Shown piece by piece: positions 1 to 51,963 of a stretch of 51,963 nucleotides of DNA. Under the pieces are notes generated by a model that worked only from the letters and a program-made list of their open reading frames with translations, was not told the DNA's origin and made no database searches. Within the stretch, counting starts at the first letter, position 1, and the number at the start of each line of letters is the position of its first letter. Made by a program: the position numbers and the translations under genes. Source of the DNA: a bacterium (GTDB taxonomy: Bacteria > UBP14 > UBA6098 > JAFGQG01). The stretch lies in contig JAFGGQ010000165.1 of the NCBI GenBank assembly GCA_016930435.1, positions 1-51,963 of the forward strand. Direction: 5' to 3'.

Positions 1-678
1 GATAGTTTTATTTCCGGAAGAAATAGGTTTTATTATACCAGGGGAACTATCCAGTTTTTGAGCGAACTTCAGGTCACCCAGTACCTTTACCCTATGAGGA
101 GGGGCGCCCAGAAGTATCAGGCGCTGGGCATCAGCTTGGGTCTTCATCAGCAGTAGCTGAAAATATGCCAGGGTTTCGATAAAATATAGTTTAAACCAAC
201 GAGCCCAATTGAAGGTCTTTGAATAAACCCTTCCGTTAATCATAAAAATATGGGGAGTTACCCTGCTGACCATGCGTATCATGTTATGCCACAATTCAGA
301 TTCGGTAAGGATAAGCATTACCGGCCTGATCCTACGCAGAGCTATACTCATAAAAATCTGATGATCCAGTGGCATAAAGCTGATAACCGCCGAATCTCCC
401 AGTAATTTACAGGCTTGTTCTTTACCAGTTTTTGTGATAGTTGTCAATAATATTTGGAATTGGGGGAATTTTTCTTTGAGTCGTGGGATGATAATGGCTG
501 CTAATCTTACCTCACCAACTGATGAGGTATGAATCCAGATTACCTGCCCTTTTAATCTGGGAATAAATCCCAGTCGTTCGGAGAGACCATACCCACAAAA
601 CATCGTAAAGAGCAGCATAGGTAATCCTCCCAACAGAAACAGGATAGTGGTGATAAGGGTATAGAACAGTATGATCAT
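1..678 (-). CDS. waaA: Kdo (3-deoxy-D-manno-octulosonate) transferase, N-terminal part, cut by window edge
   Basis: This partial gene was translated by hand; its 3' end lies beyond base 1 and 226 codons are visible. The start is the ATG at 678. The protein begins with a hydrophobic anchor (residues about 2-28). It then has the Kdo-transferase pattern: IHTSSVGEV with the family's catalytic Glu near residue 56, TTITKTGKEQA, a PLD segment, and TESELW, which corresponds to the family's ETELWPN. The family (GT30) transfers Kdo from CMP-Kdo to lipid A precursor on the inner face of the inner membrane, so this gene indicates a lipopolysaccharide-bearing outer membrane. The Shine-Dalgarno is weak. 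It follows the epimerase gene on the same strand after 174 bp that contain a long hairpin. It could be mono- or bifunctional; the sequence cannot tell. Confidence 0.86.
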   Translation of the reverse strand, partial: MIILFYTLITTILFLLGGLPMLLFTMFCGYGLSERLGFIPRLKGQVIWIHTSSVGEVRLAAIIIPRLKEKFPQFQILLTTITKTGKEQACKLLGDSAVISFMPLDHQIFMSIALRRIRPVMLILTESELWHNMIRMVSRVTPHIFMINGRVYSKTFNWARWFKLYFIETLAYFQLLLMKTQADAQRLILLGAPPHRVKVLGDLKFAQKLDSSPGIIKPISSGNKTI

Positions 679-752
679 AATTCTATTTTAAAAGTTATTT
701 GATTGTAAATATAAGCGGTTATCATTTTAATGCCAAGAAATTTATGAGGTCA

Positions 753-809
753 GGGCTGGCATGATTTTTGACAATTCCGTAAACTCATTTACAAAAATCC
801 CGCCAGCCC
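753..809. repeat. 57-nt nested inverted repeat between the epimerase gene and waaA
   Basis: GGGCTGGC (753-760) pairs with GCCAGCCC (802-809), and GATTTTTG (763-770) pairs with CAAAAATC (792-799). The two blocks are separated by a symmetric 2x2 internal loop. An alternative inner hairpin is GTAAA (779-783) with TTTAC (788-792). No run of T follows on either strand, so this is not a standard intrinsic terminator. It may be an intercistronic RNA stabiliser or attenuator, or a REP-like element. Confidence 0.6.
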
Positions 810-852
810 CCCATTTCATTTTCCTGATGCATTCTTCCCCCTTAAAAATGGT

Positions 853-1827
853 TTAAAGCCAGCCAGTGGCCTTGTACCATTCCCAGGTTTCCCGGAGGGC
901 ATCTTGCAGTGAATATTCAGGCTGGAAACCCAGATGGTTCTTTATCTTTTCTGGTGAACAGACCCAACTTTGGGTAAGTTCCCTGAGTTTTTGAAGATCA
1001 AGCAATGCCGGTTTTTTTAACATACTGCAGAACAGAGTATTGGTCAGTGCAGCTGGATAGAGCAGTAAGCCTGGAATACGTATCCTGATACATCTGCGGC
1101 CCATTACCCGGCAGAGCAGGTCCCCAAAATATTGCAGGCTGTATGCCTCCGGATTAGCTACAAAATAGGTTTCTCCAATCGCCTTTTCGCTCATTGCGGC
1201 GTCGATTACGGCCCTGTTCAGATCCTTCACATAAATCGCTGAAAAAAGCATCTGGGGGTTGCTTAGGAGGGGAATAATGCCTTTTTTAGCCCATTTAAAA
1301 TAGAGAAATACATCCCCTTCGCGGGGCCCGAAAACCAACGGTGGATTAATGATGGTTACCGGCAACAGGGACTGGAAGCTTCTTACGAATTTTTCCCCTT
1401 CCAGCTTGCTTTTACCATAGTCGGTAACCGGTGCCGGAATGGAGTTTTCGTTTACCGGTTCTCCTTCACTGGGGCGCATGGCGGCCAGGCTTCCCAGGTA
1501 AACAAAGCGTTTGAGACTCCGGCATTCCTTTGCGCAAAGGGCCAGCAGATTTGCCACTGATTCGGCATTAACACGGTAATAATCCCTGGGGTCGTAAGCC
1601 TTGGTCAATCCGGCAAGGTGGAAAAGATAATCCAGATCCTTGAGTTCGCCCCTTAAATCCGCTGGTTCACAGATATCACAGATTGTGGTTGAAATCTTGG
1701 TAAGGGGCAAGCAATCCAGCCGGGAGGAGCTTCTGGCGGTAATATTTACCTCGAATCCCCGATCCAGCAAATCGTTTACCAGGTGGCTGCCGATAAAACC
1801 GGTCGCCCCGGTCACAAGCGCTTTCAT
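853..1827 (-). CDS. NAD-dependent epimerase/dehydratase (extended SDR family)
   Basis: The 324-residue protein has a Rossmann fold with TGATGFIG at residues 6-13 (TGxxGxxG). The extended-SDR catalytic set is present: Ser in LGS (about S113), Tyr137 and Lys141 in YGKSK. Family members act on nucleotide sugars or on sterol/flavonoid-like substrates; the C-terminal half does not let me choose a substrate. A hydrophobic stretch at about 249-262 is common in 3-beta-HSD-like members. The start ATG is preceded by GGGGTGATAAGTAG. It lies between ppdK and waaA on the same strand, so a role in lipopolysaccharide or surface-sugar synthesis is plausible but only inferred. Confidence 0.8.
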   Translation of the reverse strand: MKALVTGATGFIGSHLVNDLLDRGFEVNITARSSSRLDCLPLTKISTTICDICEPADLRGELKDLDYLFHLAGLTKAYDPRDYYRVNAESVANLLALCAKECRSLKRFVYLGSLAAMRPSEGEPVNENSIPAPVTDYGKSKLEGEKFVRSFQSLLPVTIINPPLVFGPREGDVFLYFKWAKKGIIPLLSNPQMLFSAIYVKDLNRAVIDAAMSEKAIGETYFVANPEAYSLQYFGDLLCRVMGRRCIRIRIPGLLLYPAALTNTLFCSMLKKPALLDLQKLRELTQSWVCSPEKIKNHLGFQPEYSLQDALRETWEWYKATGWL

Positions 1828-1932
1828 CTACTTATCACCCCGGGATAGTGCTTTTTTATCATTTAGGGGCCGGATTAATCCCGCAGAACTTGCCCGGATA
1901 AGAACCTCCGGCATTATTTAAAGCAATTAGAA

Positions 1933-4560
1933 TTACTTGCCTTGTTTTTCTTTAATAGCGGCCTGGGCTGCGGCCAAACGAGCGATGGGAACCCGGTAAG
2001 GACTGCAGCTTACATCGTTCAACCCGATCTTATGGCAGAACTCCACGGAGGCTGGTTCGCCACCATGTTCACCGCATATTCCTATTTCTATCTGGGGCTT
2101 GGTTTTACGGGCATTATCCACACATATCTTCATCAATTTGCCCACTCCGGCCTGGTCGATAGTTTGGAAGGGGTCCCGGTCATAAATGCCCAGTTCCACA
2201 TATTTTTTCAGGAATTTACCGGCGTCATCCCGGGAGAACCCGCAGCCCATCTGGGTAAGATCGTTGGTACCGAAGCTCATGAAATCGACTTCCGGGGCGA
2301 TCTCATCGGCGGTTATAGCGGCACGGGGCACCTCGATCATGGTTCCTACCCAGTAATCCTTGCCTCGGATCAGACCCATTTCGCCGGCGACCCTCTCAAC
2401 AATAATCTTGTTCAGTGCAAATTCCTTGACATTGCCGATAAGCGGGACCTCGATCTGGGGGATGGCATCAATCCCTTCCGCGCGGCATTCCACGGCTGCT
2501 TCAAGAATTGCCCGTGCCTGCATTTCGGTGATCTCCGGGTAACTCACCCCCAGGCGGCATCCCCGGAATCCGAGCATCGGATTGAACTCGTGCATGGATT
2601 CGATAAGCGCTTTCAGTTCAACTGCGTCCACACCCATTTCAGCCGTAACTTCCTGGATCTCTTCCTCCTCTTTAGGTAGAAATTCGTGAAGTGGCGGGTC
2701 CAGTAACCGGATAATCACGGGCAGGCCGTCCATCACCTTAAAGATCCCCTTAAAATCCTCTTTTTGCATGGGTAGCAGTTTATCGAGGGCCTTTTTACGG
2801 CCGGTTTCCTCCTTGGACAGGATCATTTCCCTGACGGCCTTGATGCGATCCCCCTCGAAGAACATGTGCTCTGTTCGGCATAGTCCAATACCCTGAGCGC
2901 CGAAGTCCCGGGCAACCTGTGAATCGCGGGGATTATCCGCATTGGTCTTAACCTTGAGCCTTTTTACCTCATCGGCCCAGTTCATCAGCCTGGCAAAATT
3001 CCCGGTCAATTCCGGTTTAATAGTTGGCACTTTCCCCAGCATTACCTCGCCGGCAGTGCCATCAAGGGAGATCCAGTCCCCTTCTTTCACGGTAACCCCA
3101 CCAACGGAGAACGATCTCTGGGCGTAGTTTACGTTCAGGTTGCCGCAGCCGGCCACACAGCATTTACCCATACCCCTTGCGACCACGGCAGCATGGGAAG
3201 TCATGCCCCCACGGGCGGTTAGAATACCCTGGGATACATTCATCCCTCCGATATCTTCAGGAGAAGTTTCGATTCGGACCAGGATAACTTTTTCCTTTTG
3301 AGCGGCCCATTCTTCGGCGTCCTCAGCGGTGAAAACCACCCGCCCGGAGGCGGCACCGGGTGATGCCGGCAAACCTTGAGCAACAACCTTTTTTTCTACG
3401 GATGGATCGAACATCGGGTGCAGCAGCTGGTCCAATTGATTCGCCTCTATACGCATCAGCGCCGTGTCCCTGTCGATCAGGCCCTCCTCCACCATATCCA
3501 CCGCGATTTTAACTGCAGCGGGAGCAGTTCGCTTGCCCGTTCTGGTCTGTAAAAAGTAAAGCGTCCCCTCCTGAATGGTGAACTCCATATCCTGCATCTC
3601 CTTATAGTGTTTTTCCAGCCGATTGCTGATCTCAAGGATCTGATCGTACATACTGAGGTTCTGCGTTCTCATATCCTCGATAGGGTGGGGTGTTCGAATC
3701 CCCGCTACAACATCCTCACCCTGAGCATTCATGAGGTATTCTCCATAGAGTTTTTTCTCCCCGGTAGAGGGATTCCGGGAAAAGAGAACCCCGGTTCCCG
3801 AAGTGCTTCCCATATTCCCGAAAACCATGGTTTGAACGTTCACGGCAGTTCCAACCAGATCAGTGATATGATTGATCTCCCGGTACTTGACTGCGCGCGG
3901 ATTATTCCAGGATTTGAATACGGCCTCAATGGCTTTGGATAATTGTTCCCGAGGATTATCCGGAAAACTTTCACCGGTTGTTTTTTGGTAAAGCTCAAGG
4001 TAACGTTCACAAAGATCCTTCATCCCGCTGGTATCCAGATCTGTGTCCTGTTTTACCCCGGCTTCATCTTTTTTCTGTTGGAAAATGTGCTCGAATTTTT
4101 CGTGTTCGATCCCCATCACCACATCGCCGAACATATTTATAAACCGCCGGTAACCATCCCAAACGAACCTTTCGTTCCCGCTTTTCCGGATCATTGCCTG
4201 GATGGTGGTCTTATTCATGCCCAGGTTAAGCACTGAATCCATCATTCCGGGCATGGACTGTGCTGCCCCGCTGCGCACAGAGACCAGCAGGGGGTTTTCT
4301 GCGCTGCCAAAGGCGGTACCCAGCAGTTGTTCCAGTTTATTCAAGTGTTCATCGATCTCGCGATCCACTTCCTGTGGGATTTTGCCTTCACGGAAGTAAA
4401 CATCACACATTTCCGCACTGATGGTAAAGCCGGGTGGAACCGGGATCCCGATATTAGTCATCTCAGCCAGATTAGCACCTTTACCTCCCAGAATAGATCT
4501 CTGGGAAGCATTTCCCTCGGCTTTGCCGCCACCGAAGAAATAAACAAACTTCTTGTCCAT
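1933..4560 (-). CDS. ppdK: Pyruvate, phosphate dikinase
   Basis: The enzyme interconverts pyruvate + ATP + Pi and phosphoenolpyruvate + AMP + PPi in the cytoplasm. The length of 875 residues is normal. The N-terminal ATP-grasp domain opens with LGGKGANLAEM (about 24-34). The central swivelling domain has the phosphohistidine motif GGMTSHAAVVARG with His456. The C-terminal PEP/pyruvate barrel carries CGEHGGEPAS with the catalytic Cys near 829 and the NDLTQM segment. The start is an ATG with AGAAGGAATTTCA upstream. purF is 85 bp upstream on the same strand across an A/T-rich spacer, and the epimerase gene follows. In anaerobes this enzyme often works in a PPi-dependent glycolysis or in gluconeogenesis; which direction applies here is not visible. 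Confidence 0.97.
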   Translation of the reverse strand: MDKKFVYFFGGGKAEGNASQRSILGGKGANLAEMTNIGIPVPPGFTISAEMCDVYFREGKIPQEVDREIDEHLNKLEQLLGTAFGSAENPLLVSVRSGAAQSMPGMMDSVLNLGMNKTTIQAMIRKSGNERFVWDGYRRFINMFGDVVMGIEHEKFEHIFQQKKDEAGVKQDTDLDTSGMKDLCERYLELYQKTTGESFPDNPREQLSKAIEAVFKSWNNPRAVKYREINHITDLVGTAVNVQTMVFGNMGSTSGTGVLFSRNPSTGEKKLYGEYLMNAQGEDVVAGIRTPHPIEDMRTQNLSMYDQILEISNRLEKHYKEMQDMEFTIQEGTLYFLQTRTGKRTAPAAVKIAVDMVEEGLIDRDTALMRIEANQLDQLLHPMFDPSVEKKVVAQGLPASPGAASGRVVFTAEDAEEWAAQKEKVILVRIETSPEDIGGMNVSQGILTARGGMTSHAAVVARGMGKCCVAGCGNLNVNYAQRSFSVGGVTVKEGDWISLDGTAGEVMLGKVPTIKPELTGNFARLMNWADEVKRLKVKTNADNPRDSQVARDFGAQGIGLCRTEHMFFEGDRIKAVREMILSKEETGRKKALDKLLPMQKEDFKGIFKVMDGLPVIIRLLDPPLHEFLPKEEEEIQEVTAEMGVDAVELKALIESMHEFNPMLGFRGCRLGVSYPEITEMQARAILEAAVECRAEGIDAIPQIEVPLIGNVKEFALNKIIVERVAGEMGLIRGKDYWVGTMIEVPRAAITADEIAPEVDFMSFGTNDLTQMGCGFSRDDAGKFLKKYVELGIYDRDPFQTIDQAGVGKLMKICVDNARKTKPQIEIGICGEHGGEPASVEFCHKIGLNDVSCSPYRVPIARLAAAQAAIKEKQGK

Positions 4561-4645
4561 TGAAATTCCTTCTTTTGATTACTTTAGGTTAATTATTATT
4601 TTTTTTTTACTTTTTTTCTGTTTTTATATTTATCACTGAATCCAG

Positions 4646-6028
4646 TTAAACCGGGTATGCTCCGTCAAAGCAGGCTGTACAATATTGGACGGAGGGCAAC
4701 TCTTTTACGGAGAGCATCCCCTCTTTGGAGAGATAACCCAGTGAATCAGCGTCAAGATATGCCCGGATCTCCTCAACTGTTTTCTGACTGGCGATCAACT
4801 CCTGGCTGGTCGGTGTATCGATTCCGTAAAAGCAGGGGTATTTAATCTGAGGGGAGGCCACCCTGAAGTGGACTTCCCGGGCGCCGCCCTGGCGAATCAT
4901 TCGAACCAGCTTGCGACTGGTAGTTCCCCGCACGATTGAATCATCCACAACCACCACCCTTTTCCCCTTCAATACCTCCCTCACAGGGTTATATTTTATC
5001 AAAACGTCGGCATCCCGGATATCCTGTTCGGGCATAATGAAGGTGCGGCCGATGTAGTGGTTCCGTATCAGACCATGATCGTAGGGTATCCCCGTTTCCT
5101 GTCCGTAGCCCACTGCGGCGGTATTGGAGGAATCCGGTACAGAGATCACGATATCAGCAGAAGCGGGGTGTTCCCGTGCCAATTGTCTTCCGAAACTACG
5201 GCGCACCTTATCTACACTGGTATTAAAAATGGTGCTGTCGGGCCGGGAAAAATAGATAAATTCGAAAATACATATCCTGTTTTCCCGTGGGGGAAAAGGT
5301 GAAAAGGACTGCAGGTTCAGGTTCCTGTCCACCACTACGAGTTCGCCGGGTTCCAATTGTCTGATATATTCAGCGCCCAGTATATCGAAGGCGCAGGATT
5401 CACTGGCAAAGATATAGGCTTCACCCAATTTCCCGATATTAAGGGGCCGGAAACCCCGGGGATCGCGCACGGCGATCAGGCTTTCCGGGCTCAGAAAAAG
5501 CAGTGAATAGGCACCGTTTATTTTTTTCAGCGCATCAATGATCATCAAATATAATTCATTACTGGGAGCACGGGCCAAGAGGTGGAGGATGACCTCGGTA
5601 TCGGAAGTGGTTTGAAAAATAGAACCATCTTCCTCCATCCCCTTCTTCAGTTGAATGGCATTGGTCAAATTGCCATTGTGAACGGCCGATATAACGCCCA
5701 TTTTAAAATTGATGGTAATCGGCTGAACGTTGATGTAATTGGTTTCACCGGCAGTGGAATAACGGTTATGGCCAATGGCAAATGTTCCTTTAAGTTTTTC
5801 AAAGATACGCTTATCCTTGAACACCTCGTTGACGAGTCCAAGGTTTTTATGTTCATAAAGGCTTTTTCCGTCGGTGGAGACGATGCCGGCTCCTTCCTGT
5901 CCACGGTGTTGGAGGGCATATAATCCACGGAAGGCATGCAATGCGGCGTGCCTTGACCCGGCGATTCCGAAAACTCCGCAGTGTTCACGGAGTTTATACT
6001 GGCCTATTGAACAATCAACACAATTCAT
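4646..6028 (-). CDS. purF: Amidophosphoribosyltransferase (glutamine PRPP amidotransferase), 4Fe-4S type
   Basis: This enzyme catalyses the first committed step of purine synthesis, PRPP + glutamine to 5-phosphoribosylamine. The 460-residue protein starts with a 16-residue leader ending REH, followed by Cys17-Gly-Val-Phe. This is the processed N-terminal nucleophile arrangement of the Bacillus-type enzyme. The PRPP loop is VVVVDDSIVRGTT. Four cysteines sit where the Bacillus type binds a 4Fe-4S cluster: one in NRICIFEF, one in YPCFYG and a CxxC pair in YCTACF near the C-terminus. The gene starts 73 bp downstream of V-ATPase subunit B on the same strand, with GAGGTAACTC as ribosome-binding site, and may be co-transcribed with it. 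Confidence 0.95.
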   Translation of the reverse strand: MNCVDCSIGQYKLREHCGVFGIAGSRHAALHAFRGLYALQHRGQEGAGIVSTDGKSLYEHKNLGLVNEVFKDKRIFEKLKGTFAIGHNRYSTAGETNYINVQPITINFKMGVISAVHNGNLTNAIQLKKGMEEDGSIFQTTSDTEVILHLLARAPSNELYLMIIDALKKINGAYSLLFLSPESLIAVRDPRGFRPLNIGKLGEAYIFASESCAFDILGAEYIRQLEPGELVVVDRNLNLQSFSPFPPRENRICIFEFIYFSRPDSTIFNTSVDKVRRSFGRQLAREHPASADIVISVPDSSNTAAVGYGQETGIPYDHGLIRNHYIGRTFIMPEQDIRDADVLIKYNPVREVLKGKRVVVVDDSIVRGTTSRKLVRMIRQGGAREVHFRVASPQIKYPCFYGIDTPTSQELIASQKTVEEIRAYLDADSLGYLSKEGMLSVKELPSVQYCTACFDGAYPV

Positions 6029-6101
6029 GTTCCCGAGTTACCTCAAATTTAATACAAAGCTGGTATGGATTAAAGATTAATAATTAATTTTAAAAACGAC
6101 C

Positions 6102-7511
6102 CTAATCTTCACCTTCCCGGTTCAATTCTTCGGGCTTTCTAAAACGTGTCATATATTTCTCCAGAAAATCCTTTCGTATCCTTTTCAGTTCGCTATTCGG
6201 GAAGACTGAGAGCAATTCCCATCCCAGGTCGAGGGTTTCATCGATAGTCCGGTTGGTATATTCACCCTGGCCCACATATTTTTCCTCGAAATCCTGGGCG
6301 AAGTTATAGAACTGTTTATCGATGGGTGAAAGGGCAGTCTCGCCCAATATCACTGCCAGCTCCTGGGCTTGTTTGCCCCGGGCATAGGCGGCATAGAGTT
6401 GGTTAAAGATATCGTCGTGATCCTCACGGGTTTTATCGGAACCCACCCCTTTCTGCCGCAGCCTGGACAGAGAAGGCAGGACATCGATGGGGGGTAAAAT
6501 GCTCTTTTTATGCAGGCTTCTGGACAGTATTATCTGGCCCTCGGTAATATACCCGGTAAGGTCAGGTATTGGGTGGGTTTTATCGTCTTCAGGCATGGTC
6601 AGTATGGGGATAAGGGTAATCGATCCGGTTCTGCCTTTTATTCTTCCCGCCCTTTCATAGAGTGTAGCCAGGTCGGTATATAGATATCCGGGGTAACCCC
6701 TTCGGCCAGGGATCTCTTTTCGGGCCGCAGAGACCTCCCGGAGTGCTTCCGCGTAATTGGTCATATCGGTTAAAATGACCAGAATATGCATTCCTTTTTC
6801 AAAGGCAAGGAATTCTGCTGTTGTAAGGGTGACCCGTGGGGTCGATATTCTTTCGATGGCGGGGTCATCGGCCAGATTAAGGAAGAGCACTGCCCGTTCC
6901 AGTGCCCCGGTTTTGCGGAATTCATCGTGAAAATATTGCGCTTCCTCAAAGGTGATCCCCATTGCGCCAAAGACCACCCCGAATTGTTCTTCTTTGCCCA
7001 ATACCCTGGCTTGCCGGGCAATCTGGGCGGCTAAACGGTTATGGGGTAATCCCGACCCGCTGAAAATAGGCAGTTTCTGACCACGAACCAGCGTATTTAA
7101 ACCGTCAATAGCGGAGATCCCGGTTTGGATAAATTCGGAGGGGAACTGCCTCGCATAAGGGTTAATCGGATTACCGTCGATATTCAAACGCTGTTCTGGA
7201 AGGATCTCGGGTCCATCATCGATAGGGCGGCCAAGGCCATCGAATACCCGGCCCAGCATTTCACCGGACACCCCCAGTTCTATCCCCTTACCCAGAAACC
7301 TTACCCGGCTCTTATAAACATCAACACCCGTGGACCCCTCGAAAAGTTGAACCAGAGCCATATTCCGGTTGACTTCCAATACCTTTCCCCGACGCTTCTC
7401 GCCACTGGATAGTATAATCTCCACCAGTTCACCATAAGTTACACCCTCCACATCTTCCACCAGTATCAGTGGACCGGTGACATCCCGTATGGTCAAATAT
7501 TCTTTGAGCAT
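6102..7511 (-). CDS. ntpB: V/A-type ATP synthase subunit B (non-catalytic nucleotide-binding subunit)
   Basis: Subunit B alternates with subunit A in the soluble A3B3 head. The length of 469 residues is typical. In place of a P-loop it has [15 protein letters not shown], as B subunits do, followed by [23 protein letters not shown] near residue 345 is the usual region of the Arg that reaches into the catalytic site. The ribosome-binding site is AAGAGGATAATATC before the ATG. Subunit A is 27 bp upstream. In most operons of this type subunit D follows B; here the next gene is purF, and the 73-bp gap leaves no room for D. Confidence 0.96.
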
Positions 7512-7538
7512 GATATTATCCTCTTAATCGCTTCTATT

Positions 7539-9296
7539 TTATTCCACTTGTTTAATAAGTTCCTCGATTGTGGTATTTAATTTTTCTTTTATCTGTGAAA
7601 TACTGTCCATATTTTCTTCCGGGATGTACTTTGCCCGGGCGATCTCCTCCCTAACAGGCAGAGATGACAGATCATCAAAGGGAACATTTTGACCAAGGGC
7701 CTGTTTGGCCTTTTCCCCGAAAGCCAGGATCAGGTCCAGCAAGCTATACTGCTTTTCAATAGAGCAATAGGTGTCCACTTCATGAAAGGCATGCTGCTGG
7801 AGGTAATCTTCCCTCAACGACTTAGCGATCTCGAGGGTCAATCTGTCCTGTGGGGCCAGTGATTCTGCGCCCACCAGCCTGACTATTTCGTTCAGGTCTG
7901 CTTCTTCCTGCAGGATTTTCATTGCGTCATCCCGCATGGTAATGAATTCCGGCCCTATTTTTTCCTTGATGTATTCATCTATATTATACAGTGAGTAGCT
8001 ATTCAGCCAGCTAATGGCGGGGAAATGGCGTTGGAAGGCCAGGGTGTCCTCCAGGCTCCAGAATACCCTGACTACTCTGAGGGTGGCCTGCACAATCGGA
8101 TCGGAGAGGTCGCCGCCCGGGGGTGAGACGGCGCCCACTGCGGTAAGCGCGCCTTCCCGGCGGTCGCTCCCCTGGCAGATGGTTCTCCCGGTACGCTCGT
8201 AGAACTCCGCGATCTTACGGCCCAGGTAGGCTGGGTAGCCTTCCTCGCCGGGCATCTCTTCCAGCCGGCCAGAGATCTCCCTCATCGCCTCGGCCCAACG
8301 GGAGGTGGAATCTGCCATCAGGGCTACTGAATAGCCCATATCCCTGAAATATTCTGCAATAGTTATTCCCGTATAAACGGAAGCCTCACGGGCTGCTACC
8401 GGCATGTTAGAGGTGTTGGCAATAAGCACAGTCCTTTTCATCAGAGGCTCACCGCTATGGGGATCGATCAATTCGGGGAACTCCATAAGCACATCGGTCA
8501 TTTCGTTGCCCCGTTCACCGCAGCCAATATAAACAATAATATCGGTATCGGCATATTTGGCCAACTGATGCTGGATAACCGTTTTGCCGGAGCCGAATGG
8601 ACCCGGGATGCATGCCGTTCCACCCTTCCCTACGGGGAAAAAGGTATCCAAAATGCGCTGACCGGTTGAAAGCGGTTGATCCGGCAGCATCTTCTCGACA
8701 ATGGGACGGGGTTTCCGAACTGGCCATTTATGATACATCAACAAGGGGGTTTCCTTGCCATCACCATTTTTCAGAATAGCTACTTCCTCTTCAATGGTGA
8801 ACTGGCCTTCTTTAATAGAAACGATAGTTCCCTCTAAGCCCGGAGGTACCATTATTTTATGTAAAACGATTGGGGTTTCCTGGACTTCCCCGATAATATC
8901 CCCGCTTATCACACTGTCTCCCTGCTTCACGGTCGGCTTGAAGTCCCATTTCCGGTTACGATCCAGTGCCGGAGCGGTTATCCCCCTGGTGATAAAATCA
9001 CCTTCCGCCTCCTTGATTACATCCATGGGGCGCTGAATGCCGTCATAAATAGCCTCGATAAGGCCTGGGCCAAGCTCCACCGAAAGGGGGGCAAAGGTAA
9101 GGTAAACGGGATCGCCAGGCCCCAATCCGCCGGTCTCCTCATAGACCTGAATAGAAGCCAGATCGCCATGTAACTCAATGATCTCCCCGATGAGTTTGTG
9201 TTCACTAACCTCCACCACGTCGAACATCTTGGCTCCCTCCATGTTCTCAGCCTCTACCAGAGGCCCGGAAACCTTGACAATCCTACCCGCTTTCAT
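7539..9296 (-). CDS. ntpA: V/A-type ATP synthase subunit A (catalytic)
   Basis: This is the catalytic ATPase subunit, 585 residues, normal for the family. It has the N-terminal beta-barrel ([16 protein letters not shown]), the bulge (non-homologous) domain at about 110-190, Walker A GPFGSGKT at 232-239 and the catalytic GERGNEM with Glu261. [10 protein letters not shown]-type Walker B chemistry is visible as [20 protein letters not shown]. The start ATG follows a strong GGAGG ribosome-binding site. It lies between subunit F (38 bp upstream) and subunit B. Confidence 0.97.
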
Positions 9297-9334
9297 AAAT
9301 CGTTACCTCCAATTATCTCCATAATTATTTTTCG

Positions 9335-9655
9335 TTACTCGGCAATATCCCTTCCTGCCGCCTTCTTCATAGTCTCCCGAACAAAGCTCAAGCCCATTTC
9401 CAAACTGCCGCTGATCTGGGGCAACAGAATCACCGAAGGCAAAGCCTCATAAGCGATCTTGTCAATTTGCTCGCTCAAAACAGGCTCCAGGTTCTCCGTT
9501 ATAAAAATAATAGCATATTTCCGGGACCTTACAAGCTTACCAAATACCTCGGGTGCCTCCGGTTCCGAATCTACAGGGAACACATCGATCCCAAGCGCCA
9601 TAAAGGGAACGACCGTTTGAACAGAACCGATAAAGGCCACCTTAGATTGCTTCAT
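9335..9655 (-). CDS. ntpG: V/A-type ATP synthase subunit F (rotor-associated small subunit)
   Basis: The 106-residue protein has the subunit F fold signature: KVAFIGSVQTVVPFMALGI at the start, the KYAIIFITENL strand and a VILLPQISGS segment. Subunit F binds subunit D in the central stalk; the Enterococcus name for it is NtpG. Its first 14 bases overlap the end of subunit C, which suggests translational coupling. Its partner D is not encoded in this operon. Confidence 0.88.
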   Translation of the reverse strand: MKQSKVAFIGSVQTVVPFMALGIDVFPVDSEPEAPEVFGKLVRSRKYAIIFITENLEPVLSEQIDKIAYEALPSVILLPQISGSLEMGLSFVRETMKKAAGRDIAE

Positions 9656-10646
9656 AAGCCAATACCTTCTTTATATATTCTTTAGGAATATTTGCCAGTT
9701 TAGCCTTAATGATAGCCCGAAGGCTCCTGATCTCAAACTCCTTCAAGTGCAAATAAGCAAAAAGAACTTCAAATCCAAATGGGGAGAACCGCACCATCTT
9801 GAGTTTTTGCACAAGCAGCCCTTCGCTGAATTTCATAAACGGAGTAAAGTCGCGATGATGGATAACCTTATTAATGACCTCCGACAAGGCCTGTCCGTAC
9901 TGTGTGTTTAGAAAAAGCGGGGACAACATTTCCGGATCCGTTTCCGCGCATTTTTTATAGAAACCCATATCCAGATACCCGCCCTGGTGATAGAAGTCCC
10001 AGAAGGGTTTCATGGTAATCTTTTGGAGTTTTAACCGGAGGAACAATGACAGATTAAAAAAATCGGTCTTCATTCTCCAGAATTCACGGACCAGTTGATT
10101 TGGTGGAATTTCGGAAAGCAAGGTTTGGTAATAATGGTATTCCAGAATATTATCGATGACAGAGGGGTTTCCGGTATTATCGAAGGCGCTTCGAGCATTA
10201 TGATAGGGTTCCCGGAGAAAGGCCGGCAGGGATTCATAATCTTCCAGCTCTACTACCCTTTTTAATTGGGAGATATCGATCGTTCCCCGGGGAAAATATG
10301 TATCCTCGCTGCTAATCTGTTGGGAAAGACTTCGTTTGAAAATCATGGCTAAGTTGAGATAATCATAGCGCCGCAAGAGTATCTCGGTGTATTTTTCTTC
10401 CTTAGATAGTTGCGCGAAAAGGGTGATTATTTTGTCGGATTCTTCCTTCAGGCTGTTTTCCCAGTCACCTTCTCTAACAGGAGGATAGCCAAACTCTTCC
10501 AGGATGTTCCACAATTGGTCACTGGTGGCGTCGAGAAGGCGGTTAAAATCACTCTTATTGAGCAATTTCCGTTCAAGACCTCTCACCAGGCCGGTAGCGT
10601 AGGCATAGGCTGGGTCGCCTTTAAATATGGGTGGATTTAGTATCAT
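9642..10646 (-). CDS. ntpC: V/A-type ATP synthase subunit C (AC39/d-type, couples rotor ring to central stalk)
   Basis: The 334-residue, helix-rich protein matches subunit C (ATP-synt_C/AC39): AYATGLVRGLERKLL near the start, a FWRMKTDFFNLSLFLRLKL segment, and a C-terminal region that returns to helices with EIRSLRAIIKAKLANIP. In the complex it is the funnel joining the membrane ring to the D/F stalk. It lies 3 bp downstream of subunit E and overlaps subunit F by 14 bp, so it is tightly embedded in the operon. Subunit C is poorly conserved in general; operon position supports the call. Confidence 0.9.
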   Translation of the reverse strand: MILNPPIFKGDPAYAYATGLVRGLERKLLNKSDFNRLLDATSDQLWNILEEFGYPPVREGDWENSLKEESDKIITLFAQLSKEEKYTEILLRRYDYLNLAMIFKRSLSQQISSEDTYFPRGTIDISQLKRVVELEDYESLPAFLREPYHNARSAFDNTGNPSVIDNILEYHYYQTLLSEIPPNQLVREFWRMKTDFFNLSLFLRLKLQKITMKPFWDFYHQGGYLDMGFYKKCAETDPEMLSPLFLNTQYGQALSEVINKVIHHRDFTPFMKFSEGLLVQKLKMVRFSPFGFEVLFAYLHLKEFEIRSLRAIIKAKLANIPKEYIKKVLAYEAI

Positions 10647-10649
10647 TTT

Positions 10650-11225
10650 CTATTCGAATAGCACCTGGGTTACCCGGTCCTCCATTTTGTCCTTAAGCTC
10701 CTGGAACATTGATTGCAGCGTGAAGTCATACCTGATCCGGCCGGAGGTCAGGACGCAGCCATGATCAAAGCTGTCATCCTCGATCCTTTCGTAGGATCCT
10801 CCGGTTTTTTCCCGAAGCTTTTGGATAAAGGCCTGATCAAGCTTATCCAGGTCTTTTTTCCCGACTAATACCTTACATTTGGTTTCATTAACCTTGCTCA
10901 ACATTTTAACGAACCGTGCCCTATATTCTTCCGGATCCAGTTGGGCAAATCTTTCCCGTGCCTGATCAAATATCCGGCTCAGGAGCTCCTGCTTTTTGGA
11001 CAGAAGTTCTCGCCGAAGCTCGGCCTCCCCGCTGGTAACCAGTTGATCGAAAAGTTGTTTCTTCTCCTGCTCTGCCCGAACCCCGGCTGACTTTAAAATT
11101 TGGTCTATAGTATCCTGATAAATTTCATTCTGTTTTTGAAGGGCATCTTCGTGTTGAGCCTGAAGTATCTTAAGATTCTCTTCAAAATCGGATTTAATTC
11201 GGTTTATAATATCCTCTAAGGCCAT
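10650..11225 (-). CDS. ntpE: V/A-type ATP synthase subunit E (peripheral stalk)
   Basis: The 191-residue protein has a long charged N-terminal helix (about 1-95, rich in E, K, Q and L). A compact C-terminal domain follows with VLVGKKDLDKL and GCVLTSGRIRYDFTLQSMF. The pattern GG.v..s..g.i..d.tl is the usual C-terminal signature of subunit E; here the glycine pair is replaced by HGC. Subunit E pairs with the small H/G coiled-coil subunit to form the stator. It sits between K and C in the standard order. Confidence 0.9.
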   Translation of the reverse strand: MALEDIINRIKSDFEENLKILQAQHEDALQKQNEIYQDTIDQILKSAGVRAEQEKKQLFDQLVTSGEAELRRELLSKKQELLSRIFDQARERFAQLDPEEYRARFVKMLSKVNETKCKVLVGKKDLDKLDQAFIQKLREKTGGSYERIEDDSFDHGCVLTSGRIRYDFTLQSMFQELKDKMEDRVTQVLFE

Positions 11226-11262
11226 CTGAGATTTTCCTTATTTCAAGATTTAATCGCTGGTT

Positions 11263-11886
11263 TTATCTTATATTCAGGAGGATGAGTACCGAGGCCAACA
11301 GGCCCAGCAGGGCATAGAATTCCACGAATACCCCCAGGACCATAGCCTTGGCTGCATTGCTTTTATCCTTAAGCGTAAGGCCTACTCCGGAGGCGCATAC
11401 CTTGCCCTGATGGATAGCGGAAAGCAATCCGGCAAATCCTACAGGGATACCGGCAAAGAGGAAGTACCATCCCTTCTGAATAGTTAATGCGGCGATGTCA
11501 CCACCCAGTATTCCGCTCCACAGGATTATCAGGAAGCCTATAACGAAACCGTATATACCCTGTGTGCCGGGTAGTGCGGAGAGGAGGATCACCTGGGGGA
11601 ACATATCCGGAGCCTCGTGCATGGCTCCGATGCCCATATTTGCGGTGATTCCGATCCCAACCGCAGAGCCGATACCTGCTAATACCACTGCGAATGCCAC
11701 TCCGATAAGGGCAAGAGCGACTCCATCCAGACGGAACCAGGGCTGGAGTGGAGCGGTTGCTTCCCGGGCGGCGGACCCCGCTTCCTCAACCGGCTCAGTA
11801 GCCGCAACCTCCTGGGCAAACAGAACCAGGTTTAAGGAGAGCATAAATAGCGCCACCAATATCGATACAAATAGAAACCTTTTCAT
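11263..11886 (-). CDS. ntpK: V/A-type ATP synthase subunit K (membrane rotor proteolipid), Na+-binding type
   Basis: This is the rotor-ring proteolipid, with two helical hairpins after an unusual N-terminus. At 207 residues it is about 50 longer than Enterococcus NtpK. Residues 1-24 look like a signal peptide (MKRFLFVSILVALFML, ending FAQ), followed by an Ala/Glu/Pro-rich linker to about residue 50. Compared with the Na+-ATPase of Enterococcus hirae, the residues that bind Na+ are all present: LPGTQG gives Leu105, Thr108 and Gln109; Gln160 is in AIHQGK; the ion-carrying Glu189 is in VEFYALLG. This is a direct sign of Na+ rather than H+ coupling, but it is inferred from family knowledge. Confidence 0.95.
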   Translation of the reverse strand: MKRFLFVSILVALFMLSLNLVLFAQEVAATEPVEEAGSAAREATAPLQPWFRLDGVALALIGVAFAVVLAGIGSAVGIGITANMGIGAMHEAPDMFPQVILLSALPGTQGIYGFVIGFLIILWSGILGGDIAALTIQKGWYFLFAGIPVGFAGLLSAIHQGKVCASGVGLTLKDKSNAAKAMVLGVFVEFYALLGLLASVLILLNIR

Positions 11887-11919
11887 GAATCCTCCTATCG
11901 CAACTTTGTTATTATTCCC

Positions 11920-13878
11920 TTATTTCAAATTGATGTTCGGATAAATCTTTTTAAATGGTTTAAGGGGTTTACCCCCGCTTTCATAGAACTTTCCGAAGAA
12001 TTCCACGAACTGAAGCCGGGCGGGATGAACAAAAGCCCCCAGGGCGGAGATTGCAGTGTAGCCTATATGGGCCACAACCGCCATCAGAAGGGCTATAAAA
12101 ATGCCCACTACGGGGATTTGGGCAACGTTCCCGGCAATAATATTTATTACCCCTGCGATTACCCCTGTGGAGAGACCCAGTGCGAGTATCCGGGAGTATG
12201 AAAGGATATCCCCGAACAGGTTAATAATACCATACAAACCGTCAAATCCCAACGCTCCCATGACCGCGCCCATCACGCTTTCCCGGGCCAGGATGCCCAG
12301 AATAACCGTACCCAGAACCATGCTCGCCACTCCGTACTTGACCAGATATATTGCAACAGGCAAAATAGAGGCTACTGCCTCCGGCACCAGGTTGGATAGA
12401 ATATAGATCCCCAATCCCACTGTAATGGCCACCCAGGATAGACTCAGGACTATTGCTCGAATCTTCAGGAAGATATTATCGCGGATCTGGAACTGTATTA
12501 TTCCGTTGATAATAAAACCTACCGAGACCTGGACTATACCGCAGACCAGGGCGATGGCGAAAAAGATCAGGGCATCCATAAGGGGGTCGAACAATTTTAT
12601 TGACAGGGCAAGCTTAACCAGGGGATTTTGGGGAGGGAGTTTGGACAGGTCGATGCCGAAGTACCCTCCGGCCAGGGCGCCCACCACGATAGACACCACT
12701 CCAAGGTAAATGATAAACTTGATAAATTTACGGGCTCCGGGGTTATTTTTGAACTTAAAAAACAATAAAATGCCGACCAGGGTGATGATCAGGCCATAAC
12801 CCGCTTCGGTTAAACAGAGTGCGAAGTAAACGGGGAAAAAGGGCGTGAGGTAGGGAGTAGGATCCGGATAGCCCTTATGTGGCCGGCCATAGAGGTCGGT
12901 AACCACCTCGAATGGTTCCACCAGTTTATTATTTTTCAGTGCGACCGGCGGGGTTTCATCAGGAGCCAGTGGTAATTCGAGAATGTCAACGGTCCGGGCA
13001 CTGGATTCGATTTGAAGCCTGAGGTCCGGGAGCTTCCGCTCCGGGATCCAGCCCTGAACAAGAAAACTCGATGCGGTTGATTGCACCCTCCCCCTCAACT
13101 CTGACTGTTGCAGAAGCAGATGATGATAATCGTAAATAGCGCCCAATTGGGGCAATTCTTCGGCAAGCTCCTTTAACCGTTTATTCTGATGTTCGATCTG
13201 CTCTTCCAGCAGATTAAGGGCATCTTGCAGCTTATTGAACTCGTTTTTTGGTGTGTCCGAATAACCCTTAATGGCCCATTGGGCAAATTCATATTTAGTC
13301 AAAAGGTTATCAAATTCCTGCTGGTCCTTACGATGGTAGAGTAGCAGGAAATAGAGGCCTTTCCCGGTACGGATGGTCTTTTCAAGGTGATAATCCCGTT
13401 CCTGCCGGGCCAATTCATCCTGAAAACCCGGTGTTAGGGCAAGGGGAATCATTCCTATTTTTATCCTTGTGAATTCGGTATCCCGTATATTCCGCAGGGG
13501 GTGTTCCAGACCCAACCAGGGTTCAAGCTCCGTTAGCATAAGCTGCTTGTTTTTTCTGTCGCTCTCCATTTGGGTAAGCTTCTCGCGGTGGGTTTGCAGT
13601 TCAACCAAAAACTGGTCCAGAGAGAAGCTATTCACCAATTGGCTCAGGTCGGTAGGGGTTAATTCAAGCTTTTCGGGAGTTTTTGCGGCAAATTTTTTAA
13701 GATAGTCAACGGCGTTTTTCAGTTGAGTCAGGGTGTTCTTTTCCTCACCCGGAGAATCCGGGGCTGCTTCAATGGGTTTGATTTCCATCATACCCGCTTC
13801 CTGTATGGTATCAATGATAAGATTCCAGTCTTTTTTCACACCGGCAATGCCTACTTTTTGTACAACTTCTACACCCAT
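11920..13878 (-). CDS. ntpI: V/A-type ATP synthase subunit I (membrane stator, a-subunit)
   Basis: The 652-residue protein has a cytoplasmic N-terminal half (about 1-345) with coiled-coil stretches. The C-terminal half has seven or eight membrane helices (LTEAGYGLIITLVGILLFF onward). The essential arginine of the ion path lies in GDILSYSRILALGLS, matching the family SYxRLxALGLA pattern. It faces the K ring and forms the ion half-channels. The gene overlaps the preceding small coiled-coil subunit gene by one base (TAATG), which suggests coupling. Its stop lies 33 bp from the K start. Confidence 0.95.
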   Translation of the reverse strand: MGVEVVQKVGIAGVKKDWNLIIDTIQEAGMMEIKPIEAAPDSPGEEKNTLTQLKNAVDYLKKFAAKTPEKLELTPTDLSQLVNSFSLDQFLVELQTHREKLTQMESDRKNKQLMLTELEPWLGLEHPLRNIRDTEFTRIKIGMIPLALTPGFQDELARQERDYHLEKTIRTGKGLYFLLLYHRKDQQEFDNLLTKYEFAQWAIKGYSDTPKNEFNKLQDALNLLEEQIEHQNKRLKELAEELPQLGAIYDYHHLLLQQSELRGRVQSTASSFLVQGWIPERKLPDLRLQIESSARTVDILELPLAPDETPPVALKNNKLVEPFEVVTDLYGRPHKGYPDPTPYLTPFFPVYFALCLTEAGYGLIITLVGILLFFKFKNNPGARKFIKFIIYLGVVSIVVGALAGGYFGIDLSKLPPQNPLVKLALSIKLFDPLMDALIFFAIALVCGIVQVSVGFIINGIIQFQIRDNIFLKIRAIVLSLSWVAITVGLGIYILSNLVPEAVASILPVAIYLVKYGVASMVLGTVILGILARESVMGAVMGALGFDGLYGIINLFGDILSYSRILALGLSTGVIAGVINIIAGNVAQIPVVGIFIALLMAVVAHIGYTAISALGAFVHPARLQFVEFFGKFYESGGKPLKPFKKIYPNINLK

Positions 13879-14183
13879 TAACCAATTCCCTCCAGAATAA
13901 GTCCAATAGCTTTCTGCTGCCGGGTTGAAAACTGCTCCTCGATCTCCCTGATCTTATGCTGGTTTTCCTGCCGGAGTGCATCCATCTTTTGCCTGGCCTG
14001 TAGAGATGCTTGTTCACGGGCCTCCTGAACAAGCTTTTCCCCCTTTTCGTGAGCTTCTTTCTTCAGAGCTTCCAATTCCGCCCTCTGTTTTTCCAGCTCA
14101 CGGGCGCGTTGGGACTGAAGCTTCCGGGCTTGTTCCTCCAGCTCCTTCTCAATCTCCCGGATTTTATCCAGGTAATCGGTCAT
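13878..14183 (-). CDS. V/A-type ATP synthase small peripheral-stalk subunit (H/G type coiled coil)
   Basis: The 101-residue protein is almost entirely a charged helix (EIEKELEEQARKLQS and following), without Cys or Trp. Its position as first gene of the operon and its coiled-coil character fit the stator subunit that pairs with E (called H in Thermus, F in Enterococcus). It has the strongest ribosome-binding site in the operon (TAGGAGGGCAG) and a good promoter just upstream. The sequence alone would not prove the function, because coiled coils are not specific; operon context carries the call. Confidence 0.82.
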   Translation of the reverse strand: MTDYLDKIREIEKELEEQARKLQSQRARELEKQRAELEALKKEAHEKGEKLVQEAREQASLQARQKMDALRQENQHKIREIEEQFSTRQQKAIGLILEGIG

Positions 14184-14215
14184 ATTTCACTGCCCTCCTA
14201 AAAAAAAGATTCTGC

Positions 14216-14243
14216 AATATATTCAATCGGTCGATCCAGTCAA
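14216..14243 (-). promoter_or_regulatory. Promoter of the V-type ATPase operon
   Basis: On the minus strand, TTGACT (14238-14243) and TATATT (14216-14221) are separated by exactly 16 bp. The expected start of transcription is near 14209, about 25 bases before the subunit H ATG and with its ribosome-binding site in between. The operon can therefore be transcribed apart from the bactofilin gene upstream. Confidence 0.6.
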
Positions 14244-14276
14244 GCGATTTTTAAACCGATGGGTTGCCCCTCTTGC

Positions 14277-14675
14277 CTAAGCGATATATTCATCTTCAAG
14301 GGGTTCACTGCCAGGATTCGGATTTTTGATACTGTTCATATCGGAGCTGCCATGGAAGTGTGCGCCTTCCTCTATCACCAGCAGCCTGGTGCAGATGTTC
14401 CCTGTAAACTCAGACGATTTTTGCAGAACAACACCATCCGGGGCCATTAGGTCACCCGTAACCTTCCCGCCTATAGTAGCATGACGCACTTCTATCTGTG
14501 GTGATTCCATAGCCCCCTGTGGGCCGACAGTAAGGGATCCGGTAGCCTTCAGGTTACCCTTAAAATAACCATCGATCCGGATTCCGCCCTTGACATCCCA
14601 TTCGCCTTCCAGGCGGCATTCATCACCTAATATGGTGTTTATCTTATCTTCGTTTTCCTTATCGCCTTTTGCCAT
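14277..14675 (-). CDS. Bactofilin (polymer-forming cytoskeletal protein)
   Basis: The 132-residue protein has the bactofilin core: a beta-helix with GECRLEG-type turns (INTILGDECRLEGEWDVKG, then IRIDGYFKGNLKATGSLTVG). Repeating G-x-hydrophobic ladders follow through VTGDLMAPDGVVLQ. Flanking charged termini (MAKGDKENED and the acidic tail) are typical. Bactofilins form nucleotide-free filaments on the inner membrane and often recruit M23 peptidases or position ParA/ParB. Here the next gene upstream is an M23 peptidase, followed by parB and parA. The ribosome-binding site is AAGGAGAACAC. Confidence 0.9.
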   Translation of the reverse strand: MAKGDKENEDKINTILGDECRLEGEWDVKGGIRIDGYFKGNLKATGSLTVGPQGAMESPQIEVRHATIGGKVTGDLMAPDGVVLQKSSEFTGNICTRLLVIEEGAHFHGSSDMNSIKNPNPGSEPLEDEYIA

Positions 14676-14741
14676 TAAAGTGTTCTCCTTCTATATTTAT
14701 TAGTCCAATGATTCTCTGACTTCTAATCCGGATTTAAAGAA

Positions 14742-15584
14742 CTATCCGCTGTCCGCCACGATTTGGGTTTTTATGGGGTCGATAGGGATATTATTTTTGA
14801 CCACCTCATAGTGAAGATGGGGTCCCAGACTCTTGCCTGTATTACCGGATAAACAGATGGTATCATTGAGATTCACCCATTGCCCTACTTCGACTATGAT
14901 CTTGCTGGCGTGGCCATATTTAGTCTTATACCCATTAAGATGATTTATGATAACCAGGTTCCCATAGCGGGGATGCCAATCGGCGTACTCAACTAATCCG
15001 GAGGCGGTAACCCTCACCGGAGTACCCTCTTTGAGGGCGATATCCACACCGGTATGGGGACTCAAAAAGCCGGTCATTTCGCCGAACCGGGCAGTTATCA
15101 TTCCGGAGACGGGCAACCCGGTGGGAGTGAGTTCACGTTCCGCTTTTTTATCCGCAAGCCATTCTTCCAGTTCTTTCCCAATCAGTATCTCTCCTTCCCG
15201 GGGCACCAGGGCCTGAGGAAAAGAACGAATCCCAAACTGAAACTCATAATCACCACCGGAAACGGGCCGGGAGGAATAAGCCTGATCCGCACCCAAAAGG
15301 CGCTCCAGGTATAACCGGGCAGCCTGGATCCTTTCAAGCTCCTCCTGAATCAGAACCATCTGGCTTTCCCGCTCACGCAAACGCTTGTTCTCCCTCCTGA
15401 GATGTGAAGCCTCCATGGCCCTCTGGGTCAGCTTCCCGTAAAAAAACACCCCACCGATTATCAAGACTATCATACAGGTTAGAACGATCAGGGCTGAATG
15501 AAAAAGCTTACGGTGAACCCGCCAGTTCAGGGTCTTATTGCCCTCCTGGGAAACGATCATAATATTATAATATTTATTCTTCAT
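14742..15584 (-). CDS. M23-family cell-wall metallopeptidase with N-terminal membrane anchor
   Basis: The 280-residue protein has a short cytoplasmic N-terminus, one membrane helix at about 30-50 (ALIVLTCMIVLIIGGVFFY) and a coiled-coil segment (about 55-95). The C-terminal LytM/M23 domain has all expected zinc and catalytic positions: HTGVD (first His and Asp), YGHAS and HLHYE. It should cut peptidoglycan cross-links in the periplasm. Its start overlaps the end of parB by 11 bp, and bactofilin follows 66 bp later. Bactofilin plus M23 pairs are known to set cell shape (for example Helicobacter CcmA and Csd1); that role is inferred here. Confidence 0.93.
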   Translation of the reverse strand: MKNKYYNIMIVSQEGNKTLNWRVHRKLFHSALIVLTCMIVLIIGGVFFYGKLTQRAMEASHLRRENKRLRERESQMVLIQEELERIQAARLYLERLLGADQAYSSRPVSGGDYEFQFGIRSFPQALVPREGEILIGKELEEWLADKKAERELTPTGLPVSGMITARFGEMTGFLSPHTGVDIALKEGTPVRVTASGLVEYADWHPRYGNLVIINHLNGYKTKYGHASKIIVEVGQWVNLNDTICLSGNTGKSLGPHLHYEVVKNNIPIDPIKTQIVADSG

Positions 15585-16425
15585 GGTAAATTAAATTGCT
15601 TATGCGGTAGAGCTCCTCCGGGGAATTGTATTTAATGACGATCGTTCCGCCGCGTGCGACATTCCTGATCGTAACCTTCGTTCCCAGTGAAAGCTGAAGC
15701 TGCTTTTCCAGAACGATGATCTCGGGATCCACCCCTTTAACAGCCACCCTTTTCCTGCTTTCCTTCTCCCCCCTGGCCAGGATCTCGGTGCGTTCCACGG
15801 ACAGGCCCCGGCGACAAATGAGGTTTGCCAAACGCATTTGAAAGGACTCATCTTCTATGGATAGTAACGCCCGGGCATGACCCTCGGTTAGCTTACCATC
15901 TTTCAACATTTCCTTGATCTTATCGGGCAGCTTGAGCAGACGCATAATATTGGCAACTGCTGGACGGCTTTTCCCGACCTGCTGGGCTATCTCCTCCTGC
16001 TTTAACTTGAATTTATGTGCCAAAAGGTGGTAAGCCTCGGCTTCCTCAAGGGGATTAAGATCCTCTCGCTGGAGATTCTCTACGAGTGAAAGAAAGAGGG
16101 CTTTCTGGGGTGTGTCGGCTTCCACCACAATTGCCGGGACGGTTTTCAGGCCAGCCAATTTAGAAGCCCTCCAGCGCCGTTCTCCGGCTACCAGCTCATA
16201 CTTATCATCTACCTTCCGGAGCAGTAACGGCTGCAGTAAGCCCTGCTCTTTAATTGAAACGGCGAGGCTTTCCACAGCATCTTCGTCAAACGTTTTGCGG
16301 GGCTGTAATGGGCTGGGAAATATCTGCTCAATACTAACGTGGAGCAGGGTCTTCTCACCGAACAGCGTTTTTATTTCCGAAGGGATAATGGCATCAATGC
16401 CCTTCCCCAGAACTCTTTTTGTCAT
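15574..16425 (-). CDS. parB: Chromosome-partitioning protein ParB (CTPase clamp)
   Basis: The 283-residue protein has the standard order. The N-terminal tail GKGIDAIIPS fits the ParA-contacting segment. CTP-binding motifs GERRWRA (81-87) and ENLQRxxL (116-123) follow, then a helix-turn-helix for parS (about 140-165, EEIAQQVGKSRPAVANI) and a C-terminal dimerisation region. ParB loads at parS and slides as a clamp, giving cargo for ParA. It overlaps parA by 32 bp and the M23 gene by 11 bp. I did not find a convincing parS in the window. Confidence 0.96.
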   Translation of the reverse strand: MTKRVLGKGIDAIIPSEIKTLFGEKTLLHVSIEQIFPSPLQPRKTFDEDAVESLAVSIKEQGLLQPLLLRKVDDKYELVAGERRWRASKLAGLKTVPAIVVEADTPQKALFLSLVENLQREDLNPLEEAEAYHLLAHKFKLKQEEIAQQVGKSRPAVANIMRLLKLPDKIKEMLKDGKLTEGHARALLSIEDESFQMRLANLICRRGLSVERTEILARGEKESRKRVAVKGVDPEIIVLEKQLQLSLGTKVTIRNVARGGTIVIKYNSPEELYRISNLIYHEE

Positions 16426-17182
16426 TTAACAATATCTCCTGTGCTAGGCTTAGATAACTTTGGGCACCCGAGGACTTGGCGTCGTAGAGGATGATCGGCT
16501 TCTCAAAACTGGGCGCTTCCGCCAATCTAACATTTCGATGAATGATGGTTTTATAAACTTTATTCCCGAAGCATTGCCGGGCTTCGGCAGCTACCTGGTA
16601 AGCAAGGTTCAAGCGGCTGTCGAACATGGTCAGCAGAAGTCCCTCCAGCAAGAGCTGAGGATTGAGTTTTTGCTGTACCCGGTGCAGTGTCCCCAGCAAT
16701 TGTCCCAGGCCCTCCAGGGCGTAGTATTCGCATTGCATGGGTACCAGAACCGAATTTGCAGCCACCAGTGAATTAATGGTCAACAGACCGAGAGAGGGTG
16801 GGCAGTCGATCAGGATATAATCATAGTCGTCTTGGATATTCAAAATGGCGTTCCTAAGCTGGTATTCCCTTTTCTCAAAGGTGGCAAGTTCTATCTCTGC
16901 ACCAACCAGGCGGATGTGAGAGGGCAACACTTTTAAATACTCCAGTTCAGGATAGGGTATAATTGCATCGAGGATACGCATATTCTCCAGGAGCACTTCA
17001 TAGGTAGTCAGATGATTGTTATCCATTTTTATTCCCAGGCCGGAGGATGCGTTTGCCTGGGGGTCCATATCCACTAACAAAACATTTTTCTCGGCTGCGG
17101 CCAGGGATGCCCCGAGATTAAGGGCGGTAGTAGTTTTCCCCACCCCGCCTTTCTGATTGGCAATGGCGATTATTTTGGGCAT
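16394..17182 (-). CDS. parA: Chromosome-partitioning ATPase ParA (Soj)
   Basis: The protein has 262 residues from the ATG at 17182. A frame-extending TTG three codons upstream is less likely because ParA proteins begin close to the P-loop. The deviant Walker A KGGVGKTT (11-18) includes the signature lysine, followed by the DMDPQANAS switch I region and DYILIDCPPSLGLLTINSL. ParA forms an ATP-dependent gradient on the nucleoid that moves ParB-parS complexes. There is no N-terminal DNA-binding extension, which indicates the chromosomal (Ib/Soj) type. It is first in the parA-parB-M23-bactofilin string. Confidence 0.96.
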   Translation of the reverse strand: MPKIIAIANQKGGVGKTTTALNLGASLAAAEKNVLLVDMDPQANASSGLGIKMDNNHLTTYEVLLENMRILDAIIPYPELEYLKVLPSHIRLVGAEIELATFEKREYQLRNAILNIQDDYDYILIDCPPSLGLLTINSLVAANSVLVPMQCEYYALEGLGQLLGTLHRVQQKLNPQLLLEGLLLTMFDSRLNLAYQVAAEARQCFGNKVYKTIIHRNVRLAEAPSFEKPIILYDAKSSGAQSYLSLAQEILLNDKKSSGEGH

Positions 17183-17267
17183 AAAATCCAAACTGTTATA
17201 TCTGTTTATTTATAATTTAATAAATTATTTAATTTAGGCAGTGATAACTTCGAACGCAAGTATTTTT

Positions 17268-17305
17268 AAAAAAAAATGGGCCGAGTACGGTTTTTAAAAA
17301 AACCG
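17268..17305 (-). terminator. Possible intrinsic terminator after the outer-membrane-protein gene
   Basis: On the minus strand the stem CGGTTTTT/AAAAACCG (17288-17305) is followed about 11 bases later by nine T (17268-17276). It lies about 70 bases past the stop at 17377. The stem is A/T-rich and the T run is not directly adjacent, so the call is weak. Confidence 0.35.
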
Positions 17306-17376
17306 GGAGCTATAATTCCAATTAGCGGTTTATGATCCCCTTAGTTCATAGCCGGGCCGTATATCACGCAGGGGAC

Positions 17377-18231
17377 TTAAAAATGTATGGTCAGTGCGAA
17401 TCCCGGGGTCAAGAAGTGTTGGTGAGTTTCCCCCACGGATTCGGGGTAAAAGTTCAAGTTGAACACTTCCAGCAATGTCGCCACAGCATCTCCGGCTGGC
17501 TTTAGTGCCCATACCCCGGTATGCTGAGCTGCCTGATTAAAAGCGCTTCTTATGCCGGTATAGGTCAAGCTTCGCATAAATTCCTTCCAGAACACAAATC
17601 GAGGATAATATGTATCCACCCGTGCTTCCAGGGAGAGTTCCAGACGTGGGGTCTTTCCAATGGCTAAACCCAAACCGAAACCCTGGCTGTTAAAGAAATG
17701 AGCCTTATCCAACCGGGCAGATTCATCTCCCGTATAATCCATAAATGTTCCTGTAGGCTGAAGTTCCGGATTCATGGCCATCACAAACAGGCCGGTTACC
17801 GACCCGGAGATAACAGAGAGATGCCTTAGAGGGTGTATGGACATCCGGTTGACCAATCCGAAGCTATTTAAGGCAAGATCTACGGAGTCACCTTCAAAAT
17901 CCATACGGCCATACTCAAAAGCTAATGTTCGGTTTATTATGACCTTTTTTATATCGCTGGCCGACTTTGTTTTCAGTATATCCATTTCCTCTCTAACGGG
18001 ATCATCAAGCCCGAAGGTGCCCAGGCCAATGCAAACAAAAAACGAGGGCATGCGCGGGATGAAGGATTCCCCCAGGTCATATTCTGCCGGGGTCTTATTA
18101 AGATTTATTGCAGAGCTGGAACCCGTCATCAGGGAAAGGTCCAGTCCAAATCGCAGATCATCATCCGCCCCGGAAAGAAACGCGGTCAGGGCAAAGACAA
18201 TTAGGGCTGACAGGATAATTTTGCTATGCAT
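17377..18231 (-). CDS. Secreted, possibly outer-membrane beta-barrel protein, unknown function
   Basis: I do not recognise the family. From the ATG at 18231 (ribosome-binding site GGCGAGG) the protein has 284 residues and begins with a signal peptide (MHSKIILSALIVFALTAFLS, then GADDD). The reading frame runs on to a TTG at 18291, but that would bury the signal peptide. The body is rich in alternating hydrophobic strands (DLRFGLDLSLMTG, LGLAIGKTPRLELSLEARV). It ends FALTIHF with a terminal Phe, as many outer-membrane barrels do. These two features suggest an outer-membrane protein. It stands alone between parA and the two-component genes. Confidence 0.7.
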   Translation of the reverse strand: MHSKIILSALIVFALTAFLSGADDDLRFGLDLSLMTGSSSAINLNKTPAEYDLGESFIPRMPSFFVCIGLGTFGLDDPVREEMDILKTKSASDIKKVIINRTLAFEYGRMDFEGDSVDLALNSFGLVNRMSIHPLRHLSVISGSVTGLFVMAMNPELQPTGTFMDYTGDESARLDKAHFFNSQGFGLGLAIGKTPRLELSLEARVDTYYPRFVFWKEFMRSLTYTGIRSAFNQAAQHTGVWALKPAGDAVATLLEVFNLNFYPESVGETHQHFLTPGFALTIHF

Positions 18232-18384
18232 GTTTTCTCGCCTCGCCGGAATAAATTGAAATTTGTCGAGTCTTTTTGGGTTCGTATGCAATTTGTTTAG
18301 ATAATATCACTAAAAGTTTACCATAAATGTTACGGGATGTTTTGATGGTTGTCGATCATAATATTCCAGGGTCAAGATTGCTAT

Positions 18385-18533
18385 GTATCGAATTTTGTGA
18401 ATTAGCCATTCACCGTTTGTTCAGTTTATTCGAATTATTAATCCTAATCGCCATTTTTTAGCAACCAATTCGTACATGGACTATTTTTGTAAAATTAGAA
18501 GAACTTTTGCTATTTGTCAAACAAATTCGATAC
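18385..18533. repeat. 149-bp element bounded by near-perfect 13-14-bp inverted repeats
   Basis: GTATCGAATTTTGT (18385-18398) and, on the other strand, GTATCGAATTTGT (18521-18533) match except for one T. Weaker similarity continues inward for about eight bases. The layout fits a small MITE-like element or two opposed binding sites for one regulator upstream of the kinase gene. I could not see a target-site duplication. Confidence 0.45.
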
Positions 18534-18702
18534 TTACGGATATAACATAGGAGGCCGGGCTATATCATTCCGGTATTCTAAAAAGTGTTCAGTATGGTTA
18601 ATAGGCCTTTAAAAAATGGTATTATAGGCTGGATGATTAGCTTAAAGTTTTTCTGGCGGATGGGCTCTTTCATTAGATAACCACCTATTCAGGTTTTTCG
18701 GG

Positions 18703-18733
18703 CTGACATTGCATGTTTATTCTGCGCTATAAT
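18703..18733 (+). promoter_or_regulatory. Candidate sigma-70-type promoter of the kinase-regulator operon
   Basis: A perfect TATAAT (18728-18733) is preceded by CTGACAT (18703-18709), which gives 18-19 bp spacing to a weak -35. Transcription would start near 18740, about 50 bases before the kinase ATG. Confidence 0.4.
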
Positions 18734-18791
18734 CTTGACTATCCGGGCCGGAGGCATTATTATTTATTCAACATAACAATAAGAGGAAGCG

Positions 18792-20750
18792 ATGAAATCC
18801 CTTTTGCGCCGGTATTCTGCATTTATTATTGTTTCGATAGTATTAGCCCTTTTGTTTGCCTTGCTTGCCTGGTTCGGGTTGAAGGAGGGACAGCGAGTGG
18901 CCTTAAAGCTTATGGAGCGCGATGCCCGGTCTCTCTCGGGAATACTTATCTCAGGCTGTCAGAAGCTTTTTCAGGCGGGGATCTTTATCGAAAAGGAGAT
19001 CGGCCAGGGCCTTAAGCAGCAGTTGCAATTGCTGGACCTTGATGCTGAATCCGGGAAATTGGATGAAATTGCTCAGAGGGGCGGTTTTTCCTGGATCATC
19101 ATTATAGATCCTGAGGGTAATATTTTGCACCAGAGTTATTGCTCTTATCCCTCCCCTCAGGAACTCCTGTCCGGTATTCCCCGGGACCTTTTGCCCCTTC
19201 TGGAGGGTGAGAGACAGGAGATGTTTTTCGGGATAGACCCGGAATTTCCTTTTTTATCTCAGCCCAAGGGTTATGCATACCGTGAAGGGGATCGCATCGT
19301 GGTGGTTTTTGCCCGGGAGGCGGTTTTTGAGAAGGCTGAACAACTCACCGGGATCGGCCACCTCATCCAGGATATGGCCCAGGAACCCTCGGTCAAATAT
19401 CTCCTGCTTCAAAACGAAGACGGGATCATGTTCGCATCCCAGAGGGTCAGGAAAATGCCAAAAATCAGCCAGGATGATTTTCTGATTGGGATACTGCGGG
19501 GCAATCCCGCGCGTGGCCGGTTCACCCGGTTTGAGGGCGAAGATGTTTATGAATATACCCGGCAATTTCCCCCTATGGGCGATTTCAGGGGGGTACTTCG
19601 AATGGGATTTTCACTGAACGAGTATAACATAATACTGAACACCTATAAATGGGAGTTGATGTTTTTCATTATTCTGCTTTTTGTGATTGCTTCGGTCAGT
19701 GTTTCCCTGATTTTGACTTCAAAGCGTTTTCAGGCTGCCCAGAAATTATCGGACAGCATTTTAAGCAACATGGATGCGGTCTGCCTGGCGGTGGACCGGC
19801 GGGGGCGGATATCACGGCTGAACCGCGCCGGGGAATCATTCTGGGGATGGGTCGAGGAAGAAGTAAAGGGTAAGGAATATATGAACCTCTTTACCGGGGA
19901 TGAATTGAACGTACAGCAAACCCTTCTAAATCAACGTTCATGCTATAGCGCTCAAAAAGAAATTCAGACCACTCAGGGAAAACGAATGGTCAATCTTTGT
20001 ACCACTTATCTGGGGAAAGAGGGAGCTTTTGCAATCATTGAAGACATTACCGATATTATCCGGTTGAAAGAGGAGGTTGCCTCGCAGGAATACCTGAAGA
20101 CCCTCAGTGATCTTATAGCCTCAGTGGCTCATGAAGTCCGAAACCCCCTGAATGCAATTTCCATCGCATCCCAGAGGCTAAGCAGCGAGTTCGAAGTTTT
20201 ATATAATGACCGGGAAGCCGTATCGCTGCTACGAACCATTCATCAGGAAGTGCTCCGGGTGGATAAATTAGTGCGTGAATTTATCAGCCTGACATCCCCG
20301 GTATCCCCAGAAAAGAAGCTCCAGCCCGTTCAGCCCCTGATAGATGATCTAACCAAACTTGCCGGGCTGGAGGCAGATGCCGCAAAGGTTAAACTGGAAA
20401 CCCAAACGGAGCCGGAACTGGAATTCTATTTCGATTATGAAAAACTAAAAAAAGCGCTTTACAACCTTTTAAAAAATGCAATTGAAGCCACACCACCCGG
20501 CGGGAAAGTAAGGTTTTCGGCAAAGATGGATAAGGATGGTCTCTTCATCTCCGTTTGGGACGACGGAAAGGCCATTGGCAAAGATCAACTGGAGCGCATA
20601 TTCAAACCCTTTGTCTCATTCAGGGAAAAGGGCACGGGGTTGGGACTGTTCGTGGTTCACCAGACCGTAAAGGAACACGGTGGGAAAGTAAGCGTCGAGA
20701 GCAATGAAAACTTTACTGAATTCAAGGTGTTTTTGCCGGGGAGAGGATAA
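18792..20750 (+). CDS. Membrane sensor histidine kinase with PAS domain (NtrB-like partner)
   Basis: The 652-residue protein starts at an ATG with AAGAGGAAGCG. Membrane helices at about 10-30 and 287-309 frame a periplasmic sensor domain of about 255 residues that I do not recognise. A PAS domain (about 318-425), a HisKA domain with His447 in VAHEVRNPLNAIS and an HATPase domain follow (N562 box, G2 GTGLGLF at 614-620). The G1 box reads DDGKAIG, with Ala where Gly is usual. The response regulator begins 2 bp after the stop, so the two form one operon. The kinase should phosphorylate Asp53 of that regulator. The signal is unknown. Confidence 0.93.
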   Translation: MKSLLRRYSAFIIVSIVLALLFALLAWFGLKEGQRVALKLMERDARSLSGILISGCQKLFQAGIFIEKEIGQGLKQQLQLLDLDAESGKLDEIAQRGGFSWIIIIDPEGNILHQSYCSYPSPQELLSGIPRDLLPLLEGERQEMFFGIDPEFPFLSQPKGYAYREGDRIVVVFAREAVFEKAEQLTGIGHLIQDMAQEPSVKYLLLQNEDGIMFASQRVRKMPKISQDDFLIGILRGNPARGRFTRFEGEDVYEYTRQFPPMGDFRGVLRMGFSLNEYNIILNTYKWELMFFIILLFVIASVSVSLILTSKRFQAAQKLSDSILSNMDAVCLAVDRRGRISRLNRAGESFWGWVEEEVKGKEYMNLFTGDELNVQQTLLNQRSCYSAQKEIQTTQGKRMVNLCTTYLGKEGAFAIIEDITDIIRLKEEVASQEYLKTLSDLIASVAHEVRNPLNAISIASQRLSSEFEVLYNDREAVSLLRTIHQEVLRVDKLVREFISLTSPVSPEKKLQPVQPLIDDLTKLAGLEADAAKVKLETQTEPELEFYFDYEKLKKALYNLLKNAIEATPPGGKVRFSAKMDKDGLFISVWDDGKAIGKDQLERIFKPFVSFREKGTGLGLFVVHQTVKEHGGKVSVESNENFTEFKVFLPGRG

Positions 20751-20752
20751 GC

Positions 20753-22096
20753 ATGAAATTCCGGATACTTATTATTGATGATGAGTCTTCGCAGAGGGAG
20801 CTTTTAAAGGGCTATTTAAGTAAACAGGGATTTGAGACGGAAACAGCGGGAAGCGGGGAGAAAGCCCTGGAGCTCTTTAAGGAAACCGTTTTTGACCTGG
20901 CATTGGTAGATTTTAAATTGCCCGGCATGGATGGTATATCCCTTATTTCCGAATTCCGGGAGATAGATCCTTATTTCCAGGCGGTGATGCTTACTGCTTA
21001 CGGAACGGTGGAATCGGCGGTTCGCGGTATGAAGGCCGGGGCTTTCGACTTTATCACCAAACCGGTGAATCTGAACGAGCTAATGGAAATAATCCATAAG
21101 GCATTGGAGCATCGCAATCTCCTGCAGGAAAACAAGTTGCTCAAGGAGCAGTTAAAAAGCTCTTATCCTGAAAGTATAGTTGCCGAAAGCCCATCTATGC
21201 GGAAGGTTCTGGAGCTTGTTACCCGGATCGCTGCCACGGATGTTGGGGTTCTGATCATCGGGGAGAGTGGAACAGGCAAGGATCTTATAGCCCGGGCAGT
21301 ACATGCTTTAAGTCACCGTCAAGAAGGGTCATTTATTCCTATTAACTGTGCGGCCATCCCGGAGAATCTACTGGAATCGGAGTTATTCGGTTATGAAAAG
21401 GGTGCATTTACGGGCGCGGCTTCCCGTAAACCGGGCAAACTGGAGTTGGCCAGCGGTGGCACAATATTCCTGGATGAGATCGGGGATATGCCCCCGGGCC
21501 TTCAGGCAAAACTCCTGCGTTTCCTCCAGGACGGTAAGTTCTTCCGGCTGGGAGGCTGCTCGGAGATTCAATCCGACGCCCGGGTGATCGCCGCAACCAA
21601 CCAGAACCTGGAGTTGCTGATCCGGGAAAAGCGGTTCCGGGAGGACCTTTATTTCCGGCTGAAGGTCATTACCCTGGAGATCCCCCCCCTCCGGGTGAGG
21701 CGGCAGGATATTCTCCCACTGGGTGAGCTGTTCCTGCAAAAATTCAGGGCAAAGCATCACAAGGAAATTTCAGGGTTCTCCGTGGATCTCAGAAAGTTTA
21801 TGCTGGATTATTCCTGGCCGGGGAATGTCCGTGAACTGGAGAACGCCGTTGAGAGGGCGGTAGTGCTCGCCCGGACAAGCCTGCTGCAATTTACTGATTT
21901 CGTCTTTAGCGCGGTTTCTGGTTCAGATAAGGCAGTAACCCTGGAGGAGTTAGAAAGCGCTCACATCAAGAAGATACTGGAACAGGTGGATGGTCATCTT
22001 ATCGAAGCCGCCGACCTGCTGGGGATTCACCGCAACACCCTGCGCCAGAAGATTCGGAAATACGGGCTCGACAAGGGTGGAATCAAGCGTTCATAG
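20753..22096 (+). CDS. Sigma-54-dependent response regulator (NtrC family)
   Basis: The 447-residue protein has a receiver domain (1-120, D9/D10, phospho-acceptor Asp53, Lys103). The AAA+ domain carries Walker A GESGTGK (170-176), the sigma-54 contact loop GAFTGA (217-222), Walker [12 protein letters not shown] and [18 protein letters not shown]. The Fis-type helix-turn-helix is at about 410-440 ([23 protein letters not shown]). It should bind enhancer-like sites and remodel RNA polymerase holding sigma-54. Targets are not identifiable in the window. It is joined to the kinase gene and ends opposite ispF. Confidence 0.96.
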
Positions 22097-22261
22097 GGTC
22101 ATTCAACCCATTTAATACAGTTGCAATTAACTATAATGCCTGAAATATCGAAAAACAGAATATTCGAATATCAACTTCGGAATAAAATTTGCATTTTTTT
22201 CTACAATTCGTAATACTCATAAATACATGTTCATCAAATATATATCTTATATTCAACATTA

Positions 22262-22744
22262 TCAACTGCATTTTACGGGTTCAACAGAGGCGATTGCCAT
22301 CGCTGCAATGGCTTCACCACGCCCTATCGAGTCCAAGCCCTCATTGGTAGTAGCTTTAATGTTGACGAGAAGTGGGTCCAGGTGTAGTGTGTCGGCGATA
22401 TTCAGTTTCATTTGCCCGATATAATCCGCCAGCCTTGGGGCCTGGGCGATTACAGTAACATCAACATTGTGGGCCTGGTGACCGGCATCGGCAAGGAGTT
22501 CATAAACCCTTTTGAGTAGAACAAGTGAGGAGATGTTTTTATAGGCGGGATCGGTATCCGGGAAGTGCTGCCCGATATCTCCCAGGCCAGCCGCGCCCAG
22601 AAGGGCATCGGCAAGGGCATGAAGCAGAACATCGGCGTCGGAGTGACCCATAAGACCTCGCTCGAAGGGAATTTCCACACCGCCCAGCACCAGCAGCCTT
22701 CCCGACACCAGGCGATGAATGTCATATCCGATTCCAAATCGCAT
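22262..22744 (-). CDS. ispF: 2-C-methyl-D-erythritol 2,4-cyclodiphosphate synthase
   Basis: The enzyme makes the cyclic diphosphate of the non-mevalonate isoprenoid pathway. The 160-residue protein has the metal ligands Asp8 and His10 in GYDIHRL and His34 in GHSDADVLLHALADALLGA. LGDIGQHFPDTDP and ATTNEGLDSIGRGEAIAAMA near the C-terminus are typical. It starts at an ATG 24 bp after the methyltransferase stop and so may belong to one transcript with that gene and nagZ. No other isoprenoid gene is nearby. Confidence 0.97.
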   Translation of the reverse strand: MRFGIGYDIHRLVSGRLLVLGGVEIPFERGLMGHSDADVLLHALADALLGAAGLGDIGQHFPDTDPAYKNISSLVLLKRVYELLADAGHQAHNVDVTVIAQAPRLADYIGQMKLNIADTLHLDPLLVNIKATTNEGLDSIGRGEAIAAMAIASVEPVKCS

Positions 22745-22767
22745 TACTTTGCTCCTGCTGCTAATTT

Positions 22768-23526
22768 CTACCTTTTCTTCAACAATACAAAATTATCGTT
22801 ACTGGCCTGTTTGAGCTCTGCAAACCGATCCTGTTCATACCAGCCCAGAAATTCGAATTTGCCATTCTTAGCCACCAGCATATAAAGTTCCTGGGGGAAG
22901 ATCAGCTTTGTCTTACGGGTCTCCTCGAAAGCCTGGTGAACCCCTGCATCGTCCACTTCGAGTTTCAGGGTTTCCTTCACCGTCTGCCAGAGGGCATCTT
23001 CCAACTCCAGGGTATAACTTGTTTTCACCTTTATCCCGTCGCGTTGCTGCTCCCAGCTCTTAGTCCCGAAGAAATCCTTGAGGGGCCAGTTAAGACGAAG
23101 ATTCTCGATAAAATAGAGACCGCCGGCATAGAGGGAATAAGCCACCGAATCCAAATGGGATAGGAAGTCCCGGTTGCTGCCGAGCAGATTAACGGTACCC
23201 ATCATACAGCAGGCAAAATCCGCCTTTTTCTCCAGGCGGAAATCTGCCATATTTGCGGTGAAAGTCTCAATTCTCAAGCCTTCTTCGAGGGCCTTGTCAC
23301 GGAGGTAAGCCAGCATCGAAGGGGAATTATCCAGGCCAGTGCATTCATAGCCCCGCCGGGCCAGCTCCCTTAATTGCAGGGATGGTCCGCAGCCGATATC
23401 CAGTACCCGTTTAGCAGGCAAACGAAAGTGTCTCTTGAATATCTCCTGGAAGAGGTCTATCTGCTTTTTGATATCTACAAATCCAAAGGCTAGCTCATAA
23501 TATAAAGGGTGTTCATAGACTCCCAT
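22768..23526 (-). CDS. Class I SAM-dependent methyltransferase, substrate unknown
   Basis: The 252-residue protein has motif I VLDIGCGPS (41-49), an acidic residue at the end of strand 2 (GYECTGLDNSPSML) and an FACCMMGTVNLL strand 4. These support the class I fold with a methyl-transfer role. The C-terminal half is beta-rich (WQTVKETLKLEVDDAGV) and is found in small-molecule methyltransferases. Target unknown. A strong ribosome-binding site (AGAGGAG) precedes the ATG. It lies between nagZ and ispF on the same strand. Confidence 0.85.
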   Translation of the reverse strand: MGVYEHPLYYELAFGFVDIKKQIDLFQEIFKRHFRLPAKRVLDIGCGPSLQLRELARRGYECTGLDNSPSMLAYLRDKALEEGLRIETFTANMADFRLEKKADFACCMMGTVNLLGSNRDFLSHLDSVAYSLYAGGLYFIENLRLNWPLKDFFGTKSWEQQRDGIKVKTSYTLELEDALWQTVKETLKLEVDDAGVHQAFEETRKTKLIFPQELYMLVAKNGKFEFLGWYEQDRFAELKQASNDNFVLLKKR

Positions 23527-23558
23527 AGGTAACTCCTCTTTGATTTGACCCGTTTAAT

Positions 23559-24719
23559 CTAAAATAAAATTCCGCCTTTAAGGTATTGTATTCGCTGATA
23601 TGATTCTTCAATGTACTCCGGGTTAATTTCTCCCTCTTCAAGGAGGTTTACGATCACCCCGATGACCTCTTCGGCGAGCTGTGAATTATAGGGTGGTGAA
23701 TTATTGGAGAAGAGGAGTATATCGACACCGGCGAGGATGGCTTTCTTAATACTCTCCCGGAATCCGTAGTGCTCAACGATAGCTGCCATCTGAAGATCGT
23801 CGGAGATCACCACACCCTGGAAGCCCAGTTCGCCGCGTAGCAGGCCGGTTATGATGTTAAAGGACAGGGTTGCCGGATAATCCGGGTCCAGATTGGCGTT
23901 GAAGATATGAGCGGTCATCACCGCATCGCATTCGCCTTGCGTGATAAAATCCAGATAGGGTTCGAGTTCTGTATCCGACCAGGTCCCGGTTACATCGGCA
24001 ACGCCGTAATGGGAGTCGGCAGTAGAACTCCCGTGCCCGGGGAAATGCTTCAGGGTGCAGAATACCCCGTTGTTGTGATGCTCTTCAACGAAGATCCGTG
24101 CGTGCTGGGTAACTGCCGCCGGGTCTGCCGAAAAACTGCGTTCCTTTCGCCCTATTACCGGGCAATCGGGATTCACATTCAGGTCCACTACCGGCGCGAA
24201 ATTCAGGGTAATCCCCAGTCCGGCAAGGGTCTGGGCTATGGATGCCGACCAATATTTTGTGGTATCCGTACAATCTGCCTCACCCAGATGCTGGGCGGAA
24301 ACCGTCGGCGGAAAGCCATAACTTTCCTTTAAACGGTTCACCATGCCACCCTCCTGGTCTATGGCTATCAGCAAGGGAATAGTATCCAGCCCTTGAAGCC
24401 CCATAATAAGCTCTGTAAGCTGATCCGGAGACTGGATATTACGATTATAGGAATAAGAAGGCAGGTCATAGTCATAAAGAACCACCCCCCCGATATGCCG
24501 GTCCAGAATATCGGCTACGATATGGTCGCTATCATCAACTTCCATCCCCCTGAAGCCGATCATGACCATCTGCCCGATCTTGAAACGAAGCTCCTCGTCA
24601 ACGGGGTAACCATTGTTGGGTTCCGAGGGAGAATCCCCGCATCCTGCCAGACCCAGAAGCGCGCTTGAGAACAGGATCACCCCCAAAAAATGATATAAAC
24701 GGCTTTTAGATATTATCAT
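23559..24719 (-). CDS. nagZ: Beta-N-acetylhexosaminidase NagZ-like (GH3), lipoprotein
   Basis: The 386-residue GH3 enzyme should remove N-acetylglucosamine from muropeptides. It has a lipoprotein signal with lipobox LAGC (Cys27), DQEGG, the family's KHFPGHG and downstream DSHYGV (His/Asp catalytic dyad), and the nucleophile Asp in VISDDLQM. Classical NagZ is cytoplasmic; the lipobox here suggests the enzyme is tethered in the periplasm or on the outer membrane. The GH3 core alone makes up the protein. It is the first gene of a likely nagZ-methyltransferase-ispF transcript. Confidence 0.93.
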   Translation of the reverse strand: MIISKSRLYHFLGVILFSSALLGLAGCGDSPSEPNNGYPVDEELRFKIGQMVMIGFRGMEVDDSDHIVADILDRHIGGVVLYDYDLPSYSYNRNIQSPDQLTELIMGLQGLDTIPLLIAIDQEGGMVNRLKESYGFPPTVSAQHLGEADCTDTTKYWSASIAQTLAGLGITLNFAPVVDLNVNPDCPVIGRKERSFSADPAAVTQHARIFVEEHHNNGVFCTLKHFPGHGSSTADSHYGVADVTGTWSDTELEPYLDFITQGECDAVMTAHIFNANLDPDYPATLSFNIITGLLRGELGFQGVVISDDLQMAAIVEHYGFRESIKKAILAGVDILLFSNNSPPYNSQLAEEVIGVIVNLLEEGEINPEYIEESYQRIQYLKGGILF

Positions 24720-24907
24720 GTTCTTTTACATGTATTATTAATAAAAAACAGAAGCACTAAACTTGTATTCTTCTCGCATTAAAATCTCACCATCTCACCT
24801 AAATTTCACTATTCAACGTTAATTATAAAAAAACAACAGCAGAACCTCCCAGTTTGTTGTAAATTAAGCTTTAGAAAAACAACATCAAACAAAGAGGTTT
24901 CACCCAA

Positions 24908-25194
24908 ATGGTGGAAATAAAATATGAAATAGTAGATAAAAAAGCAAGATGTTTCGGAGGACTTCATCCACTTTCTGAATTACTACGTCAAATAGGTTTT
25001 AAAGATTCATGCTTTATGTTGATTATTATTTAATCTTAAGCTCTTTGATTTCTTTTCTCTTGACCACTATTCAATGGAAGATTACGCCTTATAAAAAAGG
25101 AAATGAAGTAAAACCTGTTCGATTTCAAAAAGACTATTAAAATAAATATAGAAAAATTGTAAAAACAGGCAAAACATTATTAGTGAAAAGATAA
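24908..25194 (+). pseudogene. Decayed transposase remnant (possibly IS1380-like)
   Basis: A 41-codon frame from 24908 to 25033 has the start of a transposase of the IS1380/IS4 sort: after IKYEIVDKKA comes FGGLHPLSELLRQIGF. Further on, an in-frame tail (25141-25194) reads NKYRKIVKTGKTLLVKR then stop, like the C-terminal end of such transposases. The middle is missing and interrupted by stops. The start is preceded by AAAGAGGTTTCACC. I name the family from memory of conserved N-termini, so it is tentative. The tRNA-Glu gene lies 120 bp downstream. Confidence 0.55.
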
Positions 25195-25206
25195 AGCAGA
25201 ATTTAG
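25185..25206 (+). repeat. 22-nt sequence shared with 51833-51854
   Basis: Twenty-two consecutive bases (starting GAAAAGATAAAGC, ending AATTTAG) are identical at 25185-25206 and 51833-51854. At this site they span the stop of the transposase tail and what would be the right end of the element. The identity ends sharply after the final G. Confidence 0.7.
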
Positions 25207-25261
25207 ATATAAATTCATTCCCGGTTTAAGGGCAACAGTCAATAGCGTTTTAATTTTGAAG

Positions 25262-25289
25262 TTGACAAGCCTGTTTTAGGATATATTTT
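25262..25289 (+). promoter_or_regulatory. Promoter of tRNA-Glu
   Basis: TTGACA (25262-25267) and TATTTT (25284-25289) are 16 bp apart, giving an expected start near 25296, about 20 bases before the tRNA. A TATATT at 14-bp spacing overlaps it. Confidence 0.5.
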
Positions 25290-25316
25290 GAGTGGGAAAT
25301 CAGCGACGTTAAGGAT

Positions 25317-25391
25317 GGCCCCATCGTCTAGCCAGGCTCAGGACGCTGGCCTCTCAAGCCGGTAACACGGGTTCGAATCCCGTTGGGGCCA
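25317..25391 (+). tRNA. tRNA-Glu (anticodon CUC)
   Basis: The acceptor stem GGCCCCA (25317-25323) pairs fully with TGGGGCC (25384-25390), with A73 following and no encoded CCA. The D-arm region is TCGTCTAG, the anticodon stem CTGGC/GCCGG encloses the loop CTCTCAA with anticodon CTC, and the T-arm is CACGGGTTCGAATCCCGT. All arms fold. The decayed transposase just upstream fits the habit of mobile elements to insert near tRNA genes. Confidence 0.97.
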
Positions 25392-25485
25392 TTTTGTTTT
25401 ATATCGAGCCCAAGCAGGTCAACTTGCTAAATCATGATCAGGAAATTTAAGATTAGTAACCCTGGTTTCCAAAATCAAAAAGAAG

Positions 25486-26424
25486 TTAATCAGAGGGGTT
25501 AATGTTCTTCAAGTTCATCCCGCTGGAAAAGTTACCCTCCTGTTTCTCCGGATTGAACGTATAAGTGGTTCTCTTGCTAATTCCGTTTTTAAAAACTTTT
25601 TCAGGAGGTTGGGCCAAAACAGAATCGAGAAATACCCGGACAATTGCCGGGGTAGCGAAATCTCCTATAATAGCTTCCCCATTTTGAATATAGACCGAAT
25701 CGTTGATTATCTCCAGTTCGGTCCCCATATAATAAAGCACGTTCTTTTTAAAGAACATATCCACCTTATCAGGGTATTGAGGATCCCGGGCATCAATAAA
25801 AATCCCGGTATCGGTCCGGGTAACAACCAGGCTGTCCCAGGGCACCCATAGCTCTTCACACAAACCGATTATGGAGTAACAATCAGCCGGATCAACCTTG
25901 TAAAAAATGAAACTGGCCTTTAAATCAGTAGCATCAGGACTGGATAATTTGAGTAACCAGGTAGTCTTGAGGATGATCTCTCCCTCCCTGATTTCGAACT
26001 TTAAGACGGTTTGATCCTCCTCCCATGGTTTTAATTCAAATACCACTTCCCGGGACATCTTGAGGGAGCTTTGCCATTTAGTCCCCGGAATAAAAATCTC
26101 TTGCTTCTCCAAAAAACGAATGATCAGCATATCTTTTAAGTAAATTATCTCCTGACAGTTTTCCAGTGGGAAGTATGTATGTATCTTCTCGTTCAGCCGC
26201 AACAATGTTTGCCGCCTGATGATAAAGTTCTTAATTTGAAGGGAGTGATGTACCTCATAGAAGAGCTGCAGAAGCTCTTCCCTGGATACAAAATCCCGCG
26301 CCTGCATATATTCCACTAATTCCACCAGGTATAACTCCCTCATCCCCGTAGTATCAATATCATAAGCAAAAACGGTACCAATTATGACCAATAAAGCTAA
26401 AATTATAAGTATCGATCTTTTCAT
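25486..26424 (-). CDS. Secreted protein of unknown function
   Basis: I do not recognise this protein. It has 312 residues and a clear signal peptide (KRSILIILALLVIIGTVFA, cleavage probably after FA). Residues about 20-100 look helical and amphipathic, and the rest is beta-rich with charged strands (LKFEIREGEIILKTTWLLKL). There are few cysteines and no catalytic motif. The start is an ATG with only a weak Shine-Dalgarno; a palindromic promoter-like site lies about 70 bases upstream. It is downstream of the glmL-like gene on the same strand, separated by 233 bp. Confidence 0.75.
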   Translation of the reverse strand: MKRSILIILALLVIIGTVFAYDIDTTGMRELYLVELVEYMQARDFVSREELLQLFYEVHHSLQIKNFIIRRQTLLRLNEKIHTYFPLENCQEIIYLKDMLIIRFLEKQEIFIPGTKWQSSLKMSREVVFELKPWEEDQTVLKFEIREGEIILKTTWLLKLSSPDATDLKASFIFYKVDPADCYSIIGLCEELWVPWDSLVVTRTDTGIFIDARDPQYPDKVDMFFKKNVLYYMGTELEIINDSVYIQNGEAIIGDFATPAIVRVFLDSVLAQPPEKVFKNGISKRTTYTFNPEKQEGNFSSGMNLKNINPSD

Positions 26425-26492
26425 TTTTTAAATCCGGCCGGTTCTATATATCGGTTATGTATAGTCTGTATAAATTAATCTTATTTAAATTA

Positions 26493-26508
26493 TTGGTTTG
26501 TCAACCAA
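26493..26508 (-). promoter_or_regulatory. Palindrome over the -35 of the 25486-26424 gene
   Basis: TTGGTT (26493-26498) and AACCAA (26503-26508) form a perfect dyad. Reading the minus strand, a TTGACA (26499-26504) sits in its centre, with TAAGAT 15 bp further on (26478-26483). This is a plausible promoter with an operator on its -35. Confidence 0.4.
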
Positions 26509-26515
26509 AAAGATT

Positions 26516-26580
26516 TTCGGTATTCTAAAAATATTACCGAATGTTTTGCTGCACTATTCCGGTAAGAGCAATCCCGGAAT
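26516..26580. repeat. Two adjacent inverted repeats downstream of the glmL-like gene
   Basis: TTCGGTA (26516-26522) pairs with TACCGAA (26535-26541). ATTCCGG (26556-26562) pairs with CCGGAAT (26574-26580). They lie between the glmL-like stop and the next gene's promoter. Neither is followed by a T run in the minus direction, so they are not standard terminators. The sequence CGGTATTCTAAAAA within the first also occurs at about 18571. Confidence 0.4.
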
Positions 26581-26657
26581 AATCAGGATCCAATAGACTA
26601 ATGAGGCAGATTTCTATTGGGGTTTTTAAGGTAATTATCAGAAACTATCGAACTGCT

Positions 26658-29420
26658 TCAGAAAAGTGTTTCAGGCAGGATAATACGTGGACGTCTGACT
26701 CCCACCCGAAGCTGTGTGGTGCCATCTAACAGGGCTAATTTTCCCTGGTGTTGTTTCAGTATGCTTAGCATTTCAAAATTTATCTCCCGGTTACCAAAGC
26801 CTTCGAGGGCAACCACGGTAAAGGGGGGTTGTTTTTTCCAGAAATGTCTTAAGTGAGCGCTTCCCATAATCAAACCTGCTGGATTCTTTTCCTGTAGTTG
26901 ATAAAGCATCTCTCTGCTTAGATTGGGTGCTACCAGGATACACCCCGGCTGAGCATCATCGAAACGCAATTCCCCGGCAGTTTCTCCCCCATTGCCCCAG
27001 GCACCTTTTAGTATTATTCCGCGGTTAGAAACGCTGCAACCAAGGGTACTTACTTTATCAACAATGCCAGGCAACCAGGCCCTTACCTCTAATTCCTCGA
27101 GCAGTGGCAATATGGTGATGATCCCTTCTTTCGGGTCAATTGCCTTTACTGCCCCCCGGACCGGTGATTTACAGAACTTCACCTCATTTACATCCATTTT
27201 GGATGCCAGCAATTGCCCTTTATCCACAACATCCCCCACCTGGCACTTCAGATAGGGCTTCAGATAAACTGCCTTTATGCCTAATACCTTAGCTGTATCT
27301 ACCAGATATTTCTCCTGAGCGTGTTCTGCCGTTTCCCGCACAATAATAGTCCCATTAGAGAGAATTTTTTCCAGCTTGCCTTCTACAGGCGACCGGAATT
27401 TCTTCCCGAACAGTGTTTTTTCACGTGCGATAATTTCCTCATTTTTAATATGATCCCCTTCTTTTTTCAGTAGTACTTCCCGGATATCCTGGGGATGGAT
27501 ACCCAGTGTTTCAGCAACATTCAGGAAAAATGGGCGGAGAAAAGCCCTTTTGCATTTGGCTACTAATGTTTGGGGATCGACTTTCTGTCCTACCCTAACG
27601 AAAACATCACCGGGAATGGCCAGTTCACGGGGGAGGGTAATGGCGCCCCGGTAAATTCGGCTTTCCTCCTTAAGTTTAATTACCGGTTCGGGTAAACTAT
27701 AATGATCGTGAACGAGTTTGGTGGTTTTGACCTTGCAGGGCCTTCCCCGTGCATCAACGATAAACCCCAAAAGGGAATCCTCTATCTCAATCGTGCCGTC
27801 CATGACCTTAACCACTCCGGATTTCAATCTGACTTTAAAATTCCCTTGCCGGGGAGGCTTGATAAATATTAGTTCTCCCAGGGTAACCTGGGACGGGAGA
27901 TCGAATTTTTCTTCTGCCGGGGCTAACTTTAGTACCAATTCGCCGGGATGGGCAGGGCCCTTGACCCCCAGTACAGTTGCCAGTTTGACCAAACCCAGCT
28001 TTTCATATAACTGTTGCGCAAGGTCCGGCGCCAAGCCTGCCAGCACTCCCAAATGCGGGAACATGAATGCGCTATCCACCGCAAGGGCAATCTTGCCAAC
28101 CGGCAAAAGGGCGTCAAGAAGCATCATTGCGGCTACTTCACGGGGGGAATGGGAGAGAGTGCCTCCACTGCCAATAACCAGATCATACCCATCTAAAAAT
28201 AAAGAGACTGAATTTTCCGGTTTGAAAACATCTGAGATATTCCGTCCCGGTTTATGTTTTCCCCGGGCGACCGTTACGGAGGAACCCCCCAAAACGGTGA
28301 GATGGTCTTTAACGGCTTCCCGAATGGCAATGGTGCCCACAGCTTGTTCTATTCGTAAATCCTTTAAATTACCGGGCAAAGCAGTGGGATTCAAGTACTT
28401 GTTGCCAATGCGGTCGAATAATTCCTCCTCCGATATTGCGAACTGGAGCAGCTCCTTTATGGGTTCTATACCGGCACGTCTGACCACATTGAGGATGCTG
28501 TAACTCATTCCCAAATTAGCGCTGACCGTGCGGAATACCTTTCCTTTTTCAGCGGTAAATACATCGGTAGTCGCCCCTCCTATATCGATAACCATGATCT
28601 TTTGGTTACTGTCCCGGGTAACAAGTGCCAACAGACGGCTAACCGCTGCCGGGGTAGGGATAACCGGTTGCTGAACCCATTGAACGATCTGATTATATCC
28701 TGGGGCATGTGACATCACATGATCGATGAACAATTCATGTATCTTTTCCCGGGCTGGGCCCAGGTTCTCCACCGAGTCAGATGGCCGGATATTGGGAACA
28801 TTAAAATAAAGATATTTGCCGGCAAGGGTCTTTTCAACAAGCTTCCGGGCTTCCTGGTTTCCAGCGTAGATAAGGGGAAGCTGGGCTTTGGGGTTAAGTT
28901 TGGGATGCAATTCCGCCTGGCTCAGTATCTCGGCCAGGAACACCGGTCCTGAGAGCGCTCCGCCCTCAAAACCCCCGGAAAGCAGAATCATATCCGGCCG
29001 CAAGGCCTTCAAAGATTCTATTTGCTGGTAGGGAGTGCGGTCATCATCCAGCGAGATGATGTCCAGAAGAATGGCTCCTGCGCCTAACGCTACACGCTCT
29101 GCGCTGCGCGCAGTCAAGTGGCTTATAAGCCCGTTAACCACCATTGCCAGACCCCCTCCCGCACTGGAAGTGGAGAGATACACCCCACTCGGCCGGCCAT
29201 TCTCAAAAAGCGGCAACCCCGTTTCCCGCCCTAATCCCGAAAAGGTTTCTCGAACACCAACCGTCACATCCTCGTAAGGCCTCTCCACAGTAGTGGGACT
29301 CTCCATCCGCCGATAGCCCCAACGATCATCCTTCTGGAACAGAATCGCTTTTGTCGTGGTGCTTCCGATGTCCGTAATAAAATAATACCTGGGTTGGTCC
29401 TTTGCTCGAGCCATCTTCAT
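26658..29420 (-). CDS. Enlarged GlmL/MutL-like ASKHA-fold ATPase with barrel-sandwich modules
   Basis: The first half resembles GlmL/MutL, a protein of the actin/Hsp70 fold found with adenosylcobalamin glutamate mutase. Phosphate motifs are TDIGSTTTK near residue 17 and VIDIGGATTDVF near 278. At 920 residues it is about twice the usual length. Residues about 600-770 contain three copies of a biotinyl/lipoyl-like turn (RVGQKVDPQTLVA, KEGDHIKNEEIIA, QVGDVVDKGQLLA). Two of them are followed by SPVEG or SPVRG. These are barrel-sandwich hybrid-type motifs without a carrier lysine. The C-terminus has a GAWGNGGETAGEL segment. No mutase genes are visible in the window. I chose the ATG at 29420; a TTG three bases earlier is possible. 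Confidence 0.8.
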   Translation of the reverse strand: MKMARAKDQPRYYFITDIGSTTTKAILFQKDDRWGYRRMESPTTVERPYEDVTVGVRETFSGLGRETGLPLFENGRPSGVYLSTSSAGGGLAMVVNGLISHLTARSAERVALGAGAILLDIISLDDDRTPYQQIESLKALRPDMILLSGGFEGGALSGPVFLAEILSQAELHPKLNPKAQLPLIYAGNQEARKLVEKTLAGKYLYFNVPNIRPSDSVENLGPAREKIHELFIDHVMSHAPGYNQIVQWVQQPVIPTPAAVSRLLALVTRDSNQKIMVIDIGGATTDVFTAEKGKVFRTVSANLGMSYSILNVVRRAGIEPIKELLQFAISEEELFDRIGNKYLNPTALPGNLKDLRIEQAVGTIAIREAVKDHLTVLGGSSVTVARGKHKPGRNISDVFKPENSVSLFLDGYDLVIGSGGTLSHSPREVAAMMLLDALLPVGKIALAVDSAFMFPHLGVLAGLAPDLAQQLYEKLGLVKLATVLGVKGPAHPGELVLKLAPAEEKFDLPSQVTLGELIFIKPPRQGNFKVRLKSGVVKVMDGTIEIEDSLLGFIVDARGRPCKVKTTKLVHDHYSLPEPVIKLKEESRIYRGAITLPRELAIPGDVFVRVGQKVDPQTLVAKCKRAFLRPFFLNVAETLGIHPQDIREVLLKKEGDHIKNEEIIAREKTLFGKKFRSPVEGKLEKILSNGTIIVRETAEHAQEKYLVDTAKVLGIKAVYLKPYLKCQVGDVVDKGQLLASKMDVNEVKFCKSPVRGAVKAIDPKEGIITILPLLEELEVRAWLPGIVDKVSTLGCSVSNRGIILKGAWGNGGETAGELRFDDAQPGCILVAPNLSREMLYQLQEKNPAGLIMGSAHLRHFWKKQPPFTVVALEGFGNREINFEMLSILKQHQGKLALLDGTTQLRVGVRRPRIILPETLF

Positions 29421-29455
29421 CAATGTATTCGATATATCTTTATAAACGTGCTAAC

Positions 29456-29483
29456 AATATAGTTAAATCTACTTTGTTGGCAA
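29456..29483 (-). promoter_or_regulatory. Promoter of the glmL-like gene
   Basis: On the minus strand TTGCCA (29478-29483) and TATATT (29456-29461) are exactly 16 bp apart, the same geometry as other promoters here. Transcription would start near 29449, about 29 bases before the ATG. Confidence 0.5.
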
Positions 29484-29538
29484 TGACTTTATGAACTACG
29501 TATGCTAAGCACCCTGTTCTATCTTGATATGTTGTTCA

Positions 29539-30015
29539 CTATTCCCTTATCTCCTGGTCCACATAAGGATAGATATAAAACACCACTCCCAGGGCGCAGA
29601 TCATACCGTTAACGGTACGCCACAGGTTTCCGGTGTTCCAGAGTTTCAGAGCCTGTCCGGAACCATCGATGGACATTGGCAGTACCATCAGTAAAAATAC
29701 CCAGAAGGGAAGTACGCGGCTGATTTTTTTCCGGAAAAGTGCGTAGAAATATCCTCCCAGAACCATACCCAGATAGATACCGGTACACCTTGCGCAAACC
29801 GGCAATTGCTTTCCGAACAGGAAATAGGACCGCACAGACTCCTGGTGACAGGAAGGTTTAAATAATAAATAGAGAAAGGGTGATAATATTGAACCCCAAG
29901 CGCTCAACAGCGGGGTTAGAAATACCAGGAGCAGTATCAGGCCGAAAACTCCATTTATGAGTAATAACCAGTGCTTTCTGAAAAAATTTACGGTTCGGTT
30001 CTTTGACGATTCCAT
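29539..30015 (-). CDS. DUF2085 family membrane protein
   Basis: The 158-residue protein has four or so membrane helices and the two DUF2085 marks: CHQESVRSYFLFG and CARCTGIYLG. The His and paired Cys suggest a metal or redox site near the membrane face; the family's role is unknown. The start ATG lies 29 bp from the end of the protease gene upstream on the same strand, so it probably shares its transcript. Confidence 0.88.
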   Translation of the reverse strand: MESSKNRTVNFFRKHWLLLINGVFGLILLLVFLTPLLSAWGSILSPFLYLLFKPSCHQESVRSYFLFGKQLPVCARCTGIYLGMVLGGYFYALFRKKISRVLPFWVFLLMVLPMSIDGSGQALKLWNTGNLWRTVNGMICALGVVFYIYPYVDQEIRE

Positions 30016-30044
30016 TCATCGATTATGGGTATTAATTATTCGGT

Positions 30045-32120
30045 TCAATTTTTAATCAATGCAATTTTTTCTTCCCGGTGGTAGCCTCTATATTGGGCGG
30101 AAACGATATAAATACCGTTTCCAAGGTATTTCCCGGAAGTATTTTGAGAGTTCCAGATGTAAGGATTATTAAGGTTCAAATCAACGTTTTTTTCAAAAAT
30201 CAGTTCCCCGGCGGTATTCCATATAAACAGGCTGAGATGATCATCAAAAATAGTATCGCAACTATCCTGATAAACCCCCACTGTTAAAGAATCACTGAAG
30301 GGATTAGGAAAGATATAGATTTTATGGTCCTGTATTCTATCGACAACGATAGTGGAGTCACGTACCATACTTGTATCACACATGGCTGGATGAATGAGTA
30401 TTTTCTGTGTTCCTTCCAGGCTAACTTTTTGGGTATCCGGCACATAACCTGGCAGGTCAAATACAAAGTCATAATCTCCGGCATAAGGGGTTGCCAGAAT
30501 GAACCTGCCCCTCTGGTCGGTATGGATGATTCCGGAGGTATCCTGATTATGGTAAATGATGAGTACATCATTCAGAGGGAGGTGAGAGAGTGAATCGGTA
30601 ACCTGGCCATATAAGGCGCCCCAGAGACCGGATGCGGCCATGGCATGGGGCCGTCCCCATCCGTAATCATTATCGGGATCGTAGTACTGGTCGGCGGTGA
30701 TCTGCAGGGTTTCCAGTAATGCCATTGCCGTAAGGGTATCATGGTCAAATGATGCTTGCAGTACCAAAGCTGCTGTTCCGGCTAACAACGGGGTTGCCAT
30801 GGAAGTGCCATTATTGGTTTCTATTTCCCGGCTTCCGGCGGGGGATGCACAATAGACCGCTATTCCCGGTGCTGTCAAATTTGGTTTGATGCGTCCGTCG
30901 GCAGTGGGGCCAGGGGAGGAAAAATAAGCATAGCCACCATCATTGTTGAGAGCACCTACTCCCATTACGCTGTCGCCATCCGAGGGAGCGATCAGATAAT
31001 GCCAGCTGGAGTTTCGTTCATTGCCAGATGCGGTTATAACCAGAACATTCCGGGACGCAGCAATGTCCGCTGCTATGGTGGTCAATGCCGTATTGCCATC
31101 CATATCCTGGTATGAGTACCCGGAATCATCATCGGAAATGCTATAACCCAGCGAGGTTGAGACTATATCCACTCCCAGGCTTTCGGCGACTTCCAGGGCT
31201 TTGATATAGCGGTCTTCCTCCTGCCAAACCGTTTCGGCAGCCACCGATTCGGTTTTGAAGAGGTAGTAATCGGCCAGATAAGCGGGTCCCACTATGGCTC
31301 CGGGCAGAAAACCGCCAAGCGAGGAAAGTACATTTGTGCCATGTGAATGCTGGTGCTGAGGTTCTCCCTCCTGGTTCTCAACTACGGAGTCACCCTGTAT
31401 AAAGTCCCAGGCGTAGATCACTCTTAGGCTATCGAATGCATTGTGAGGCAGCCAGAATCCGGTATCGAATACCCCTATCCTTACGCCCTGTCCTTTAAGG
31501 TTATAGGGGGGCTGGTGTGCGGGTGGAACACCCAGACTGTTAAGGTGGGGCAGGGAAAAGCCGTAAAACGGATCCTCGTCTTTTGATTTGTAAATTGATC
31601 TGGAGTCGCTGGAAAGGGGCAACCGGGCCCTGCGGGTAGTAAGCGGTCTGATTTCGTGAACAAACGGTAATTCCCTGATACCGGGCAAAACGGAAACCGG
31701 TATCTGGAAGGATGCCCCGTTAAGCCATCGGGACGTGCAGCGATGCCGGGCACCCAGCGATTCGATCCGGCTTATATACTCGGGGATAACGGGAAAATCA
31801 TAAAAGTCAAGTGTACCATTTTCTGTTCTACGCCGCCTTAATCTTGCCTGTTCGGAAATATATTCCCATGATTTTACTTTTTTGTCAAGATATTCCCGCT
31901 CGCTGAAAATGCCCTTGTCCGTGAAGAATACCCATACTTTCAGAATTTCTCCGGGGTCATCCGGTGGCTCGAAGGAGATTACTTTTTTTAGAGGGTTGCG
32001 AAACAAGACTATTTCCTTGCCCTGGTCGTAAATCACCAAATTATCCGGTTCTGTTTGGCCTGCAGCCAGTCCTGTCAATATGGCAAGGAGTAGTATAATT
32101 ATAAGCTTTGAGTAAGACAT
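30045..32120 (-). CDS. Subtilisin-like serine protease with C-terminal secretion-sorting domain
   Basis: From the ATG at 32120 the protein has 691 residues. A signal peptide (SKLIIILLLAILTGLAAG) precedes a proregion rich in Arg pairs (RLRRRRTENG). The S8 catalytic domain carries Asp219 (VFDTG), His260 (HSHGT) and Ser440 (GTSMATP), with the oxyanion Asn in ASGN. A carboxypeptidase-regulatory-like domain (about 500-570) and a C-terminal type IX sorting-like domain follow (FPNPFSDSLTVGV, then an Ig-like tail ending ALIKN). It should be exported to the cell surface. The ATG is 5 bases past the tsaE stop; the frame also has a GTG at 32132 overlapping tsaE, which would displace the signal peptide. 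Confidence 0.93.
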   Translation of the reverse strand: MSYSKLIIILLLAILTGLAAGQTEPDNLVIYDQGKEIVLFRNPLKKVISFEPPDDPGEILKVWVFFTDKGIFSEREYLDKKVKSWEYISEQARLRRRRTENGTLDFYDFPVIPEYISRIESLGARHRCTSRWLNGASFQIPVSVLPGIRELPFVHEIRPLTTRRARLPLSSDSRSIYKSKDEDPFYGFSLPHLNSLGVPPAHQPPYNLKGQGVRIGVFDTGFWLPHNAFDSLRVIYAWDFIQGDSVVENQEGEPQHQHSHGTNVLSSLGGFLPGAIVGPAYLADYYLFKTESVAAETVWQEEDRYIKALEVAESLGVDIVSTSLGYSISDDDSGYSYQDMDGNTALTTIAADIAASRNVLVITASGNERNSSWHYLIAPSDGDSVMGVGALNNDGGYAYFSSPGPTADGRIKPNLTAPGIAVYCASPAGSREIETNNGTSMATPLLAGTAALVLQASFDHDTLTAMALLETLQITADQYYDPDNDYGWGRPHAMAASGLWGALYGQVTDSLSHLPLNDVLIIYHNQDTSGIIHTDQRGRFILATPYAGDYDFVFDLPGYVPDTQKVSLEGTQKILIHPAMCDTSMVRDSTIVVDRIQDHKIYIFPNPFSDSLTVGVYQDSCDTIFDDHLSLFIWNTAGELIFEKNVDLNLNNPYIWNSQNTSGKYLGNGIYIVSAQYRGYHREEKIALIKN

Positions 32121-32125
32121 AATAT

Positions 32126-32572
32126 TTAACACCTGTCAATATTATTTAGGATTCTTATCTTTCGTTGGTCCCGGTGCAGCATTTCCAGATAGACCTCGAT
32201 CCGCCTTGGAGGCAGAAGGTTTCCGGCGCGGTCTGCCCATTCTATCAGGGTGATTCCGTCCCCGTAATAGTATTCTTCCAATCCTAACTCTTCCAGTTCC
32301 TTAAGGGAATTGATGCGGTAAAGGTCTATATGATAGACGGGGAATTTTCCGAGGTACTGGTTAATGATAACGAAAGTTGGGCTGGAGGGGGCTTCGGTAT
32401 TGAGTGCCGAACAGATCCCCTGCACGAAGGTAGTTTTCCCCGCACCCAGTTCGCCATAAAGGGCAATTATTGTTTTGGGTTTTAAAAGTTCGGCCAGCTC
32501 TGCTGCTATTTGCCGAGTTTCTTCGGGACTCCCGGAGATCAGCTCTCGTTCTATCAAGGTATCGGTTTTCAT
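32126..32572 (-). CDS. tsaE: tRNA threonylcarbamoyladenosine synthesis ATPase TsaE
   Basis: The 148-residue P-loop ATPase helps form threonylcarbamoyl-adenosine at position 37 of ANN-decoding tRNAs, with TsaB and TsaD (not in the window). It has Walker A GELGAGKTTFVQGI at about 40-53, SSPTFVIINQY and HIDLYRI. Length and motif order are normal. It starts 15 bp after the porX stop. I recall porX next to tsaE in Bacteroidetes genomes, which would make this an inherited pairing. Confidence 0.96.
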   Translation of the reverse strand: MKTDTLIERELISGSPEETRQIAAELAELLKPKTIIALYGELGAGKTTFVQGICSALNTEAPSSPTFVIINQYLGKFPVYHIDLYRINSLKELEELGLEEYYYGDGITLIEWADRAGNLLPPRRIEVYLEMLHRDQRKIRILNNIDRC

Positions 32573-32587
32573 TTATAAATATTCGTT

Positions 32588-34159
32588 TTAGCTTTTTGCT
32601 CCCTTTGGGGTCATCCTGATAACCGGGATGATCATCTCTTCCAGTGAAATTCCACCGTGTATGATGCTATTTTTATATTCCTGTTCGTACTTGCTGAAAT
32701 TAGATGGGTAAACGAAGAAGTAATCTTCTTTTGCAATAATATAAGTAGTGGACATTGAGAAGTCGGGCAGCTTGAACTCCTTAGGTTCCCGGATAATAAG
32801 TGCGTCCTTGGGTTCGGCATTAAGGTTACTGCCGTATTTATACCGGAGTGAAGATGATGTTCCCTTTCCCCCATAAGCCCTGGTTCCTCTTTGGCCCAGC
32901 ACACTGCCATGGTCGGTGGTCATCACGATCTCCAGATCGTCTCGCCGGGATAGCATCTTCAGGACTTCGAAGAAGGGCGAGTTATTGAACCATGCTTTCA
33001 TGATGTTCCGGTAAGCCCGATCGTCCGGCGAGATTTCCTGGATGACATCGGAATTCACCCGGGAATGAGCCAGTATATCCAGGAAATTGATGACCACCGA
33101 GGTTTGGGGGGCGGCGGAATAGGACTGCAGGTGCTTGAGCAAAAATTCCCCCTCCTGGGGATCCAGGATCTTGATATACTTTGTAGAACCCTCTACCGCA
33201 AATCCATTCCGTTCAAGTTGCTTGTCCAGTAATTGATGCTCGTAGCGGTTACGGCTCTGGGGGTCGGTAAAGGCATTGCTCCAGAGGTCCGGGTACTTCC
33301 GGGCCAACTCGGATGGGAATAAACCACTGAAAATAGCATTGCGGGAGAATGGAGTTGCCGTGGGAAGTAGGGAATAATAAAGATCGCGGTTGATATCATA
33401 ATAAGGATTAAGAAAGGGTTCAACGCTTAACCACTGATCCAGGCGCATACAGTCCACGACAATAAGAAAGGCTTTTTTCCCTTTCCGCATGATCGGGAGA
33501 AGGTATTTATCTACCAAATCGTTAGAAATGGTCGGTCTTTCCTTACTATAAAGCCACTTCAGGTAGTTCCCCTCAATATACTTCCCGAATTCAACGTTAC
33601 ATTCGCGGATAAAATCCCGATGGGATTCTATCAGACCAATCCCCGGATGTTCATCGAAAATAACATTCCATTCCGACAACCAATTTGCCAGATCGTACCA
33701 TTCCTCCGGTTCTGAAATGCTCTGCAAACCCATGAGATATTTACGGTATTCAGTGGTGTATTTCCTGGTTAGCTCGCCTTCTACGATAGTCCGCTGGTCG
33801 AATATCTTCTTCAGTGAGAGCAATATCTGGTTGGGATTGACCGGTTTAATGAGGTAGTCGGTGATTTCCCGGCCAATGGCTTCGTTCATCAAACCCTCTT
33901 CTTCGCTCTTAGTGATCATAATAATAGGGATATACGAATCTATCTTGCGCATTTCCTCAAGTGTAGTCAGACCGTCAAGCCCGGGCATCATTTCGTCAAG
34001 CAGGACTACATCATAGTTATTCTTCTCCAGCATTGCAAGGGCATCCCGGCCGTTGGAAGCGGGGGTTACCTGATAGCCCTTCTCCTCTAAAAAATAGATA
34101 TGGGGTTTCAGCTGAACGATCTCGTCATCGATCCATAGTATCCTTTTAAGCGTTTTCAT
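32588..34159 (-). CDS. porX: PorX-type response regulator with PglZ (alkaline phosphatase-like) domain
   Basis: The 523-residue protein has an N-terminal receiver domain (WIDDE, phospho-acceptor Asp55 in VVLLDEMMPGLDG, Lys in LIKPVNPNQ). A C-terminal PglZ domain of the alkaline phosphatase superfamily follows. Likely metal or nucleophile positions are Asp236 (VVDCMR), Thr267 or Thr269 (PTATPFSRNA), Asp361/His365 (DILAHSR) and Asp416/His417 (TTDHGS). PorX controls the type IX secretion system in Porphyromonas gingivalis. The ATG at 34159 has a GGAGGAG site and overlaps the kinase gene by 14 bp; an in-frame GTG at 34180 is unlikely. Confidence 0.93.
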   Translation of the reverse strand: MKTLKRILWIDDEIVQLKPHIYFLEEKGYQVTPASNGRDALAMLEKNNYDVVLLDEMMPGLDGLTTLEEMRKIDSYIPIIMITKSEEEGLMNEAIGREITDYLIKPVNPNQILLSLKKIFDQRTIVEGELTRKYTTEYRKYLMGLQSISEPEEWYDLANWLSEWNVIFDEHPGIGLIESHRDFIRECNVEFGKYIEGNYLKWLYSKERPTISNDLVDKYLLPIMRKGKKAFLIVVDCMRLDQWLSVEPFLNPYYDINRDLYYSLLPTATPFSRNAIFSGLFPSELARKYPDLWSNAFTDPQSRNRYEHQLLDKQLERNGFAVEGSTKYIKILDPQEGEFLLKHLQSYSAAPQTSVVINFLDILAHSRVNSDVIQEISPDDRAYRNIMKAWFNNSPFFEVLKMLSRRDDLEIVMTTDHGSVLGQRGTRAYGGKGTSSSLRYKYGSNLNAEPKDALIIREPKEFKLPDFSMSTTYIIAKEDYFFVYPSNFSKYEQEYKNSIIHGGISLEEMIIPVIRMTPKGAKS

Positions 34160-35456
34160 TTTTATTCTCCTCCAATTCACTTATGGGAAGTGAAATAACA
34201 AAAGTTGTCTTCTCATTGGGCTTGCTTTCCAAAAGATGAAGCTTCCCGTCATGATGTTGTTCGACAATTCTTTTGGCCAGGGAAAGTCCCAATCCCCAAC
34301 CCCTTTTCTTGGTCGTATATCCGGGCGAGAATATATCCTTCTGATATCGGGAGGAGATACCCTTGCCATTATCCTTCACAATGAAACATACGTTCTTTCC
34401 TTCCAGGTCTAATCGGGTTGATACTGATATTTCCCCGTTTTCGGGATCCACAGATTCAATGGAATTTTTGATCAGGTTTTCCAATGCCCACCGGAGCAAT
34501 TGTGCGTTACCCTTAACCATGGGCACCGGGTCGTATGACTCGGTAAGTTTAACATTTGCCTTCAGGGATGGTAGCCGTCCCCTTAAATATCGCACCACTT
34601 CACGGGCAATATTCGCCGGATCCACAGGATTGAGTTCCGGCGTGGAGCCGATCTTTCCGAAACGAACTACAATGCGGTTCAACACCTCTATATCATTGCT
34701 CATTTCCTCCAGGATATTATTCGGGGACAGGGATGAATAAGTTTTCTCAACTGCTTCGGCATCCTGTTGCCGGGCAAGGGTTTCCAGCTTTTGAATCCGT
34801 TCCTGGAGCAGTTCCATCCAACCCAGCAAGGAACTCAGCGGGGTTCCAAGTTGATGCGCAGTTTCACGGGCCATGCCAAACCAGATGTTCTGCTGCTCGT
34901 AAGATTTTAAGCGGCCGTAAAGAATGAAGCCGAAGATCAGAAAGATCACTACTAATACGATCTCAATAACAGGCAGTATCCTCATCCATTTTATAAAACG
35001 GGACTCCCCGAAGTAGATATACCCCAGGATCTCATTCGTTTCTCCAAGGTATATGGGTACAGGCTTGTTTTTCTTCTTGATGGAATCGATCTCTTTCTGC
35101 AGCTTTCGATCCATATCGCCGGGTGGGCTGTGATAATCTGCGGATAGGTTTCTCCAGGCCTGAACGTTGCCCTCAACATTGGTAAAAACCATGGGAAAAT
35201 CGCATTTCTGTATCACTTCCTCGAAGATGATATTGAGCTGTTCCCCTCCTCCCGACTGGGTCACAGCAAGTGCCCACAACCGTGCGTAAACGTTCACTAC
35301 CCGCTTGTTGTATTCAAGGATCTGCTCCCGGATCTCCCGGGTATAATAGAAGAAAAAAACCACCAGCAGTAGTATTCCCAAAAAAAGCAATATTTTATAA
35401 GTGATGGAAAACTTTTTGAAAACAACGCGGCTGCGATCCCTGAATCTTTTAGTCAT
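34146..35456 (-). CDS. Membrane sensor histidine kinase, probable PorX partner
   Basis: The 436-residue kinase has two membrane helices (about 17-38 and 157-181) around a periplasmic sensor of about 115 residues. The HisKA-like domain has His201 in ETAHQLGTPLSSLLGW, an H-box variant I associate with Bacteroidetes kinases. N, G1 (DNGKGIS) and G2 (GWGLGLSLAKRIVEQH) boxes are intact. The gene overlaps porX by 14 bp, so it is the natural partner of PorX and may correspond to PorY, though similarity to PorY itself was not tested. It begins 3 bp after serS ends. Confidence 0.93.
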   Translation of the reverse strand: MTKRFRDRSRVVFKKFSITYKILLFLGILLLVVFFFYYTREIREQILEYNKRVVNVYARLWALAVTQSGGGEQLNIIFEEVIQKCDFPMVFTNVEGNVQAWRNLSADYHSPPGDMDRKLQKEIDSIKKKNKPVPIYLGETNEILGYIYFGESRFIKWMRILPVIEIVLVVIFLIFGFILYGRLKSYEQQNIWFGMARETAHQLGTPLSSLLGWMELLQERIQKLETLARQQDAEAVEKTYSSLSPNNILEEMSNDIEVLNRIVVRFGKIGSTPELNPVDPANIAREVVRYLRGRLPSLKANVKLTESYDPVPMVKGNAQLLRWALENLIKNSIESVDPENGEISVSTRLDLEGKNVCFIVKDNGKGISSRYQKDIFSPGYTTKKRGWGLGLSLAKRIVEQHHDGKLHLLESKPNEKTTFVISLPISELEENKNENA

Positions 35457-35459
35457 TTT

Positions 35460-36731
35460 TTAGCCTAAAAACTCTTTACCATTAAGAAAACTTCTCAGAA
35501 TAGGTGGAACCCAAATCTTGCCAACTGCGGATTGATAAGTCTCCATGAAGGCAATAATAAGGCGGGGTAGAGCTAATCCCGAGGCATTCATGGTATGTAC
35601 ATAATCCAGTTTGCCGCTACCCCTGGGTTTGAATTTGATATTGGCCCTTCGCGCTTGAAAATCCTCAAAAATGGTACAGGAGGAGACCTCCAGGTATTTC
35701 CGGATACCCGGTGCCCAGACCTCCAGGTCATAGCACTTGGCGCCGGCAAAGCTGAGATCACCGGTGGCTAAGAGCTGAACCCGGTAATGAAGCCCCAGTT
35801 TCTGCAAAATAACCTCGGCATCGTGAAGTAACTCCTCATGCTCCTGATAAGAATTCTCAGGGTGGACAAACTTCACCAGCTCAACCTTGTCGAACTGGTG
35901 AACCCTCATTAAGCCACGTGTGTCCTTCCCATAAGCTCCCGCCTCCCTGCGAAAACAGGGGGTACAAGTTACAAACTTTAATGGTAATTGCTCTTCAGGG
36001 ATCACTTCCTCCCGGTAAAGGTTAGTCACCGGGACCTCCCCGGTTGGGATTAAAAAAAGGTCCTCGGTTGGTATCAGGTACATATCATTAGCCAGTTTGG
36101 GCAATTGACCGGTCCCTACCATGCAGTCCCGGTTCGATAAGAATGGCGGTGAAACTTCCCTGTATCCATGCTCGGTTGTATGTATCTCTATCATAAAGTT
36201 AACCAGTGCCCGTTTAAGCTGAGCTCCATCATTTGTGTAAAGTGGAAAGAAAGACCCTGCTATTTTTGCGCCCCGGCCCAGATCCAGCATTCCCAGTACC
36301 TCACCCAGCCAAAGATGATCCCGGGGTTCAAAATCGAACTCGGGAGGCGCGCCCCAGGAACGGATTTCCCGGTTGGCAGATTCGTCACGGCCAACCGGTA
36401 CCTCCGGATGGGGTATATTGGGAACGGTCAGCAGAAGCTGGTCAAGCTCTGTCTGATATGATTTCAGATCTTCGTTCAGAACCTTCGCCCTTTCTGAAAT
36501 ATTCTTGGCCTCGGCCTTAAGATCTGAAATATCTTCTTCCTTCCGAATCATCTCACTGATCATGGCGCTGAGCTTGTTGCCCTGCCCCCGCAAGTGGTCC
36601 AGTTCCTGGATAATCTCCCGGCGATACTGATCCAGAGCGATGATCCTGTCAATATCAGCCTTATCGTTCTTGTTACGGCAGGCTTTTTTCACCAGCTCTA
36701 CATTATTTCTGATAAATTTAAGGTCCAGCAT
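35460..36731 (-). CDS. serS: Seryl-tRNA synthetase
   Basis: The 423-residue class II synthetase charges tRNA-Ser. An N-terminal coiled-coil arm (about 30-100) precedes motif 2 (TPCFRREAGAYGKDTRGLMR, with VHQFDKVE) and motif 3 (NASGLALPRLIIAFMETYQ). The usual NGSG of motif 3 is NASG here. It has the ordinary length and starts at an ATG with AGGAAGCAATT before it. A perfect 10-bp stem hairpin (36759-36785) lies in its leader. The kinase gene begins 3 bp downstream. Confidence 0.97.
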   Translation of the reverse strand: MLDLKFIRNNVELVKKACRNKNDKADIDRIIALDQYRREIIQELDHLRGQGNKLSAMISEMIRKEEDISDLKAEAKNISERAKVLNEDLKSYQTELDQLLLTVPNIPHPEVPVGRDESANREIRSWGAPPEFDFEPRDHLWLGEVLGMLDLGRGAKIAGSFFPLYTNDGAQLKRALVNFMIEIHTTEHGYREVSPPFLSNRDCMVGTGQLPKLANDMYLIPTEDLFLIPTGEVPVTNLYREEVIPEEQLPLKFVTCTPCFRREAGAYGKDTRGLMRVHQFDKVELVKFVHPENSYQEHEELLHDAEVILQKLGLHYRVQLLATGDLSFAGAKCYDLEVWAPGIRKYLEVSSCTIFEDFQARRANIKFKPRGSGKLDYVHTMNASGLALPRLIIAFMETYQSAVGKIWVPPILRSFLNGKEFLG

Positions 36732-36758
36732 AATTGCTTCCTGTTATTCTTAATATTC

Positions 36759-36785
36759 TATTATCCCCGTTTCTTGGGGATAATA
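36759..36785 (-). promoter_or_regulatory. Perfect 10-bp stem-loop in the serS leader
   Basis: TATTATCCCC (36759-36768) and GGGGATAATA (36776-36785) form a perfect stem with a 7-base loop, ending 27 bases before the serS ATG. The following bases (GAATATTAAG on the minus strand) are not a T run, so it is not a terminator. It may be an RNA control element or a palindromic protein site. Confidence 0.6.
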
Positions 36786-36853
36786 CTGAGCCTATGATAG
36801 CGGAGGTTATAGGCAAAAGGGATATCACAGCCGGCTAAAGTTTGATTTGATTC

Positions 36854-37600
36854 CTATTCCTGGTGTTTTTTTAAAAAAGGTGTCAGCAATTCTATAGGAA
36901 TAGGGAACACGGTAGTAGAGTTATTTTCAGCGGCTATCGTGGTCAGTGTTTGCAAAAACCTCAACTGCAAAGCAGCGGGATTCCTGGAAAGAATTACAGC
37001 GGCTTCAGCCAATTTTTCAGAGGCCTGGAATTCTCCCTGGGCAGCAATGACCTTCGCCCTTCGTTCCCGTTCCGCCTCCGCCTGAGCGGCCATCGCCCGT
37101 TTCATTTCTGTGGGCAGGTCCACATGCTTGATCTCCACATTGGATACCTTGATCCCCCAGGGGTCACTCTGGGTGTCAATGATCTCCTGAAGCTTATGAT
37201 TAATCTTATCCCGTGCGGAAAGCAGCTCGTCCAGATTACTGCCGCCCAGCACTGAGCGCAGTGTAGTCTGGGCTAACTGAGAAGTGGCATACATATAATT
37301 CTCCACCTCTTTGACCGCCTTTTCAGGGTCCATTACCCGAGAATATACCACGGCGTTAACCTGGACCGAAACATTATCCTCCGTGATCACATCCTGAGGG
37401 GGAACATCCATTACAACGGTCCGCAAACTTATCTTCTGCATCTTGTCGATCAGGGGAATGAGCAGGATCAAGCCGGGACCCTTTGTGGCTACTATCCGCC
37501 CCAGCCGGAAGATGACCCCGCGCTCATATTCCTTCAATATCCTGACCATGGAGGCTAACAAAAAAAATACGATAATTACTAACACTACCCATCCAGTCAT
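36854..37600 (-). CDS. Stomatin-like SPFH-domain membrane protein (slipin)
   Basis: The 248-residue protein has one N-terminal membrane helix ([18 protein letters not shown]) and the SPFH/band-7 core: [38 protein letters not shown] and [11 protein letters not shown] charged helix [20 protein letters not shown] follows. Slipins form large oligomers that organise membrane microdomains. The partner often found next to such genes, an NfeD-like protein, is not here. The start has the ideal site AAGGAGGGTTAG. Confidence 0.93.
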
Positions 37601-37676
37601 CTAACCCTCCTTAAAATAAGGTAAAATAAATTGCTCCAACAAATTTCTTCTGGTTTTCAGAATAATAACCTTATAA

Positions 37677-37704
37677 AATTTATGGCTAAAAGCCCTAATG
37701 TCAA
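37677..37704 (-). promoter_or_regulatory. Promoter of the slipin gene
   Basis: On the minus strand TTGACA (37699-37704) and TAAATT (37677-37682) are 16 bp apart. The start would be near 37670, about 70 bases before the ATG. Confidence 0.5.
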
Positions 37705-37756
37705 GTATGAATAAAATTAAAAAAAATAAAAATAGTATTATAATAACGGATATCGA

Positions 37757-39115
37757 TCAGGAACTCGGCGAAGCCTGTTGAGATTTTTTAAAAATCTTCC
37801 AGAACCTCAGCTTGTTCCAGTTGATAAAATGGGCTTCCTTTGTGGTCCAGTAAATCAGATAAATTCCAAGGAGAGTAAGCAGAATGTTTCCGTTCCACAT
37901 CCCGAAGAAAGGGGGGATAATCCCCCGGTCGGCCAGCTCTTCGCCCCCGATCAGGAAAGCCCAGTAGATTAAAAAGAAGCCCATAGCCAGTCCTATAGCG
38001 GTAGCAAGCCCACCTTTACGGCCCATTACCCCTACCGGCGCGCCCAAAAGCAGGAAAACCAGACAGGCAAAGGGTACCGAAAATTTTTTGTGGGCCTCCA
38101 CCATTAGTTTGTTTATTCGGGTTCTGGCGCCGTTAATAATATTATGCCGGGATTTAAGTTGCAAGTAAAGGCTGCGGTTCCGGGAATAAGCCCTTTCTGC
38201 AGGGCGCTGAACTATCCGCGTACCGGTTTCATCATAGGGGTCAAGAGTGAATTCAAGGGCTTTATCTACCAGTACATTCATCTTCTGCCGGGTAACCTCA
38301 ATTTTGTCCCGCCGCTCATTGACCATCTCCATTATCCCCTGAACGTTAAGTTCACGATCCCCCCGACGATCCGAATCCTTATGTTCTAACTTCATCCCCA
38401 GATCCTTGATCCGAATAAGCTGCTGAGTGAATTGAGTGCGGGTATAAAGTGCGGGATCTTCCTCATCCACCTCGTGAACCTCACCGTCATAAAGGGTAAA
38501 AGTAACCGCATCCTTGTCCTCGACATACTCCATCCTTCCCGAATCGGCAGTAATGATGCGGGGGTAATTGCGGCCCTCCTCCTCAAAAAGCGTTACCCCT
38601 TTCATGGCTGAAGTATTGTAGTCAAGCTGATTGATCATCAATTTGATCCCCGGGAAATCCTCGATCACGATGCCATCCTGAAGAAAGACGGAGGGTTTCT
38701 TTCGTTTGATATCCGTTAGAAGCAGCCTCGCCTTGTGATTGGTTTCCGGGAGTATCTTATCGTTAAACAGTATCAGGCCTGCGGTGAGCAATGAACAGAT
38801 CAAAATGAGCGGCAATATTAATTTATAGAAGGGGTATCCGAGGGCTTTAAGGGCAATAATCTCGCGGTCCTCTGACATCTTGCCGAATACCATAAGTGTA
38901 GCCACAAGAACGGCCATAGGCACCGCCAGGGTCATCATCCAGGCCAGGCTGAACCCAAATAGCTGAAGCACTACTCCGACAGGCACCCCCTTCTGAATAA
39001 TCAGCCGGAGCATCTTGAGAATATAATCCAGTACAAGCACGAACATCACTACCGAAAGCGCACCCAGGAAAGGGGAAATATATTCTTTTATAATGTAGCG
39101 GCTGATGATCTTCAT
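37757..39115 (-). CDS. LptF/LptG-family lipopolysaccharide export permease (YjgP/YjgQ)
   Basis: The 452-residue protein has the LptF/G order: short N-terminal tail IISRYIIKEYISPF, three membrane helices to about 120, a large periplasmic domain (about 130-340) and three C-terminal helices (VPFACLVFLLLGAPVGVMGRKGG at about 360). It helps extract lipopolysaccharide from the inner membrane with LptB and LptC. I cannot decide between LptF and LptG; only one copy is in the window. Four bases (ATGA) overlap with rnhB, suggesting coupled translation. Confidence 0.93.
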   Translation of the reverse strand: MKIISRYIIKEYISPFLGALSVVMFVLVLDYILKMLRLIIQKGVPVGVVLQLFGFSLAWMMTLAVPMAVLVATLMVFGKMSEDREIIALKALGYPFYKLILPLILICSLLTAGLILFNDKILPETNHKARLLLTDIKRKKPSVFLQDGIVIEDFPGIKLMINQLDYNTSAMKGVTLFEEEGRNYPRIITADSGRMEYVEDKDAVTFTLYDGEVHEVDEEDPALYTRTQFTQQLIRIKDLGMKLEHKDSDRRGDRELNVQGIMEMVNERRDKIEVTRQKMNVLVDKALEFTLDPYDETGTRIVQRPAERAYSRNRSLYLQLKSRHNIINGARTRINKLMVEAHKKFSVPFACLVFLLLGAPVGVMGRKGGLATAIGLAMGFFLIYWAFLIGGEELADRGIIPPFFGMWNGNILLTLLGIYLIYWTTKEAHFINWNKLRFWKIFKKSQQASPSS

Positions 39116-39783
39116 AGCGGTTCCTTAACCCCCTTAAAGGAAACCCGGTGTATGGGGCATCGCCCAAGGCTGCGCAGCGAACTCTTATGGGCAGCGGTAG
39201 GATACCCCTTGTGGCTGGCAAAATGGTAACCGGGAAATATGGTGTCGTATCTCTCCATCATTCTATCCCGGACCACCTTAGCCACTATAGAGGCGGCCCC
39301 GATTGCCTTGATCCGGGAGTCACCTCTTATCACCGGGACTTGAATGCAATCCAAAGCAGGGATACTGTCCCGGCCATCTATCAGGATAATCTCCGGTTGC
39401 TGAGCCAGGCGCCGAACCGCAGTCCTCATTGCCAAAAGTGCCGCCCTCCGGATATTCAACTCATCTATGACCCGGGGAATAACGATTCCCACCTCCACCT
39501 GAACGGCATGCTCAAGAATATATTCATATACCCGTTCCCTTGCACGGGCCGTAAGCGCCTTGGAATCATTTATCAGATGATCCGAATGACCATAATCCCA
39601 TTGAACCGCTGCGGCAACTACAGGACCCGCAAGAGGGCCCCGGCCTACTTCGTCAACACCCGCGAAAACTGACCGGAGGGTATCCGAAAGATACGACTCC
39701 AGCTCGGAAACAGGTATTGAAGATAGAAAAATATCCCTTGATATATTCTGATTGAAAAGGGAAAGCTGAGGCTCGAACACCAC
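39112..39783 (-). CDS. rnhB: Ribonuclease HII
   Basis: RNase HII removes ribonucleotides and RNA from DNA duplexes. The catalytic Asp44 and Glu45 lie in FAGVDEVGRGPLAGP; further acidic positions are in LIDGRDSIPAL and the GAASIVAKVVRD motif. The frame begins with GTG at 39783 without a good ribosome-binding site, and about 38 residues precede the core, so the true start is uncertain. The gene follows rplS by 56 bp and overlaps the permease gene by 4 bp. Confidence 0.95.
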   Translation of the reverse strand: MVFEPQLSLFNQNISRDIFLSSIPVSELESYLSDTLRSVFAGVDEVGRGPLAGPVVAAAVQWDYGHSDHLINDSKALTARARERVYEYILEHAVQVEVGIVIPRVIDELNIRRAALLAMRTAVRRLAQQPEIILIDGRDSIPALDCIQVPVIRGDSRIKAIGAASIVAKVVRDRMMERYDTIFPGYHFASHKGYPTAAHKSSLRSLGRCPIHRVSFKGVKEPL

Positions 39784-39839
39784 TGTTTGAATTGGTATTT
39801 TTGTCTTAAATAAGGTCTTAATAGTATGACCAACAAAGA

Positions 39840-40202
39840 TTATTGTTTTACGGGCCGCTTTTTCTGCCTGACCTTCGCCGCCTTGCCGATCCGGTCCCGG
39901 AGATAATATAGCTTGGCTCTCCGAACATGCCCTTCACGAGCAACCTCGATCTTGTCAATGTTGGGGGAATGCAGGGGGAAAATCCGCTCTACTCCAACCC
40001 CGGAACTCATCTTTCGGACCGTGAAAGTAGCCTGGGTGCCAGCACCCTTACGGCCAATCACAATACCCTGGAAAACCTGGACCCTCTCCTTCTCTCCCTC
40101 TTTGATCTTCACGCTGACCTTGACCGTATCCCCCACATTAAACTCCGGAAGGTTCTCCTTAATAAATTCCTTTTGAGCTTCCCGTAATATTTTATCTGAC
40201 AT
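39840..40202 (-). CDS. rplS: Large ribosomal subunit protein bL19
   Basis: The 120-residue protein is the bridge protein between the subunits. It reads [13 protein letters not shown], then [32 protein letters not shown] and [16 protein letters not shown]. The ATG at 40202 is chosen over upstream starts because it has a strong site (GGAGGCAAAA) and the family's usual N-terminus. Unlike many genomes, rpsP, rimM and trmD are not upstream of it; rnhB follows. Confidence 0.97.
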
Positions 40203-40327
40203 TTTTGCCTCCAGCTTAAAAAATACTATAATCATCCCCGGCAGCATCACTACCGGAACCTATCCATTTCCTCCGGAGCAGTCTCAACCGAAAGGAAAAT
40301 ATCGTTCTTAACAAAATCGGCTTTCAA

Positions 40328-40353
40328 CTTATATAATATTTCAGTTTAGTCAA
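40328..40353 (-). promoter_or_regulatory. Possible promoter of the rplS operon
   Basis: On the minus strand TTGACT (40348-40353) precedes TATAAG (40328-40333) with only a 14-bp spacer, shorter than normal. The long leader to the ATG (about 120 bases) contains a five-codon frame, MDRFR, with a good Shine-Dalgarno (CGGAGGAA). Confidence 0.3.
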
Positions 40354-40489
40354 GTTATTATGTAAAAAATAATCAGATTTTAAACGGCGCCCGGTTCCGG
40401 ATGCCAAGGGAACTTAATTTTCCCCGCTAAAAAATACATCCTTTGGGGTTCCGATCTCTCCGCATTCAGAAACAGTTCCCACCGAACGA

Positions 40490-41431
40490 TCACAACCTTA
40501 ATTTATGCCGGTTCGAGGTAAACCACTGGTAAGTCATCCTGATCCCATCCCGGAGTGATATTTTGGGTTCCCATCCCAGTGCCCTCAGGCGGGAAATTTC
40601 CAACAGCTTGCGTGGCGTTCCGTCGGGCTGGACGGAATCGTACTCCAGATTTCCCTGAAAACCCACGATTTCCTTGATCATAAGGGCCAGATCATGAATG
40701 GTTATATCCTCACCGGTACCCACATTAATGAATTCTGTTTCATTATAATTCTGCATTAAAAATATCAGGGCTTCCGCAAGGTCCTCAATATACAAAAATT
40801 CCCGCCGGGGTTTACCGGTGCCCCAAATCACAACCTTTTCGGCTTTATTTATTTTTGCATCGTGGAATTTGCGTATAAGCGCGGGAAGGACATGTGAAGT
40901 ATTCAGGTTAAAATTATCGTTCGGGCCGTAAAGGTTGGTGGGCATTGCCGAGATAAAATTGCAGCCGTACTGACTTTTATAATACTCGCACATCTTTAAT
41001 CCGGCGATCTTGGCAATGGCATAAGGCTCATTTGTGGACTCCAGCTTCCCCGAGAGCAGATAATCCTCCTTTAACGGCTGAGGTGCTTCCCGTGGATATA
41101 TACAGGAACTGCCCAGAAAAAGCAACTTTGTTACTTTGTTTTGATAAGCGGAATGGATAAGATTATTGGCAATCATTGCATTTATGTAATAGAAATCAGC
41201 GGGATATGTCCGGTTAGCATGAATACCTCCCACCCTGGCAGCACAGATAAATACATATTCGGGCTTACATGACCGGATAAACCGCTCTGTCGCTTCCTGA
41301 CGAGTGAGATCCAGTTCCCCCTCCTCCCGTAGAATTAAGTTACGGTAACCCTTCTCCTTAAGACTTGTCAGGAGCGCGGAACCAACCAATCCATTATGGC
41401 CTGCAATATATATTTTCGAATTCTGATCCAT
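40490..41431 (-). CDS. fcl: GDP-L-fucose synthase
   Basis: The 313-residue extended SDR converts GDP-4-keto-6-deoxymannose to GDP-L-fucose using NADPH. It has GHNGLVGSAL (11-20), the ARVGGIHANRTYPADF segment typical of the family, GSSCIYP (108-113) with catalytic Ser/Cys, and YAIAK with Tyr137 and Lys141. GMD, its usual partner, is not in the window. It sits alone between rplS and the giant gene, with its own promoter that overlaps a palindrome near the start codon. Confidence 0.95.
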   Translation of the reverse strand: MDQNSKIYIAGHNGLVGSALLTSLKEKGYRNLILREEGELDLTRQEATERFIRSCKPEYVFICAARVGGIHANRTYPADFYYINAMIANNLIHSAYQNKVTKLLFLGSSCIYPREAPQPLKEDYLLSGKLESTNEPYAIAKIAGLKMCEYYKSQYGCNFISAMPTNLYGPNDNFNLNTSHVLPALIRKFHDAKINKAEKVVIWGTGKPRREFLYIEDLAEALIFLMQNYNETEFINVGTGEDITIHDLALMIKEIVGFQGNLEYDSVQPDGTPRKLLEISRLRALGWEPKISLRDGIRMTYQWFTSNRHKLRL

Positions 41432-41434
41432 AGT

Positions 41435-41466
41435 CCTAAATTTAGGGTTGTAAAATGTAATGTCAA
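41435..41466 (-). promoter_or_regulatory. fcl promoter with a 12-bp palindrome over its -10
   Basis: On the minus strand TTGACA (41461-41466) and TAAATT (41439-41444) are separated by exactly 16 bp. The -10 is contained in the palindrome CCTAAATTTAGG (41435-41446). Transcription would begin at about the ATG (41431), so the transcript may be leaderless. Confidence 0.5.
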
Positions 41467-41514
41467 CTCAAAATGAACCCGCCACCAGGGTTGCTTTGCC
41501 CAACGCAATCATAA

Positions 41515-44500
41515 TTACCTCACCAATACTACTGTCCCATTACATAAGGTCTTGCCCCCGATCTCCAGGTGGTAGATATAAATACCCTCCGGAAGAAGGT
41601 TACCCTGAGCATCGGTGCCATCCCAAAAGCGGAGATTATAATCCTTGATACTGCTGATAGGTCCCACAACTTTCTCCCTGACCTTAATCCCCCGAAGGTC
41701 GTATATTTGCAGATTTCCCCTTTCGAAGAACATACCCGGGTAGTCGAAGATCACGTAATCATTGTAATTATCCCCATTGGGAGTGAATGGATTAGGGTGT
41801 ATTCCGCAGGAATAGATACCCTTGACTACAAATTCACAGTAAAACGTGCTCCGGTTTGCTCCGCAGTACAGCGCCCTGTCTCCTGAACAAATAACTATCC
41901 GGATAGTATCCTCCTGCAAGAAGGTCAGTCCGGCTTCATCCGCCGATAATTCCAACTCTCCCTGATAAAGATTTGTTGGCCGCCAGAACACTCCGGGATG
42001 ATCCAGTTCAAAGCTGTCCCCGTTTAGGATTATTAGGATCAGGCTGGAATCCAAACCGGAGAGGCTGTCATATAGGAAAAATTTAAATTCCTTTGGTGGT
42101 CCCTCCACTATGCCCTGGTGAACAGGAAAGGCCAGTTCGGCTTCCGGTGGTTGGAAATCCAGGTAAAAATGCCAGGATAACGGTTGCGCCAAGCCATTGC
42201 CAGCCAGGTCCCGGGCCTCTGCTAAGGTTACTTCTACCCGCCCTGACTCCCGGAAATAATCGGTACAGGGCGCGAAAACCAATAAACTGCCCTGAGTCAA
42301 GGTGAGCATACTGTCCGTCAGGTCATAGTAAGCGCCATCAACATTCAGTACTATGGAGGATATATCAAGCCGGTTTTCATCATAAATGACTATTCTAATC
42401 TCCTGGTCGTTACATGAAGTAATAGTTCCGGGTGTTGGAAAAACCATGACGCCCTCCGGCCCCAGGGTGTCGTTTGGCTGTACACTCATAGTATCGATAA
42501 AATAAAAACTCCAGCAATTTGGGGGACTCAGTACCAGCGGTTCGCAATAATCCGGGTGGTTTTCCATAGCTTCAATACAAACACTAATCGAATCGCAGTC
42601 CCGGTAATGGAGGCCGGTACCCGTTAGGCTGTCAAAGGGGGGGGTGTAAAAAACACCCAGTGCGGTTTCATCCACGAAGCGCGGATCGAATCCCAGGGTT
42701 ATACCGTCCCACGAGATGGCCGGACTGTAAAGATCAAAGCTCAATGCGCTATCCACCGCAAGGAAACCCTCCAGCGATATCAATACAGTACCCGGATCGA
42801 TCCCCAGGAGATTATCCTGCAAATCCACGGTGATGACGTTCTGGGAATAATAGACCGTGTCCCCTTCCGGTGGATAAAAATTCTCTGCATAAGGCGCTTC
42901 CAGATCAAAATAGAAGGTCCATTCAAATGGCGTGTCCTCAGCGGTATTCCCCAGGGTGTCCTCAAGGCTCCAGAGGGTCGCCCGGATGGTATCAGAGCTT
43001 TGCCAGAACCCGTTCCCCGGAGCAAAATAGACAGTGTCGCCGGGATATGAAAAAGCAGCTTCCTCGCCAGCTAACAAGGTATCCCCAAATTGCAGGTGTA
43101 CAGAACCGGGCTCAATCCCATGCTCGGAATACAGGATAAATCCAACCCTTTGATCAAAGCAATTACTGGTTGTATTTTCCAAAGGAAAAAGCAGTTCAAA
43201 AAGGGGAGCGTGTGCGGTGATAAAGAAATACCAACAGCTATCTAATTGATTAGGGGGACAATAATGGGGTCGATCCTGTACCCGCAAGCAGACTTCTATC
43301 CTGTCGCCCCGTTCCCAATACAAACCGGCCTCGGTAGTATTTATCCGAAGCTGCTCGCCGTTCCAGTAGATACCTGATTCCCCGATAAGATATAGAATAC
43401 TGTCCACCCAAATCACCAGGGAGTCCGGATTTAACCCGCTCATAGAGTCGGCTAAAACTACCGTAATTTCCGGTGAAATGGAGTCTGCGAAAGTACCGTT
43501 CGCCGGATCCTCCCCCCACATCACGGGGGGTGAGAGGTCGATATAGAACTCCCAATCCGGTGAGGCTTCCAGGCTATTACCAAGTCTGTCCGCAGCCTCA
43601 ACCAAAATGACCCTGATTGTGTCCCCATCGGCAAAGGGAGCAGCCGGAAAATATCGGAGCAAGGTATCCTCGAAGACCAGTACGCTATCCGTAACGGTGT
43701 AGAAAATATCATTTACCTGCAGTAATATGGAACCAGGATCGATACCATTAGGGTCGAAGAGGGCCATGATGATTTCCTGGTGGGCGCAGGCGGAATAGGA
43801 ATTCCCCAGTGGTTCTATGATACTGGCCAGCGGCCCTCCCGCAGAAATATAGAAGTCCCAGCAGGTGAAAAGCCCATTGCCCCCACAGTAATCAGGTTGA
43901 TCCAGAGCCGAAAGACAAACCTCCACGGTGTCTCCCCCTGAAAAACTCAAAGCTACCGATTCCGGATGGAATTGAGCATAGTTACGGTTGCAGGATATGG
44001 GATTTCCGGGATGGTCGATGCGGTATTCGATACGGTTGATCAGGAAGGTAATGGAAGTGGTGTCGATACCAGACAGATGATCCGTAAGGGAGCATGAAAC
44101 GGTGGGGGTCAATTCTGCAATAATACTGCCGGAGGAGGGGTCTTCACACCAACTTACCGGCGGCGAAAAGTCCATTATAAAGGTGAACAGCAGTGGCGCT
44201 TCCAGGTGATTACCCAGTATATCTTCAGCGCTGGACAAATTGACCATAATCGTATCACCATCGCTCCAGGTTCCGGCTTCAGGCCTGAAGACCAGGAGTG
44301 GTTCATAGTAGCTTAAAAATTCATCGGAGACAGAATACGGGGAACCTGCTACCTCGAGCAAAATAGTGGAGTCCTCCAGACCATTAGGATCGGTAAGCTG
44401 TATTTGGATGGTTTGGGTATCACATGCGGAGAAAGCCATGTTAAATGGTTCCAGGAGTTCCGCCTCCGGGCCGCCGCTTTGAACGAAGACCTGCCAGCAA

Positions 44501-47500
44501 GTATCAAGGTTATGTGGTTCGCAGAGGTCGGGGTCGTCGGCTGCATGGAGACACAAGCGCAGGGAATCGCCTCCCCTTAAGATAATACCGCTGCGGCAAA
44601 GGTCAAAACTGTAATTCATACCGTCCCAGAATACCGCAGGGGAACCGGTGCTGAAACTGAATGTGTCCGCATTGAGAATAATGCTCCATTCCGCCAGTCC
44701 GGAAAAAGAATCGGCAATTTGAAATTCGATAACAGGACATACGGTTGTAAGGGTATCCCCGGCACCGGGACTCAGCGCGCTCATAAATGGGGGGCTAAGG
44801 TCGATATAAAAACTCCATGAATAGGGCGCTGCCTCCAAAGGATTGCCCAGTACATCCTCGGCCTCCAGAAGCCGGATGTGAAGGGTTTCACCGTCCGTCC
44901 AGGTCAGGGACGGGCTGAAGAACAGGGTATCTCCAATAAAGGTTAGTTCGGCATCGGTGATATGGAATAATCCGGCGTTTACCTGGAGTTCGATAGTACG
45001 GCTCTCTACCCCCTCCGGGTCTTCCAGCACCAAATAAAATCCCTGGTCATTGCAAGCGCTGTAAATGCCCGTCGCCGGAAAATGGGAGGTTACTATCGGG
45101 CCGCCCCGGGCAATATAGAATTGCCAGCAAGTATCCAGCGCATTCGGGTCACACAGTTGGGGTTGGTCAAATGCCTGCACGCAGACAAGTATAGTATCCC
45201 CGCCGGAGAATTCCAGCCCGGCTAAATCGCAATCAAAATAGTAGCCGGAATCTGTACGGTTAAAAAAGGATTCGCCCAGATCATATTCACTATGATTAAT
45301 CGATAAAAGAGCGGACTCGGCCATTACACCGCTGATATCGTCGATTAACTCAAAACTGAGCAAGGGAGAGATCGAGGTGATAACCTCCCCGGTTCCGGGC
45401 CAGTTGTTTATCATTACCGGTGGCGACAGGTCTATGATCAGGTCCCAGCTATAATAATCATCGAGAGCATTGCCGAGAGAATCATACGCATATAAATAGT
45501 AAATAACAGTATCGGCATCGCGAAAGAATCCGGCAGCAGGCTGAAAGAGCAATGTACCGCTGTCCCAATGGAGGAAGGGGGAAAGTATGCTGAAGCTTCC
45601 GTAATCATCGATGTTCAAGATAATGGACTCGGAATCGATGCCGTGAGAAACCGGGTTATCAGCGATTGAAATGCGCAGTGCCTGGTTACTGCAAGCGCTG
45701 ATTGCCCCGACATCCGGGAAGAGCAGTTCTGCATAAGGGCCCAAAAGGTCAACATAGAATCGGTAGCAGTACTCCCCCAGATTCGGTTCGCAGAGGTCCG
45801 GCAGGTCATATATACCCAGGCAGATTGTCACGGTATCATTGTGTGATAAGGGCCTGCTTGCCGAAATATAATATGTGATTGTAAGCTCACTATAGTCCCG
45901 GGATAATGAAAGGGATTCGGCAGGCACCTCAACGCCGTTAATTAAGAAGTATTCAATGCTATCGCTGATCCCGGCAATAGAATCGGTCAGGGTCAGTGAG
46001 ATACGTGGAAGGCTATCGGCGATTACAGAGTTCTCCAGAGGGTTATTAACGATCACCGGTGGATCAAGGTCGATCAGCACTTCGATGTAGGGATGGTCCA
46101 TCAGCGGATTACCATAAAGATCGTTCGCGCTTAACAACATAGCCCGAACAGTATCCCCGCTGTTCCATGGGCTGGAGGGCGTAAAAATCAGGGAGTCGCC
46201 CCGCCACAAAAGCTCCGGATCAGATACCCGGAATATATCCCCGTTTACCTCCAGCCGTATTGTGGAATCCATAATGCCATCCGTATCATGGATAAAGAAC
46301 ACCAAATGCTGATAGGGACATCCGGAGACCAAACCGGGTTCCGGGAAGAGTGCTCGGGCCTCCGGGCCCTGAAGGGTAACATATATGCTCCAGCAGGTAT
46401 CTATACGATTCGGTGCGCATTCATCCGGAACATCCTCCCCGTGAATGCAGACTGATACGGATTCTCCATCGAAGAATTCACGGGCCAATATCTCAGTATT
46501 CAGCGTGAAGTGGGGTGCGGCCCAGGTTACACCCGGGCTGTAAATATAGAAATTTGTACTGTTAATGGTCAACACTGTTTGATAGGATCCCAATCCGCAG
46601 CCGCTATCGGCGATATTGAAGGAGAATTCCGGGAAGCTTGTGGTTACCAGACCTTCGGGTTCGCAGTTCCAGATCACGGGCGGATCGAAATCGATATAGA
46701 AGCTCCAGCTCAATCCGGCTGCGGAGGTGTTCCCGTAAATATCGGAGACCTCCAGCATGATTACTATCACGGTATCCAATGCTGCCCATAAAGCCGGTCC
46801 CGGGTCGAAGACCAGCGTATCGCCATGAAGGCTTAAAGAGCTCATACTGAGGTTGAAATTGACCCCGTTAACCTGGAGGTTGATACTGGTAGTATCCAGA
46901 GGTGATGGATCCTGTATGAGCAGGCGGATCTGTTCGTTCCGGCAAGCGCTGTAGATATAGGGTTCTGGCGCCAACCGCGTGATTACGGGGCCCCGGTAAT
47001 CAACATAGAATTGCCAGCATAGGGCTTCCCGTATATCGTTGGGGCCGCAATAAACCGCTGCTACATTGTCCGCGGCATGTAGCACACAAACCCTTGTAGT
47101 ATCCCCGTCAGGCAGCAGTATCCCGGCGCTGTCCGGGTGAAAATGCCAGTGTCCGTCGCTGTAAAATACCCCTGCATCAGAGGTGGTATATATGCCCTCA
47201 TTTATCTGAACTACTATGGTAGCAGGGTCCACCCCGGAAGGGTCGTCTGACAGATCGAAGCTGATACTCTGAGTGGAGTCCAGGATGAGAGAACCGCCAG
47301 GCGGATAGGTATTAAAAATATGGGGTGGAAGAAGGTCCATTACGAAACCGGAACTTATTCCATGTACCATTTCACAGCCATCGATATCATCGGCCTGAAG
47401 GAGAGTAAAGGTTACCGTATCCCCATGTCCGAATGGTGTAGCCGGTTGAAAGAAAAGCGTATCGGGGTCGAACCACATATTTGCGGGATAACGGTAATTG

Positions 47501-48732
47501 ATACCGTTCACTCTCAGCCGTATAGAGAGTGTATCGATCCATACATCAGAGGCCAGGACAATGCTTATGATCTGTCTGTCGCAGGCCACGAATACTCCTT
47601 CCGGAGTGGGTCTGATCAGGCGGGGGACCGGGCCGGAGCATTCGCATAAAGGCATTACCAGTTCGCCTTCGAACTGTGCGCCGCAATCCTTGTAGTTCAG
47701 GTAATCCAGGCAGCGTATCAAGAATGTATCTGCCCAGGTAGCCCCCGGTTCAGGCTGAGTGGGAAAGGCGGTATGATAATCGAAATCCTGACCGGAAAGG
47801 ATTATCCGGCCTTCTTCGTCGTCGCAATCCTTATCCAGAGCCAGTATTGAGGCATAAGAGGGGGCAAGGGGCATCACTGTAAGAACATTGTAAGCGGGGT
47901 GCCAACTGGTGAAATAGGTATGACAGGAGATATTCCAGTGAGATATCCGGTCATCATTAAGGTCATTTCCTCCGCCTATACCATCAGCGCCGGTAATAAT
48001 TATATGGCTGGCATCTAAAACCCGGTTGACGTCATAATCCAATCCGATATCGGTAACCGGCAGGGGTACCCAATCGAAGCGTCCGGTGCGCAATTGTCCG
48101 CTAACCAGGATACGGCCGCCATCCCGCCACCAGTCTTCTATATCAGCGGCCCGGGCCAGAAGGGCATTATGCGTTTCATTGGACATGTGCCAACCGACAA
48201 AAAGAATGCCATAATCGTTCAGATCGACGCCATAAAAAGCGGCAGGGGTTACTATGGTGTAATCATAATCAACGATATCAAGCGCTAAATGGGTATATCC
48301 GTCGGGGGAATCAAGAAGGAGTATCCGATTATTGATGATGCTGGAAACCCCTCCGACCTGAATGGTATATTCAATTGTTTCCCCGGCGCAAACCCGTTCA
48401 GAATAGATGCGCCAATTTGCCCCCCTTTGTACCCCCGGATACATATTGCCAATATACCTGGGATTATCCCCGCTATCCACATAGGCGCAGGCCGTATGGA
48501 GCTCAAGCAGAAAATAGACATCACGGAAAGTCCATGGGGAGATGTTTCTCACCGTTACCCCGAAATCGAAGGGATTAGGATAAAAATCGGGGCCCACGCA
48601 AAAAACGCTGTCATAAATCACGTTAATGCTGAAATCGGTGGGTGGCAGCGCCTGGGGTGAACCTTCCCGGGGCAGGGCAAATATCAGCAGCATCAAGATC
48701 AGTAAAAAAATGTCCCTATTAACTCTATTCAT
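41515..48732 (-). CDS. Giant secreted protein with nine paired Ig-like repeats and a gliding-type C-terminal domain
   Basis: From the ATG at 48732 the protein has 2405 residues; a TTG six codons earlier also keeps the frame. A signal peptide (RDIFLLILMLLIFALP) leads to an N-terminal domain. Within it, about residues 150-320 look like a GATase1/ThuA-type fold (NDYGILFVGWHMS, GGRILVSGQ, GRIILSGQDF). Nine tandem dimodular repeats follow (about 370-2304), about 215 residues per pair. Each A module has one Cys (SAC-like) and each B module three, C-x9-C-x7-C in six of nine. The C-terminal domain, NPFTPNGDNYND to the end, matches the gliding-motility/type IX sorting style. A cell-surface adhesin-like role is inferred. 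The 901-residue gene diverges from its promoter. Confidence 0.9.
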   Translation of the reverse strand: MNRVNRDIFLLILMLLIFALPREGSPQALPPTDFSINVIYDSVFCVGPDFYPNPFDFGVTVRNISPWTFRDVYFLLELHTACAYVDSGDNPRYIGNMYPGVQRGANWRIYSERVCAGETIEYTIQVGGVSSIINNRILLLDSPDGYTHLALDIVDYDYTIVTPAAFYGVDLNDYGILFVGWHMSNETHNALLARAADIEDWWRDGGRILVSGQLRTGRFDWVPLPVTDIGLDYDVNRVLDASHIIITGADGIGGGNDLNDDRISHWNISCHTYFTSWHPAYNVLTVMPLAPSYASILALDKDCDDEEGRIILSGQDFDYHTAFPTQPEPGATWADTFLIRCLDYLNYKDCGAQFEGELVMPLCECSGPVPRLIRPTPEGVFVACDRQIISIVLASDVWIDTLSIRLRVNGINYRYPANMWFDPDTLFFQPATPFGHGDTVTFTLLQADDIDGCEMVHGISSGFVMDLLPPHIFNTYPPGGSLILDSTQSISFDLSDDPSGVDPATIVVQINEGIYTTSDAGVFYSDGHWHFHPDSAGILLPDGDTTRVCVLHAADNVAAVYCGPNDIREALCWQFYVDYRGPVITRLAPEPYIYSACRNEQIRLLIQDPSPLDTTSINLQVNGVNFNLSMSSLSLHGDTLVFDPGPALWAALDTVIVIMLEVSDIYGNTSAAGLSWSFYIDFDPPVIWNCEPEGLVTTSFPEFSFNIADSGCGLGSYQTVLTINSTNFYIYSPGVTWAAPHFTLNTEILAREFFDGESVSVCIHGEDVPDECAPNRIDTCWSIYVTLQGPEARALFPEPGLVSGCPYQHLVFFIHDTDGIMDSTIRLEVNGDIFRVSDPELLWRGDSLIFTPSSPWNSGDTVRAMLLSANDLYGNPLMDHPYIEVLIDLDPPVIVNNPLENSVIADSLPRISLTLTDSIAGISDSIEYFLINGVEVPAESLSLSRDYSELTITYYISASRPLSHNDTVTICLGIYDLPDLCEPNLGEYCYRFYVDLLGPYAELLFPDVGAISACSNQALRISIADNPVSHGIDSESIILNIDDYGSFSILSPFLHWDSGTLLFQPAAGFFRDADTVIYYLYAYDSLGNALDDYYSWDLIIDLSPPVMINNWPGTGEVITSISPLLSFELIDDISGVMAESALLSINHSEYDLGESFFNRTDSGYYFDCDLAGLEFSGGDTILVCVQAFDQPQLCDPNALDTCWQFYIARGGPIVTSHFPATGIYSACNDQGFYLVLEDPEGVESRTIELQVNAGLFHITDAELTFIGDTLFFSPSLTWTDGETLHIRLLEAEDVLGNPLEAAPYSWSFYIDLSPPFMSALSPGAGDTLTTVCPVIEFQIADSFSGLAEWSIILNADTFSFSTGSPAVFWDGMNYSFDLCRSGIILRGGDSLRLCLHAADDPDLCEPHNLDTCWQVFVQSGGPEAELLEPFNMAFSACDTQTIQIQLTDPNGLEDSTILLEVAGSPYSVSDEFLSYYEPLLVFRPEAGTWSDGDTIMVNLSSAEDILGNHLEAPLLFTFIMDFSPPVSWCEDPSSGSIIAELTPTVSCSLTDHLSGIDTTSITFLINRIEYRIDHPGNPISCNRNYAQFHPESVALSFSGGDTVEVCLSALDQPDYCGGNGLFTCWDFYISAGGPLASIIEPLGNSYSACAHQEIIMALFDPNGIDPGSILLQVNDIFYTVTDSVLVFEDTLLRYFPAAPFADGDTIRVILVEAADRLGNSLEASPDWEFYIDLSPPVMWGEDPANGTFADSISPEITVVLADSMSGLNPDSLVIWVDSILYLIGESGIYWNGEQLRINTTEAGLYWERGDRIEVCLRVQDRPHYCPPNQLDSCWYFFITAHAPLFELLFPLENTTSNCFDQRVGFILYSEHGIEPGSVHLQFGDTLLAGEEAAFSYPGDTVYFAPGNGFWQSSDTIRATLWSLEDTLGNTAEDTPFEWTFYFDLEAPYAENFYPPEGDTVYYSQNVITVDLQDNLLGIDPGTVLISLEGFLAVDSALSFDLYSPAISWDGITLGFDPRFVDETALGVFYTPPFDSLTGTGLHYRDCDSISVCIEAMENHPDYCEPLVLSPPNCWSFYFIDTMSVQPNDTLGPEGVMVFPTPGTITSCNDQEIRIVIYDENRLDISSIVLNVDGAYYDLTDSMLTLTQGSLLVFAPCTDYFRESGRVEVTLAEARDLAGNGLAQPLSWHFYLDFQPPEAELAFPVHQGIVEGPPKEFKFFLYDSLSGLDSSLILIILNGDSFELDHPGVFWRPTNLYQGELELSADEAGLTFLQEDTIRIVICSGDRALYCGANRSTFYCEFVVKGIYSCGIHPNPFTPNGDNYNDYVIFDYPGMFFERGNLQIYDLRGIKVREKVVGPISSIKDYNLRFWDGTDAQGNLLPEGIYIYHLEIGGKTLCNGTVVLVR
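41821..47628 (-). repeat. Nine tandem coding repeats (A+B Ig-like modules) in the giant gene
   Basis: Each unit is about 645 bp. A modules run from a Pro-rich start through ...IxLQVNG...DTLxFxP...W.DGDTV...A.D..GN...FYID..PP. B modules run through SGID..S...IN...GGDTV.VCL.A.DxPDxCEPN.LDTCW.FYI. The nine B-module endings (each with CW or CY) were counted directly. Boundaries are approximate to about 20 bases. Confidence 0.85.
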
Positions 48733-48767
48733 AATATCACCAAATATCAACTATTACCAATTCGAGA

Positions 48768-48795
48768 AATATACTAATTTTTATTGACTTGTCAA
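48768..48795 (-). promoter_or_regulatory. Promoter of the giant gene, back to back with a plus-strand -35
   Basis: On the minus strand TTGACA (48790-48795) and TATATT (48768-48773) are 16 bp apart, with the expected start near 48761 and a leader of about 29 bases. A plus-strand TTGACT (48784-48789) abuts the -35, forming the palindrome TTGACTTGTCAA. A plus-strand -10 is weaker, and another candidate lies nearer the Cys-rich gene. Confidence 0.6.
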
Positions 48796-48915
48796 TTGAA
48801 ATCACTTTGATAAAATTAATCAGTTTTTTAGCGGTGCTTTTTAAAAAATTGAATAGACAAAGATTAAAAAAAGTCTAATATTGATTATTATTCCAATTTA
48901 ACGAGGAGGAAAGAT

Positions 48916-51621
48916 ATGGGATCAAAAGCTTATTTTAGGGTATTAATTCAAATCACGCTGGTTTTTATTTTTGCATGCGGAGCACTCTGGGGACAGGATC
49001 ATGAACCACCCTGTATTAACTGGGAGTATCCCTTTATGGGGGCATATAACGTCCCTATTGACTCAACCCTGTCGCTCAGTATATGCGGATTTTGCCGGGA
49101 AGAGGAGGCCACTTGGGTGGATCCCTCCACTATCAATTTATGGCTCACGCCTACCGGGGATACCACCTTTTCACTCGACCTGGTCTTTGATTATGAGCCT
49201 GTCTGGTGCATGGGTTACAGTATCACCTTTATCCTTAATCGAACATCTGGAATCCCAGTCGGTGAAGAGGTCGAAATCTGTGTCAGCGCAATGGATTCAG
49301 CGGGTAATTTGGGCATGGATTGCATCTTCTTCACCATCGCTGATACCGGAGGCCCGGTAGATACCGTGGATACCGAACCCCCTTGCTTCTCTGAAAGCTA
49401 TCCACATTCTGGAGCAGCTAACATCCCCGTGAATACCGATGCCAATATAAACATCTGCGGAATCTGCGGGTCAACTCCTCCTACCATGGTGGATTCATCG
49501 AGTATCTTAATCGAACACTTTTTGATCACCGATACGGTACTTTCCCTGGGACTTCTGTCCCGGACCCTTGAACCCAACCGCTGCATGGGTTATTTTGTTT
49601 TTTTTGGTTTCGGGGAATCGCCATTACCTTATAATTCCAACATTATGATCTGTATTCAGGCCCGGGACATGGCATCCAATCTGGGTGAATATTGCTTCAG
49701 TTTTACCACCGAGGATTCCGGAGGGATTGCCGGACACCCCTGCGTAGAATGGCTGTACCCATCCGAAGGGGATACCGTTCTACCCGATATATCTTTACAT
49801 GTTGATATCTGCGGACTCTGCGGTGAGGATAGCCTCTATTCATCATGGATCGATTCGGCTTCTATCCTGCTCACGTACTACTATATCGCCGAGCATGAAG
49901 CGCTGGTGTTCACGGAGATAGAATGCATGGGCTATGCCGTGGAATACGACTTTTCGGGATGCACCCTGATGCCCGGCGAAGTGAATATCTGCATCAATGC
50001 CATGAATATGGATATGGTCCGGATCGTGGATTGCATCACTTTTTTTGTGAATGACACCAGCAGCGGCGACGATACTATCCCCCCCTGCGCCACCTGGAGA
50101 ATTCCGGCAGACGACAGCACCGTTTCTCCAACAACCGATCTGGTGATCGATATTTGCGGGGTGTGCGGCCCTGCCGGTCCGTCAACTATGGTTGACTCAT
50201 CATCCATCATACTTTCCCTGGAATACGATTCTGTTTTCACCGAGATCACCGGCTATTCCCTGGTTCCTATTTATTGCATGGGATATAGCGTTTACCACAA
50301 TTTCTCACGCCATCCCCTACCCTGGGATACCGATATAACCATCTGCATCCAGGTTGCCGACCTCGCCGGAAATTGGCTGGAAGAATGCCTTGATTTCCAC
50401 ACCGCTTCAGAGTCACACCCCGATTCATTGGTTACTATCATGCTTCATACCGTGGACGCCATGACCCATGAAGCCCTGCCGGGTATATTGGTATATGCCT
50501 GCCATTTTTATACCGGAAGCCTATCAGCAGCCGCCCTTAGCGGCTTGGACGGGATCACATCTCTGGAGGTCCCAGCCGGACCATATTTGCTGGGAGCCAA
50601 TGACCCCGACGGAAGATACTATCAGGAATTCTATTTCGAGGCGCACGATCCTGCCATGGCTAATGTTGTAGAGATCATTCCGGGCAGCGTGATTGACATA
50701 ACTTTCACACTGGAGACCATTACCGCCCTCTACGGGATCTCCGGCAGTATCATTGACGAAGCCCTGAATCCCGTACCGGGAGCCTTCGCCATAGTAGTAT
50801 CATCAGAAGAAGATGAGGATTGGACCAACACCGCACTCGCCGATTCCATGGGAAACTACCAGCTTTTTACACCGCCAGGGGAATACTATGTTATTGCTTT
50901 TTCACCGGGTTATATCCCTATCATCTACGATGCTGAATTCAGCTGGGAAAGCGCTACTCCCGTCATTGTAGATACTGCCCGGGTAAGCGGTATCAACTTC
51001 ATCATTTCGACATTAGATTACCTTACCGGAGATTCTTTGCGGTCCTTTATCCGGGGGGTCGTTTACGGGGATGATGATCCCCCGAGGAAATCAACGTATC
51101 CCTACATCCTTACCGGCGCCCGGGTCTATATCAAGAACATTATGAATCCTCTTGTCTGCTACGCTACCACCTTTACTGACGGTGCCGGAGAATTCCATTT
51201 TTCCGAGATACCTCTGGGGTCATATCTGCTGGCGATCGACAAGGTCTTTTATGAACCTTATGAAAGGGAAATAGAACTTACCGAAACGGGCTGGGAAGAC
51301 AACAATATAATCCTGATTAATACTACCGGAATCCAGGATGATAATATATTAGCCCCCGGGAAGTTGACATTGTTCCCAAACTATCCTAATCCTTATAATG
51401 CTTCAACGGCATTAACCTTTATTTTGCCACATGATGGCGAGGTCAGCCTGAAGGTCTATGACTTGCTTGGGAATGTGATCACTACGCTGCTTGAAGGCCG
51501 GTGTACTAAGGGTTTCTATTCGGTAAAATGGCAGCCGGATGAACTCGGCAGCGGATTGTATTTCGGGCGGCTGTCCGCAGGAGGCGAAACCAGGGCAATA
51601 CGAATCCTTTACATCAAATAG
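48916..51621 (+). CDS. Secreted Cys-rich protein with four Ig-like repeats and type IX-like sorting domain
   Basis: The 901-residue protein starts at an ATG with GAGGAGGAAAGAT. A signal peptide (about 1-26) precedes four repeats of about 115 residues (29-497). Each contains six cysteines: PPC or HPC, a CGxC pair (57/60, 181/184, 299/302, 414/417), CMGY, ICI/VxA and a final C before the last strand. Three carboxypeptidase-regulatory-like beta domains follow (about 505-600, 605-700, 708-802). The C-terminal domain (about 815-901, NYPNPYNASTALTF, then LKVYDLLGNVI) is the type A sorting style. The whole protein should be exposed on the surface. I know no homologue with this cysteine pattern. It diverges from the giant gene. 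Confidence 0.9.
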   Translation: MGSKAYFRVLIQITLVFIFACGALWGQDHEPPCINWEYPFMGAYNVPIDSTLSLSICGFCREEEATWVDPSTINLWLTPTGDTTFSLDLVFDYEPVWCMGYSITFILNRTSGIPVGEEVEICVSAMDSAGNLGMDCIFFTIADTGGPVDTVDTEPPCFSESYPHSGAANIPVNTDANINICGICGSTPPTMVDSSSILIEHFLITDTVLSLGLLSRTLEPNRCMGYFVFFGFGESPLPYNSNIMICIQARDMASNLGEYCFSFTTEDSGGIAGHPCVEWLYPSEGDTVLPDISLHVDICGLCGEDSLYSSWIDSASILLTYYYIAEHEALVFTEIECMGYAVEYDFSGCTLMPGEVNICINAMNMDMVRIVDCITFFVNDTSSGDDTIPPCATWRIPADDSTVSPTTDLVIDICGVCGPAGPSTMVDSSSIILSLEYDSVFTEITGYSLVPIYCMGYSVYHNFSRHPLPWDTDITICIQVADLAGNWLEECLDFHTASESHPDSLVTIMLHTVDAMTHEALPGILVYACHFYTGSLSAAALSGLDGITSLEVPAGPYLLGANDPDGRYYQEFYFEAHDPAMANVVEIIPGSVIDITFTLETITALYGISGSIIDEALNPVPGAFAIVVSSEEDEDWTNTALADSMGNYQLFTPPGEYYVIAFSPGYIPIIYDAEFSWESATPVIVDTARVSGINFIISTLDYLTGDSLRSFIRGVVYGDDDPPRKSTYPYILTGARVYIKNIMNPLVCYATTFTDGAGEFHFSEIPLGSYLLAIDKVFYEPYEREIELTETGWEDNNIILINTTGIQDDNILAPGKLTLFPNYPNPYNASTALTFILPHDGEVSLKVYDLLGNVITTLLEGRCTKGFYSVKWQPDELGSGLYFGRLSAGGETRAIRILYIK
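49000..50406 (+). repeat. Four tandem Cys-rich coding repeats
   Basis: Each unit is about 350 bp and encodes one module. The conserved positions are PPC, PV-type ends, DICGxCG, VDSSSI, CMGY and ICIxA..AGN...C. The pattern repeats four times, with a shorter third copy. Confidence 0.85.
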
Positions 51622-51963
51622 GGAAGGCTCTGTTTTTATGCCCATTAATACCCGGCTTTCATGTTTCTCCTGAGTTTGACAGTTAAATGCTGATTTTGGG
51701 GTTTTGGTCCTCTGAAACCCTCTAAAAATGGGGATGCTTTTTTTCTCTAAAAATGTAGTAAAAACGATTTCGCTGCAGTCTTTGTATCTCATTGATATAT
51801 AATTACTTAATTTTTACAACTATCAAACTCAGGAAAAGATAAAGCAGAATTTAGGTTCCCGGAAGGAAATACGAGTTTCGAAATGATAAATAATTTTGTT
51901 ACTATAAGTCGTAGCAAATTATGAAAATTCAAGCTGGATTTCAAAGCGAATGAATAACCTGTA
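51622..51963. other. Non-coding end of window with one mobile-element-like scar
   Basis: After the Cys-rich gene there is no open frame of protein-like composition. The last part is A/T-rich and contains the 22-nt sequence shared with the transposase remnant. I see no clear terminator hairpin after the stop at 51621. Confidence 0.6.
51833..51854 (+). repeat. Second copy of the 22-nt element end
   Basis: This copy is identical to 25185-25206 for 22 bases. The frame that ends at the shared TAA reads TTIKLRKR before the stop, weakly like the LLVKR tail of the transposase remnant. It is probably a second, more decayed copy of the same element's right end. Confidence 0.55.

Follow-up and report, generated by a model that had tools for sequence, protein, structure and literature searches.

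The nearest described precedent that we found for the proteins of this locus is the HPI S-layer protein of D. radiodurans (PDB 8cka), which is likewise an array of divergent Ig-like domains on the cell surface. In HPI, a putative conserved disulfide, C554-C666, joins HPI5 to HPI6, and another lies inside HPI2 (PMC10120038). The GhpA grappling hook of Aureispira (PDB 9flu, 9fls, and 9g8b) is also a giant surface protein with tandem Ig-like domains. The Big_5 (PF13205) and CopC-like Ig domains share the broad fold of the modules described below, but the pairing of A and B modules and the cysteine couples are absent from the family description. The C-terminal tails encountered here are of the kind found on T9SS cargo of type A (TIGR04183) and type B (TIGR04131/CHU_C). 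In bacterial adhesins built of Ig repeats, stiffness usually comes from calcium, isopeptide bonds, or packing. Literature searches of limited reach retrieved neither a class-wide repeat with a staple recurring periodically between its domains nor anything relevant on disulfides that link the domains of bacterial Ig-like or T9SS proteins.

The window analyzed here, i.e., the whole stretch of 51,963 nucleotides that forms contig C36 of genome G000 (2.85 Mb, 90% complete), contains two divergent genes for cysteine-rich proteins. The reading that we consider probable is that the large protein is a surface rod of stapled bricks that is exported by T9SS, that the small protein is a separate cargo, and that the adjacency of their genes is local. 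The large protein of 2405 aa (41515..48732, minus strand) was read from an ATG start at 48732, and the mechanical list of open reading frames gives an alternative TTG start at 48750, six codons upstream. A hydrophobic N-terminus is followed by ~340 other residues, nine A/B pairs of Ig-like modules of ~210 residues each, and a CHU_C tail. By profile and alignment of the pairs, pair 1 (residues 369-581) was placed at 46993..47631, pair 2 at 46369..46992, pair 3 at 45742..46368, pair 4 at 45103..45741, pair 5 at 44473..45102, pair 6 at 43837..44472, pair 7 at 43210..43836, pair 8, which contains insertions, at 42463..43209, and pair 9, in which B-Cys1 and B-Cys3 are displaced, at 41815..42462, all on the minus strand. 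The protein has 58 cysteines, of which 36 are regular (nine pairs with four each), and a cysteine share of 2.4%, compared to 1.0% in the cytoplasmic proteins of the window. Each A module contributes one cysteine within the motif SAC.DQ (residues 385, 598, 806, 1015, 1228, 1438, 1650, 1859, and 2108, counted from codon 48735), and each B module contributes three within the motif VC.A.D.PDYC.PN..DTCW (nine triplets, from 550/563/573 to 2283/2291/2300 in the same numbering).

The C-terminal sorting domain of the large protein (41515..41811, minus strand; motif PNPFTPNGDNYND) scored above the cut-off of Pfam CHU_C (32.5 bits versus 27) but below that of TIGR04131 (20.9 bits versus 35), and for this reason we call the tail type B-like and go no further. 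The N-terminal region (residues ~26-368; 47632..48660, minus strand), which the first-pass annotation had left out, comprises a beta-rich stretch and then a conserved domain of ~220 residues. A full-length orthologue from genome G001 of the same family has the same nine pairs and is 47% identical overall and 56% identical over the N-terminal region. For this region there was no Pfam match, no PDB sequence match, and no second copy elsewhere in G000. By eye, its sequence (GGRILVSGQLR, GRIILSGQDFDYH) is somewhat suggestive of a glutamine-amidotransferase-like fold, which we mention as a lead only.

The small protein of 901 aa (48916..51621, plus strand) was delineated by its open reading frame and domain searches. 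It contains four six-cysteine Ig-like modules, of which modules 1 (48988..49350), 3 (49714..50061), and 4 (50059..50415) were placed by module alignment, while module 2 (49369..49722) was modeled by AlphaFold2 with a CopC-like Ig fold (mean pLDDT 77; Z 11.3 and rmsd 2.1 A over 96 residues of CopC). Pfam recognized a first CarboxypepD_reg domain at 50737..50928 and a second, CarboxypepD_reg-like domain at 51109..51309, and the C-terminal type A T9SS sorting domain (51382..51606) scored 28.3 bits with TIGR04183, above the cut-off of 23; all these features are on the plus strand. The six cysteines align across the four modules in the form PPC...ICG.CG...CMGY...ICI.A.D.AGN...C, with one extra cysteine in module 3, and residues 1-500 are 5.2% cysteine, compared to the same 1.0% in cytoplasmic proteins. 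Both the large and the small protein are strongly acidic and, by eye, begin with a hydrophobic N-terminus. The profile of the six-cysteine module gave strong matches in G000 and G001 only and weak ones elsewhere in the class, where some proteins combine A/B pairs with six-cysteine modules.

The two genes are separated by a 183-bp intergenic region (48733..48915), in which the promoter scan identified back-to-back promoter-like sites. Seven such sites were observed on both strands of the scanned stretch, versus 1.5 +/- 1.3 in shuffled sequences, and the best two, at 48795-48768 (minus strand) and 48789-48816 (plus strand), abut. Shared regulation of the two genes in G000 alone is therefore possible as judged from these sites. 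The first-pass annotation had described the nine pairs with four regular cysteines each, the four six-cysteine modules, and the shared 183-bp gap, and our analysis agrees with it on all three; its assignment of a type A-like tail to the small protein and a type B-like tail to the large one also held.

That annotation had gone on to propose a co-regulated apparatus, with the small disulfide-rich protein as a dedicated partner of the large adhesin. The divergent arrangement and the abutting sites favor such an apparatus, as does a gene with a CarboxypepD_reg domain and a type A tail located ~2.8 kb away on the contig of the orthologue. However, the 5' neighbors of the G001 orthologue are three genes on the same strand, encoding proteins of 396 aa (with NHL-like repeats, by eye), 376 aa, and 830 aa, the last of which is a type A-like cargo, similar to the second half of the small protein but devoid of the cysteine modules. 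In a survey of the 5' neighbors of 38 A/B genes, 11 of which were cut by the edge of the retrieved stretch, a six-cysteine neighbor was found once, at the window's own gene; none stood beside the remaining 37 A/B genes whose 5' neighbor lay in the retrieved stretch, and relatives thus carry one gene of the two, not both. In addition, G000 has about 100 sorting tails, so a chance adjacency of two cargo genes is likely. Most of the long arrays in the class with a known end terminate in tails of the form PNPFTPNGD...ND, as the large protein does. The split between type A-like and type B-like tails recurs in the class, and neighbors that differ in this respect are thus not special. A conserved gene pair is ruled out by the G001 neighborhood and the 38 5' neighbors; the adjacency is a chance or local feature rather than a conserved system, and we consider the dedicated partnership quite unlikely.

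We analyzed the co-occurrence of the regular cysteines in the A/B pairs. The coupling set consisted of 616 distinct near-complete pairs from 92 proteins of 17 class genomes, aligned to the profile with the columns A17 (A-Cys), B184 (B-Cys1), B194 (B-Cys2), and B202 (B-Cys3); 607 of the 616 pairs have letters in all four columns. All four cysteines (CCCC) were present in 460 pairs and A17 and B194 only (C-C-) in 128, with few discordant states. A17 and B194 were both present in 596 pairs, both absent in 7, and discordant in 4 (596/2/2/7 for both present, the two discordant classes, and both absent; p=2e-13). The corresponding numbers for B184 and B202 were 468 with both, 131 with neither, and 8 discordant (468/7/1/131, p=2e-123), and the four cross combinations demonstrated no association (p 0.4-1). 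On a FastTree tree built with the cysteine columns masked, B184 changed 35 times and B202 39 times, and in 11 supported independent contrasts of B184, B202 changed the same way in 10 and the opposite way in 0 (p=0.002). A17 and B194 changed 7 times each, with 2.8 of 4 contrasts in the same and 0 in the opposite direction; this tree-corrected test falls short of significance because the couple is so rarely lost that there are too few events. In the six-cysteine modules, the same kind of table gave the couples C5-C6 (33/0/0/17), C1-C3 (17/0/3/30), and C2-C4 (23/7/3/17), and the shared motif order suggests that C5-C6 sits where B184-B202 sits in the B module.

These patterns make it most likely that the A/B unit is a brick of two domains that contains one disulfide between A and B and another inside B; we infer both the oxidation of the cysteines and the rigidity of the unit. 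The suggestion that the large protein is a disulfide-stapled multidomain surface protein is supported by the co-variation of the couples in 17 genomes, by the fact that the modules give no ordinary Pfam match, and by the plausibility of T9SS export. Alternatively, the four cysteines could bind a metal, e.g., zinc or iron, and form no disulfides at all. The habitat of the orthologue would suit this alternative, since its titled copy belongs to the MAG Zod_Metabat.733 and bins named in that series were recovered from the Zodletone spring, which is anoxic and sulfidic, and so would the fact that no known disulfide oxidase was found in the class (see below). However, a four-ligand site should lose all four cysteines, whereas the observed losses come in twos and the two couples are independent, which argues against such a site and renders metal binding very unlikely.

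The location of the cysteines was assessed by an AlphaFold2 model of residues 25-789, for which the alignment comprised the orthologue and six further pair-tandems. The pLDDT was about 90 over four Ig-like domains (two tandem pairs), whereas it was ~30 over most of the N-terminal region. In the predicted secondary structure, A-Cys falls in the A-B loop, between the first and second main strands, whereas B-Cys1, B-Cys2, and B-Cys3 fall in strand F, the F-G loop, and strand G, respectively. In general Ig topology, a domain's A-B loop and the F-G loop of the domain that follows it face each other, and the predicted positions of A-Cys and B-Cys2 would for this reason fit a staple from A to B. The modules stand in tandem with both neighbors close in sequence, so the A cysteine might instead pair with B-Cys2 of the preceding pair and cross-link successive pairs. 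Nevertheless, all 36 isolated A/B pairs keep A17 and B194, and the pairs at either end of arrays almost always keep them too, which places the bond partner inside the pair; by the topology just mentioned, the predicted A-B and F-G loops should also meet only within A-to-B. We regard a link between pairs as highly improbable.

Compared with structures, the A/B tandem model matched titin, Robo, and GhpA fragments, among others, with Z 10.8 to 14.2 and large rmsd, and these matches therefore reflect the common Ig-tandem arrangement only. The GhpA fragments (Z about 10.8, rmsd about 13 over 324 residues) ranked among the closest structural matches of this kind but were tied with titin, Robo, and unrelated Ig tandems, and no sequence link between GhpA and the A/B pairs was found. 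HPI was the best PDB sequence match of the pair profile, although a weak one (E 0.007), and its cysteines are elsewhere in the domain; unlike B-Cys2, C666 sits before the F-G loop of the B domain. HPI has a single inter-domain bond, whereas the large protein would have one in each A/B pair, and lipoprotein anchoring is proposed for HPI (PMC10120038), as opposed to the T9SS route that we propose for the large protein.

The distribution of the A/B pair was analyzed by a profile search with 18 pairs. Every one of the 17 class genomes contained pairs, at 62 to 212 candidate places, of which 21 per genome were scored. The 128 genomes searched outside the class yielded a single marginal match (E 1e-12 or better) in each of two genomes. 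Both matches fall on generic Ig-like sequence that lacks the cysteines, and none of the 128 genomes showed the four-cysteine form; phage records gave no match to A/B pair 5. Among the sampled genomes, the four-cysteine A/B form is thus restricted to the class. Within the class, the cysteine pattern is conserved: the G001 orthologue keeps 47 of the 58 cysteines (81%), the top share of any residue (tryptophan, 78%; aspartate, 69%). There is scarcely any chance that the modules are ordinary Big_5 repeats with incidental cysteines. Big_5 does score 42.9 bits (cut-off 23.6) on the whole large protein, in one stretch at residues 586-684, and the fold of the small module is CopC/Ig-like, but only one of the 18 single pairs reaches E 0.01 with Big_5 and 17 do not, cysteine is the most conserved residue, and the two marginal matches outside the class lack it.

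Many class genomes encode one giant protein each, with a length of 3800 to 4400 aa and 17 to 19 A/B pairs; those observed are located on G000:C131, G002:C54, G003:C49, G006:C76, G008:C86, G011:C35, and G015:C386. In several arrays of the class, the one or two pairs nearest the tail are without B-Cys1 and B-Cys3 and retain the A-B couple.

According to the mechanism that we propose, the large protein would be exported by T9SS as a rod of nine two-domain bricks. In each brick, the cysteine in the A-B loop of A would be bolted by a disulfide to the F-G-loop cysteine of the following B, and the second disulfide of B would tie strand F to strand G. The A-to-B junctions would then be locked and the B-to-A junctions free, yielding a string of stiff dumbbells. 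Because the rod ends in a type B-like tail, it would most likely be displayed or shed as a fibre-like component, such as an adhesin, a sheath, or part of a surface layer, and its biological role may be that of a stiff surface fibre or adhesin. The small protein would be a separate T9SS cargo drawn from the same Ig-like pool, and each of its modules would contain three disulfides (C1-C3, C2-C4, and C5-C6). If this is correct, a disulfide in every repeat pair, in ~600 copies across the class, constitutes a different route to a stiff surface rod, and the repeated brick is the building block of the giant secreted surface proteins of this uncultured class.

The export of both proteins by T9SS is plausible, because SprA, C25 peptidases, and PorX are present. 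SprA scored above the cut-off in 16 of the 18 genomes searched, including G000, and was not found in G001, the 89% complete genome of the orthologue; C25 peptidases were detected in all 18. The T9SS response regulator PorX (NF052313; 636 bits, cut-off 300) is encoded in the window at 32588-34180 (minus strand) and adjoins a histidine kinase gene (34146-35456, minus strand), ~7 kb from the large gene. None of VKOR, DsbB, DSBA, and Thioredoxin_4 was above the cut-off in the 17 class genomes, some of them incomplete, and the controls matched. A class of anaerobes might thus assemble many of its giant surface proteins from covalently stapled Ig bricks in periodic array and oxidize the cysteines without any of the known extracytoplasmic disulfide enzymes, which would imply that T9SS export is coupled to a way of forming disulfides that has yet to be described; we put this forward tentatively, as an unlikely explanation. 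The apparent absence of the known enzymes raises the question of how anaerobes in sulfidic water oxidize their secreted proteins. Two further genes of the window, both on the minus strand, were noted. A subtilase (30045-32132) with a CarboxypepD_reg domain and a weak type A-like tail is probably another T9SS cargo, and a MutL-family protein (PF13941; 26658-29423) is fused to an NqrA/RnfC-like barrel-sandwich domain.
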